From assembly GCA_030295235.1 (NCBI GenBank), contig AP026164.1, positions 2,474,114 through 2,538,113 on the forward strand: DNA of 64,000 nt, given 5' to 3'. The translations under genes were made by a program, and so were the position numbers. Origin of the DNA: Fistulifera solaris. Its lineage: Eukaryota; Bacillariophyta; Bacillariophyceae; Naviculales; Stauroneidaceae. A model generated the notes under the pieces. It was not told where the DNA came from. It did no database searches and saw nothing but the letters and a program-made list of their open reading frames with translations. Below, piece after piece: positions 1 through 64,000 of this stretch. Position 1 is the first letter of the stretch; the number at the start of each line of letters is the position of its first letter.

Positions 1-1
1 A

Positions 2-765
2 CGATGTCGATCAAAAGATGGACTTATTTTGCCAACGGTTGCTACACGCGGCCCATCGGTGCTAAGTACAATTCAATTGACTCCCAGTCTACATGCCGCC
101 ACGCCGCTAACCGTTCGAAATCTCAGCGTGTCTACTCCCGACTATACTCGGACGCTAGTCAAGAATCTTTCACTGTCTGTCAATGATGGAGACCATGTTT
201 TAATTTGTGGGCCTTCAGGAGCAGGAAAGAGCAGTTTAGTTCGCAGCATTGCTGGTTTATGGACTGCAGGTTCCGGTTCGATTGAACGAACTTCAGATGT
301 CTGCTTTTACCGCAAAAGCCGTATTGTCCAGTGGCATCGTTACGCAATCAACTTTTGTACCCTCACAATAGTGAGAATCAAAGCGATAAAGCCTTTGTTC
401 AGTCCGATGAACAGCTTATCGCTATCATGAAACAAGTCAACTTAATGGCAATAGCCGAACAGGCCGGAAATGGGAACGTGGAAGCTGGATTAGATGCAGT
501 TTTGGATTGGTCGAATCGGTTGTCGTTGGGGGAACAACAGCGGTTAGCATTCGGTCGAGTTTTGCTCCACCGACCCAGGCTTCTTATCTTGGATGAATCT
601 ACTTCCGCTATGGACGTTCAATCCGAACGACAGATGTACGACCTTTTGAGGGAATGGAAGGTCTCGTATATTAGCGTTGGTCACCGTCCGACTCTGGTTG
701 AGTTCCATGATAGTCGACTGGAAATACGGGGGATGGGAGAGTTCTCGATTGGTAGAATAGAATAG
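2..765 (+). CDS. ABC transporter, C-terminal ATP-binding half (ABCD/YddA-like), 5' truncated by window
   Basis: This is the nucleotide-binding domain of an ABC transporter whose membrane domain lies left of the window. The visible order is a conserved entry strand, Walker A (GPSGAGKSS, codons near 208-234), the GLW segment, a Q-loop region reading into LRNQLLYP, a signature-like LSLGEQQR (about 523), Walker B LLILDEST (about 583) and an H-loop in SVGHRP (about 679). LRNQLLYP and SVGHRPTLVEFHDS are typical of the ABCD/YddA/SbmA branch, which moves fatty-acyl or peptide-like substrates across peroxisomal, plastid or bacterial membranes. The substrate cannot be told from this part. The frame changes at the T4 run at 305-308. 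One extra T restores a continuous protein, so I join the two frames. Stop at 763-765. Confidence 0.85.
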
Positions 766-908
766 TTTATCATGCACTCTAAAAAATTGAGAGCGGAAGG
801 TAGTATCTAGAGAGTGATCGTAGATACAACAGATGTTGTTTCATTTCTAACATGGTTCCATAGAGTTAAATTATTGTTCTGTGCCGTGTTCCAACTTCAC
901 CCAACTGC

Positions 909-2738
909 TTATTCTTCATCGAGAATATTCAAATGGTGTTTTGGAATAAACCCACTTCTATCCATAGCGAAACGAAGAGGAGCCAGCATCGCGATGATAA
1001 TAGGAAAGAAGACACCTGCCGGACTTTCTTTCACCCAAATCATGGCAGCCAAACACGCCAACTGCACCACAGTTAACTTACGAACAGAGGATTGGGGAAC
1101 CACGCCCGTCCACCGCTCTTTGACTGCTGTCGCCTTTTCCTTGAATAAACCCTTAAAACGTTCCCAGAACTCGTTTCCCGGAAGCGAGGAAGCACCCAAG
1201 TATAGAAAAAGACCCATCAAAGCCGGTTTGGGAATCAGCGACAGCCATTGACGAGGTTGCTTCAAAAGTACACAACATCCAATACCAGCATGCATCAATG
1301 CCCCGGTCAAACGTTGCTCGATGGTCCCCACCACCTTTCCATCATCATCGTACTTAGCACACGCTTTAACGTGCGACACGGAACGAACAGTAGCTGCGAC
1401 AAGCCACGGTAAACCGAAAAGAGATTGCAACGCCGTCAACAAGCTAATTACTAGCATGTCGGCATGCATGCCATCTAAAACATTACCGGGACGCCTTCCT
1501 TTTGTCATGTTGTATTTGCTGTTATTCACCAAGCGAACTGTATGCGATTGTGTGAGCAAAAGAGAAATCGAGCTTCAAAATTCTTTTGCCGTTCCTCGAC
1601 ACTTACCTGTAATATTCTGATCTAAAAATAATAACACTGTCGCCATAAGAGCCGGTAAAAACGACGCCCAACGAGCCCACACGGGCAAATCCAACAAGGG
1701 GAATCAACCAGGGTCGCCCTGTGGTTGTCCCAAATTGCGACGGAATGGCCAACGCCGGCAATGTGACTCCGTGGGAGAGACGGGCTGCACGTGCCAGCCA
1801 CGCTGCTACTACCACTCCAATGGTCGGTGCGAAATTGGAAATAGTATTGCGGACTGGCTTGTTAAAATAAGCGGTACGACGCAAACCTTGCAAGCGTGTT
1901 GAAATCGTATATGTGGTTGAAGCACACACCAGAGTCAAAAGGGCTTGCACCAAAGGAGCCGACGAAAAGGTTCCCGCAATATTGGAACACGCTTCGAATA
2001 AGAAAATGACACTGATTAAAACAGAAAAGATCTCATCCGTGAAGCGCGTCAAATACTATTTTGAAAGTGAGACTTGTACTCAAAAAATCACTTGAGTAAA
2101 CAGTTTCCAAAGGGTACACATACCTTGACCAAATTTGATGCTGAAGTCATAGCCGAAACAAAGAGAATAGCCGAAGTCCACAATCCTGTCCATGCATAGA
2201 GTGGCAAGAAAGGCAACTTGTACATGTCAGCCATTTGCGCTAGACACGCCACAAAAGCCAAGACGGGCCCAGTTCCTCCGATAATTGTCATAGGCTGTGC
2301 CGCTGTGAGAGCGAAAAGAACTCCAGACACAGCAGTACTCGTAATCATTTCGACCGTTCCTATGGCACTATTGGAGGCAACGGCATAAAGCCCTCCGAAA
2401 CCCACGGCAGGTGCCAAGCAAGCAAAGAACATGAAGAATGTTGCAGCCAGGCATGGCAGTTGGAAACCATCCGTAAAGTCCGACTTCCAGTACGGTAAAC
2501 GAGCCGCAAAATCACGTCGAACCCCGTGGCCCAAGTCTTCTAAAAGAGGTTCTCTGGCAGGTGTAGAAGAATCTGGTAGAGCAATTGCATCAACAGGTAT
2601 TTGTGCCTTCTCCGCTGTCGAACACAAGCGTGACTGATAGGGAGTTCGGTGCAGTCGAACTGACAGACGAGATGCTGATTGAAATGCCTCGCAATATTCC
2701 ACAAAAAGTATCAGTCCTGCCAAAGTTAACAATTTCAT
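909..2738 (-). CDS. SLC4-family bicarbonate transporter with plastid-type leader
   Basis: Three exons: 2738-2124, 2055-1607 and 1537-909. The introns (2123-2056 and 1606-1538) are GT-AG, 68 and 69 nt. The N-terminus is a signal peptide ending CEA followed by FQSAS, which resembles the ASAFAP motif of diatom plastid proteins. The body matches the SLC4 anion-exchanger fold: FACLAPAVGFGGL, a TAAQPMTIIGGTGP segment, YLTRFTDEIFSVLIS, a DQNIT motif in the displaced frame, LPWLVAATVRS, EQRLTG and a C-terminal LNILDEE. Exon 2 changes frame near 1697-1702, where DLPVWARW to DQNIT lies in another frame; the exon 2/3 junction is in phase only in that frame. The family exports or imports HCO3-, with or without Na+. 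With a plastid leader, a role in the carbon-concentrating mechanism is plausible but inferred. It lacks the long cytoplasmic N-domain of animal members. Confidence 0.85.
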
Positions 2739-3752
2739 GTTGGCGATGCTCTTCGTTAATTACTGTTTAATAGTGCGTCCGCCTCTTCTTTTCGAAAAGA
2801 GGGCGTTGTTTTTTTTTTTTTTTTTTTGAAAGGAAAGGCGAAGAAGAAAAGAAAAACGAAAATCGAGTGCATTTGCGAAAACGAGAGACGTTTCGACGTA
2901 CGCAATCCGAATTCTTCTTTCTTTGGGCCCGTAGTTCAAGATGACGCCAATTCAGATGGCAAAACTACGAAAGAAGAAATTTGATGCAGTGACAGCGGTG
3001 ACCACATCAGAAGCTGCAAATATCTTTCTTTTTACACGTCACGAAAAGTACAAACGACTGTCGATGCCATCATCTGATGATTCAGATTTCCACGTATCAT
3101 TTTTTGGTATGAACTTTACTATCGGATAAAGTGAGGGCTGAACAGAACTCCAACTTGACTCGATTTCTTGGTTTCATCGAAATAACCGTCCATATCGCTA
3201 TTTTAATGAATGGACGCTTACGAAACACGCAACCAGTAAAGTGATTTATCGTTGTGGTTCATGAGAATGAGGTTGTAGCAGTGAACCAATGCTATGGTCG
3301 CGTCGGTGAATCGCATCGGTCGCTACCAGGGTAGTATTGCGTGTAAAAAGAAGGCGTGCTAAAATTTCGACTCAACTTGACTAATACATTTCCTTCAGGG
3401 TTGGGAGCTGTACCAGTTAGTAATGCTGGCTGGTCTAGAATATATTTTTGAAAAGGAATTTGCAATTTGACTGCGCGGGAAGATCAGATTCAATGGTAGA
3501 CAATCGTTATACATTCCATGATAAGGCGTAGTGCTCCACTTGCCACTACCTACGACGGGGTTCGTTACCAAGGAAAAGCAGACAAGATGTATTCGACAAA
3601 CATTAATTGATTTTTTTAATTGCGTATGCTGTATAAATGGTAATAGTATGAGAGGGAAAACACATCTCTCTTCCTTCCAATGATGTAATTTAAAAACTTT
3701 CACATGGTACGCGTGTATTCTATTTCTTTGCTTCTAAAAGGTCGTGTACCTG
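2739..3752. other. Intergenic region with poly-T tract
   Basis: About 1 kb between two minus-strand genes. It contains a run of roughly 18 T at 2809-2827, just upstream of the SLC4 gene and so probably in its promoter or 5' region. The short ORFs here show no family resemblance and are not called. Confidence 0.6.
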
Positions 3753-5362
3753 TCAGGGCAGTGAACTTGATTGTTCGGCAAACTCAGGAGCAATTATAGG
3801 TGTGCCGTAATCCGGAGACATATTCAAGCTATCTGGCGAAGTAACAACTTGAGTCGTGGCCTTGTCGAGCTGCTGCATCCAAATTCGTGTCTTGTACATG
3901 GAAAACAAATCACGAACGAGATCTCGAAAGTCCACTCGTCCTTCGGCCTCAAAGAAAAAGGTGAGCTTGTGCCGATCGAATTGGTACTCAGCGTCGACCA
4001 CATGCATGGGTAGTCCGCGTTGAATCACCTTCGTACGACATATTTGAAGTAACTCTTCTTCTTCGTCGCGTTTCATTGCCAACAAGCTAACTTCGTCGTG
4101 AGTGGCTAAACGAATGATGCGTTTCAGGTCCGCTGCATGGACCCCGGATGTCACTTTGCCATAAACAATTCCCAAATCTTCTCCGCGATCAGCTTCTACT
4201 TTCACGTAGGTGCCTATCTTCAAGTCACGCTGACCCAACCGCGGCCCCAAACAAAAATTGCGCTGTGTTCGCTTGAATTTGACACAGTAAACCGACTTGG
4301 GGACAGCCGCCGTCTTTCCGCCCAAAATATAATGCTCTTCCGGGACTTCGATATGTTCTCCCATGAGAGTGTGCCCATATTCATCATCATGCACACGAAG
4401 GACCACTCCAGAGTCACTGGATTGGCGAGTGTGTCCAGCTGGATAAAATGGCTGAACGGGGGAGAGTCCACCGCTTCCTCCGTTGTACTCGGACGCCGGG
4501 TAAGGGTACCTCACACGACTGTCATACGACGAAGATAGCATAGTACTTGTCAAACTGCTACTTCTCGGCAAAAAGAAGATGTCTCCTTCAATGACCCTCC
4601 GACGGAATACGAATGCCTAGGCGCACTACTGCTGCCACCAAAATTAACCATTTGCTGCTGCTGCTGCTGCGTCTGAAAGCCAGGCTGCGAAAGAGAACGC
4701 GAGTGTCGAGGCTTCGGAAGAGCGTCGGGAACACGTTGCTGTTGCAGATGCGCACCAAGGGTGGGCAAACTACCAAACTTCTGCGACACAGCGTCGTAGC
4801 CTTGAAAGCCCGATTGACCTGACCAGCTCTCCACTTCCGTATACAAGGGAGGTCGAGACCCTCGATCATACATGCGAGGAGAACTTGAATAAGCGCGCTC
4901 ACGGATTCCTAAACCCAACAAGCCATCATTGTCGGTTCCCAGCTCGCCTAATCTGTAATCCTCGCTGGCTCGTCTCTGTTGTTGTTGGTGGTGTTGCTGC
5001 AAAAACGGAAGAGCCGGTGGTTCCATATATACACCCTGTCGTGTGCTCCAATCTCCATCCGAGGATGAGTTGGGTGTCATGGTGAGTGATGGCGAGCTTG
5101 CCGAGTTGCTCTTTGAACTTATGGGTTTTCCAATGGGTGACGGAATATTCGGACGCTGTGTAAAGGAATGGTGCGAATGAATACTCTCTTGACCGCTCCT
5201 TACGGAACTTTCTGAATAATATTGATGCATGTCCTCGGGTGGAGATGATGACACAGTGCTCGAAGTGGGTTTGCGAACGTGGCTTTGATTTCTGTCGAGT
5301 AATGACATTCCCGACATACCATATTCGATCGACTGCGTATTGCTACTCAATTGTATAATCAT
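3753..5362 (-). CDS. PSP1-domain protein
   Basis: The C-terminal half carries a PSP1 domain: VYCVKFKRTQRNF, a KIGTYVKVEADRGEDLG core, RDEEEELLQICRTKV, VVDAEYQFDRHKLTFFFEA and RVDFRDLVRDLF. This domain is shared with yeast PSP1 and bacterial YaaT/RicT proteins, which act in RNA or signalling complexes. The N-terminal half (before about 4550) is low-complexity and rich in Ser, Gln and Pro, including a Gln run near 4650, so it is probably disordered. The two halves lie in different frames. Lengthening the A5 run at 4570-4574 by one joins them (TTTTTT on the coding strand), so I treat this as one gene. I prefer the Met at 5362 because the upstream Met at 5392 adds only a hydrophobic stub. The molecular role in diatoms is unknown. 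Confidence 0.75.
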
Positions 5363-6642
5363 GACGGTTGGAATAAAGAGAAAATAGAACAAGATCGTTA
5401 GAAGAATTGTGTTGCAGAAAATGTTACGACTGAAAGTGACATCAAAGAGAAGGTTCGAAAACTTTCAAGAACTTAGTTTGGAGAACGACCGAGTGTTCGC
5501 TGCGACACTGGATTTCCAAACAAGAAACACCAGTATCAGTTAATGAGTAAGCCCCGAACTTCCACAAGAACGGCAGCGGAGCGATGAAACCAGGATAGCA
5601 GGATGCTGAAATGTGATAAACAAAGCCATGGAAAGCCTTTTTTCTCCTTTTCAATGTCGACGGAAGAAGGTATCGCAACGATTTGCGTGGCGAAAACGAT
5701 AGTTGCAGCCCCATTGCACTGTTTACCTCCAAAAGAAAAAAGACACGTGCAACACTACGAAAGCTCTACGTGTGATGTTTGTTGGCTTGTTCGTACCTAT
5801 CCGTCGACCAACTATGTACATCAGGCCCACTGGCCGCCATTATCATGAGTGCTGTAGAGGAATGATCTATCTATGAATTTTTATTGAGAAAAGGAAGGAG
5901 TGAAAGTCAAAACGAAAGCAATTCGAACTTATCACATACACTTGAGATGTCTTCGTTCTGCTGCCTGCGGACAGCGGATGCGGAGCGGGGACCGTGTGCC
6001 GTGTCCCGTAGAGGGACACGCCGATGCAGATTTTGCATTCTCGAGCAAGAAAGAGACTGCGCTTAAGAGTAGTTGGGACGGAAAATTTGCGAAGACGATC
6101 TCTATTAGCGATGCCGGCGTGAATGGAAACAATGACAGTACACTTGATAGTCCGATAGACAAAGTTATTTAGCAGCGCCATTCTCCTAAATATTTCACGG
6201 TATTCGGACTTCAACGGCAATCGCAAGCAGGGCACATTGAAAATTCAAAGATACAAAAGCTTATCGAGCATTTACTCTTCTACGAACTGTAGTATCCGAG
6301 TGGAAACTTGAAAAGATAGACTTCTTTTGCATTCGATAACCAGATGCCGATCCGTAGAAAGTATCACTAACACAGAAGCTTTTCTTCCGTAAACAATCTA
6401 GCTATTAGCTATTCGCTTTGTTGAAAACCATTGCTGACAAGCTATGATCACGTCACCCCACAATTCTCCTCTTTTCGCAAAATCTGGATTCATCTTAAAA
6501 TCAACTTGACGCAATAGAAACGACTCTACATCCTGGTTTGTTCTAGTTAACAATAGGTCAGGTATCAGGAACTAAAGGTAAAGGATAGCAGAGCTTCTAT
6601 ACAGTTAAGATGTCTTGTCAGCTAATCCAAGATGTCGTTTAA
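5363..6642. other. Intergenic region, no gene seen
   Basis: About 1.3 kb with only short, unconvincing ORFs on both strands. A compact hairpin (8-bp stem, 5-nt loop) lies at 6000-6020. No coding signature or RNA gene is recognisable. Confidence 0.5.
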
Positions 6643-7767
6643 CTACCTGCCATCGGTCTCTCGAAAGCGATTCGGTACGAAGCCAGTTGGCTTGTATTCA
6701 AATTCTATTCCAACGCATTCTAATCTTTGGAAAGTGGCCAAGTTTTCGGGTGAGACTGCACAGTAATTGATGTTGACGTAGGACGGGAGAAAGATCAGAT
6801 CTAGCTCTGATTCGGGAAACTTGGCCGCGGGGCATTGATTCGGCTCTGTCGTGGAATTGCTCTGCGTTGGCACAAACGTGGATGACTGCGTTGTTGTGGG
6901 TGCCGATGTCAAGAACAAAAATTTAGACGGTGCGGGTGTCGGTTCTTCGATCCAGGATGGTGATGGTGATGGCGGTGCCGTTGTAGGTTGTATGGATGAA
7001 TCCTCCACTAGTTCAGCTGAACTTTCTTCTTTCCTGCTGTCTGTGACCAATGGAGTCACAAAGACAAAGCCGATCATAACAAGTAGACATGGAAGAAAAT
7101 ATATCGATTTTTGCCAATTGATCTTCTTTGATGGGTCGATAGGGCCGACAAGCTTTTGGTAAACTGTTGGGTCATAGGGAGGCTGTTTTTCCAAGTCAAT
7201 CACCGAATCTACCGAATCATCGGTAACCATCGTCATCTTCAAGTCCAGTCCTGCCATATCCTTCTCAAATTGACGGAGAGGATCGTTGCTACTATCTTCA
7301 TCTCCGTCAATACGTTTCTCATATAACTTTGAACGTCGTCCACCAAGTTGTTCTTTGTATTGCTGTATCGCTTTACCCTCTGTTGAGAGTGTGTCGTGTG
7401 TTGAATGACTCGAAAAAGTAAGTTCTTCATAGCAATTCTTGTCGACTGTCACTTCTCCGCAACTTTGACTGATTTCTCTGGCGTTGTGTAACAGAATGTG
7501 ATCGGGATTCTCATAGCTTTGACTGCCAGATGCGATGTTTTGAGAGTGCAATTCTTTCGTAAATCTCGTGAGAGAACCTTTACGTTCTATGTTAGGATAA
7601 ACGGCGGAGCTCCTTATCTCTTTTCTTGCGTTTTGTGCCTCGTTTTCCTTGGAAGAAATTGTTCCCCGGTTCTGGTTGTCGGGGTCGTCAAGAAGGGCTG
7701 TTAGCCGTGCGATTCCTGTTCGACTGGATTGCGACGGGGAAGGCGGTGGATCTATTCTTTGACGCAT
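6643..7767 (-). CDS. Single-pass (type II) membrane protein with Pro/Ser/Thr stalk, unknown function
   Basis: The 374-residue product is not from a family I recognise. The first roughly 220 residues are polar and probably cytoplasmic. One hydrophobic segment (about 223-241, IYFLPCLLVMIGFVFVTPL) follows a basic stretch, predicting N-in/C-out orientation. Next comes a Pro/Ser/Thr-rich stalk (PSPSPSW, PTPAPS, SAPTTTQSS) and a short ectodomain with a few Cys. This layout is common in diatom surface proteins. The end may be incomplete: the last codons (DGR then stop) sit on GATGGCAG|GTAGTT, which could be a splice donor, so a further exon downstream of 6643 is possible. No continuation could be identified with confidence. 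Confidence 0.6.
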   Translation of the reverse strand: MRQRIDPPPSPSQSSRTGIARLTALLDDPDNQNRGTISSKENEAQNARKEIRSSAVYPNIERKGSLTRFTKELHSQNIASGSQSYENPDHILLHNAREISQSCGEVTVDKNCYEELTFSSHSTHDTLSTEGKAIQQYKEQLGGRRSKLYEKRIDGDEDSSNDPLRQFEKDMAGLDLKMTMVTDDSVDSVIDLEKQPPYDPTVYQKLVGPIDPSKKINWQKSIYFLPCLLVMIGFVFVTPLVTDSRKEESSAELVEDSSIQPTTAPPSPSPSWIEEPTPAPSKFLFLTSAPTTTQSSTFVPTQSNSTTEPNQCPAAKFPESELDLIFLPSYVNINYCAVSPENLATFQRLECVGIEFEYKPTGFVPNRFRETDGR

Positions 7768-8069
7768 AGAAATCTGCAGTTATGGACAATTCTTGAGCTT
7801 GTTTGATGGATCGAATGAAACGTGTTTGGTCATCCTTGATAGAAGGCGGTTTTGTTATGATTGTTGGCCTCCCCGACAAAAAAAAAAGCCCAAAATGGGG
7901 AAAAAATGTCTAATTTGTACGTACGTCGTACGTTGTACGTTCCATGGAGGCCTCATCGCCAGGCCTGAATCAATCCTACATCCTACACTAAACACTAAAC
8001 ACCCTTTAATAACTATATTAAGGTCCGAGATTTTCCCTAGGTTAAAGGATAACCTCTACCCCTAACAAC

Positions 8070-8106
8070 TGCAGGAAATTTATCGACAGAGGGAGACCCG
8101 GATTTT
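8070..8106 (-). repeat. Partial copy of dispersed hairpin repeat
   Basis: GGAAATTTATCGACAGAGGG followed by a CCCGGAT box matches the copy at 46871-46950 in the same orientation. The hairpin half is missing. Confidence 0.6.
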
Positions 8107-8516
8107 GGTTTCTTTAATTGCGTACTTTGTAGTACCTGGTAATACGGAATACAAAGTATGCATTTTATTGCTGCGATGATTTACGACGAGCTCATTGTTT
8201 AATTGTATTTACAGTCTTCTCAACCAAAACCTCCTTTGTTATCGACGTAGTTGAAAGCCTTAAAGGCTATTTGAAGAGGGCGGCTCCTTCGCAATACCTA
8301 AAGGGCACGACGTTTGCCCCGGAGGAAATTATGTGAGAGTGGACTGTGACTTTCTTGTCTTAACAGTCTTGAATCATCGACTGTTATCACCAAGAAATGG
8401 AGGGAATTCAACACTAAACCTTCCACAAGTTGCACCATTCTTTCATGATCGTTCGTTCACATGTACAAGAAATGAGTTGGATTCGAAATGGGACTTTTTG
8501 ACGAAGGCTGTTAGTC

Positions 8517-8517
<1 letters not shown>

Positions 8518-8563
<46 letters not shown>
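8518..8563. repeat. TA dinucleotide microsatellite
   Basis: About 46 nt of nearly pure TA repeats, interrupted once by TG. Likely length-variable. Confidence 0.95.
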
Positions 8564-9080
8564 GCATTCATTACAACATCGCCAATGAAAGGGATGAAAC
8601 ATGAATCATCGACAGTTGTACATCGTGCTCGGAAAAATCCGCTAATTGGTTTCTGTAGAGAGAGAGGGGAACGATCATAGTTCATAGTCGATAGGTGGAA
8701 AATTTCGATGGTTCATAAAGTAAACACATCCGGACGAATCATCATCGAAAGGCAATCTATATTTTTTAATTTCACTCATTTTCATACCAACACGATGATT
8801 TCCAGACCAAGATAGTGCAGCATCTTTCAAACTGCTCTGAAGTTGCCGTAGATATAGAACCTTCGTCGTCGAGAAACTTTTGAATGTAGGTAGGGCAAAA
8901 AACCGCATCGCAAAAGTCACTTTTGTTGGGGACGTAAGATGCATTTTACAAGAAAATGAAAAACTGCCGATATAATAGCTCTTTTAGGTGACGAAGACCA
9001 ACATCAGAAAAAATGACATGATTGGGATCAAACTTTCTTTTTACCATAAAGTGAATGGTTTTTATAACGTTCTTGCTCTT

Positions 9081-11989
9081 TTACTTCTTTTTGCGCCCAC
9101 CTTTATTGCTTGTTGCTGCCGAAGTCGAAGCTAGCGCCTTTCCTTTACCGCGCCCTTTCGACTTGAACATCGCCTTGATTTTTTCTGCGTCTAATTCATC
9201 ATCGTCCCCTCCATCCTCGTCTTCCTCGTCGACTTGATCATCGTCGATAGCGTCTGGGTCTTTGCTTTCCATGGCAGCAGCTCCATCTCCAGACCCTCGC
9301 TTTCTTCCCTTTCCCATTCTTCCTTGTTCCGCAACAAGAGCCTGACTCGAATGAGCCGTCTGGTTGTAGAGGCGAGTAAAGCTTGCTTTTTTCTTGCTAC
9401 TCAAGTCGTTAAAAGTTGCTGCTTTACTGGAACTCAACATAAACTCGTCCAGTTTCTCAAACACATCATCTCGATCCAAACCATATTCATCCATAAAGTC
9501 AATAGCTGCTTGAGCATCGTCCGCTTGTAGCAACTGTAGAAGGCGTGTTCGCAACACTGGAAGATAAGATAATCGAGTTTCCGAGCCACCACCACTGATA
9601 CTATAGTTCAAGTGATGTTGAAGCTCTGACAGCAATCGATATTTCTTCCCTTTCGTACTGTTCCTTCCGAGCCACGACGTAAACTCGGGAAATCCAGGCA
9701 AAAAGCCACCATTTGGACCCGACGCATGAAATCCTGTTTTTACAATCAAACTAGAGCAAAGGGGCAGCAAGCTCCAGTTTTGACCGCCTCGTAATTGATT
9801 TTCCGCCAGATCATAATCGCTCAATGCCTCAGCAGCGTCCGACATTCGATGAAGAACCTCCAGTTGCGAAGCAGCGTTCTTGCGTTTGGCTTCGCCGAAA
9901 GGACCTTGTAGTACTTTCAAATAGTTTTGCTGTACAAGCAGGCCCGTAAAGCCATAATCAACAAAGAAAGCGTCATGTCTTCGGAAGAACGAGTCGCGTT
10001 CTTGCTCTGGCGTCGATCCGTTCAATCCCTGACGGCCTTCGAGCAGCTGTTTGGCAGCGTCAAACAGCGAAACGCGAAGAATATCATCTTTATTAATATC
10101 ATTTGCTCGCTCCTTCAAATCCTTGAACTTGAGGCTGTTGCCTTTTCGTGACCACATTTGCAAACAATTCAAGACCTGTCGAATATCGTTACCGCACGAT
10201 TCTGCCAAAGCTTCCGCGGCATTTTGTTCAACATTCAGTCCTTCTTGTTGTCCAACCTGCACTGCTCGATTCGCAATCACATTTTTGGTCGGACGTCGGT
10301 ACCTCAAGTCCAAGCAGTAGGGAATCAACGATTTGAGTTTTTGTGACTGACGATCGTTGCAAATACAAACGATGGGCACTTTGCTCTTCTTGATCATTTG
10401 AATCAACTCCGCCATCCCACTGCGATCACCAGCGCCCATTCCATCTACTTCGTCCATGATAATACACCGTTTCTTGGCCTGTGTCGTAAAGTCGATCGTC
10501 TGAGAACCTGTGATATCACCAAATACATTGGTTAACGCCTTTTGCTGCGAACATCGGATGCATTAAATTCCAGTACATCGCGACCAGCCTCTTTTGCTAC
10601 CAGAGTTGCCGTAGTGGTTTCTGTGCACGTGGAGCGATTTGTGTTAGACATGTTTTGCCATGGAACTGCCATAGAATCATAGCTGTTCGCACGCAACCAT
10701 ACGTACTTCCAATACCGGGAGGCCCCGATAACAGCGCCGCCTTCCAAGGACCATTTGGTGCCGAAAAAGTCTTGTTGCTGTTCTGAGTTGTGTTAAATAT
10801 ACGCTCCCAGCTATTCAACCATTGCGTTAACTTCTTGACCGCATCCTGATTCCCCAAAATCTCTCGAGCGGATGTGGGTTTGTACTTGTCGACCCATAAC
10901 ATGGACGAAGTATCGCCCAGGACAGGCGCGACTGCCATCGTGGTAGTATTGCTCGTCACAGACGTCATTGCTGGAGCGGCTTTGCGTCCGTATGAGTTCG
11001 CTTTGGCCGTCGCGGCGTACGGATTCGATGCTTTCTTTGCGTACGGATTGACCTTGGTTGCTGCCGTCGCAGTAGAATAAGGATTGGATGGAACCGATGG
11101 CGGCGCTGACACTAGCGTCGACGCCACGGCCGGTGCGACAACAGGACCGCACAAGTCGTGATAAGTTTGCAACAAACCATAAAACAGTTCCTCTCCTCGC
11201 ACAATGACAACACTTTTCAATTCCATCGCCTTTTTGTATTTACTTCCCTGTTGATAATCTCTTCCATCCTCTAATACATTTCCGACGACCAAATAATCTG
11301 TTTTACTCGACACGGCCGTGGTGACGCGTCCTCCAACGTTTTAACCAAATCTTGGGCCGCATCTCGTGATAGCTGTTCCAAAACACCCGAAAAGCAAAAC
11401 GTCAAGGGCACATTGTCGCGCATCAAACATTGGGTATGTTGGAGACTCGGAGGCGTCGTGCGACGTACCGTAGGTTGTTCGAGTTTGCGCGGTGACTTCT
11501 TGGTTGTCGATGTAGTAGTAGTAGCAGCGCGGACCGGCGAGGCAGCCTTCTTCGTCGTTTCCGTTCGCGGCGTTGCTTCCGACTTGATGGGTGTACGCGT
11601 ACGCATCGATCGTTGAGGCGATGCTACTTTTGCTGGAAGTGGTGACTTTATCGGTGTTGTCAGTTTTTGACGACAGCTGTTTTCACCGCAACAACTTCGG
11701 TGACTTCCTCTTCGCTGCTGCTGCTGCTACTGCTGCTACTGCTATCGATAAGAATCTCGCGTTTGGCTTTTTTTCGATGACGAGGATGAAGGTTCTTCGA
11801 TCTTCTTTGTCGTGGTTTTAGAAAGAAATCGTCTGCCGAAACATCCAGGCGTTCCGTCGACTTGCGTTTCCGATTTCTTTCATCTTTGTTGTTGTTTGCG
11901 TTGTTGTCGCTTTTGGGAACAGCGGCAGCCGGGGTTGCCGTTGCGGCTTTCTTCTTTGGTTGAAAGAAAGAACGAATATCCATAGGCAT
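9081..11989 (-). CDS. RFC1: Replication factor C large subunit (RFC1)
   Basis: RFC1 is the large subunit of the clamp loader that opens PCNA at primer ends. The start MPMDIRSFFQPKKK carries the PCNA-interacting N-terminus typical of RFC1. A Ser/Lys-rich linker and a BRCT domain follow (LTFCFSGVLEQ through KTDYLVVG, about 11410-11260), then the AAA+ module: LWVDKYKPTSAREILG, Walker A GPPGIGKTT, LEFNASDVRSK, Walker B IIMDEVDGM, a sensor region (VCICNDR) and the RFC1 C-domain. An 86-nt intron (10706-10621) splits the Walker A Lys codon. Three breaks lie at runs or doublets: A6 needed where A5 is read (11664-11668), G2 for G1 near 11325, and A5 for A4 (10540-10543). All are repaired by one base. 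The tail is Lys/Arg-rich. Confidence 0.95.
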
Positions 11990-12920
11990 GCTGGCGAAAA
12001 ATTCACAACTCTACCTGGTATTCGTTTTCGAATATAAGGAGAAAATGAAGAAGAAAGGAGAAAGATAGTCTCCCTATAATAGATAAAAGATGCAATTGTA
12101 AATCAGAACGACAAAATGGCGCTGCGTCGTATCTCGCTCGTTTGCTCTAATTTTTTTGTCATTTTTTGCTCCGTGCCCTTTTTGAGCGAAACCAGCTAAG
12201 GTTAAAGGGAAAGACTTACTATCGAACTAAATGTACGCGACCTTCTTTCATGACTCAAGAGTTTTCAGTCCCGAAAAGTATTCGTCGCATCCATTTCATT
12301 GTAATAAATTACCAAACACGAAGCATAAAGTTTAGCAAGGAATATAATGGTTTAAGTTCGGAAAAATGATTAATCTTTACAAAAATGGAAATGTTGTTGC
12401 TGGTGTTAGACTTTCGTTGAGCGTCAAATCCATTTCGAGAAATGTTGACGTTGTCGGAAACTATTTGGGTTCCCTTTTTCTCGGTCCCGCTCGTTCACGA
12501 GCGGATGTGGCAACACGTGAGCTACCAGTGAGTCTTGCGAAACGAGAAACGAACGACGAATGACCAAATAATTCGTTCTTCCTTGTATCTTGTGGAGATG
12601 ACTCCTCAGATTTTCACGAGTAGCAGTTGGCTACTTTGCTGCTTTACTGGATAGCGACACCGGTACTTAACCACGATCTTTTGTTAGATATTTACCAACT
12701 CGTGGGAAGGGCGCGGACAAACTGCGATACATGCAGTACAAAATGGAATGAGTGAGTGAGTGAGTGTGTGACCGGCGGAAAAAAAGTCCGGTGCAACAAG
12801 AGAGAGAACGACAACGTAGATTTCGTAGTGAATGCTCTCATCCTTTCGAGGTAAAAAAAAACAAACAAACAAATAAGGGCCACAAACATCAACATCACTT
12901 CACTAACACCATCCACAGAA
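11990..12920. other. Intergenic region, divergent promoters
   Basis: About 930 nt between RFC1 (leftward) and the next gene (rightward), so it should hold both promoters. A GAGT tetranucleotide repeat lies at about 12749-12770 and an A-rich stretch at 12852-12876. No further gene is seen. Confidence 0.5.
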
Positions 12921-15900
12921 ATGACTGACGCGAATGTATTGTCTTCCTCGCGAATACGAATGACGGATGACACTCCATCGGGGGCAACGCATGTCGCGGG
13001 CGTGTATCACGAAGATGCCAATCACAATTCTTTGGTCGATATCGAGAGTTTCAGTAGCAGCGGCTCGAGCAGCAGTAGTAGTAGTGATGACGATGATGAC
13101 AGTACGAGCAGTAGTAGCAGTTCAGCGTCGTCCGATGATGATGTTGACGATGATGATTCATCGGAATCAACTCCGGGAGGAAGCAGTGTCGAAGATGAAG
13201 ATGGTTGGGATACTGGTGCCGAATCAACCGATGATGATGACGATGATGACACAGCCGGAGCGATTGCCACCATTTCATCTCTCGGTCCGTCATCGACGGC
13301 TTCTTCGTTGTCGTCGTTTCCTCCTGCGCCGACGATGGAAGAAGTACAAGATACCTTTGTTGAGCCGCAGCCGTTCATAGGACGCCATCAACTCAGTGAA
13401 CGAGAGAAATACATGGAGGATGAATATGATGCACGACATCAACAGTATATAGAAGAACATGGGTCGATTGATCCATATCGAGAACAATTCATGGAGCAAC
13501 GTTTACTGAATGATATATATTACCAGCAACGACAAAATGTACAACCAGAACAATACACACCATTGCATCACGAGACATTCAAAGATGAAGAAGATCCGCT
13601 GGTGAATCCTTGGAGGTCACCCACCAAATCCAATACTGATACTATGCAAGATACCTGCGAAGATGAATTTGATTTCGACAAAGATGATTGGCGGAAAAGT
13701 CGTATGCTCATTGTATTGCCGCGCATCATTGCGTGTACTTGTCTGGCCATTGTCGTCTTGATCATTGTTTTGATCTTTCTGATACGCGGCCAAAAAGCTT
13801 CGACTTTGCTACCGGTTCCGATCACACAGCCCGTCAATCAAACGGCGGCTCCCGTGATGCCTCTTCCGGAAACAGTGTCGCCTTCTGTGGCGCTGACGAG
13901 TGTTCCATCCATGATACCATCCATGGCGCCATCCATGATACCATCGGATGTTCCGACCATCATTCCTACATTGGCTCCGATTGCCGATCCGTGGACTACT
14001 GATATCGAGAATTTAGAAACGGACGAAAGTGTTTCGTTTGAAACGTTTCAATATCAAGTCGATAGTTCCATCGATGGATCCACAATGGTCGTACTTTCAC
14101 TCGATCAAGCGCAAAGCGCTGAAACCCTACAAGTCTACCGTTTGAAAGAGAATGTTTGGCAAGATATTGCCTTCACTGGTTCTGAGGCTGCGCGACGGCG
14201 TCTTCAACCAACGATACTGACACAATCTACCGTCGTTTTGTCGAATTCGGGTCGAGAGCTCCTGATTTCCAATCCAACTGGTACCAGCGTATATCGTTTG
14301 TATACAGGAAACGTGTGGATATCCAAAGGACAGAGTTTGAATAGCAGTGGAACCTTGTCGGGTGATGGAAAAATTATTGTGGCAGGTTCTTTGTTTTATA
14401 CATGGAACGGAAGTGTATGGATCGAAGATCCAACTCGAGCCTGCCATTCCAAAATTTTGAGAAAATATCCTTGTCGTCCGACGGATCGGTTGTGGCAGCC
14501 ATGTTGGCGGGATCAGTGCACGCTTTTCGGTGGGAAAATACTACGGGTCAGTGGGTCGAGAAAATCTTGTCCAATGCAGCAAATGATTTTGCGTTATCCA
14601 GTGATGGAACAACAATTGTCGAAGCTGGTAGCGATGCTGCCACAGTATTTCGGTTTATGGGTGAGCACTGGGCAGTTGATGGATCCCTTATATCAGAAAG
14701 TTTCAATGAGGTGGCTATATCCGCCGATGGTTTCACGTTTGCGGGCGCTGCCGAATCTGGTTGGGCGCAGGTTTATGATTATGACAATTCGAGCATGGAG
14801 TGGATCGAAACGGCTCCGACAAAAGTGGTCGCACCGAGCGGTAGTGGTATTTCGGGGATATCGATGTCCGGTAACGGACGGAGATTGGGCTTGGGAGTTG
14901 TCCCACGGTTTGAAACCGGGACTAGTTACATTTTAACATTGTCCAGAGAAGCTGAAGGACCAACGGCGGCTCCTACTGCTGCTCCTTCTTTCTTCGTTGA
15001 GACAGGGTGCAACGGACTGATAAGTCTCTGCGAAGCAAAAACAAATGAAGTCATGTTTGCTATTGCTAGAAAATCTCAGATCGCCACTGCTGCGGATTAC
15101 ACTGTTGCCTTGAATGCAGGTGTTCGTGGTTTTGAATGGGAAATCACACCGGATGTTGACATTGCTACCCAAATCGGTGCGGCGATATTCGAATTCGTCT
15201 ATAACAATCCGAATGAAGTGTTGATACTTCAACTTCATCTCGGCCAAGTCGATCTTCCAACCTCTGAAACGCTGTTGGCAGGCATTACGCACAACACCAC
15301 CTTTGAGATTTTCGGAGAGTATTTTTACAAACATTCAACCACCGCTCCGTCATGGCCGACATTGGCTGAAATGGTTGCGACAAAGCGGCGTATTATTGTA
15401 TTTGTAAACAGCAGCTCCAGCGAAATCTTTAACGACTGGAATCAGCACGTTACGGAAATCGTCAATCAGACAACATGCGACAATCAAAGTGCTAAGGATT
15501 TCGACGCCATTTACTTGAGCACAAATACTAGCGACGATGCAACCAACTCGCGCGATAATCTTTCAGATCTCGACAGCTATGTCACCGGATGCGAAAAGCC
15601 GAACTTCGTCTTGTTTGAGCATTTTGGCAGCAACGAGGCAGCTTCGGTAGTGGAAGCCGTTCAGAGGTACAACAACCAAATTGTTCAGACATCAATTGGG
15701 CCAACGTCTTTATCACCTTCTTTAGCTCCGAGCTTGAGTCCCCATCCAACCACCTCGTTTGCTCCATCGGACGTACCAACAGTTGTCCCTACTGCAAAGC
15801 CCAGCATATCGGCTTCACCGACGTTTGGGCCAACTCTGACCCTCCAACCAAGTATGACCGCCGGACCGACGACCTCCTCTTTTCTTCCAAGTACCTCTTT

Positions 15901-16081
15901 CTATCCCACCGGAACGTCATTTCCCACGGGAACATCCTTTCCCACCGGCTCTGTATTTCCTACTTACACTTTGGCATCCAGCGCTACCAGTTTGCCTGCC
16001 ACAAGGCCGGTTGCTACCGTAGCACCCACTGCCTCCCAAACAGCGTCCGGGACGAACATTTTCAATCGTCCCCCGGTGTAG
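12921..16081 (+). CDS. Membrane-anchored protein with propeller-like and PI-PLC-like ectodomain
   Basis: The product has about 1,054 residues. Residues 1-260 are cytoplasmic with long Ser and Asp runs, and one TM segment lies at about 263-287 (after WRKSRM). A Pro/Ser stalk follows (SMIPSMAPSMIPS), then a region of repeated blades such as VYRLKENVWQDIAFTG, ISLSSDGSVVAAML, FALSSDGTTIVEAG and VAISADGFTFAGAA. Next is a TIM-barrel-like PI-PLC X-type region starting CNGLISLCEAKTNEV with VRGFEWEI and KRRIIVFVNSSS, and a Thr/Pro-rich tail with GTSFPTGTSF repeats. The usual catalytic His after CNG...LC..  (HNAM in relatives) reads RKSQ here, so hydrolase activity is doubtful. The frame changes at the A4 run 14451-14454 and one added A joins it. 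Likely a cell-surface or wall-associated receptor-like protein; function unknown. Confidence 0.7.
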
Positions 16082-16957
16082 TGCAACAAACTTGATTGCC
16101 ACTGCTGCTATCGGGCGATCGACAAGGAGACATGTAGGTAAATTGAATTTATAACATTAATGTAGCTATTTATCAAGTTGAACGTGCACAAGAAATACGT
16201 TTGTAAGATTCCGTCCGACGGCGATTCAGTTTAGAGGTTGCTTCCTCAATTATTCCTAAGGTATAAATTACAAGAGAAGAACTAGCAGTGCAAGCGAAGA
16301 AGTAAAATATGGAAAAACGAAGTAAATCATCTTGAAAATTGATTCATAATATCTGACAGCCACGACTGAGTGTCATTCATGAGTTATGTCGCGTTATTCA
16401 TTCTTGTTTCGTAGAATTGTGTACTACGTACTGTCCACGAAGCCAAGAAGACCAGCCCAACACACTAAAAACCAGACAACTTGTTAGCCTATTGTACTGT
16501 CTAAGTGATTTCTTATTTTGCACATAGACGATTATTGAGTTTTCAAAATGGACAAGTACGATTTGTCAAAGGTAAGCCATAGTTCCGGTTCCACGAGCAC
16601 TCTAAGGATTAATTACTGATCACTGGTGACGTTTATGTACAGAGGAGGTCCTATTCAGCGATAAAGGAATTAGACGTTTCACGATCTCGCGTCTGTTCTT
16701 GAATAGTAAATGGAAGAAGCTTTCTGTAGCTCCAGTACCAACAACCTCGTATCGATTTCTTTGCCGAACGGATGCTACCTGCGGTCCGCTCGTTCGCTTT
16801 TCGCTTCACAGTTGCGACGTTGTGCGACCCTCGTATTGAAATACCGTCGTTTCAGTAATACAATAAGTCAAAGCGCTTCATCAACCCGCACTACTGTTGT
16901 TGGTCGGTCTCATTTCTTTCTTTCCTTCTTTGATTCCTTTCTCATCGACAATCGAAC
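16082..16957. other. Intergenic region with a possible orphan 5' exon
   Basis: About 880 nt. At 16548-16571 an ATG opens a short reading frame (MDKYDLSK) directly followed by a good donor, GTAAGCC. It could be an untranslated or alternative leader exon of the HMG gene or a remnant. No acceptor that joins it in frame to the HMG start was found, and that start has an in-frame stop just upstream. Confidence 0.3.
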
Positions 16958-18110
16958 ATGAGCGACGACGAAGCACCTGGACACAAGCAAAAGGCTACGG
17001 TCGTCCGCAAGAAGACCATAACCAAGCGTGAGAAGAAGAAAATAGATGATGATGGCAAGCCGAAACGTCCATTGAGCGCTTATAATCTCTTCTTTCGTGA
17101 TGAACGAGTCAAATGGAATGAAGAACAGGAAGCAGCTGGGGAGGTGTTGCATGCGAAAGGTGCGTTCGAATGTTTGTGTGCTGCTGCTGCGGACGTTTAC
17201 TCGTAGCTGATAGATACTTCTCTCTACTGCTCTTCAAGAACGCTTTCTTGCTCTCGGAAGAGCCATGAGCGCTCGCTGGATGGTTCTCCCGGAAGCTGAC
17301 AAGAAAGTCTACAAAGACGAAGCGGAAGCTGCCATGGAAAAGTACCGCGCCGAGATGGCTGCCTGGCAGTCGCAGCAGAAGGAGAAGCTCAAGGAGGCCA
17401 AGGTCAAAAAGCCGGCTGCCCAACCGGCTCCAGAGATCATGAACGCCAACCCGCGGGCGCAGCAGATGAATAATATTTCAGCTGCTGGTATGCAGCCAGC
17501 ATTGAACCAGCAAGGGCTCAATCCGCAGTTGGGAGGCATGTTCAATCAAAACACACTCGGTATGCAGCAGCCTGGAATGGCGCAACTCCTTGGAGCAGGT
17601 GGTCTCGACCCCCAGATGCAGCAGCTCCTCATGAACAATCAAGCCATGCTAGGCGGTATGGGTATGGGAGGCATGGGAATGGGCGCCTTCAGTGGACTGG
17701 GAGGAATGGGTGGTCTTCAAGGCGCGAACATGAACATGGGTGGCTTTGGCCTGGCGGGTGGCAACGTGCAGTTGCCAGGAAGCAATGCCATGGGCATGTT
17801 CCAAAATGATCAGCTCGCACAGCTTCAGCTTCGTCAGCAGCAGTTGCAACAGCAGCAGCTTCAACAACAACTTCAGCAGCAACAATTTCAACAACAGCAG
17901 CTCCAGCAGCAGCAGCAGTTTGGGGGAATGTCGCAACAGCAGCACGGACTTCCGAACCAACAGCAACAGCCACAGTTCGGCGGCTTGCAACAGAATGGAC
18001 TGAGTCCTCAGCTCGGGTCCATGGGTGGTGGCGATATGCAGCAACAACAGCTCTTGCAGGAATATTTGCGACAACAGCAGCTTCAGCAACAACAACAGCA
18101 GGGAATGTGA
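16958..18110 (+). CDS. HMG-box protein with Gln/Met/Gly-rich C-terminus
   Basis: Two exons, 16958-17159 and 17263-18110, with a 103-nt GT-AG intron. Together they rebuild one HMG box: GKPKRPLSAYNLFFRDER in exon 1, and AMSARWMVLPEADKKVYKDE then YRAEM in exon 2, preceded by a basic KKTITKREKKK region. HMG boxes bend DNA and act in chromatin or transcription. The remaining roughly 230 residues are low complexity: Met/Gly-rich (GGMGMGGMGMG) and then strongly Gln-rich (QQQLQQQQLQQQL), resembling activation or phase-separating domains. The nearest relatives are single-box HMGB-like nuclear proteins. The length of the Gln runs may be unreliable in this assembly. Confidence 0.85.
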
Positions 18111-19067
18111 AAATGATTCTGTGATGTGCGTAAAAGCTGGAATCTTTCGTCTTTCATTTACTGAAACAGCATATAGTCGTGAAGGAAAAACCTTCCATTC
18201 AGCGGGAAGCAACTTGGTTATAAGCCCATGGTAATTTCTAAATTATATAAAGTGAACGCATGCGTAAGTTTTTGTTATTGTTTTACGAATGTTGACTTAT
18301 TGGAACGGCGTTGCCGTGTAAAGCACTAATCCTCTATGAAGGGCAAAACAAGTCGATGATATGCAAATCAGTACGATGAAAAAGCATCATTGTATCAGAT
18401 TCTTGATTAACCGAAGCTCATGAATTGCAATAGAGCTATTCAATTTGAAATTGTAAGCAATCATTTGAAAGAAAGCCACTCGATTGTTGTAGAATCTAGC
18501 TATGCAAGCCGTCCGTGATCATAAACGCCTCCAAGTGTCATGAGGGCGGGGTAAGAGCGTGCGCCTCATCCATTAAGGCTTGTTCTTTTTTTAAAAGCTT
18601 GTTGTTTCTCGCAACTGCCTTTTTTAGTATTGCAAAGTGCCAAGGAACAAAAAAAGAGGGAGGACGAAGACGTGAAATCTTGCGAGCCGGCATGCGCGTT
18701 AGCTTGCCGGCGCGCGTACTGACTATATCCCACTGTCTATCTTGGCGACCTTTTCTATTCGAAAACTTTCCTTCTCAGTCCCAGGATGATAGTTTCAAGT
18801 TTCAAGGCCTCGTACGTAGTACTGTAATCACGTGCTTATGATTTAAACGTGCTGTATATGTTTATAAAAGTATTTCTCAAGATTTTCGCTTTTTCCAACG
18901 GGCAATTTGGCCAAACGGCACAAGATCCGGCTTTGAAAGAAAACGTGCAGTGCGACAAACTGCGACGGAATCGCGATTCATTCATCATTCCACTATCAAC
19001 TCGATCAATTCTTATTTCCTTTCTAGAGAACATCACTGCGTGATTTGAACTATAACTGACAAGAAAA
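18111..19067. other. Intergenic region, no gene seen
   Basis: About 950 nt between two rightward genes. Only short ORFs without recognisable features are present. The last few hundred bases should hold the promoter of the reductase gene. Confidence 0.5.
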
Positions 19068-20886
19068 ATGTCTATTTGTTCGAAAAGCGAACAAAGCAGT
19101 CGCGTGGCGAAAGAATTAGAGCTGTTAAAACAGCAGAAACTGGCTCGAACCCGTCGTGAATCGCTCAATGAATGTAAGTTGCATCGCTTTTTCATCTGTT
19201 ATCTCTAAAACCAATCAATTGACAGAGAACATTCTCTATTTCGCAGTATCATCAGCGCCTTTGACGACCCCGGAAGAGGCGCAAGCCTTCTGGCTGCCAT
19301 GCGCGACAAACAGCACGAACGCAACCTGTTGCACAACCCACCATCGACTATCGGCGCCGATGGAGTTAGTGCTTGGTACAATCAACAACGCAAGCGTGAT
19401 GAAGAGCTTCGTAGAAAGCGTAAAGAAGCCGAAGAAATGTTGCGCAACTATCGGGGAGGTCGCGCTTCGTATGGTGGTGCTTCGGTGTGTTCGAAAAGTG
19501 CGTCTCGTCACTGGGATGATGATTTCACCATGGCATCGACTCGTGTGGAAGAGCCTTTGGGTCGTGTGCGAGGCAGTAGTAGCGGCGATATGTCAGACTC
19601 CTTGCACAATCCATTCCGACGTCCTCATCGGCAGCATGACGACGATGACTACTACCGAAACGATGAAAAGAAAACAGACGATCATCGTCATCATAGAGCG
19701 GTACAGAACGAACCTCCCGTCACCGTCTGGAGAAACTTCATTTCCAAGTCGGCCAATAGCACCTTTCCTCCCGAAAAGAATCGCTATCATCTGTAAGTTG
19801 GTGTGCCAGTGACGCGATAGACATAATATTGGTTCGATGGCCTCACTTTCTTTCCTTTTTTGACCCGACAGCTACTTGAGCTATGCCTGCCCTGGATCGC
19901 ATCGTGCGTTGATTGTGCGGACCTTGAAAGGACTCGAGGATGCGATTAGCGTTACCTTTGTTCATCCGACGTGGCGTCTCACTAATCCAAGAGATGAGAA
20001 AGACAAGCACAGAGGATGGGTCTTTGGCGACCCCAGTGGACTACCCTTTCAGAATACTATCGGTCGTGGTGGTCCCTTCCCATCCAGCTATACAAACAAT
20101 GAACCTGACCCTATCTTTGGTGCCTATTCGATCCGTGAAATTTACGAGGAAGCAAATGATACCTCCGGAAAATACACAATTCCATTGTTGTGGGACAAGA
20201 AGCTCAATACTATTGTCAATAACGAATCGTCGGATATCAGTTACATGCTCAACTCGTGCTTCAATGAGTTTGCTCGCAATCCGGACCTCGACTTATACAC
20301 GGAATATGACGACGCGGCGGCGCTCAAGCTAGAGAAAGTGAACGAATGGATCTCTCCTCTCATGATTCATGGTGTGTATCGATGCGGGTTCGCCAAAACA
20401 CAACGTGCTTATGACAAGGCCATCAGTGAACTGTGCCGGGCGTTTGATCAAGCCGACGAATTGTTGTCGACGCAACGTTATTTGACCGGCAATACGGTAA
20501 CTGATGCCGACATTCGATTGTTCGTTACACTTCTTCGGTTCGATGAGGTGTACGCTTTTTATTTTCGTGCCAATGCCCGTTTGGTTATGCTGACACCCAG
20601 TCTATTGAACTTTTGTCGTGACATTTATCAAATTCCCGGAATAGCGGCCACGTGTGACATGGAACAAATTAAGGCGCACTTCTACGGAAGTCATGCGGAA
20701 TGGAACAAGTACTCCGTCATTCCTCGTGGTCTAGGATTCATGGAATTGTTGGATCAACCGCACGACAGGGATCGATTGTCTCGGGATGATCCTTTCTTTG
20801 ACGATTCGTTTGTTTCTCCGCGCCATCAGATGCTCCCTACCATTCCCACCTCGAGCACCAATCCTTATTACGATGACAGTGAATGA
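19068..20886 (+). CDS. S-glutathionyl-hydroquinone reductase (ECM4/Xi-class GST)
   Basis: Xi-class glutathione transferases reduce glutathionyl-hydroquinones through a catalytic Cys. The core matches well: RYHLYLSYACPGSHRALI, IPLLWDKKLNTIVNNESSDI, a SPLMIHGVYRCGFA segment, RYLTGNTVTDADIRLFVTL, RFDEVY and NFCRDIYQIPGIA. The catalytic Cys is in CPGS, where most members have CPWA. A 79-nt intron (19793-19871) lies just before the active site. Upstream is a roughly 165-residue charged, probably disordered extension (KRKEAEEMLRNYR, RRPHRQHDDDDYY) not found in bacterial members. The first exon is provisional: MSICSKSEQSSRVAKELELL at 19068-19173 ends at a good donor, but the likely acceptor at 19246/19247 is one base out of phase, so a miscall or another start is possible. 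Confidence 0.85.
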
Positions 20887-21026
20887 TGTGAATGAAACGG
20901 GACGATAGACTTATAAGCTTCTTTTCTATACGAGCTCTTTTCTTTTCTATACGAGCATTAGAGCACTGGGTTATTCTGTATCTAGACTTCTTGACGTATT
21001 GCAACCGCAACAAAACAAAAAAAAAC

Positions 21027-23018
21027 ATGTCGGGAAGCAAGTCTTCGTTATCCTCGCTGCCGACGCGCCATAGACGCAAAGAAAAGGAGTGTCGCAGGAA
21101 ACGGTTCGTGACTGATTACTTTCACCCAGTCGGGGCAAGTTTTGAGAGACACTTTGTAGAGTCAATTCTGGTTTGCACCTCATCGTCGCAAATCGATATC
21201 GCTCGCTTTGTTGAGAATTACGAGTATTATTCCAGTCATTTATTTTCAAGCGAGCTACACTCGTCTGTCTTGATAAAGGAAAGATATCAGGAAGGATTGA
21301 CACAGAAAGCGAGCGACTTTGGAAACACAATACACGAAATGAGAGCTTCCAGTCCTCTCGGAACGATAGATGATATCGATTCTCATCCCAATACTCCTCA
21401 TTCGTATGTTGCGGGCGAAAGTGAAGATCGACTGCATCATGTGGCTTCATTATGGGGTCTCGCGGAACCGCGATTGCGTCGAAAACCCGTACGGAATTGG
21501 TTTGCGGATAGTGTGACGATGCATATGCACAGTGTCGGTGCTTTATCACGCCACGAACGGTTGGATGCGACGGGGACGTTGCATTATGTGACCATTCGAA
21601 GGAGACGGAGACGACCCAGAGCAGAAGATTTACCCACACCGCAATACGAAACCCTCACGGATCTCTTTCAGCCGCCAGCGGCAGTCGTCTCGCCTATCGA
21701 AGTTTCGGAAGAAGAAGAAATAGTAGTAGTAGTAGAAGAAGAAGATGTGATTGTCGGAGGATCGTTAGCAGCCGCCATGTTTGGGATTATCAAAGGCACT
21801 GTCGGGCCCGCTATCTTGTATTTACCCCACGGTGTCGTACAATCCGGATACGTGGTCGCCATTCCTTCGATTGTTCTGGCGACTATCTTGTATTTGTATT
21901 CCGCCAATACTTGTTTGTTGGAATGTTGGAACATCGAATCACGCAAACAACACGAAATGGCAACGGCCGTGGAAGAATTGTTGGCTCTCGTGTCCGAGGA
22001 ACGACCGGTAGCACCACCGAAACCGACACTCTTGACGTATCCGGAATTGGCACGACGGGCTTTGGGTCCTTATTCAATACTGACCGTCATGGGCATTGCG
22101 TTCTTTCAGTTGGGTGTCTGTTTGACGTATTTGATCTTTGTTCCACACAATCTAATGCAATTGACACACAATAGTCTTCCTCGGGAAGTTTGGGTATGGA
22201 CCATGGTGTTGGGGGAAATTCCCTTGGGTTGGTTGTCGGATATTCGGAGTTTGACGTGTACCAATATTTTGGCCACATTCTTGATTGCGTACGGACTGGT
22301 GGCCGTCTTAGCGTTGGCGATCCATCAAGGATGGGAGCAGGATCCTGACACGGACGAACGGCGATTTGTCTCACATTGGAAACAACTTCCACCGGTCACT
22401 GACGCTTGGTTCTTATTTGTGGGGACTTCCTTTTTATGATGGAAGGAGGCATTACATTGGTGGTGCCTTTACAGGAAGCTGTATCCAGCGCAGCAGATCG
22501 GAAACGGTTTCCTGCGGTCAATACGCACACAACATGGGGTATTGTGGTCTTTTACGTCTTGTTTGCGTGTATTTGTGCCGCTGGCTTGGGTGGTGAAGGG
22601 TTAAGCACCGCACTGACGGCGAGTTTACACGGTCATGTCGCGAACAGCGTCCAATTAGCGTATTCCGTAGCGGTCTTTTTTTTCGTTTCCGTTGCAAGCA
22701 TTTCCAGCCTTGCAAGTGATCTGCCGGGCTCTATTGGGGGAGCAGCCTTCTTTGTGGTGGCGCGGTGTGTTCACGACCGCCATTACTTTACTCTTGGGTG
22801 TGATTGCCACCATAGCAATTGATTATCTGGGGAATGTCGTGAGTCTGCTGGGAAGTATGTTTGGAATACCATTGGCCTTGGTATTTCCTCCCTTGATGCA
22901 CAATCGTTTGGTCGGCGACCGTGTCAAGATGAATTATGTGGTTGTGTGTTTCGGTCTGCTTGCTATGGGAGCAGCGTCTTATGCTACCGCGGCTTCCTGG
23001 AATGAACAAGGAGGTTAA
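21027..23018 (+). CDS. Amino acid transporter, AAAP/SLC38 type
   Basis: The N-terminal roughly 250 residues are hydrophilic, with an Arg-rich stretch and an acidic EEEEIVVVVEEED patch. The transporter follows, starting GGSLAAAMFGIIKGTVGPAI, the hallmark first helix of amino-acid/auxin permeases, then YPELARRALGP and about ten more hydrophobic segments, ending ASYATAASWNEQGG. These proteins carry neutral amino acids across the plasma or vacuolar membrane with H+ or Na+. Two frame breaks occur in T runs. T5 at 22431-22435 should be T6, joining GTSFFMMEGGITLVVPLQEA. The T8 at 22676-22683 must change by +2 or -1 to join FPLQAFPALQV. The start at 21027 follows an A-rich leader; the ORF extends upstream in frame, but 21027 is favoured by context. 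Confidence 0.8.
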
Positions 23019-24380
23019 TGGATGTGGAATGCGCCATGCAGATGACTGAATTGGTGGTTAATTTGTGTTTTACTAGCTCAGCCAAACGCGCCCAAGTAAC
23101 GAAGAGTGTTCAAAAAAACCTGTGTCTACATTCGCGCCATTTTCGACGGGATCTCAATATTTCGACATACTCACGACATGCGGCCGCCTTCCCTCTTCAC
23201 GCACCGCAATATCTTGGCTCAAAACTAGAAACCAAGAACGGCGACGCAACCACGTGACGCCAAGACCAAGGAGCCACGACTTGCTTAGCTTTCTCTAGAA
23301 ACTATAAGAACTAAAACTATTGCTCGTGGATCGTGTGCTCATCGCTCACTGTCTCATCTCTCACTCTGTCATCTGACTTCTCGGCTGTTTGCCTTGCAGA
23401 TAATTTAGATCACGATTCACGATATTTGATTTGGCACTGTTCCTTGGCAAGACGGTTTTGTTCTTGTTTCTTGGTCTTCGTTTCGCGTTTCGTGCTTATT
23501 GCTTCCGAATGCCAGAAAGAGTTTTTCTTCTCAGTGAACAAACTTACCGGGTGCAGTTCTCTCCAACTTCCGAAAATGACGCCCGTAGAAAGTTTACGTA
23601 AATCTGCATCCGGTTCGATTTACAATTCAAGACTGCCCCGACCATGGGGCGTATCACTGTTACATTGAGTTTGCGACGGATGTAAAGAAAGAGTGGTTTG
23701 GTGTATCCTTCGTATGTGCAAATCCAGGAAGATCCTTAGAACTTTGTTGATTGTGTCAGTTATCACATTGAGGATCTATGCGTCAGAAAATGTGGCAAAT
23801 AATGAAAAGAGAATGAAGTTTGAATATACCGTAGAAATAGGGTCAATAAACATAATGCATGTTCAAACAGAGCGCGAGGCTTGCGGGTGTGCGTCCTATT
23901 CACTAAGTACAGGACAAGAGTACCGTCTAGGTACCGTACCGTACCGGTAGCCTTAGCTTTTTAGCTTTCGGCCGCACGGCAAACTTTTCTGTTCGGTTGC
24001 GCTCCGTTCAATAACGGTACGAGTGTGAACGGACAATTATTACAGGTCTAACCTAACCTATCGGTTCATTCGTGAAACGTGCTTCCGTGACCTCTTGATC
24101 CAGTACCGTTTTGGCATTTGGCAAGATTGGAAATCGTAGCAAGACTCAAAGGTGCTCCGCCGTGTTCATTTGCGCACCTTGCTTTGGTTCCTCGCCTTTT
24201 TCTGTTGCAACGCAAGAAAAGCCCATCGGTCCCACATTCGGAACATCTTGATTGGGTACAAAGTACATCACCTTTCTTTTGCCTTCTCATTCGTTCATTC
24301 ATTCATTCATAAATTGAAAAGAAGAAAGAGTCAATGAACTCACAATAAAGTTTACTATCACAAAACCAGCAACATATTCT
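23019..24380. other. Intergenic region, no clear gene
   Basis: About 1.36 kb. A 30-codon ORF at 23576-23668 (MTPVESLRKSASGSIYNSRL start) looks gene-like but has no continuation. A GTACC motif is repeated near 23919-23949 and an ATTC tetranucleotide repeat lies at about 24290-24309, shortly before the next start codon. Confidence 0.4.
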
Positions 24381-27300
24381 ATGACGCGAAACGACGCCCA
24401 CCGGATGTTTCCTCTTTCCTCGCTTCTCTTGTTTCTTTTCATAGGCGGCTTGACTCGAGCACAAACAACTACAACTACAAACGCAATTAATGACTTTGCG
24501 GATTTCAATAGAATCTTTCAAGATGCGAAATTGCTGTTACCCGATGCCGATATTAGTACGAATGGACTCGATCTTAACATTCGTGAATTGATTTGCAGTC
24601 AAGTCGTCATTGACGACATGGCGGTCCTTTCGCCTTCTTCTACTGTTAATACTACCATGAAATTGCAAGTCGATGTGACATTTTCACTCACGTGTCAAGC
24701 GAATTATGCGTATTACTTTCCGCCCTTCTTTCGCGGGGATGGACGTGTCGCGGCCATGACACGCAGTAATCAATTTCAGACGCATTTAACCTTTCAACAC
24801 TCGTCAGACACTGTCGTCACCGTCGATCTGTGTCAAGCACAAGTGCAAATATACGATTTGGATTTTCGGGGTGGTTTGGTGGCACGATTGGTCGAAGTTG
24901 CCGAAGGGCCCGTGGCGAATTTATTGCAAAGCGAAATTCAAGATGCACTCTGTGAACAACTCAATACGAACGGTGGAGCGGCGCTTGAACAAATACTCAA
25001 TACATTTTTGCAGCGAGTCGATCCCTCGGCACCCATCTTGTTGGCACCGAATTTAGCCGAAGCGCAAGTCTTGTCGTCCAGAAAGGGCTTGTTTGATTTT
25101 CTCAAGTACGACTGGTTTGCGCGGGGCTTAGAGCAAGTCCAGCGATACTTGGGTGCTTCAGAAGGTGGTAGCTTGGGCATCAATTCCTTGTTGAGAAATC
25201 GTCTTTTGAACGATCAAGGCTTGTTGGTGGTAAATCTAAATGATGTCATGAAGAATACGACCATATTGTCATCGCACGGACGTTTGACAAAATCATCCAT
25301 CGTACTACAGAATTTGGAAATTCAAGGATTGGATAGTTTGACGCAATTGGATGCCTTGCAGGTGGTCAGCAATTACACGGTCCGTAATACGTTGCGGTGG
25401 GAAGCTTTGCAAGTTCGAATACAGGCGCGGGTACTAATGCAAGCATCGTCGCAAAACAATTCTCTATTTGTGATTGAGGAAGGTAAACCGCCCAAAATGG
25501 TCGAAGAAGATATCGTCATTGAAGCCGGCCTCAATGATTTGGTTATGAATTTGAATTTACTGTTCGCTACCGATGAATCGTTCTGGAAGAACATGCTTTT
25601 GGCCAACTTGCTCGATACGTCCACAGTCTACAATTGCTTTCTGCAATCGATTCGATTATGGAATGTTACACAATTCACCGCAACGGCAGGTTCAATTGTG
25701 AGACCCACTTTATCGGGATTTGTTGATGAAGGATTGGATCGAATCGCTTCGTCAACCGTGGAAGCCTTTTTGAATTTGTTGGAACCGACTTTTCAAGCCG
25801 CCTTGCCCAATTTGGCCCACACGTTATTGCGCGATTGGATCAATACCGATTTGTTGCCGAATTTGCGACAGGGTGTTCCATCGTGTCCGACGAGTGTGGC
25901 ATGGCCGACGCCGGTGGTGGACTTTCGTGATTTGTTGTTGGCGCCGGTGCAATCGCAAGCGTTGGGTGGGAGTGGCTCACAACCGTACGGTGATCTCGTG
26001 CAATATGCGTACGACGCTGTCACGAAGAAATTTGATCAAGTCGATGAAATGAATGATTTTTTAATTCGTCCCTTTACATCAAGTCAATCGGGTGTCGCGG
26101 GTACGCTCGCAATTTTTCAAGAGAAAGGAGGCCTGGTGGTAGTCGATCATAGCCTTTTCGATTTGTCGCTCAGCGATTTGAAAATTCGAAATTTGGATAC
26201 CATCCAGCACAATCCCATTCAAGTGTTGAATCCGACGAAAGATCCGACCGTACTTGCGAATGAAATTCAGCTTGGCAATGGTACAATGACAAATGTGTCA
26301 TCGAATGTGTCTGCATTAACGTTTGCCTTTCAAACGCAGTTTCGTTTAGGAGACTGGGTGCCACAACAACAAGTCGGATTTTCGATTACCATTCCAAAGG
26401 TGAAAGTCGATACATCGCTCAACTTGGCTATGAATTCCACTTTCGTGTCGAACTTCCCTCTAGGTCACGTATCGAAACTTGGATGTTGGATGAAATCGAT
26501 CGTCAACGAAAAGAAGGACCTGATCCAAGCCTTAAGCTTGGATATGACACCATGGCAGTGGCAGGCACAGTGTATGAACTGCTCGAGTGGCATTTTGTCG
26601 TCCGTACTGGAGAAGATGCAAACGTCGCGTATCCTCTCCGACCAGTGGCCTGCTTTGGTGACAGATATATTACAAAGTAATTGGATTGAAGATTGGCTGC
26701 AATTCAAAGTGGATTCAGCGACGTGTGCCTTAGTTCCAAACATCAGCACTGCGGTCAGGCCGACAGGTATTCCTGTGCTGTCCAATGATTCATTGGACAC
26801 TGCGTTGTTTACTGGTATCGTCTCGCTGTGGACCACGTTCCTCGTCGTGATGGAGCAACATGAAAATAATCAGCTCACCAATCATACTACCAATTCGTCT
26901 GGTGTAGACGGTATGAATCTTATTGATTTTACAGATTTGGGAAACTCTACTGGCTTGGGTAGTTTGGCCGACGAAGCATTACAACAAGGCCGGGCATATC
27001 TGTTGAACAAAGACGAAAGCACACAAGAATTGAAAATAAATGCCTTGATGCGTGATTGGCTCCTTTCTGGCGAGGATGAAAGCGGTGATTACGCACTGCG
27101 CGTCCCCAATATGGAACAAGTTGTTTTCCAGCAAGAAAATGGCTTGTTGTTGCGGATAGACTCTTTGGTGGTGCGTGGACTTGACACGTTTACGCAGCTT
27201 GATTTGCTGAAACCGGTCGGCCCGCAAACTATATCCAGCGCTTTGCAGATGCGAAACCTCTCATTGCGCGTTCAGGCAGTATTAGGTTACAGCAGTGGCC

Positions 27301-30300
27301 CTCAGCAAAATCTTACTTTTTCCGTTGAATTGGAAGATTTGGAAATCGAGTTGGATCTTTTTGTGGCTTTTCCTGTTGACTCGCTTGAGAAGATACCCTT
27401 GAGATCTGTTTTGCAACTAAAGAATCTCCTGCCATGTATTTTGTCTACCGCCAAAAGCGTGGACGTCCCCCGTTTCAATGCCAAAATTGGTACTTTATCG
27501 TCATTTCGAGTCGAGGGAATGCGCGAAAAAACCGACCAGGCAATGTTGGACTTAATCGAAGAGACACTTCGCGAGTACGAAGAAACGATCCTGAAGGGAA
27601 TACCGAAACTGGCCAGATCGACTATACGAAATCTTTTGTCGAACAAACTGTCGGACTTTATAGGCAACGCAGTTTGTCCACCATCCACGGCCTCGTCGAC
27701 GAACACGCCCTTTGTTGATTTGCGAGAGTTACTCCTTACGCCCGAAGTAAGTAAAGAAAATGGCGGGGCGGGAGATGCTCCGTATGGCAACATCTTTCCT
27801 TCAATCGCTAAATATATTGAAGACGAAATTCTCGCGACTGATCCCAAGTCGGGTGTACTAATGTTGAACAAGTTGATCGGCTCCTTTACTAAAAGTCGGT
27901 CCGGAACAAGTGGATCTCTGTTATGGTCTGGTGATTTGATGTCGACTAATACGAATGTTGACGCTGGAGGCCTTAACGCTCGTGTTCGTCTCCGTGTATA
28001 CGACGCTTTTATTCATCACCTTGATTCATTTAGTGACGAAAATATACAAATTCTGGAACCCGTCCGAAATGAACCTCATCAGATGAATAATTCGGCTAGT
28101 ATAGGCAGACGACAGCCTGTCGAAATGGGCGCAGGATTTGCCATGGAGTTCTTCAGTCCTGGTGGAACGAACATCAAAAACGACGTCAAGCTCAGTCTTT
28201 CGGCGGACGATGTTGAAATTTTATTCCGGATGCTGTTGAAGATTGTGGAGTCTTCGTTTTTAGATTTGCCTTTGGCGGCGATAGGAAATGTGGATTGCTG
28301 GCTAGCAACGATGGAAAACCCTAAACTCAATGCATTCGGCGTTTCCCAGTCCGCGACTGCTTTGGAGCTACTTGAGCTGAGTCTTCGCGTGTCGCAGCTT
28401 AGAATGAAAGCAACATGCATCTCGTGCAGCGGCCCGAAAATGGAAGAATTTTCGAAACTACTATCAGAAACAAGTGCCGTTGAAGATATGACTCGTGTTG
28501 GCAATCGTGTTTTGGGCTATCTCAAAGAAATCTTAGGAGGAAGCTATCTGCAGGTCACTTTAGATCGTATGATTGCTGAGGGCCACAGAAAGTGCCCTTA
28601 CGGATCTGATTATGGTCAACCTCCGCCTGTGTTTCAATCTTTACCCAAGCCTGATACATCAGAACCTATTACTCTTCTTGTGGCGCTGTTCTTATCAGGC
28701 TTCGCACTTATTACAGGTATCCTGGTTGTTCTTTGTTGCAGGCGTATGATTGTGAGAATGAGGCATCGAAAGTGGGTCCAAAGTTTAGCGGAGGAGCAGC
28801 TGTACCATGTTTGGTGCATTCAGACTGAACAAGATCAATTTGACGAAGAAGTAAACACCCTATCCAGCTCCTTGTATTTTTCAAAGGAGATTCCGAGATT
28901 CGTGCAATTTTTCATTCCAGTATCTATCGTGGGGAACATCGCTCTTTTCTTGAGCGGTCATTTGAGTTTAGGGGGCAGTGTCACGATTGTCCTACAACTG
29001 GCTGGCGAATCATACACTGCGGACAACTTCTTTGAATTCAGCATGGCGAAAAGTGCTATAGAAATTTGGAACGGTAAGTCGCCTTCGAGTTGTCGCTCAA
29101 GTTTCCTTCAAATCATTCGAATCTTCTCATGGCTTGTGTTGTATCGTTCAGCTGGTGGAAAAGAGCTTGCTATTATGATCTTGATCTTTTCAGGCATATG
29201 GCCTTACACAAAATGTGTTGCTACACTATTCTTATGGTTTGCACCACCTCGGATGTGCCCAGTGGATCGACGGGAGAATATTTTGCTGTGGCTCGATGCC
29301 TTGGCAAAGTGGAGTTTCATTGATATTTTCATCTTGGTAATGACCCTGGCTGCTTTCCGTGTTTCGGTTCAGAGCCCGGGCGTTGCATTTTACCCGAGTC
29401 CTTTTATTCTTTGGACCTGTTGGTGATTCCGAAATGGGGACTGTACGCCAATATGATCGCGCAACTTGTCTCGCAGATCAGTTCTCATTTCATCATCCAC
29501 TACCATCGAGTTGCCGTGTCGAGGACAAAGGAGAGAATAGCGACCAATGTTTGCACGCCCAAGACATCGATGGGTGATGCCGACGATAATACCAGTGGTG
29601 ATTTGAGTTTGTCGTCCGTAGATAGTGAAGAACGGCTATGCGAACATCGATTTGAGCGCCCTCACCGATCGGAAGATGAAAAGCTTGTCGCGCGCACTTA
29701 TGTTGACCCCATTGTGACTCTTTTAACGATATCGACAATTATTTTGGTCGTCGCTGGATGTTCCGTCCCCAGCTACGGCGTGGATATTTTGGGTATAGTG
29801 GGTTTGCTCGTGGAGTCTGGACAAGCTTTTGCGCAGGCTGTTTTTGATTATAACCTCTTCGACACCATACAACTGCTGTTTGCCCAAGCGTCATTCACTG
29901 GAAGGACTGCCGACTATATCGGGCTGGGATCTTTATCGATGATTTTACTTCTCACTGTACTCCTTGTACCTTTGATACAATCTACGCTATTGATGTACAT
30001 TTGGTTCAAACCCATGGCCGCTAAACAAAGGTATCAGTCGATGGTGGCGTTGGAAGTTTTGTCAGCTTGGCAGTATGCTGAGGTCTTTTGCTTTCCGTCA
30101 TGGTGGCCAGCTGGCAGCTCGGGCCCGTCTCCGAATACATGATCAATGCGTACTGCGGAAGTCTGCAAGGTTTCTTCTCGCAACTCGTTTTTTACGGTGT
30201 GGTCGAGGAACAGGATGCGCAATGCTTTCGTGTGAACACGACAATCGACACGGGATTTTTCGTTCTGGTGTCAGGAGCGGTATTACTAGCTCTTCTTAAC

Positions 30301-30483
30301 ACATTTGTGCTACATGCCGTCCGTCAGCAACAACGCGACAGAGCGGCGCGCTCTCCCTTCTGCGGTTCGACATTTGGATGCGGAGAGGACTTGGAACAAA
30401 TCCGGAAACAGATTCATCCCGTGCCTGTATTATTCACTGATTCGTTTCGGTGGATGCTGCGCCGCTCGGACGAGGACCAATAA
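24381..30483 (+). CDS. Giant lipid-transfer-like protein: repeated lumenal modules plus PqiA/LetA-like membrane domain
   Basis: The product has about 2,008 residues. It begins with a signal peptide (MFPLSSLLLFLFIGGLTRAQ). Residues 30-1400 are lumenal and hold a unit of about 600 residues present twice: GLDSLTQLDALQ near residue 316 matches GLDTFTQLDLLK near 932, and FRDLLLAP near 512 matches LRELLLTPE near 1110. Alternating beta-type strands with paired Cys (IRELICSQVVIDDM ... LTCQANYAYYF) resemble BPI/TULIP lipid-binding barrels. The last 500 residues have about eight TM helices in two halves, ending with WSFIDIFILVMTLAAF and WQYAEVFLLSVMVASWQL. These match the paired PqiA signature (WSMLEVFLLGVLVAL type). 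A 78-nt intron is at 29074-29151. T4 runs at 29402-29405 and 30086-30089 each need one more T. A role in lipid movement at a membrane is inferred. Confidence 0.75.
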
Positions 30484-30716
30484 CTTATTTCCACAGCATT
30501 TTATAAATGAATAATAGATGTAATTTGTGAGTTATCGAATAGAGGATCTTTACTTTCATTGCGTAACTGGACTCCTCAAAAGCAGTCGTGGGGAAACGCG
30601 GAGAACACTTTGGGCTATAGTACAATGCTGGAACGTTTTCATTGCAGTAGACGATAGCAACCTCGCAGTAAATACCTGGTAAATAATAAAGCTGATTTCT
30701 TCATGTTACAAGAATA

Positions 30717-32368
30717 ATGATGTTATTAACTATCTATTTGTTGCTCTCTGTCCTTGCTGAATGCCAAGGCTTCACTTCGCCTCTCAGTTGTCGGAGTCCT
30801 GCTTCCTTTGGAAAAAGTATTCAACAAGCGCATTGTCTCTTTCGAGCGCGGCAGGCGGCAACGAACACAAAGAGAATGCGTACTGGACTTCCTTAACGAG
30901 TCCTTTCCCCCCAGAAACGCCTTCGGGATTGCGCGGAGAAGCGATTATTCGTGCCTTGCAATCGGGACGAACCGTCGTGTTTCAACCTCCTCATAATCTC
31001 AGTTTCGTCGTACGAGGAAAGGGTGCCGAACACTTTTTGAATCAAAAATTATCACAGCGCATCTCGTTATCGAATGCATCATTTCATCGTGCCGCCATTT
31101 TGAATCGAAAGGGTCATGTACTCGATATTGTGGGCGTCGCCAGTGTAAATGCAACGTACGCGGTGGTATTTCCGACACATTTGAATCTCCAAGAACACTG
31201 GGGACCCACGATCTTTCCGCTGGATCAAGTGACGGTTGAAGCATCGCCATCCTCAGTTCAATGCATTTCCCTATTTTCGAGTCGACACTGGCATATTCAA
31301 AAGGTTTGGGAGCGATCGTTGCGACACGACAAACAGCCGAGTCGTTTGTCGAGGACCAAGACGGAATACTTTCACCAAACGAGTCAACAATCATCATCAT
31401 CATCCCCACAAGTACTCTTGACGACCCCCGGCAGTATCTGGTGGCCTTCTCATACGGTTGCTGCCTCGTACACGATGCTCGTGTCGAGTAGTGAGCCATT
31501 GCAGAAATGCTTGTTTCTCGATGATAGTGTGGCATCCAGTAACAACAATTCACCAATGTGGTTAGGAGAACGAGAATATCAAGCATTGCGTATCGTGTCC
31601 GGTCAACCTTCCTTTGTTGCGTCGGTTACGTTTCCAGCAGCTACCGTTTTGGAGTGGGAACTGTCTCCTCTCGTCGATTTTGAAAAGGGATGTTATTTGG
31701 GACAAGAGCGCGTTGCCGCACAATCCGGCAATCCGCTTCCGCAGTCACTTTATCAGATCGAATTTTTGGAAGAAGAAAACAATGATTTTGTTTCTCTGCA
31801 ACGTTGGCCGACAGGGAATGATACGGTTTACGTATTAGGAACTAATGAAGAATTGACTGCTGGGAAAATTGTTGAAATGGCGGAACCGGCCAGTCAAGGG
31901 ACACCAGCAATGCTAGGATTGGCCATGGTAAAACGAGCTAACTCGTTGTTGAGACGAATGGAGCAACTCGAATTGGACGTCCCTCGTCCGCAAACAAATG
32001 ACGACTCGTTGGTTGAAAGCAGCAGTGGTACCCGCGACAAACTCGATGGGCTCGAAGTCATTGTCAATGGTGAACTCATTGGTCGATTGAAAACGCTTCC
32101 CTTCAAACGGCTGGGACAAGATAAGTTTCTGATTGACGATACGGAACAAGCACCTGACGAGGCAGTGGTAGAAATGGAAAAATCGGAAGCTGTAGACGCT
32201 CGAAAGGAAACAGAGGAAATGAATAGCAGCGAATCCATGCCCAGTCCTACCGCCAACGTTGACAGTCAAGCGGAACGAGAACGAAAAGAAGCCAAAATGG
32301 AGCTTTTACGGCAACGTGCCGAAGAAGCACTGGCCCGAAGACAACAAAAGAAGTCGACTGCGACATAG
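30717..32368 (+). CDS. YgfZ/GcvT-like folate-binding protein (COG0354), plastid-type leader
   Basis: The diagnostic FEKGCYLGQERVAA motif (about 31678-31719) is that of the YgfZ/IBA57 family, tetrahydrofolate-binding relatives of GcvT that help build or repair Fe-S clusters. N-terminal family features also show (VVRGKGAEHFLNQKLS, AAILNRKGHVLD). The tail from about 32180 is a charged, Glu/Arg-rich predicted coiled region (EREREAKMELLRQRAEEAL type) that is not part of the bacterial fold. The start is placed at 30717, where a signal peptide (MMLLTIYLLLSVLAECQG) is followed by FTSPL, a plastid ASAFAP-like junction. It lies in a different frame from the main ORF, and one added A in the A5 run at 30812-30816 joins them. 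If the break is real, the start would be 30761 with no leader. Confidence 0.8.
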
Positions 32369-33371
32369 TCCAGAAGTATCTTCGTGCTTTTGTCACATCA
32401 CGTGGCTTCAAAGCTTTTAGCCTTTTCGTTACAGGATAAAAATATACATTAGATCGTAAGCTAGATTGTTTAAGCAACCCAAAAACTACCAGAAATGCCA
32501 AATTCGATATCCCAAGTCGACACTGATGATCAATCTCACCTTTATCAGCTTTGCTTTAGCACCGCTGGTCTGAAGGCGGAAATTATACACCTCATTTTTA
32601 GCTTAAAAGATCTAGTTTCACCTTCGTTCAATCTATTTTTCAGGCGCAATGGCGATGATTGTAAAGTGCATCGTGATTGACATTCAGTCGTGCACAAGCC
32701 TACATGTTGGTCGACAGTAAACAGAGTCAGATATCATTGTGGGTAGTTTCATTGCAATATAATGACCTTCAACTATAGCTGATTATGCACTCGGACATTG
32801 CATCTAAGATGGCTTTCCGAAACAACCGAAAAAAGACAATAACCAGGACCGGATGCTAAAAACTTCGTGAACTATCTCATGACTGAAATCCAATCTTGGA
32901 TAAGTTCAGGCTACACATCGCACGATAGTAAAAGTATTATTCCATCTAAGATGCTTTATTTGTACCTAAAGACGGCTTTCAACCACAATTCTTGTGGAGG
33001 TGCTGGTCTTAAGGCAATTTATTCTAGTTAAGAACGCAATGGCAATGGGAAAGTCGGCGACATAACATGAACGTACATAGGTATTTACCTCACCGTAACT
33101 TTTTGGGAAACTCCTAACCTTCGTGAAGCACATCTCATTGAATCTTGCGAGCAAGGATGACGTAGGTTCTTTCGGCACACCACCACAACAACACAACAAC
33201 GGCAACAGGCAACACATTATTACTATCTATCGGTAGCATTAGAAAAAGGAGAACAGGAAAGACGTTCATGGACATCTTCGTCATCTGAGAGACCGAGAGA
33301 AGAGGACAAGACGGCCGCAGAAAAAAAATCGTTTACGAAAATACAACACAACTAAAAGACAGCAAACGATT
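32369..33371. other. Intergenic region with weak internal duplication
   Basis: About 1 kb with no gene. CATCTAAGATG recurs near 32802 and 32944. The segments around 32565-32665 and 33000-33060 share scattered words (GCTGGTCT.AAGGC, CGCAATGGC.ATG), suggesting a decayed duplication of about 100 bp. Confidence 0.35.
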
Positions 33372-35318
33372 ATGACGCAAAATCACTGGATCGTCTGCGC
33401 TTGCATTCTTTTCGCATTGGCTTTCCCAAATGATGCCTTTGTTCCCAATCTTAACACAAAGTCGCCTTGTACTGGAAAAGTTACTCTCTATAGTTCTGGA
33501 GGAGGAGGATCGGCGGAAGAGAAACTGCGACAAGAATTGAAAGAGAATAATGACGCGATTGAAGTAAAAGATGAAATGCAGTACGCCCAAGCCGATGGAG
33601 CTTACTTAGAACGTCTCGATAGTGCCAATGAATCCATCGAGAAAGATGCGGTCACACAAACAACAGCGGATTCGTCGAAAACGCAGCAATCCGTTACATC
33701 TCATAGTTCATCTTCCGTCTTGGCCCAACAAATCGAACGCATGACCAAACCCCGAGCGTACCCTTTATTTCTGGCGGAAAAAGCAGCAGAATTCGTCGAA
33801 GCAACGTATAAAGATGTCGTGCACACATTTGCTGCGCCCGATTCGTATCGTGTGAGCAACAGCAATTCACAAAAAGAACGTATTGTCATCTTGGGCAGTG
33901 GTTGGGGTTCGATTTCGTTCTTAAAAGACATTGATACCGACTTGTACGATGTAACAGTCGTGTCGCCCCGCAATCATTTTGTCTTTACGCCCATGTTGGC
34001 AGGTGCGAGTGTCGGGACGGTCGAATTCCGGTCCATTTGCGAGCCGATTCGGGAAATCAATCTCAAGGCCAATTACTTGGAAGCCATCGCGACGGACATT
34101 GATACCGAAAAGAAAATTGTCAGTTGTGAATCTGTCTTTTGTGAAGGCAATTCGTGTGCCATTGAAGACTTTTCCATTCCCTACGATCGTCTCATTGTGA
34201 CTGTCGGAGCACAAACGAACACGTTTGGTATTCCCGGCGTTCGCGAACGCTGCAACTTTTGAAGCAAATTGAAGACGCTCGACGCATCCGAGCTTCGATT
34301 GTGAACTGCTTTGAGCGTGCGAATTTGCCCGGCTTGACAGATGAGGAACGTGAACAGAACTTGACCTTTGCGGTGATTGGAGCCGGACCGACGGGGATTG
34401 AGTTTGCGGCGGAGTTGCGTGACTTTGTCGAACAGGATGGTCCGAAGTACTATCCGCGTTTGCTGAAATATGTGCGCATCAAGATTATCGAGGCTTCTTC
34501 TACTGTATTGGCTCCGTTCGATAAGTCTTTGCAAGAAGAAGCTATCTTGCAAATGAACAAGAGCGTTTTAATCAAAGATCCCGAAGTACGTAACCTTTTG
34601 CCCGAGCGCTTCAAGTTGACCGAACTGTTACTCGACAGTTCTGTGAAAGAAGTTGGAGAAGACACCATCTTTTGAATGACGGCACGAAAGTACCGTACGG
34701 CATGGCAGTATGGGCGGCTGGAAACGGTCCTCTTCCCATAACATTGAGTTTGATTGACAAGATGGGTGAGGAACAGAAGAAACAGCAAGACGTAGCCCGT
34801 GGACGTCTCGCGATCGACCCGTGGATGCGTGTGATTGGTTCGGATGGACAAATTTTGGCGTTCGGTGATTGCTCCTGCATTACGGCCGGGCAGTTACCCG
34901 CAACGGCGCAAGTCGCTTCGCAACAGGGCGAGTATTTGGCCAACTTAATGAATCGCAAATACGAATTCAGTCCTCCCCGTTCGGAGGATGGTATCTTCCC
35001 ACCCCGAAGAAAGACCCCGTACGCACCGAATCGTCCTTCTCTGATGCGATTGCCAGTTTTGCCATCAACAACAGCGAATACGCAAAACCGTTTCAGTTTT
35101 TGAATTTGGGTATCTTGGCGTACACGGGCGGCGGCTCGGCCTTGGCACAAGTGACTCCTGCCCCGAATGCGGAGAGTATCAAAGGCACCGGCAAGATTGG
35201 GAATGCCGTCTGGCGAAGTGTGTATCTGAGCAAACAAGTATCGTGGAGAAACCGATTGTTGGTTTTGAACGACTGGACGAAACGACAGCTGTTTGGTCGG
35301 GATGTAACGCGGATTTAG
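33372..35318 (+). CDS. Type II NAD(P)H dehydrogenase, plastid-type leader
   Basis: NDH-2 enzymes are single-subunit flavoproteins that pass electrons from NAD(P)H to quinone without pumping protons. The leader (VCACILFALAFPNDA then FVPNL) is a clear signal peptide plus ASAFAP-like site, so plastoquinone in the thylakoid is the likely acceptor; this is an inference. The first dinucleotide fold has RIVILGSGWGSISFLK, with NHFVFTPMLAGASVGTVEFR next. The second has FAVIGAGPTGIEFAAEL, then VWAAGNGP, ILAFGDCS and a membrane-binding C-terminus with LNLGILAYTGGGSALAQ. Three breaks are each repaired by one base: T4 at 34257-34260 (LKQIEDARR follows), T4 at 34670-34673 (FLNDGTKVPYG) and C4 at 35002-35005. 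Typical family length is 500-640; this is about 649. Confidence 0.9.
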
Positions 35319-35484
35319 ATTTACAGAAAAGAGACGACTCGACGCTATTACGATTTAAACTTTTACGGTATATCACTGTTTCCTTTCAACAAGAATGCTA
35401 AACATAAATACTAAGCCTTCTGTTTTCGCAAACGACAAAAGAATACTATGTATGCTTAAACTAGAAGCACATCACTTGCTGACT

Positions 35485-35898
35485 TCAATCTCTGGATTGC
35501 TCGGCAGCCATCTGCCGACGTCGTCTCTCCTCCATTACCATTTCTTTGTATTCTCTAGTGATATCAATTTTAGTTTTATCACTCATTCCCATTCCATTGT
35601 AAACACCATCGACTTTTCCCGAAGGATTGTATTTTCGTTTTCCGTAAAAGACTTCTCCGTTACCCATTCGTTTGCACATGAAATCATCGATAACATCGTC
35701 CATATTCTTCAAAATATCGGTAATCCCTTGAAATGGATTTTGTAGCCACGAATTGTTGTTATTCGAGTTATCCTTGCCGGTCAAGGCGAGCGGAGAGGCG
35801 TGTTTTCTCCCGAAAGATCCGACAGCAGGGCTCACAAGGAAGCCTTCTCCACACATTAACAATGCTGCAAGCAGCGCTAAAACAATCTGCCGTTTCAT
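35485..35898 (-). CDS. Small plastid-targeted protein, unknown function
   Basis: The product has about 137 residues. MKRQIVLALLAALLMCGEG followed by FLVSP is a textbook diatom plastid leader (signal peptide, then Phe-led transit peptide). The Met at 35898 is preferred over 35913 because it starts the leader directly. The mature part contains NPFQGITDILKNMDDVIDDF, KRMGNGEVFYGKRKYNPSG and a charged helical end MVMEERRRRQMAAEQ. It converges with the NDH-2 gene (stops about 165 nt apart). I do not recognise the family; a soluble stromal or thylakoid-associated protein is likely. Confidence 0.65.
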   Translation of the reverse strand: MKRQIVLALLAALLMCGEGFLVSPAVGSFGRKHASPLALTGKDNSNNNNSWLQNPFQGITDILKNMDDVIDDFMCKRMGNGEVFYGKRKYNPSGKVDGVYNGMGMSDKTKIDITREYKEMVMEERRRRQMAAEQSRD

Positions 35899-36270
35899 TT
35901 GATTGACATACAACAGGAGAGAGAAAGAGAGTAGTTCGTTTGCCTATATTGAAGAAAGAGGGCTAAACATGAATAATAACACGGAAAGCAAAATAAAACA
36001 GACGAGAGAAATAATAAGAATGCGCTGACGAAGCGCCGTGCGATTTATTCACTGTGGCTTCGAAATGTACCCGTCGGAACGCAAATCTTTCGCGTGCTCG
36101 ACGCGTTCGAAGCTATAGATTTATCCGGGAGCTATTCCAGATAATAATCGATAATGTCGACTCCTCTTGCTCATAGTAATAAGGAAGGTCCGTGGATGAA
36201 GTTCCGACGATATGCGTCGCTGTTGGACCCAAGCAATGGTGAATTCGAATTCAATAAACTCGGAAATTAC

Positions 36271-36355
36271 CTGCATCGATAAAATTCCTACGGGGTCTAC
36301 GTGCTTTACACGTAGACAATCGAAACGTTGTATCTTTGCTCTTTCCAAAGTTTTG
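36271..36355 (+). repeat. Dispersed hairpin repeat, copy A
   Basis: CATCGATAAAATTCCTACGG then a perfect 9-bp stem (36295-36303 with 36309-36317, GTCTACGTG/CACGTAGAC, 5-nt loop), followed by a CGAAACGTTGTATC box. The same order occurs at 49888-49979 and 50132-50196, and inverted at 46871-46950. A lone AATATCCGGGTT box lies downstream, near 36467. Confidence 0.8.
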
Positions 36356-36564
36356 ACTTGAAATTGATTGCGAACATCGTTTATTGGTAGTGCATGTTGT
36401 AAATACTGGCTCGTTTATGGCGTTGCGCTCAAGAATAGTTGGAAAATGGAGGAAGTAAACAAAAACACAATATCCGGGTTTCCCATCGTCTCCTCCACCA
36501 ATTTTATTTGCCGTTTCACTTCTTGTTCATCTGGTTAATTACAATATGACTACAATAAACGAAA

Positions 36565-39500
36565 ATGCCTCACAGCAAAGGAATCAATAAAGTCAAAAGG
36601 GAAGAAGTAACAAAAGCCGCCATAACAAGCAGCCGGTCGATTATAACGGGCAGAACCCGTCGCTCCTCAAAGGGATGCAAAGAAACTCCCGACATTTCAC
36701 AACAAAACGAAAGATGCACCAAATGACTCCACCGCCGATAGTATCGGAGGTGGATATTATACAATGTATAAAGAAGCGACGTGGAAGTTTCACAAGTGGA
36801 TGTCGGAGAAAGCCTGTCCGAGTTTCAAATTTGTATCGGTCAATGATTATCGCCGAGCCATGCATCAAGTTTTGGATCATAATATGAGCATCTTTGTGAA
36901 GAATGGAGATAAGGAATAATCGAAGGAACTTATCGTGGCGCCACCGGATATTGTGGTGAGTCTAGCATCGAGCATTCGTTTGCGCGAAAAAGTTACAGCC
37001 AACCGATTTGGCTCGAAAGATGGAGGAGATCTTGGCCATCGATACATCATCGATGTGCTCAAGTTCTGCCACAGTGCTCTGCGGTTTGGTAATAGAGTCG
37101 CTACTATCATTACTACAAAAGATAGCGAAGAAACTGTTGTAGAGGATGCGATTGGTGGCCGATTTCATGCTTTGTCAGTGGACAATGACGAATCGGAAAA
37201 AGATACTGATTGGGAGGAAATAGACCGCGATATCGAGGAACTAAACATGCCTAAATACACCGGAGTTGAATTAAAGGAAGAAATTGATATCAAAGAAGTC
37301 CTTCTCAAGGGCGATGATCAATTTCAGGCTATTGCGCTGCTGTATACGATGGATGATTACATGGGAGCCATTCATAACCATTTCACCCTTCTCAAATATT
37401 ACCTGAGAGGAAATCATGAATTGCACGAAACTTCAAGATGTATGCAACTACTGTTGGAATGTGCAGTCGCCGCCAATGCGGCCATTCAAAGTGTTAACCA
37501 AGCAGAGAATGAAATGATGATTGATCACCCACACCTTTCATCGTTCTACCATGTGCTTGCGCTCGTGAAAATGCCTGATGTGTTAGCAGGCATTATTAAA
37601 TTGATCGAAAAGCCGAGGTTGGAAAAGAACCCTCACATCGCTCCATTTCTTGGCGGAGATCATTGAGTGTTCATTTCATCATGGATGAAAAGAACGAGTT
37701 CCAAGTATTGTGAACCGGTTCGTCAAAAAGTCAGGCATGGACTCGCAGTACACCGAGAAATTAGCGCGGGTTGTCAGTTTTCGCGTTGCCTTTGAGGTGA
37801 TGTTACAATGGGAGGAACCCATCAATAAAGATCTTATTGTCGAAATGGGTGCAGAGGGAGTTAAGCCACATACGTGGCTCGGAGACTGTGCGTTTATTAA
37901 TGGCGACTGTTGCATTTTTAATACGCAAAGAATCGTTCAAACAATCATGGGGCTTCTTGAAGATGGGAAAAAGCTTGTTGGGAAGCGAGGGCATTGGGGG
38001 CAACAATTTAATAAAAGCATCCCTGATGGCCGCATACGGGGAGATCTTGACGATCCGTTCGCATCTTGTATCATTCCGGAAATAAATGAAACCTCGCGAT
38101 ACAGGCCCTTTGAATGTTTGCCTGAACGGCCACATCTCATTCCAATCTTCGACATGTTGAGCAAATTTGTTAGCGGTGATCGAAAAAGTCCAGTTCCTGT
38201 AGCTTTGTCCTTCGGGCTACATGCAATTTTGATGTCTATCTTTGTGGTTCAAGGAGACGGCGATTTGGCACAAGTTGCTGATCATTCGAAACAGTCGTAC
38301 AATACATTGTATAATCAATTGGAAGCCTTGTCTGATTTTACCAAATTGCCAGGAAATGCTCCTAGTTTCTACCACAATGTTTCGTTGTCTGGTATTTTTC
38401 GACAGACACACTTCTTAATTCTCAAGCCGATCCAAGTCAAGTTGTGGATCCGGTTATTTCCGAGAGACTTGCATTTTGGAATCCCCTCATGGGAGGAGAA
38501 TATATGCTCTATGCCACCTATATATGCTCGATCAACTTGGGGTCTCCAACCGTTGATTCCATGGGCCAGCTTCGACTCGTCCTGCACCTATACAATGCGC
38601 TCAAGCTCCGCTTGCCGACGTTTGAAGTGCCTCTGCTACAGAAAATGGATACAGTATTTAGCAAGACTAGAGCAGTTTGGGTCGGAGGAAAGCCAACAAA
38701 AGAATCTTACAGCAGGGTGTTTTGGATGTCTTGGGGAATGAGCGGCGAGTGGAACTGCATGCCAGTCTTCTGATGACGCACGCGATAGAAATTCTTTTGG
38801 TGACTGTTCCAAGAATCTGCAAGACGATTTGAGGTAGGAATCCTTTTTATGTATTAACAATGGATGAGAAGAAGGCTTTTGCTTACATGGTCCGGCGTAA
38901 TTTTTCACACAGAGCGTTGGATGAGGTTCGTCCGGAAGAGTTTTGTGCCTCGTATCGGCATCTTGTTCAACAAGATTTCTCATCTGAAGATCTCCAGAAC
39001 CACTACACTAACCGAACCAAAAGCGGCGCGGACGCAAAAACAAAACATCATTTCAATGCCTTTGTCAACCTGTTGACCCGAATCAACATCACACGTGACG
39101 CTATGGATGATGACGAACAAAATGTTCTTCCATTGAACTTCTCTGCCGTTGGATCTGTTTTGCTGGAGTTCGTCAATGCTCTGTCCGATCAAATGGGTTG
39201 GTCGAATATGATTGACGACTTCATTCGAAACAATCCTGAACTTCGAACCAGTAAGACTACGAAAGGGAAAGTCTTGAATAACAAGCACCACGGTTTAGCC
39301 CATATTTGGGGACGACTTTTGTTCATCCTTGACAGCGATTCTCCTAAGCTACCTGGTATTGCTACCGGAATTTGATGTTGGCGTAATCTCTGAGTTCACT
39401 GAATCTTTTTCAGTCGGGTCAAGAAAAGTCGCCGTACATTCTTCGTCGTCGAAGAAGAAATTCTCACAGATCAGCGCAATTCTCTTAAAGGATCATATCC

Positions 39501-39598
39501 ATACGGTGGAACGGGGAAGACGGCAAGCGACCTACTCCATGCATATGTATCTTTCGGATAATATGAACTTGCCATGCCGCAGAATGCTAGCCAGCTAA
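36565..39598 (+). pseudogene. DUF6604-like gene, frame-broken
   Basis: Several open segments in one direction form a single protein of about 1,000 residues. After a basic start (MPHSKGINKVKREEVTKAA at 36565) comes TMYKEATWKFHKWM, the YK..T..F..W opening of DUF6604 proteins, then PPDIVVSLASSIRLREKV and GHRYIIDVLKFC, also typical. Later segments (37710-38440, 38444-38773, 38860-39375, 39329-39598) are continuous in sense but in changing frames. Unlike neighbouring genes, some breaks are not in homopolymers, and an in-frame TAA follows KNGDKE near 36917. It is either a real pseudogene or a gene hit by several kinds of error. The function of the family is unknown. Confidence 0.5.
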
Positions 39599-39828
39599 GC
39601 GCACTGCAAACGACTTGCGAAAGGGCTGTGATCATTCCCTCTTTCGTTTTTGCCGTCGGAATGTCTGCATTTTACTATCCATGAAATTCTTCTTGGACTA
39701 CTTCAGCAAGCGCACTGATATTGATGACATGGTGGTCAATGGCGCAAAAACTAAAATAGGATAAAGATCATGGAGGAATTCACGGCCAGTGGTTCGAATT
39801 GTCCACCACTCGAACTATCGGGAACTTA

Positions 39829-40290
39829 TTATTCCCATTTTTTCCGTTTCAGTGCGACAATCTTCGATAAAGTCTTTCGTGAGTTGGCACGCACTAGGAA
39901 TGGTCGCAAGCTGTACACTGTTTTCGCATGCTGAAGCTCCATGGGACAAGGCTTGGCAACATGCGGATGGACGAGTATGACGCGCTTGGTTGGGGAGTGC
40001 TTTTGTACGAGAGCACGTATGGCAATGACTTCGGGTCGTGTGACTGTTGCAATAATGGCGATGGTGTCATTTTCATCCTGCTGCTCTTTCACAGACGGTA
40101 AAACATTGCTTGCAAAGCCCGAAGGACCTTAGCTTCCATATCCGCTCCTCCCGAAATGCTAGCGTCGCCAATCAGACTTTGCAACTGGATTCTTCGTAGA
40201 TCAATCGTTTCCGTGTCTCGTGTTTGTGACTTTTGTCGAGAATCAGATGCAATTGGACTCTAGTCGTTGATGACGAATCATCCATTACCG
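39829..40290 (-). pseudogene. Minus-strand gene fragment, unknown
   Basis: Reading leftward, open frames join across one break near 40110. The upstream part has TETIDLRRIQLQSLIGDASI and GGADMEAKVLRA. The downstream part has NDTIAIIATVTRPEVIAIRA, KRVILVHPHVAK and a HAKTVYSLRPF end. The amphipathic, conserved look suggests a true coding remnant, and the VILV..H and VYSLRPF pattern weakly recalls DUF1995 proteins. There is no clear start or end. Confidence 0.3.
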
Positions 40291-40755
40291 CGATACTTTT
40301 CTAAGAACCCATAAATCGCAAAGTTGTCACACAAAACAGTCGTTTCCTCTGGATTGTTGTTGCTCAACTACTCTTTTCTCTTCATTTTCTTCCTCCTCCA
40401 CGTCGTCGTATGTAAACGACAAGGCTGTTTGTTCCCATACACGTTCAATCGGTCGTAGGGTTGCATCCTCTCAAACCAGCAGTAAAGTTTTTGCTGCTAG
40501 ACGAAGCTTGCTTGCATGGTTACAACGCTCGCATCAATGTTGTCATCACGCTGCGCTGAATGAGACGCCCTACCAGCAAATGTGCCACATCCGCCCCAGT
40601 ACCGTATCGTACCATCGTGTTCCTTGTCGTTCAAACAGTGATGAAAATCTAAATCGATGATGATTTGACACTCGCGTGGTTTGCATTTGCAAAAAAACAA
40701 TCGGCGATTTCTTGGGCGGCTGCCATCCGTGCTGTCGAAATAAAACCACCAATAC

Positions 40756-41213
40756 CAGATTTTCTGGGCATGTGAAAACACCCCATGCCCACATTTTCTG
40801 GATACGTGAAAACACCCCGTGCCCACATTTTCTGGATATGTGAAAACAACCCATGCCCACATTTTCTGGATACGTGAAAACAACCCATCCCCACATTCTC
40901 TGGATACGTGAAAACACCCCATGCCCACATTTTCTGGATACGTGAAAACACCCCATGCCCACATTTTCTGGATACGTGAAAACACCCCATGCCCACATTT
41001 TCTGGATATGTGAAAACAACCCATGCCCACATTTTCTGGATACGTGAAAACAACCCATCCCCACATTTTCTGGATACGTGAAAACACCCCATGCCCACAT
41101 TCTCTGGATACGTGAAAACACCCCATGCCCACATTTTCTGGGTACGTAAAAACACCCCATGCCCACATTTTCTGGGGAGGTGAAAAACACCCCATGCCCA
41201 CATTTTCTGGGGG
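40756..41213. repeat. 34-bp tandem minisatellite, about 13 units
   Basis: Units start at 40785, 40819, 40853 and so on every 34 bp to 41159, with a 35-bp last step to 41194. The unit includes CCCACATTTTCTGGATACGT followed by GAAAACACCCCATG. Variants (ATCCCC, TATG, AACAAC) recur in the same order five units apart, showing a 170-bp higher-order duplication. Because 34 leaves remainder 1 modulo 3 and the unit lacks stops on the minus strand, all three minus frames stay open across it. I do not regard these as genes. Confidence 0.95.
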
Positions 41214-43150
41214 TGCGTTTGCTCGTTCTGGGTTTTATGCATTTTGCATTCATACTTTTCTTTTTTTCCTTCATTACTATTACGCAAACATGAATTCTTC
41301 CAAATCTTTGCACACCCGTGCAAATAGCGCATTGTTAGCACGGTAGAAAGGTTTTCACCTACAAGGTACTTCTCGACCCGGCAAGTCTCGAAGAACTGAA
41401 TCAATATGGACACGGTTTTGCTATATGGCGCGAAAGCAACATTTTAACTCACGTTATGCCTGTCGGTAGCAATGACTATTTTGCACCTGATCAGAGAGCC
41501 TTGTGCTAGGAAATTTGCAGCAAGGAAGACGAATAATCGTTTCACTTGGCTATCGTCGGCGTCAGAGATAAATCCATTGTCGAGACACTTGATGGCTTCA
41601 TGAGCACCAAGACTACACTGGAGAACTTCAAAGTAGGTAACGTCGCGACGGAGCAGGACGACGGCGTCGACGACCAATGGAGTTTGCTCTGTTGGCGGTG
41701 GCTTTTGGCACCGTAACGCTGAGTACGGAACACACTAGATTGTCAGCATCACGATCTTTCCCCATGGATTTGATTTTTTTAGATTTCTGAGTTCGGTGAT
41801 CGGGGCACTGCTTTTGTCGAACATCTCGAAAAGCGCAGGATTCTTGCAGTTTGCAATCAATACGCCACTGAGCGATGGAAATCTGCAACGTCTTTTGATG
41901 ACATGGAACAAATGATCATTGACAACATGCTAGACATCTTGCAATCAATACATCATTGAGCGATGATAATCTGCAACGACTTTTAGACTTTGATGACAAA
42001 GAGCGGTTGACAGTTAACAACAGGCTGAGTCTTCTTCTGTTTCAGCACGAGCGGAGACTCTCGAGTATACTTTCACCGTTGTCGTTACCTGAGGAGTCCT
42101 TGCAGTCCTTAAATGTGCCCGAAAAGCTCTTTTTGTGGTACAACACGAGGTTCGGATGATTCTTGTTGCAGCAATCTCTGCATTTTTTCGACGAGTGGCT
42201 TCTTCGGTTCGGGCCGTTCTTTGGCGCTGGACTTATCATTTAAAATGCTGAATGAAGATGGCCATACTCCGAAGAGCGTTGTGCAAGAACTTGTCCCAGT
42301 TGCGCTTGCCGACCTTAAGTTGCAGGTTTTGATGTTAGCGTTTGCGACGGGGATGACCACAGCACTCTTTACCTGCATGTGTTGCTCTGTGGCGTGTAAG
42401 CGCATGAAGAACTACGTAACCTCGAAATAGACGTCAAATGATGATTTCGGTCCAGAACTTTTTATCTCCGACGGTTGCTATCACGTTACAGAAAGATAGT
42501 AGTAACGGACGGCAATGAATATGTTTATCCTAATCCAGGACTATACACGAGCTCTATTCCCTGAATCGTTTCTATCGCGGATCGAAGGATCTATTCCAAA
42601 CACAGTCCCCCGATCTTCCCTCAGAGCATCGAACACTAGCGTCTTGTGAGGCGGAAAAGGGATTGACTGCTGTATTGAATTTAGAACAGGTGAATCAACA
42701 TATTATTGGAACGGAATATTAGCTTGACTCTAGACTAGAAGAAAAAATGCCAAGTGTTGGTGAGGTGAAAATCTGGCTCAGACAAAATAATAATAATGTT
42801 GATTCAAGACTCGTGAAAAGTTGATAATTGAGAGAATCCGGGACTAAATTTGTCGCAGATTCCCTGACGTATGATGCACAGCGGGAAAAAGCCGCGAGGA
42901 ACGGAATTTTTATCCGTGACTGCTGGTTCAAGGACGTTGTCACATCTGTGTCGCACAAATGTCACACCTATAGCAAATAGTACTAACACGGAGCTATCGA
43001 CTACTGGTATCGAGAGAAACAGTCAAATGGTGTCCCCCAGCCTTACTCATCATCATCCGCCGCCGCTCGGCAAAAACGAAGCATTTTTCGCGTCCCTTAT
43101 CTTCTTTAGAATAATGTTTTAGATCAGCTGAGTGAGGAGTTAAAAACGAC
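41214..43150. other. Fragment-rich region with short hypothetical ORFs
   Basis: No intact gene is convincing. A plus-strand fragment at about 41348-41508 reads like protein (KVLLDPASLEELNQYGHGFA). A minus-strand ORF at 41444-41677 (VVDAVVLLRRDVTYFEVLQC) also looks coding. A plus-strand hypothetical at 41956-42430, in two frames, contains SLSDDNLQRLLDFDDKERL and a hydrophobic end (LQVLMLAFATGMTTALFTCM). The segment at about 41850-41905 is a diverged copy of 41939-42005. Confidence 0.35.
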
Positions 43151-46100
43151 ATGTACCGCCCTCTAAAAATATCGGAAACGGCAACAATCCGAGCCGCGGC
43201 GATGATTCGTACGTCTACGGACATGCGCAATCGACAGAGCAATCTTCTCCTTATCATCGAAGACCTGTCGTCGCCTATTCGAATTACGAAACATCATCAA
43301 ATCCTTCGCTTTCCGAGCCGATGGGAATCATTCCGTCTTCTCGTTATACGTACGCATCAAACCCTATTCCGTCACCTATCTACACTTCTCCCGATCCTTT
43401 GAAGCAGCAGCTCATTTACAAAAACAACAAACTCATGTCGATTGTTCTTATACCGACTGGTTTTTCTTACTTTCAAATCAGCAATCTACCGCCCCTTCAA
43501 CTTGTTTTCTTTTCATCGCCTTGATTGTTTACGCTGTCGATATAATACAGTCACGAGATAGCGTACTCTGTATCACGTGGCTGGCGGTTCCGGTTCTGTC
43601 TCTTGTCAGTGGATGGTCATGGCTCTCGGAAGACTACGGCAAAGACAGCACCGGTGTGGCTCTTTTCAAATCCTGTTTCAAACTGGAGCTGCAGCGTCTT
43701 TTGGGCTTTGGTAGCAGGATGGGGAACCCTTCAATTTCCCGAGTGGCTGACAACATACCCAACTATCGCACGGCAAATGGAAGCTGGTTTGCATGCAACA
43801 GCACCACTCATTCTCGCTAGCTTTGCAACTCATTCGAATATTCAGCACGTTGATTCAAATTACGGACCTGACGCAGCCGCCAAGTTCGCTCCGCACATGT
43901 TTGCGGTATTTGTGTGGCTGGGAATGATAACCGTTGGCTCCTGTCGGACCAGCTTTCCTACCAAGGACGATGAAGCGCACGAGAATACTGGAAAATTACG
44001 CAAACCAAATTTTATTGTCACAAGCAACGTGGCTCATAGTCACGTGATGGTACTCTTGTTGGCGCCTCCATCGATGCATTTCATCACATTCTGGCGGAGA
44101 TTATTGAGCCGAATGGCCGATTTCGATGATTGGTTTGATTGGTTCTTGGCTATGGCGATTCCGTACTTGCTCATGATGTCTTTGAGTGTTTTGTCGAGGC
44201 AGACGGTGATCGATAATCCTTATGCTTCTCTGCCGCTACTGCGACAGTCGGACATCCTTCCCCCTTGTCGTTCTTTTTTTTTTTTCATCGTTGGCTATAC
44301 AACAACGATACTTGATTCCTGTGGTTCACGAATTTGCCTATCACTATACCGGCATTAAACAATCGTCGTGGATGCTGTGTTTGTACTGGACCCTGGCGAC
44401 CGTTACGCTTCTTTTGACGACGTGGTTGTGGGGCCGAACGTCGCAAGGCCAACCTTTCTTGGGAGAATATCATGAGGATGTTCTACAGCTCCTACTTTCG
44501 CTGCTCGGATTGCTTCTTGGAAAGGGTGTGGGTATGCCCTGGAACTTTGCACCTCTTCCGATCTTGGCTTTTCTGGGACTCGGTCTCTGGCTCTCCACTC
44601 GGATGCTCCGGTATCTTGGGATTGTGCTATTTGTCTTTCTCGCGTCGGCTTTTGTGATTTTTACGTATCGCTTCGCCGGGATCGATCACACGTTGATTTT
44701 GCCATTTCCAATCAAGAGCGTCAGCTTGATTGGGTTTGGGATGGCAGTTGTCGGATCGTCGGCCTTGATTGGTCTAGTCACCGGTCTCACAATAAGGGCA
44801 CCAGGAGGTTTTCTGTCGAATCAGATAAAGCGCTTCGATTTGTCTGGTATCTTGTTAGTCGCATACGCACTAGTTTCGATGGAAGTAGAGATAGCGTTGA
44901 TCAAAGAGAGTCGACATGGGCCAAACTAATCGGAGTACATATGACTGAAGACGCCACAGTGAGCGACCACATGTATTCTCCAGAGCTGGCCTATGTTACA
45001 AGTTTAGCGACTGTTGGATTGAGTCGCATGATGCTATACTTTGGTATGATCAATGCTTCCTCGTCCTGGATAGCCATAGCGTTTGCGAGTGGAAAAGCGT
45101 TCGCCATCTATATCGATACTGTGCATTCTATGCGGAATATGTACCCGTTGAGTCCCACGGACATCCTGTTCGACTCGATCTTGTTCGGAATTTCATTTCT
45201 TGTCGTGGCCGTTCCACATGTCTTTTGGCCCCTGTATACGTAAAGGCGTCGACAAGGTATCAAAAAAATATATCTGGCGGTCCGATTTTAAAGGCGAAAC
45301 CCCTAAGAATCATCATTCTTTATGCATGCATCCTATTGCCTCTTGCCATAATGCTTGCGGAGTTCGCTGTTATCGAGCCATTGGTTACTATTCTACGAGA
45401 AAGTCATGGTAATATGAGCATCGCGGGTGGCGCTGTGCTGATATTGGGTGCCTGCATGTGCATGTGGGGCATATCACTGCTCTCCATGCTCAATCATTAT
45501 TTACCGGATGGAGGAGGCGAGAAGTGGAAAAAGGCTTCCGGTGTAATATTTTTACTGGGCGTTATGACTTGTTTCGCTTTCCCCATGTTCAATTCTGGTT
45601 TGGAAAAGGACGGTTTCGAACTCTTAATCCATATAAGCAGGCAGCGGTTTCGAAAATTGGCCGCGATCTTATGAGCCGCACAAGAAACAGGACGGGAGGG
45701 TGGGGAATCCTCTTTTCCCTCATTGCGACTTTATTAGCATTAGCGGGCCCCTTGGAGTTGAGGGAAAGACGCAGCAGTTCAGGCGCAAAGGACCAGTCGT
45801 TATTAATTCGCACAGCAATTTTTAGTCTGCTTTTCGGCGGTGGCGTTGCGTGGTTTGTTATGGTTCACCTCATGAATGAAGCGGAAGTATTACCGCTAGT
45901 GTTCACTACAATATCATCAATGATGGTTGCATTTCTTTGCACAATAACGTCTGTCTTGGGCTATTTCATTGAACTTGAGAACTTTGACGACACAGAGCAG
46001 TTAGGAAACACCGTTCTGGTATCTTTTGTCGTCTTCTTGATGACAGCAGGTATCCCGTCGCTGTTGACGATGTCTTCGGGACTTTCGTCGATTGGGTCAA

Positions 46101-46615
46101 ACAACTGGTTGACAACTTACTTGACCATTTGTAGTATATTCTCGTTTTTGATATCAGCGTCCCTTGGAATACGACAGAGCAAGGACATTCGCACACGAGG
46201 TTTTGCCAATTGTTTTTGTTTGCTGTCATGGTTCATCAATTTGATCCTGGTGATGAACGCGCTTATCAGAGAACGACCTGACGAAGACAGCGAGTCGAAT
46301 GATTTGTCCTTTACAGGCTTCGGCACACTGGCTGCGATTTCAGTCCTATTCTTCCTTCAAGGTGAAAGCGCGTCCACAGGAGCCGGTCGCCGGCTAGTAG
46401 GCGCGAACAAGTCATCGTCTTTCCAACTATCACTACCATTGCGCCAAAAGCCACGAACTCAATTCATACTTTCGCTGGGAACAGTGTGTGCTTTCTTGGT
46501 AGCTGCATCACAACTTTTTTTGGGGCAAAGTTCCTCTTGGACAGTCTTCGGGGCTCTCGTCAGATCATCTTTTGGAGGTATTGCGTCAGTCTACTTTTTG
46601 AGTACGAGCAGATAG
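43151..46615 (+). CDS. Large multipass membrane protein, family not recognised
   Basis: The product has about 1,150 residues. A disordered N-terminus (NGNNPSRGDDSYVY, HAQSTEQSSPYHRRP, PIPSPIYTSPDP) is followed by about twenty hydrophobic segments spread from 43500 to 46600, such as FIALIVYAVDII, ILAFLGLGLWLSTRML, ALIGLVTGLTI, PLRIIILYACILLPLAIML and FSLLFGGGVAWFVMV. Open segments follow each other in changing frames. Most joins need one base in a run: C3 near 43160, T3 at 43398-43400, the long T run at 44273-44286, G3 near 44918, T4 near 45223 and A4 near 45605; two more lie near 43670-43720. A transporter or scaffold is possible but nothing identifies a substrate. It could also contain small introns I did not resolve. 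Confidence 0.55.
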
Positions 46616-46676
46616 CAGAAGTAAATAGGCATCATTACCAATGCCAACAATACTTTTGCCCTATATCGCTTCCAGA

Positions 46677-46855
46677 GTCTACGCGTAATGTACGTAGCCG
46701 CTGTAGGAAATCTTCTCTGTAGCGGAACCCGGAGATTTCATTTTCACCATCATCCAATTGCTGCAGTTGAAGTGCACAGATGTCAACAATTCCTTGCACA
46801 CCATATTTGCTTCATATCGAGAAGCAGTGAACGCCTTCGATTTGAAAACAAAACG
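46677..46855 (-). repeat. Long repeat copy F (hairpin repeat plus 110-bp flank)
   Basis: GTCTACGCGTAATGTACGTA then GTAGGAAAT, a CTCTGTAG box and a CCCGGA box, followed by CACCATCATCCAATTG, a CAGATGTCAACA.TTCCTTG segment and a TTTGCTTCATATCG..AAGCA segment. It aligns throughout with 47099-47265. Confidence 0.75.
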
Positions 46856-46870
46856 GTGATGGAACCAATG

Positions 46871-46950
46871 ATGCAACGCTTCGAATGTCTACGTAATTTC
46901 ACGTAGCTCTGGTGGGAAAATTTATCGACAGAGGGACAACCCGGATATTG
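46871..46950 (-). repeat. Dispersed hairpin repeat, copy D (inverted)
   Basis: GATGCAACGCTTCGAATGTC, then stem CTACGT/ACGTAG around a 6-nt loop, GAAAATTTATCGACAGAGGG and an ACCCGGATATT box. It is the reverse complement of the order seen at 49888-49979. Confidence 0.75.
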
Positions 46951-47098
46951 TCGAATTTCGATCATACCATTTTCCGCGTCTTTTGGGCACCAATGACAAC
47001 AGTATATTTTGCCCAGCATTGCTTATGCGTGCCACGAAAAACATTTGACGCTGAACCGACAGTGAAACATGAATCGGTGGAAAGATAAAAGGCTTGCA

Positions 47099-47265
47099 GT
47101 GTCTACGCGTTATGTAGCCACCGTAGGAAATTTATCTCTGTAGGTTATTAACCCGGATATTGTGTTTTCGTCATCATCCAATTGTCCTCAGATGTCAACA
47201 TTTCCTTGTGCATCGTATTTGCTTCATATCGGGAAGCAATGAACGTCTCCGATATGAAAACAACA
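47099..47265 (-). repeat. Long repeat copy E (hairpin repeat plus flank)
   Basis: A diverged duplicate of 46677-46855: GTCTACGCGTTATGTAGCC, GTAGGAAATTTATCTCTGTA, an AACCCGGATATTGTG box, CATCATCCAATTG, CAGATGTCAACATTTCCTTG and TTTGCTTCATATCGGGAAGC. It ends before the flavoprotein gene. Confidence 0.75.
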
Positions 47266-47465
47266 TTGATATTATTGGATTCGAGGCTTCTACTTAAGGA
47301 GTAAATAAGGCACACGTCCCCCCGTCTGGACTTTGTCCGCTTACTTCGACATTGCGATGAGCGTGAGCGCGCTTTCACACATTTCTTTGCCTTCCCTCTT
47401 TTCCTTGATGATAGCACAATCATCATCCTCCTTGCGAACCAAATAAAGCAACAAAAGACGTCAAA

Positions 47466-49713
47466 ATGAGGACCAATCTGATTTTCTTTACTTGTATATT
47501 CCCATTGTGTCAATGTTTTGTTATTCGCAGCAACAGTCATGCTTTTCGACAACAAATTCCTTTGATATTGACAACACCGGCTATGAGTTCTTTTGTCTTC
47601 TGTCGATGACTAGTTCTGGTGTAACAACCACCAAGAAACAGCGTCCCCGTCGGAAACCTGCCGCTACAAAAGTCAAGTCTACAGCAATCAACAAGGAGTT
47701 AAAAACATGGAGAGTATTCGGCATCGAAGTGCATCCTGATCGCCTAGCAGAAATTCAAAACGATCATTCTAAAAGTTCCTCCGACACGCCTCGTTCAGTC
47801 AGTCAGCAATACGTCAACGGCGCCGTTTTAGAGTCGTTACTGATGAAGTTTTCGGAAAAGAGTAGCAGCAACTCTACAAGTACAGCTGACACATCTCCAG
47901 CTGTTCGTCTGGAGCAATTTGGTATCGACAATGTGCGGGTCGTTCGAAGATCTTTGGATGCACGTGATAAACGACGCGTCGACGGAGGTCACGGTCCTCG
48001 CTTCGGCTATGTATTAGATTTTGATGTTCTACCGGGCAGTAAACTGCAGGTCAAGGAGCAGCCGGGTCGCATCGAATGTCTGACGTTAAAAACGAATGAT
48101 GCCAAGTTGACTGGCAAGAATCAAACTTCTTCTTCTAGCGATTTATCGAAAAAGCGAGTCATTATAGTAGGATCAGGTCCAGCTGGACTGTTTTGTGCAT
48201 TGCAATTGACCCGCGCCGGAGTTCACGTCACTGTATTGGAGCGCGGACAACCGGTCGAATCCAGAGGCAAGGATATTGGTGCCTTGATGCACCGACGTTC
48301 GTTGGATGCGGAATCCAATTTTTGTTTCGGAGAGGGAGGAGCGGGGACATGGAGTGATGGAAAACTCACTACACGGATCGGTCGGAACTCAGATGCTGTG
48401 CGCTTTGTTTTAGACACGTTTGTCGAATATGGTGCACCGGAGAAAATATTAGTAGAAGGAGCACCACACTTGGGGACCGACAATTTGGTACGACTGCTGC
48501 GCAATATGCGAATGGATATACGTCGCTTGGGAGGGGATATTCGGTTCGGAACGAAAGTGACGAAATTGATTATCGCAGATGGAATAACAAAAGGTGTTGA
48601 ATTCGTGACGCAAGAAGCAACGGAACGTAGTGTCGATGGCAAAGCTGTTACATCCGATGGAGGAGAACACGGGCAAATTTTTGGAAACGCTGTTGTACTT
48701 GCAACAGGGCATTCAGCCAGGGATATTTATGAGCAGTTACATGCTAGTGGGGTCAAATTGGAACCCAAGGGATTTGCTGTGGGGTTTCGAATCGAGCATC
48801 CTCAAGCGGTAATAAATAAAATCCAATACGGACAAGAATGGGGTCCTACAGTTGTGACTGGCAAAAGCTCACAGATGAACTCAATCAGAAGTACTTTAAT
48901 AACGCTCCTCCTCCTTCATATGAACGAATATCACACCGCGGAAACTTGCCTGTTCCTTCTTACCAGCTTGCAACGGATGAAGGCTTCGATGGAATCCAAA
49001 AACGAGGTGTTTATTCGTTCTGTATGTGCCCTGGTGGTACAGTGGTGTTAGCATCGACCGATCCGGATGAGGTTTGTGTGAACGGCATGAGCTTTAGCCG
49101 TAGAGACTCGATTTGGGCAAACAGTGCCCTCGTAGTCACCGTCGCTAGCAACGATACGATTCTGGACCCTTATCGAGAAGAGCACGGTGTTTTAGCCGGC
49201 GTCGCATTTCAAAGAGACATGGAGCGACGTGCATCTGTTATGGGCGGTGGAAATCTGACTGTTCCAGTCCAGCGCGTCACAGATTTTCTCGCAGGTCGAC
49301 CATCAACCTCAGCTCCGTCCTCCTCGTATCGCCTTGGTGTCAAGCCAGCGGCTTGCCATGAAATCTATCCACAGCCACTTGTTTCGGCTCTTCGCTATGC
49401 GCTTACACAACATTTTGAGAAATACATGCCTGGCTATGTATGTGAAGATGCTCTTTGCACGCCGTTGAAACTAGAACGTCAAGTCCAGTTCGTATTTCAC
49501 GTGATGACGAGACACTGCAGGCCATCGGTACAGAAGATCTCTTTCCGGTTGGTGAAGGAGCTGGTACGTAAAAGCAGTTTGTACAAATTATCACTTTGAA
49601 AACGACCCTTTCCTTACTTTCAAACTACAGGTTTTGCTGGAGGAATAGTCAGCGCCGCTGTCGATGGACTCGTGGTGGCGACTGCCTTACATAAGAAGCT
49701 GTCCGGAGTCTGA
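47466..49713 (+). CDS. FAD-dependent dehydrogenase of COG2509 type, probable plastid leader
   Basis: It has a GSGPAGLFCALQLTRAGVHV FAD-binding fold, then LERGQPVESRGKD, a NFCFGEGGAGTWSDGKL segment, VVLATGHSARDIYE and GFAVGFRIEHPQ, all typical of the COG2509 flavoproteins, whose reaction is not established. The C-terminal part reads YSFCMCPGG, EVCVNGMSFSRR and GVKPAACHEIYP. A 67-nt intron (49564-49630) lies inside the final FAD motif, GEGAGFAGGIVSAAVDG. The start is set at 47466 because MRTNLIFFTCIFPLCQC then FVIRSN looks like a plastid leader. This needs one more T in the run 47591-47594; otherwise the start is 47492. Other one-base joins are G4 at 48840-48843 and T3 at 49454-49456. Confidence 0.8.
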
Positions 49714-49887
49714 ATGCGATTGACCGTATTGCAGAGATATTACTACAGTAATCGATGTGGATAATCCGAGAGTCTTCCTCGGGAAAAGATATGCAGGAAG
49801 AATCATTGATTATTGATTATCATGGTGCTTTGAAGCCGCGAAACGAGTTTAATTATGCTCGCAAGAATTATCGCTCGTCAACGTTTT

Positions 49888-49979
49888 AATATCCGGGTAC
49901 CACCTCTGGGGATAAATTTCCCTACGAGGCCAACGTGCTTTTACGTAAACCTTTGAAGTGTTGTATGTTTGCTCCTTTC
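49888..49979 (+). repeat. Dispersed hairpin repeat, copy B
   Basis: AATATCCGGGTACC box, GGGGATAAATTTCCCTACG, an imperfect AACGTG..TTTTACGTAA hairpin, and a TTGAAGTGTTGTATGTTTGC end. It is the fullest copy with both the CCGGGT box and the hairpin on this strand. Confidence 0.75.
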
Positions 49980-50131
49980 TGTGTTCGTTGTTCCATGTAA
50001 TGTCAACGATTCTTGCCGAGGGCTTTCAAACTGCTTTCAAAAGTAGGTTGATGAGTGTTTTCACGACAATTTTCGCCCGTAAGACCCAAGAAATTATGAG
50101 AGCGCGAATTTGATAGTTTCGAATGCGACCT

Positions 50132-50196
50132 ACATCGATAAAACTCCTACGGGGCCAACGTGAAAATCACGTAAACCTTCGAAGCGTTTTATGTCT
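50132..50196 (+). repeat. Dispersed hairpin repeat, copy C
   Basis: CATCGATAAAACTCCTACGG, hairpin ACGTGAAAATCACGT and a CTTCGAAGCGTTTTATGTC end. It is closely similar to copy A outside the loop. Confidence 0.75.
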
Positions 50197-50585
50197 CATA
50201 CATTGCACCTATTACCTACAAAGTATTGAGCACTTATTGCTATAGATTATTACTGATTGGTACACATTTTGCATATTGGTGATACTGAAAGTGAGATTGG
50301 TGTAAAAACGACATGAAGAATGCCAAATAATTACCATATCCGTGTTACGCCATATCCGGGTTGCTTAAAGCTTGATGATTTGCGCGTTATTGTAAAAACG
50401 TCCTCCTATCGTTGTCGATCTGTTCTACGGAGTAATACTTTTATTCTGGTACCGTACCGACATGAAGCCGTAAAGTCATAAACCGAACCGCGTGTAACCG
50501 TGACCCTTTTGTCCTCGACCATGATGATTTTTCATTGTTTTCCTCAATAAAAACAAGCCAACCAAAAACACCTAATCCTTTTATA

Positions 50586-52358
50586 ATGAGACGACTTCTT
50601 ATTCGGCTGATCGCTGCAGGCTATTTGATAAGCGCGAGAGCACAGCAATGCGACAATCGCGGAATTTGTGACACGCATGAACGATGCCCTGTGTGGCACG
50701 AAGAGGGCATGTGCGAAAAGGAAAAAGATTATATGACGCGTCACTGTCCTGTCAGCTGCAAAATGAAACATGCAAAAGCGAATGCTGCAGCTGCCTGTGC
50801 CGATGCTCATCCTCGTTGCAAAGTATGGGCCGACCTAGGTGAATGCGAGGTCAATCGCAACATGAAAAGTACTGCGCAAAGTCATGCGATTTGTGCGATG
50901 AATCTGCCCCGGAATGGCTCTCGAAGAAGAGGAAGATCCTGACTGTGTCGATGATCATACCAACTGCGAGTTCTGGGCTGAAAAGGGTGAATGCACGGCA
51001 AATCCGACTTATATGCTTGCCAATTGCAAGAAGAGCTGTGGATCCTGTGTCAAAGTCGCTAAAAGAGAGCGCTACTCGTGTGCTGCACGGAGATGATGCG
51101 ATTTTGGAGGAGTCGATAAAGTATGGCGTGAAACAGCGTGCGGAGGGTGACAGGAGAGTTGAAACAATCGCTCGTTTAGAAGAGGCCCTGGACTATATGG
51201 AAAGCGAGCAAGTCACTCATTTGCCAGCGAAGCTAAGAGAAACTTGTAAAAATCGACACGAACTCTGCTCGTTTTGGGCTGTCATTGGAGAGTGCCAGAA
51301 CAACGCTGCTTATATGGCTACAAACTGTGCTGTCGTTTGCATGAGTTGTCATTTGATTGACTTTGAAACGCGTTGTCCTCCTTTGCCAGATGCCATCCCT
51401 GCCCTGTTGCCTGGTGATATGAATAAGATGTTCGAAAGAATTGTCGCAACAGCACCTGGAAACCGAACATTGACTGATACCGAACGGAAAGAGTTGGCTG
51501 CCGACAATATGACGGAATACACAGTAACGGTTCATTCGAGGCCGAGTGATGAGCCATCGACGGAGAGTAGTGTAGTAGTCGACAAATCACTTCCTCCGTG
51601 GGTTATTACATTCGACAACTTTTGCTTCCGGAAGAATGTGACGCTTTGATTGCACTTGGTTATAAATACGAGTACAAGAGATCACAGGATGTCGGTGCAG
51701 CGAAATTCGATGGGAGTCATGAAGGTGTTCAGAGCACGCGACGAACTTCGGAAAATGCCTGGTGTTCTGACCACCACGGATGTCGAAAAGAAGTGTTAGC
51801 GGTAAAGATTCACGAACGAATGTCAAAGGTCATGGGTATTCCTCCGGAGAATAGTGAAGATCTACAAATGCTGAAGTACGAAAAGGGTCAATTTTACAGG
51901 AGTAAGTCCTTGCGATCCTAAATATGCGATGTATCGATTTCGTGCAACGCTCTCACTGTGTTTCATTCATTGCACAGCCCATCATGATTACATTCCTCAT
52001 CAAAAGGATAGACAATGCGGTCCTCGGATATTGACGTTTTTCTTGTATCTGTCTGATGTGGAAGAAGGTGCGTGCCATCATGTGATGAATCAAACCTTTT
52101 GAACTAAACGGTCATAGATAATTTGCTAACATTCAAATCGCAGGCGGGGGAACGAATTTTCCACAACTTAATATTACGGTCATGCCGAAGAAAGGACGTG
52201 CTTTGCTGTGGCCAAGTACTTACAATGCAGAACCTATGGTGAAAGATGGTCGTACCTCTCATCAAGCTATGGATGTAATTGAGGGAACAAAGTTCGCCAC
52301 GAACGGATGGGTACACATGTACGATTATGTAACTCCGCAAAAGAAAGGCTGCAACTAA
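50586..52358 (+). CDS. Prolyl 4-hydroxylase with four ShK domains
   Basis: A secretory 2-oxoglutarate/Fe(II) dioxygenase. A signal peptide (MRRLLIRLIAAGYLISARAQ) is followed by four ShKT-type six-Cys modules: CDNRGICDTHERCPVW, CADAHPRCKVWADLGEC, CVDDHTNCEFWAEKGEC and CKNRHELCSFWAVIGEC. The catalytic domain follows: ITFDNFLLPEECDALI, MLKYEKGQFYR, then HHDYIPHQ (Fe-binding H.D), PRILTFFLYLSDVEEGGGT, FPQL, ALLWPST and TSHQAMDV (distal His), with GTKFATNGWVH. Introns are 51902-51977 and 52068-52143, both 76 nt. Frame breaks are at A4 50864-50867, C4 50907-50910, an A run near 51060 and T4 51620-51623; all but one need a single added base. It probably hydroxylates prolines of extracellular or wall proteins in the ER/Golgi. 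The ShK modules may bind partners. Confidence 0.88.
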
Positions 52359-52442
52359 TTGGATTAATGTTGTAAGTAGTTGCAAAATTGTCACAATTTT
52401 CTCCATTCTATTCTATTTAATAACTCTGTAAAGCAAGGCAGC

Positions 52443-53523
52443 TCAGTCTTCTTCAGCCTCATTGATTACCGTCGGACCAAAACGCAAATCAGCGTTTTCG
52501 GAATCACTGTCCGGAAGACTTGACGCGCCCAAGTTGTATAGAAGCGCCTCGCGCCACTGCTTGTCATTTGTTACAGAAAGCGCGTCGTCCTCAAAAGATG
52601 ACTTTCAAGGTCGCTCGTCTTTTGTCGTTTCCTCGCTGGTTCTTCTCCCATTATCTCTTCATCCGAGATTTCGTTGAATCGTCTCCTACCCGTTTCAACC
52701 ATATTAGTAATAATTCTCATTGTGGAAGTCATAGTGAAGGGTCCTCGCTTACGTGGAAGCTGAAAGGAAGCAAAAGTCCCCAACAGTTCTCAAGTAGAAA
52801 GCCCCAATTTCCACTCGGCGATCTTTGCACCACGTACGTTGGTAAGTCTCTTCCTGCTACGTTCAGACGTAGATAAGTTCCCTGGATCCCTTTCGGTAAA
52901 TCTATAGGCGACGTGATAAATTTCCAGCGAACTTCCAGACCTCCGGGATGAGAATCAGAAAAGGGATCCATGAATTGAATCGAAGATAATACAGCATTGT
53001 CAACATTCTTCTGATGCATGATGGCTTGCTTCACGGCCCCACAAGGAAGAAAAATAAGCTGTCGAGCTTCTTCACCGGCATACCACGGGTCCGGTAAGAT
53101 CCATTCGGGTCCTGCGGCTTCTTTGAATCGAAAGTTCCAGATCGTTCCGGTGCCAGTGTAAACATCATAACAAAGCTCTTCGAGTCGAATGGATCGTCGG
53201 AAACGAGCGTCTTCACATGATTGAAGATACGCGTACATTGCCGAGACTTGATAAGCAGGTGAGCCATAATGCGTGTCTCGAAGCGTCAGTGCACGCGAAT
53301 CGACGTGAACTTTGCGAGCCCAAAGCTCTTCGCATCGTTGAGACCATCCGATTTTGTTCAAACTGAAGAGAAAACAAAATCTTCGATTCAATTGACGACA
53401 ATCTGACAGCGAGTGAGCGTTAAGAAAGGAGCCTATGAGGCATAGGATCTCCTCTGGCATGCTCGAGAGTGAAAGAGACGTCAAATCTCGAAAGACATTG
53501 TCGTTCTCAAGACGGTTGCTCAT
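52443..53523 (-). CDS. F-box protein
   Basis: The product has about 360 residues. An F-box lies near the start: SSMPEEILCLIGSFLNAHSL then DCRQLNRRF, followed by WSQRCEELWARKVHV. F-box proteins recruit targets to SCF ubiquitin ligases. The C-terminal part has a compact domain with YDVYTGTGTIWNFRFKEA, GGLEVRWKFI, GTYLRLNVAGRDLPTYVV and SPSGNWGFLLENCWGTFASF, then PRKRGPFTMT, which I cannot name. Two one-base joins are needed: G4 should be G5 near 52770 and one base is missing near 52600. The corrected end is ADLRFGPTVINEAEED, stop at 52443-52445. The Met at 53523 is chosen; an upstream in-frame Met exists at 53637. Confidence 0.7.
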
Positions 53524-53974
53524 GGTCGAAAGAGAAAAAGGCCTTCGTTTGCGATGCGTTTCAGCGATGGAAAGAGTCGTGCGATTCGTTCTCGCCGAAA
53601 AATTGTGACAGAGAGAGATCAGCTCTTGCTTCGTCAAAGGAAAATGAAAACAAATAAACAGATCTCATGGACAGGTTTCTTTTATGAAGCACGAAAGAAA
53701 AGTTTTCGACAAGGTTTTTTTCACGGTTCGCGCGCGCCTTCGAGAAAACGGGGTTCGTTACCGGAATGACATTAACCTTCACAAATGTTTAACGGAGTAA
53801 AAACGAAAATTTGTGTACAACATGTTTGGTGTTCATGACTAAAATCCAGTCATTAACATTACAATATTACGCGTTGTTATAAACTTATTACACCGTATGA
53901 AGCTAAAAGAAGTAACTTCGATCTTAGATCTCTGATCGTTCAAAAGATATACTTTACAACTGCCTGGTACGCTC
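53524..53974. other. Intergenic region, no gene seen
   Basis: About 450 nt between two minus-strand genes, A/T-rich. It should contain the F-box promoter on its left side and the 3' end of the channel gene on its right. Confidence 0.5.
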
Positions 53975-56455
53975 TTAGCGCTTTCGTCGGCTAACAGAAT
54001 CCTTGAACAACTTCTTAGTCTCAGGGTCTTTCATGTCATTCCAAGGTGTGTTGCCCCATCGATCTGCAAGCGACAAATCTGCCCCATGTGATGCTAATAC
54101 TCGAAGAACAGCCACACTTTTCTCTGCCACAGCGATGTGTGCTGCAGTACGCTTGTCGTAATCAGCTGCATTTATTTCGATTCCGGCTCTAAGTAATCGC
54201 TTCAACAAAACTATGTCCCCGTCGAAAACTGTCTGACACAGTACGGAGGCCGCGAGGCTTTCTGACATGCACAATGCCGCACCGTTTTTGAGAAGAATTT
54301 CCATCGCAACATCATTTCCATTCTTAACTGCCTCCAGCAAAGCCGTCGAGCCGTGCATATCAGTCGCATTCGGATTCGCCTGGGCGCATCGCGTTTAAAG
54401 TAAGATAGGTGCAACTGACACTCTAACGAAAAAGATTTTGCACTTACCTTAAATTCCAGTAATAGCCGCACGACATCTGTATTGCCTTTCATGGACGCCA
54501 CCATAATCGCAGTACGCCTATCATAGTCGGCATTGTTGGGGTCGAATCCTTGGTCGCACATCAGCGAAATTGTTGCCGTATCTCCTCTCGAAGCAGCGTA
54601 GAGGAATCTTGTTGTTTGGTCGTCCAACTGCTTATCCATATGCATTTTGACCAGATCCGCAACGGCCGTTTGTGAGTCTAGTCGCTGCTTTTCTTGTCCT
54701 TTTCGATATCTAGCATGCTAAGGTATGATGCTTTGTCCATATCAAAACTTGACCCCGCACGAAGTACTTCGAGCCGCTTCGGAAGTGACACTAGTTGAGA
54801 CTCGACCTTCTTCAACAGATTTTGGAGAATTTTGCCTGCCGAGCTTGGGTGATCCAGTGCCAGCTGCTTGTAGGCTGCCTGTGAGATTGTCAGCGTCTTA
54901 CAAAGCGTCCAACAAGTGACAGAATCGATTTGCGGTGATTCAGTGAAGAAACCGATATCACCAATAAAATCTCCAGATTGCAGAAGCAAGTCCTTATCCA
55001 GTTGGTCAGCGTCATGACAGGACGATCGTGCGCGGAACAAATCATGCGATTCTCCTGTGGTAATTTGAGCCAATCCACCAACCAGCAGGAACAAATCGGA
55101 CAAGATGGATCCCCGCTCAACAATCTCTTCGCCCGGACTAAAGATTTCTACCGTACACGACGCCAAAAGGCATCGATAAATTGGGGTCGAATTTCGTGCA
55201 TGAGCCGAGTCTGGACCAGTGGTTGCAGGTACAGTCTCCGCAGTATCTTGCGCCGCACTGCACTAGGAAAATTTTGTAAAACTTTCTCATCCGACACTTC
55301 GCGGTTGTTAAACTCCAGTCTCAGCTGAAGCCTCAGCTTGTTTGTCAGGGCTTCATCAAAATGGTTCATTTCACAGTATTGTTGTAGAATTTGTAGACTA
55401 TCTCTGTATTCTCCTGTCTTTTCGTCCCCTTTACAATTAATAATGTGATAGATCCAATGATCCATGCCGCGGATGCCACATTGATTACCATAAATACACT
55501 CCCCAGAGTTGTTCGATGGAATTGGCCGGCGAGAAATCACCATATCCTACAGTGCAAAACGTAACGATAGACTGCAAATCATAAGTTGAGACGGACGGGC
55601 TTCTACAAGGAACCTTCAACTATAGCGGCAGTTCAACGTACCAGATACAAGGCTGTAATGTATCGCTGAAACCCTGTCATTTCATGTACACGCGGTCCCA
55701 ACCATGTATCTTGATCAAAATCACGCAAACGAGCGAGAAAGTACATAGAGCAGGCTTCCAAATGCGTCAAAGCCCAAACGGCCCCAAAATTACGCATCAG
55801 CGTAAAGCACAGTAATGAGACTCGTGCATCGTACTGAAGCACGTAAGACAGCTGCTTCATTCGATACAACCGAACGAACGCAAATAGCCGAAAGAGTGAA
55901 GACATCAAGAGGGTCGTCGGGTCGCCGCCCCTTGCGTCGCTATTGATCCATCCTGCTATCCACAGCGCGACCCATTCGCAAGGAATCACACCCAAGACGT
56001 CCACAAAGAAGTTGCCCCCAACACATATTCTTTAAATATCTTGGAACGCTCAAAATGAGAACCTCTTGCTTATAGAACGCCAAATTGAAGCTGATGAAAA
56101 TGTCAATCACAAACACAGCTGTCAATAGATCTTCCAGGTTACTCATGATATCATTGAAGTTCCCGGGCTCATTCGAAAAAGCAATTTGAAAGGGAACGAG
56201 AAATAGTGTAAAGATAGCCCCTAACGCGGTCAAAGTCCACCAGACGCGATAAGAGAACATCCAGGGAAACAAAATCCCTCGAATATGACGTGCTTGTTTG
56301 AGAATACTCTGATCATACTGAAATGATGTACCGACTACTCCGTTTGGTCGCGACCGTAAGAGCTGCAACGCATCAAATGTTGTTGACAGCAATGGGTGCT
56401 CTTCCTCCGAAATCGTTGTGTCTGCTGATTGTTTCATTCTGCTTGATTCATTCAA
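53975..56455 (-). CDS. AKT-like (plant Shaker-type) K+ channel with cNBD-like domain and ankyrin repeats
   Basis: Coding order on the minus strand: a cytoplasmic start, S1-S3 (FSYRVWWTLTALGAIFTLFL, FVIDIFISFNLAF), S4 with Arg/Lys (LFRLFAFVRLYRMKQLSYVL), S5, and a pore reading TFCTVGYGDFSPANSIEQLW (K+-selective TVGYGD). A C-linker follows, then a cyclic-nucleotide-binding fold (FSPGEEIVERGSILSDLFLL, GDFIGDIGFF) and ankyrin repeats (NNADYDRRTAIMVASMKGNT, NAADYDKRTAAHIAV). Introns are at 55641-55572 (70 nt) and 54447-54381 (67 nt). The GDIGFFTESPQIDSV stretch lacks the phosphate-binding Arg of true cNMP binders, as in plant AKT channels. Five breaks need one base in a run; one (G5 near 56015) needs one base fewer. 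Likely a voltage-gated plasma-membrane channel. Confidence 0.85.
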
Positions 56456-57009
56456 GTGGTACGTCTCGAGATCCTTCCTTCGACTAGTCGATCATATTGC
56501 GCTTAATAGATTGTAAAGAAGAAGAGAAGATAATTGGAAAGAATACATGATTGCAATGCATCGACGACGACGACTCTTGTTATCATCAACAACTTCCTCA
56601 AAAATGTCAGGAAGCAAAAGTAAGGTTATTGCGAAAGGCGAAAGACATCCATTCTGGTATGCATTAGTAGAGTTAAGGCTATCAAGGGCGGGCAATGAAA
56701 AATAGAAGTCTGTACTTCGTACGCTTGACCTTGGCGTTGACACGGATTATATACTACGGAGTAGAATTGTGAGTACGGGAAGGACGTTAAAATTCTGCCT
56801 CCCAGTACAAGGTTCTACGTAGCGTCTACGAAGAGGCAGAATTTTAACGCCGTTCCCCGGGTAACTGCTAAGGTTACAGGTTACTTGGAGATTGGAGACG
56901 GTAGACAAGTCGCTTTCGTCGAAAAACGAAGGAGAAAGCACTCGGACCCATCGCATTCTCACACTATTTGTTATGCCCGCTCGGATGGATTTACTTCTAA
57001 TGGAAGTTT
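56456..57009. other. Intergenic region with inverted repeat
   Basis: About 550 nt upstream of the channel gene and of the decayed PDE gene. It contains the inverted repeat at 56785-56849. No gene is seen. Confidence 0.5.
56785..56849. repeat. Perfect 17-bp inverted repeat with 31-nt loop
   Basis: CGTTAAAATTCTGCCTC at 56785-56801 is exactly complementary to GAGGCAGAATTTTAACG at 56833-56849. Weaker pairing continues outward (GGGAA..../....TTCCC). The loop holds CTACGTAG and TCTACG words like those in the dispersed hairpin repeats. Confidence 0.9.
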
Positions 57010-58809
57010 TGTAAGAGAGGACACGAAAGTCGTGAAATCGAACTAAAGTTATCGTGTCACGACAGTCTACTTCTCGCTGGTGTTGCCATAGCTGTCACAG
57101 CTTTCTTCTTCGTTCGAAATAACGAAGGGCATGTATTTGAAGCAGAGGTAAGCCAATTTTGTCGACGCACCGATCAATGTCAAAAATTCTCACACATTGT
57201 TATCGTTTGGTCTCAGTTCCGCGACTTGGCGGCAGAAATTATCGACTTATCGGAAGCGAACGCTGAGAACACAGTCTGTCAGGTTCGAAGCCTGGCCATC
57301 GCGATCTCCTCTCATGCCAGCACATCGTGGCCCAATGTCACTCTGCCATACTTCACTCAGCAAGTGCAAGAAGCGGTTCGCTTGACAGGATCCGAATTAT
57401 TTGCATTTACTCCTATCGTTCCGACAGCACAGAAAGGTCCTTTGAGGAATATGCCGCAGCTGAATGGATAAAAACCAACAAGGACAAATTCCCGAAGACA
57501 TACATAACGTTGAAGGTTAAGTGGTCACGGATAAAAGTCAAAAGACACCTACCTTCCGGTTTGACAAGTGAGTCCCCAAGCTCGAGTCGTAGATATCATG
57601 CTACTCGACATGGACACTTTTCCGTGGTACCATCAATTAGAACAAGACATTCTCAAAGTGAAGTGCCCGTCATGTCAGCGTTTGGTCAAGTGGAACGCGG
57701 AAGTGATTGCAAAGATATTAAAGGACGTAATTCAAAGACGATGCGCTTTGTATGTCGTTGCTAATTTCAAAGCAGTCCGTTCGCTGGAAGCCACAAGGCA
57801 AGTCGGTCATGTGCTCAAAGAAGTGACAGAAATTCTTTCTCTTCCTACCTTCGATGCCGAAGCCGCAGCTCGTCAGGAAGCCTTTTCCCCAGTGACATTG
57901 GACATGAAAGTCATGGAGCAACTCGAAGCATACATTCACGCCATTGCAGCCCTGTACCCCGCAATAATGCATTCCACAACTTCGAGCACGTCAGTCACGC
58001 GTGACAATGTCTGTCACCAAGCTCTTCTCACGTATAGTTGCTCCTGAAGTTTCCGGAGAAGACCGAACACTTCCGCGATCACACGTATGGCATCACGTCA
58101 GATCCACTGACACAGTTTGCCGCAGCTTTCGCGGCTCTCATCCACGACCTTGACCACCAAGGTGTCACCAACTCAACTTTGATCGAAGAGAACAGTCCCA
58201 TTGCAGCCGTTTACAACAACAAGAGTGTCGCCGAACCGAACTCGGTCAACATGGCTTGGTCTCTCCTGTTGGACGATTCTTTCACAGACCTTCGTAACTG
58301 CATTTACACAACACCCACCGAGTACAACCAATTCCGACAGCTGATTGTTAACATGGTCATGGCAACCGACATCATGGACAAGTCTTTGAGTCAGGCTTGC
58401 AAAGACCGCTGGGTAAAGCGTTTTCGGAGGCGATAGCAGTAATGAAATTCGGGAAGACTTGGAGCAACAAATCAATCGCAAAGCCACGATTGTTCTCGAG
58501 CATGTCATCCAAAGTCTGACGTTTAGCATACGATGCAGCATTGGCACATTTACTGCAAATGGAGCGCCCGATTGTTTGAGGAAATGATGGTTGCTTATCG
58601 TCAGGGTCGCACAGAAGAACCCTGCTGATCTCTGGTACGAAGGCGAAATCAGCTTCTTTGACTTTTACATCATTCCTTTGGCGAAGAAGTTGAAGGAATG
58701 CGGTGTCTTTGGCGTCTCAAGCGATGAGTATTTGAACTACGCCAAGACGAATCGCAAGGAATGGGAGGCCAAAGGTAGAGAAGTCGTTGCGAGATGGTTG
58801 CAAGGTTGA
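57010..58809 (+). pseudogene. Nucleotide cyclase/PDE fusion relic: ectodomain start and PDE domain, cyclase domain missing
   Basis: A TM segment (LLLAGVAIAVTAFFFVR) and ectodomain start follow, split by a probable intron (about 57149-57217): FRDLAAEIIDLSEANAENTV, SSHASTSWPNVTLPYF. After broken frames come MSPQARVVDIML and FPWYHQ, then abruptly the linker SCQRLVKWNAEVIAKILKDV. The class I PDE follows: metal-site motif HNFEH near 57985, HDLDHQGVTNSTL, NNKSVAEPNSVNMAW, ADLWYEGEISFFDFYIIPLA and CGVFGVSSDEYLNYA. Diatom relatives carry a class III cyclase domain between ectodomain and linker; here there is no room for it. There are at least six frame changes, not all in homopolymers. PDEs hydrolyse cAMP/cGMP; this copy is probably non-functional. 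Confidence 0.65.
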
Positions 58810-59945
58810 ACTTTGCCAGTCCCCACCGCATATCATCTGTCTTCATAATTCGTTTATTTTCATAATCATCTTTTGTAGCAAGCGAGTTTGCAATGCTATA
58901 GACAAGCGGAAAAGAGGAAACAAAGTCCACCGCTTTTCGGCTTGTGATGAAAACATCTGACGGGTGTTTCCTGCGCCAATGTGGTGCGCTAATAACCTGC
59001 AATCCCGGTCGACTTTGCTACAATAATCGGAGCGCATTCTTGTTGCTGTCATAAAGAAAAGAGTCGAAAGCATTTTCTTGTCGGAGAGTACTCGCGAAAT
59101 GAAGTCGAATGAAAAAGGTGTTTGTTTGGCCGCATGGATAATACTGAATGCGGCGCTTCCTCAAGCGGGCAGCTTTCGATCGTCGTCCTTTGTAGACTGC
59201 ATTATAAGAATATGATGATGTTAAAGATGCACATTTCGAATGGACGTACAGATATAAAATGGTTGCCTCGTGACAAGTTAGTCTAGTTGCATTGTTTGAA
59301 ATAAAATCTTCGTCGAGTCGACACCCGCTCTATCACTACTACCGGTATAGACCCAAAGTGTTAGTTCTCTACAATCGCGACTAGATTTCAGTCCCTAACA
59401 AAATGTCCGATCCCAGGAAAAGGATACACCATTTAGAAAAGCAATACCAGTAGATAAGCCGAAAATGAAAAAAAGTAATGTGACTGAGAATCCGTTATGA
59501 TGCGTCGGGATATGAAAAGATTTTGCAATACAAATCGTCCCTTTGAAATGCAAGCCTAGTCGCACCGAAAAAGCTACTGAAAATCATCGTGACGCAGGAC
59601 AGACGTTCCTGTTCCTCGCGGCGCTCATTGATTGTACCTGTACCGGTGCATCGTTCGCGGCAAATATTGCGGCAGTGCTTGTTATTTGTTTGTTATCATT
59701 GCTTATTATGCGGAGTGATAAATAACAAAGATCGAAAGCGATTATCGGCTAGAGAAATACTCTGAGTAATGGTCGCGTCGTACAATGAGTTTTCGGTATC
59801 TCGATGAAGAGGGACGTTGCGCAATTGTGTAATTCCGTTTGAAGGATGTTAGATTTCCGTCTCTCAAAGTGTTGCCTTATTGCGACGAGAATCAATCTCC
59901 TGAGCTGCAAAGACTAAAAGAAGACGAGTTCAATGATGATTTTTC
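58810..59945. other. Subtelomeric region, no gene seen
   Basis: About 1.1 kb with many short ORFs on both strands and no coding signature. The ORF at 59543-59725 has a hydrophobic end (VLVICLLSLLIM) but nothing else. Confidence 0.4.
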
Positions 59946-61812
59946 TTGGAGAATCTGCTTGCTAGTGTATTCGAGATCGGCGAAAATCGCATTATGCGTT
60001 GGTGGAATACCGTGGTAAAGGCTGTTGCATTTCTGGATTTCTCCTTAGCGATCATACAATCCTTTCCAAGTATTAACCAACCTCATGCTTTGAAGTACAT
60101 GTCTTCATTGCTTTTGCAATTCAAACAACAAATCGAGATCCTCTTTTCGGCACTATGGTTTATAGACGCATTCGCCAGCGCATCAAATACGTGTCCGAGC
60201 TCGCCGGAGCAAGAGATAAATCGCGCCTGCTAGCCAGAAGAACTTCAGAGCAGGAAGAAGCAGAGAACTGGACGAGTTGCGAGCTTGTTTATTTGGCTTC
60301 AGTAACAATTCAGCTGCTTCTGATCCCTGTGGGGTTTTATACCTATGTGCTGGACCGTGTTGGTGGAGCAAAGATTCAAAACTATTTTCCTGTGCTTTTG
60401 CGACAAGAACATAGCAATCAACGCGAGGAAATAGGCACGGACAATCCATTTGCGCACTATACGTTGCTTTATGTGTTTTGAATCATGTGCAAAGTCTTGT
60501 GGTAGCTATGCTTCACGGTCGATTCAAACATTAGCGGCATTCCGACTTTCTGTAATTCGCGAGTTGATGCGGCGCTTTATAGCGCGCCCTTTCGTTTCTA
60601 TCAAAGAACACGGCGGTTCATTCATTTCGTTCAGTGGACACATTATATGGGTCCGATCGCCAACAAAGTAAAAGATTTAAAGCTCTCCATTGAGAGTCTA
60701 CGAGTCCAATATCGCGAGGGAAGGGGACGCGAAGGGCTAGGGAAGCAAGGGATAGATCACAGAAGTACCGAAATGAAACAGAGAGTCGTGAATATGCGGC
60801 TCGGGTCATTCAGTGTGCCTTTCGGTCCCATCACGCGTCGCGAATGAAGGCGAATGCATTGCGTGCACTCACAGGCCAGCTTGAGTATTTCGCTGCCAAG
60901 CGCCTGCAACGTCAATTCCGAGCCAGTTTGAAGCGCGCACGCGACCGAATCAAGAAGAAGCGTCAAAGAGTATGTACTCCTTGCAAAAGAGGAAGCGGAT
61001 GCGAGCGCCAAGCAAGGCGATCAGCTCGAATTTTCACAGCATAAGCGAATGCGAACTCCAGACAGAGTTGACTCAATCGTTTCAAAATCTGGTCAACAAA
61101 GAGCTCTTACTGATGCCAAATACACAATTCGCAGTTTCTTGGAGAATTCTTTTGTTGCTGGTTGTTTTTTCCGATTTTCTCAGGCTAATTGTTCGACCTT
61201 TGATGCAAAGATACGGTTATACATCGCTCAAAATGGCTCTTCCGTCTGTACTGGACAAGTTAACTTCAGCGCTGCGCATTCCACCGCGTCGAATTCATCT
61301 GTCTCAGGAAAGTCTAAGTGTGTTTCAGTGCTCTCATGGCAACGGAAAGAAACAAAAGCTTTTATTCTCATTCAGGGAGCCACTTGGATGCCGGAAACGG
61401 AGCTGTCATGATCCAGAAACGTTGCCGAGGTACTGTGAACGGCACGTCTTGGGAGCTATGATAATCTCGATTTCAGAGTTCTTAGTTGAGACTTTGTTTC
61501 TGTGCTTGGAATGATTAAGCTGTCTGGACATTTTCATAACTTTTTCACTGGCGAGTCGGCCGAAAAACAGGCTTGTTACAACCAAAACCCTTTATGAAGC
61601 GATGGATATTCCCAGGTCTATTATTGCAGTCTTTGGTAAATCCTAGCTTTCACACTGTTGTTGGATGCATACATCCAATACTTGCTTAGTTCGCGTCAAG
61701 AAGGTCCCTTCCGTGTCTTAAGATGGACCGTCGCTTTATTCTACCCTACGGCACTGCACCTCAAAGCCTTGATAATCCACCGGTTGCGCAAATTTGTAAG
61801 ATTTGAAAATTA
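59946..61812 (+). pseudogene. Decayed membrane-protein gene of a diatom family
   Basis: Open segments on the + strand follow in changing frames: WWNTVVKAVAFLDFSLAIIQ, RRTSEQEEAENWTSCELVYL then LIPVGFYTYVLDRV, a basic helical stretch (ALTGQLEYFAAKRLQRQFRA, IQ-motif-like), NTQFAVSWRILLLLVVFSDF and, near 61668-61800, AYIQYLLSSRQEGPFR then VLRWTVALFYPTALHL. I recall similar segments in large diatom membrane proteins of unknown function. The many frame changes and stops over 1.9 kb suggest a dead copy. Confidence 0.4.
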
Positions 61813-62281
61813 TAGATAGAAAGTATCGTTTTAGAATGGACCGCGTTTTAGAATGGGCGGCCACATTGAATCTAGCGGAAGCGGAAACTCATATTATTTC
61901 TATTATAAATTGATGCTCGGCTTACACCTTAGCATTACTGAATATCAAATGTAATTGTTATGAATAATAACGACAACTGAGGTATCGGCGATGAAGGCGA
62001 TTATTAGTCGAACACAACGAAATAGGACGATGATTATTTGCTCCAAGCAGACTATCATCTGGGACTGAAGCGATGCTGATTCACGAGAACAGGTAATATA
62101 AAATTCACCCTACCAGGTATACTTTGTACTGGTAGTGCATCGTTAACGTGTGGCAAGTGGCAACCACGCGACGCGGTATTTTACTGCGACAGCGAGCGAT
62201 GAGCGGTAACAAAATCGAGCGAATAAAGCTCTCATCCTTTGTGTTTACATGAATTAATCACCTTATTACTATTCCCTTTTA
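61813..62281. other. Subtelomeric region, no gene seen
   Basis: About 470 nt, A/T-rich, without convincing ORFs or repeats. Confidence 0.4.
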
Positions 62282-63330
62282 AATCATTGACTCAAATGGA
62301 AACAGAGAAAGAAAAGTCGGAAGAGCGAGCGATCACAAGCACGCAAAATATCACAATGAAGCTTCAGCAACCTCTGATACAGATATCACTACGTCGATTT
62401 CGAATGGCGCATGCAGTGATCAAGCCGCAAACACAAGCAACAAATGTTTTAAAACTGAAAATTATATTCAAAGTAGTGAAAAATCTACTCTGGGAGAAAG
62501 CAGCGATTCAGACCGAAATAGTGGCGACAATTCCGACAAAGATGGCGGTGATAGCGACGGTCTGTCGGTTCTGAGAAACTTCGTCTGGAGCGCATACGGA
62601 GAAATCAAGAATATCTCACTCGCTTGGGATTAGAGGAGCAAAGAGTAAATGGAAGCCTCAAAGAGAGCTAGGGAAGAAGAGGGGCGATTCGACAAAACTG
62701 GAAGAAGAGGCGACACACCAACAAAGAAAAGTATAAACCCGAACGAAAACAGAGCAAGTTCGTTACTCCGATGTTTCAATAAAGCGAGATTCTAGGGCGC
62801 AAACCCGAGCCCCTGAATCTAAACCTCGAAAGCGAAAAGTGGAAAGGAAATTCAGCATCGCATGGAGCGTTACATCTATCGGGAGTTTCAGCGAATACAA
62901 GCGGAGCGAAATGCGGCTCAAAAGCAAATCGAAAATTTAATTCGAAGATCTGAAAAAGAAAAAGAGCTTTTTGGGGAAAGATTATAAAGCAAAAGAATAT
63001 CGCGGACAGCTTTCACAGGCATGCGCCAATTGGAACTGAAGGAGGAGCGTGCCTTGTTTAGCGGACTGACTCTTCGCGAATTGTTGAAACAGGTAGACAA
63101 TCGAGGTGCGGGAGCTATTACAAGCTCGCGCGAAATCACGACCAAAAGAAATTGAGGTCGTTGAAATGAGGGAATTGCGATGGTCGATGCTGTTCCATTT
63201 TGCTTATAAACTAATCCTCATGCTGTAGGAAGCGCCCGGAACGAAGATATTGAAGATGAAAAGCGGAAGAAGCGACTTCAAATTCAACAATTATGTGCCC
63301 TCGACATATATCCAATAATTCTCAAGGTAA
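62282..63330 (+). pseudogene. Decayed gene, charged coiled-coil-type protein
   Basis: Frame-broken segments on the + strand: TDITTSISNGACSDQAAN, SSDSDRNSGDNSDKDGGDSD, RLERIRRNQEYLTRLGLEEQ, RMERYIYREFQRIQAERNAA, LKEERALFSGLTLRELLKQV and a RKKRLQIQQLCALDIYPIIL segment followed by a GTAAGAG donor at 63328. The RRNQ..L..LGL motif is shared by many diatom proteins of unknown role. It has several stops and no intact frame. Confidence 0.4.
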
Positions 63331-63578
63331 GAGTGTCGATAGACATCTTGCTTGCATGAAAATCCACAGCCATTCTCACCATAAGAACACTAGAACGCGT
63401 ATTCTATCTTGGATGCAATACTCTCACGGACGTTTAGAGCCGACATTGGGACACCTCAGCGAAGGTCGAGACGGGGTATGAATTCCGTCGTTGCTCCCTC
63501 CGACCATTTCCGACAATAATACTGGAAGCACCACCAGACGGACTCACAAAAGCTATATAAAAGGGTGTGGTATTTCAC

Positions 63579-63801
63579 GATGGTCAGACTCTTTCGCATC
63601 GTGGCGGCGGGTGGATTTCTCCTTTTTATGTGCGACAATGTCGATGGGGCGTGGCCTGACCGTAAAGATATCTCACGATTCCACAGGTTGGTGATCTCAT
63701 TCTCTATTATCCCGTGGGCCACTGGCTTTTCTTGCGAAACATCCGGGCCGAGTTTGGTGAAACTAATGAGGCTCGAACTCCTCTGTGGAACAGAGTTGTA
63801 A
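63579..63801 (+). CDS. Short telomere-adjacent ORF with signal peptide
   Basis: It encodes about 73 residues: MVRLFRIVAAGGFLLFMCDN then VDGAWPDRKDISRFHR, a convincing signal peptide and mature start. The later part (LVISFSIIPWATGF and on) may be intronic or out of frame. It ends 14 nt before the telomere array, so it is probably the 5' piece of a gene broken by chromosome-end healing. Family not recognised. Confidence 0.35.
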
Positions 63802-63815
63802 CGAAACAGAACCCG

Positions 63816-64000
63816 TTAGGGTTAGGGTTAGGAAGGTTAGGGTTAGGGTTAAAAGGAGTTAGGGTTAGAGGTTAGAAGGTTAGGGTTAAGGTTAGGGTTA
63901 GGGTTAGGGTTAGGGTTAGGGTTAGGAGTTAGGGTTAGGGTTAGGAGTTAGGGTTAGGGTTAGGGTTAGGGTTAGGGTTAGGGTTAGGGTTAGGGTTAGG
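63816..64000 (+). repeat. Telomere, TTAGGG repeats
   Basis: TTAGGG units run to the window end. The inner 100 nt has variant spacers (GGAAGG, AAAAGGAG, AGGTTAGAAGG, GGAG) and the outer part is nearly perfect. The G-rich strand points rightward, as expected for a right chromosome end. Confidence 0.98.

Follow-up and report, generated by a model that had tools for sequence, protein, structure and literature searches.

In the LetA/LetB system of Escherichia coli, LetB is a separate hexameric MCE protein, and LetA and PqiA carry CxxC (Zn-ribbon) pairs in each of their two halves. PqiB is described as a hexamer in the consulted part of PMC10897342, which states the drive of PqiA transport as an open question. 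On the eukaryotic side, protists and amoebae have CETP/BPI proteins that carry a PqiA domain at the C-terminus, according to the consulted sections of Wong and Levine (2017; PMC5507252), where a shared ligand is suggested for the CETP/BPI and PqiA parts and CETP/BPI proteins are said to have two barrels as a rule; the word "diatom" is absent from that paper. PqiA has no occurrence in PMC6791001. The literature searched, which for two topics comprised the best 10 and the best 12 of more than 4,000 matches, contained no description of a PqiA domain with more than two barrels attached and no account of the present TULIP-PqiA family in diatoms, and among the matches listed a PqiA-TULIP fusion is treated only in PMC5507252, in the sections consulted.

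Gene model and frame breaks

The gene described here lies at 24381..30483 (+) of the window, by which we mean the whole 64,000-nucleotide stretch of Fistulifera solaris DNA that was analysed. Open reading frames and homologues P0005, P0006 and P0007 give a model of two exons with two apparent one-base frame breaks. The coordinates and frames of the initial annotation are right on this basis; what it had left unremoved is a 78-nt GT-AG intron (29074..29151, +), in frame and stop-free, whose residues are absent from P0005 and without which the window reads SAIEIWNAGGKELA, the same as P0005. The first frame (24381-29426) encodes 1681 aa and is followed by pieces at 29411-30142 and then 30088-30483, each in another frame. 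P0005 (2027 aa) is 35% identical to the first piece with 98% covered; it spans break 1 without interruption and stops a few residues beyond break 2, and P0006 and P0007 extend through both breaks into the tail. The order of parts is a signal-peptide-like start, an N module, unit 1, unit 2, the helix TM1, a basic stretch, PqiA half 1, a linker, PqiA half 2 and a tail. The putative signal-peptide-like region (24381..24461, +; residues 1-27) is assigned by hydropathy, with a hydrophobic stretch at residues 9-27 (mean hydropathy 1.59). The tail (30310..30483, +), which is probably cytosolic, contains in the window's translation the motif PVLFTDSFRW, and an FTDxFRW-like motif is found in 51 of the 68 homologues taken as complete. 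An ASAFAP-like motif is a plastid-targeting signal, and a single regular expression for it matched none of these 68.

Both frame breaks fall at T runs. Break 1 (29388..29388, +) is common to contig C55 and absent from the copy on contig C3 (locus L009). Break 2 (30085..30085, +) lies in a run that differs in length across all three contigs holding the site, shortest in C55, longer in the window and longest in C3, and therefore looks like homopolymer noise. C55 (locus L049, 36987 bases) matches the final 3.6 kb of the window gene (26873-30483; 3611 bp) at 99.6% identity and is probably a redundant, less polished copy of the window locus. It carries more frame changes than the window gene. Because C55 has the same break 1, that break may be either noise or a genuine lesion of the window copy. 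A programmed frameshift was considered and rejected, given the position of the breaks in T runs, the differing run length at break 2 and the C3 copy, which is broken elsewhere by two compensating one-base gaps.

The two breaks, the first of them present in C55 as well, would fit a decaying pseudogene, in which case our finding would concern a dead gene. We think this very unlikely. The window gene and the C3 copy are 91.0% identical over 6098 bp and are separated by six gaps, one of 6 bases, one of 3 and four of one base at short runs, the one-base gaps being two apparent ones per copy at different places; so few and mostly small gaps at this level of identity argue for a frame under constraint. 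The variable T run at break 2 speaks against decay too, as does the open frame of 2072 aa in the C3 copy; the stretch of about 100 residues that separates the two gaps of that copy finds its family match in a different frame.

The proposed barrel array and the membrane module

Ahead of the units is a separate BPI-like N module, an addition to the initial description, which forms a BPI-type N-terminal TULIP barrel (24474..25100, +; residues 32-240). Its fold was found by profile match and predicted structure: the family profile matches BPI itself at E 1.1e-5 to 2e-4, BPI and LBP are the closest relatives, and two BPI cysteines, which we take to form the BPI disulfide, fall in the HMMER alignment on conserved family cysteines, Cys151 and Cys191 in the window. 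In model A, a predicted structure with a pTM of 0.50 that does not fix the relative placing of the barrels, N together with the domain after it can be aligned to LBP and CETP over 278-282 residues, with an rmsd of about 21 Å. The TULIP identity put forward initially is thus borne out for this module by profiles and predicted structure. Searches with individual sequences gave a thinner signal. The window has no PF01273 match at E<=1; with its first piece alone, neither Pfam (TULIP families, E<=1) nor phmmer (solved TULIPs) gave a match. Among homologues, P0046 scores 30.0 bits, above the 28.8 cut-off, P0056 (24.9) and P0005 (22.5) fall below it, P0006 and P0007 have no match at E<=1, and P0013 and P0103 have none at E<=0.1; precomputed PF01273 annotation is present for 2 of 145 protein ids (P0046 and P0056).

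Two repeated units follow. Unit 1, the membrane-distal one (25101..26840, +; residues 241-820), was delimited by hmmsearch and shows strands and a long helix in model A; unit 2 (26946..28640, +; residues 856-1420), with halves a2 and b2, is of membrane-proximal type by hmmsearch and tree position. The duplication is real, residues 248-632 and 865-1242 being 28% identical (E 1e-26), and by profile it extends to about 241-820 versus 856-1420 with a period of about 615, which fits the 600-residue repeat first proposed. Each unit is itself an internal tandem. Half a and half b match at hhalign probabilities of 96.8-97.9% (E 2e-10 to 5e-13), the halves of unit 1, a1 (about 25101-25930, +) and b1 (about 25930-26840, +), are homologous at E 2.2e-10, and a1/a2 and b1/b2 pair at 100% probability. 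N has no detectable profile similarity to half a or b (hhalign probability <3%). Half b has a strand-helix order similar to that of half a in the predicted models of the window and of homologue P0021, half b of the membrane-proximal type being covered by the model of P0021. As to the TULIP-like barrels initially seen in the units, the predicted strand/helix order and the LBP/CETP alignments across N and half a support a TULIP-like character, and for half b the structure-match lists, taken up by the N module and the membrane part, held no independent fold match. We infer that halves a and b are lipid-binding TULIP barrels.

A hydrophobic helix marks the junction of the two units (26793..26849, +; residues 805-823; mean hydropathy 1.65); it is helical in model A and occupies the place that TM1 holds after unit 2. 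This helix may have arisen as a remnant of TM1 that was duplicated together with the unit, or it may be a membrane-touching hairpin. We do not favour a membrane span at this position because both window units hold family-conserved cysteines and N-glycosylation sequons.

TM1 (28674..28730, +; residues about 1432-1450; mean hydropathy 2.7) joins the array to the PqiA region and is followed by the basic stretch RRMIVRMRHRKW; in the model of P0021 it precedes the two four-helix halves. The segment 28641..29402 (+) comprises TM1 and the first PqiA/LetA-type half, intron included, and matches the TMa profile at 290 bits. The second half (29624..30309, +), in two frames, matches the TMb profile at 198 and 118 bits. 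PqiA signatures had been proposed for both halves, and against PF04403 (cut-off 23.8 bits) the first stands at 27.8 bits (residues 1590-1662), whereas the second, in a piece cut by the frame break, reaches 17.0 bits and falls below; P0005, P0006, P0007, P0046, P0056, P0013 and P0103 each show two PF04403 stretches, with totals of 43-50 bits. The predicted structure matches LetA (9n8w) over both four-helix halves, and by profile the LetA halves, taken one at a time, match weakly (i-E 3.6 and 0.071). The PqiA/LetA assignment is therefore upheld by profiles together with the predicted structure; neither a lack of TULIP-like barrels nor a failure of both halves to align with PF04403, the two outcomes named beforehand as speaking against the initial reading, was found when we looked for them. 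CxxC pairs are mostly missing, with none in the membrane part of 124 of 140 homologues, one in 14 and two in 2 (P0144 and P0145), the 140 being all those with a first-half match, truncated ones included. The module is LetA-like in fold and in this feature represents a divergent branch.

Relatives in diatoms and in the same genome

Three protein searches, each scoring only about 8000 candidates that shared most words, returned 7, 148 (best 120 of 148 listed) and 24 proteins, at least 145 different ids. All rows that name an organism, a minority, are diatoms: Amphora, Nitzschia, Cylindrotheca, Pseudo-nitzschia, Thalassiosira, Cyclostephanos, Pseudictyota, Grammatophora and Bacillariaceae. The number of units varies. 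Among 84 proteins that possess both the N module and the first PqiA half, the window included, 49 have one full unit, 33 have two (counting P0125, which is in pieces) and one, P0103, has three; P0144, which is only distantly related, has N, half a and PqiA but lacks any full-length unit. P0102, whose start is missing, retains two whole units and the end of another, hence at least three. The second PqiA half is kept in 47 of 49 one-unit proteins and 27 of 32 two-unit proteins, a count in which the window was entered as its first piece only and so scored as a miss.

In a midpoint-rooted FastTree of 118 units, one clade (support 0.98) unites every last unit of the multi-unit proteins (34) with 46 of the 49 single units; every first unit (34), the middle one of P0103 and three single units fall outside it. 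The membrane-proximal unit is therefore a distinct type. Each of two groups, Thalassiosira/Cyclostephanos (P0095; P0126) and Nitzschia (P0071; P0084), includes proteins with one and with two units, so that, as far as these sequences indicate, the distal unit probably predates the split of the two groups. The gene model of the two-unit protein P0126 (Cyclostephanos tholiformis) also has a precomputed PF03724 (DUF306), perhaps from a fused neighbour. Soluble arrays without PqiA (P0136-P0139, 1297-1380 aa) were considered as a second architecture and not accepted: three of the four end close to position 406 of the unit, and there are many proteins, about 860 aa long, that begin near 405, so that these look like two halves of intron-split gene models. 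P0139 stops away from this shared intron position and may be a truncated model or a true soluble form.

A search of the F. solaris genome with P0005 found, besides the window, C3 and the C55 duplicate, a one-unit pair on C21/C22 (88% identical), a more distant one-unit pair on C9/C10 (88% identical) and, closer to the beginning of C21/C22, a further pair that has diverged strongly (90% identical). Each of the four kinds of TULIP-PqiA gene is present on a contig pair (window/L009, L014/L016, L047/L048 and L015/L050), the two copies differing by 9-12% in DNA, as would be expected of a hybrid genome with two subgenomes. PqiA-type matches without N or unit occur on C40, C41, C25 and C26; the one on C40 (L010, 7736-9712) is a separate PqiA-type protein of about 660 aa in which no TULIP part was found, and P0145 resembles it by eye. 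The MlaD/MCE domain (PF02470) had no match in the six-frame genome, in a search that detected 4 of 14 controls and from which introns or divergence could hide a copy; this fits an array in place of an MCE tunnel without proving it. PF01273 also had 0 matches in the genome, in a search in which the control gave none either. Neighbouring genes encode the RFC1 C-terminal part (9084-10457, -; PF08519), an amino acid transporter (20892-22436; PF01490), a pyridine nucleotide oxidoreductase (33372-34259; PF07992) and an FAD-dependent oxidoreductase (47492-49048; PF01266). The neighbour at 30761-32368, which has no Pfam match at E<=0.001, looks like a folate-binding IBA57/YgfZ-type protein by its motif KGCYLGQE, which we take to be of that type.

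Possible function and comparison with known systems

The gene product is probably a lipid transporter made of a single chain and placed in the endomembrane system or at the cell surface. Sequence and predicted structure back the architecture: a signal-peptide-like start, a BPI-type N barrel, two a-b units, an anchoring helix and a two-half LetA-like module. With a and b taken as lipid-binding TULIP barrels, five barrels in series would project into the lumen or outside, each array domain could hold a lipid, and the LetA-like module would move lipid between the bilayer and the last barrel. Lipid might then travel to a distant acceptor, or from it, by passing from barrel to barrel or by riding on an arm that swings, much as in LetAB or PqiAB with a TULIP array in place of the MCE tunnel, and the reach would be set by the number of units (1, 2 or 3). 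Pfam found no ATPase in the window pieces scanned, so that transport would be passive or driven by a proton gradient or a partner. More tentatively, and with a chance well below even in our view, the diatom family may consist of self-contained, length-graded lipid conduits, in which a LetA-like module and 3, 5 or 7 TULIP barrels make up one uninterrupted route, the membrane-proximal unit serving as a constant adaptor and the distal units as extensions, each conduit bridging one particular gap (e.g., plasma membrane to frustule coat, or between internal membranes).

Because the N module is nearest to BPI and LBP, the protein could instead be a membrane-anchored BPI-like receptor or defence protein, whose barrels bind bacterial or environmental (LPS-like) lipids and whose PqiA part is only an anchor or signalling module. 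The LPS binding reported for a plant LBP/BPI protein is in keeping with this, as is the term anchor that Wong and Levine apply to the PqiA domain in the sections consulted (PMC5507252). A single helix would suffice for anchoring, however, yet the second PqiA half is kept in nearly all one-unit and most two-unit proteins, and a complete LetA-like fold is predicted; we consider this explanation unlikely. A cell-surface importer or scavenger, whose array would gather lipids or sterols from the surroundings for the PqiA part to pass inward, would agree with the signal-peptide-like start and with TM1 and its basic stretch, which would put the array outside or in the lumen, and with the many hydrophobic ligands that TULIPs carry (PMC5507252, sections consulted). 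The sequence gives no direction, though, and import is a sub-case of the lipid-transporter explanation with its direction fixed; we rate this specific form as distinctly improbable.

Under the lipid-transporter explanation, the presence of one, two or three unit copies suggests a built-in transport arm of adjustable length. A natural test of how a lipid arm works is offered by proteins whose main difference is how many barrel units they have, the membrane module being alike. The chain joins the bacterial LetA/PqiA transport idea and the eukaryotic CETP/BPI carriers, opening them to joint study, and points to a diatom lipid-handling family of predicted function for which no study was found in the literature searched. 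The initial annotation spoke of a new lipid-transport architecture; the TULIP-PqiA fusion itself has been on record since 2017 (PMC5507252, sections consulted), and it is the length-variable array of one, two or three units that looks new as far as the literature was searched.

Like the CETP/BPI-PqiA proteins in the consulted sections of PMC5507252, the diatom protein places TULIP-type domains, predicted to lie on the secreted side, before a multi-spanning PqiA module in one chain, and the same one-lipid proposal applies, but its array is N plus n × (a,b), with n = 1-3 and a distinct membrane-proximal unit type. With BPI, LBP and CETP it shares an N-terminal barrel with two aligned barrel cysteines, and N and the next domain align to LBP/CETP over 278-282 residues, the rmsd of about 21 Å leaving any common arrangement of N and a tentative; it differs in having three or more domains rather than two and in being membrane-tethered. 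With LetA/LetB (9n8w) and PqiA/PqiB/PqiC of E. coli it shares the two-half PqiA module, with a LetA fold match over both halves, and an arm of repeated lipid-handling domains, those of the diatom being predicted. Unlike LetA and PqiA, it is mostly without CxxC motifs, has the extra helix TM1 and is a predicted secretory protein of a eukaryote, and its arm consists of TULIP-type domains in the same chain, whereas the bacterial arm is a separate hexameric MCE protein (for PqiB, the consulted part of PMC10897342).
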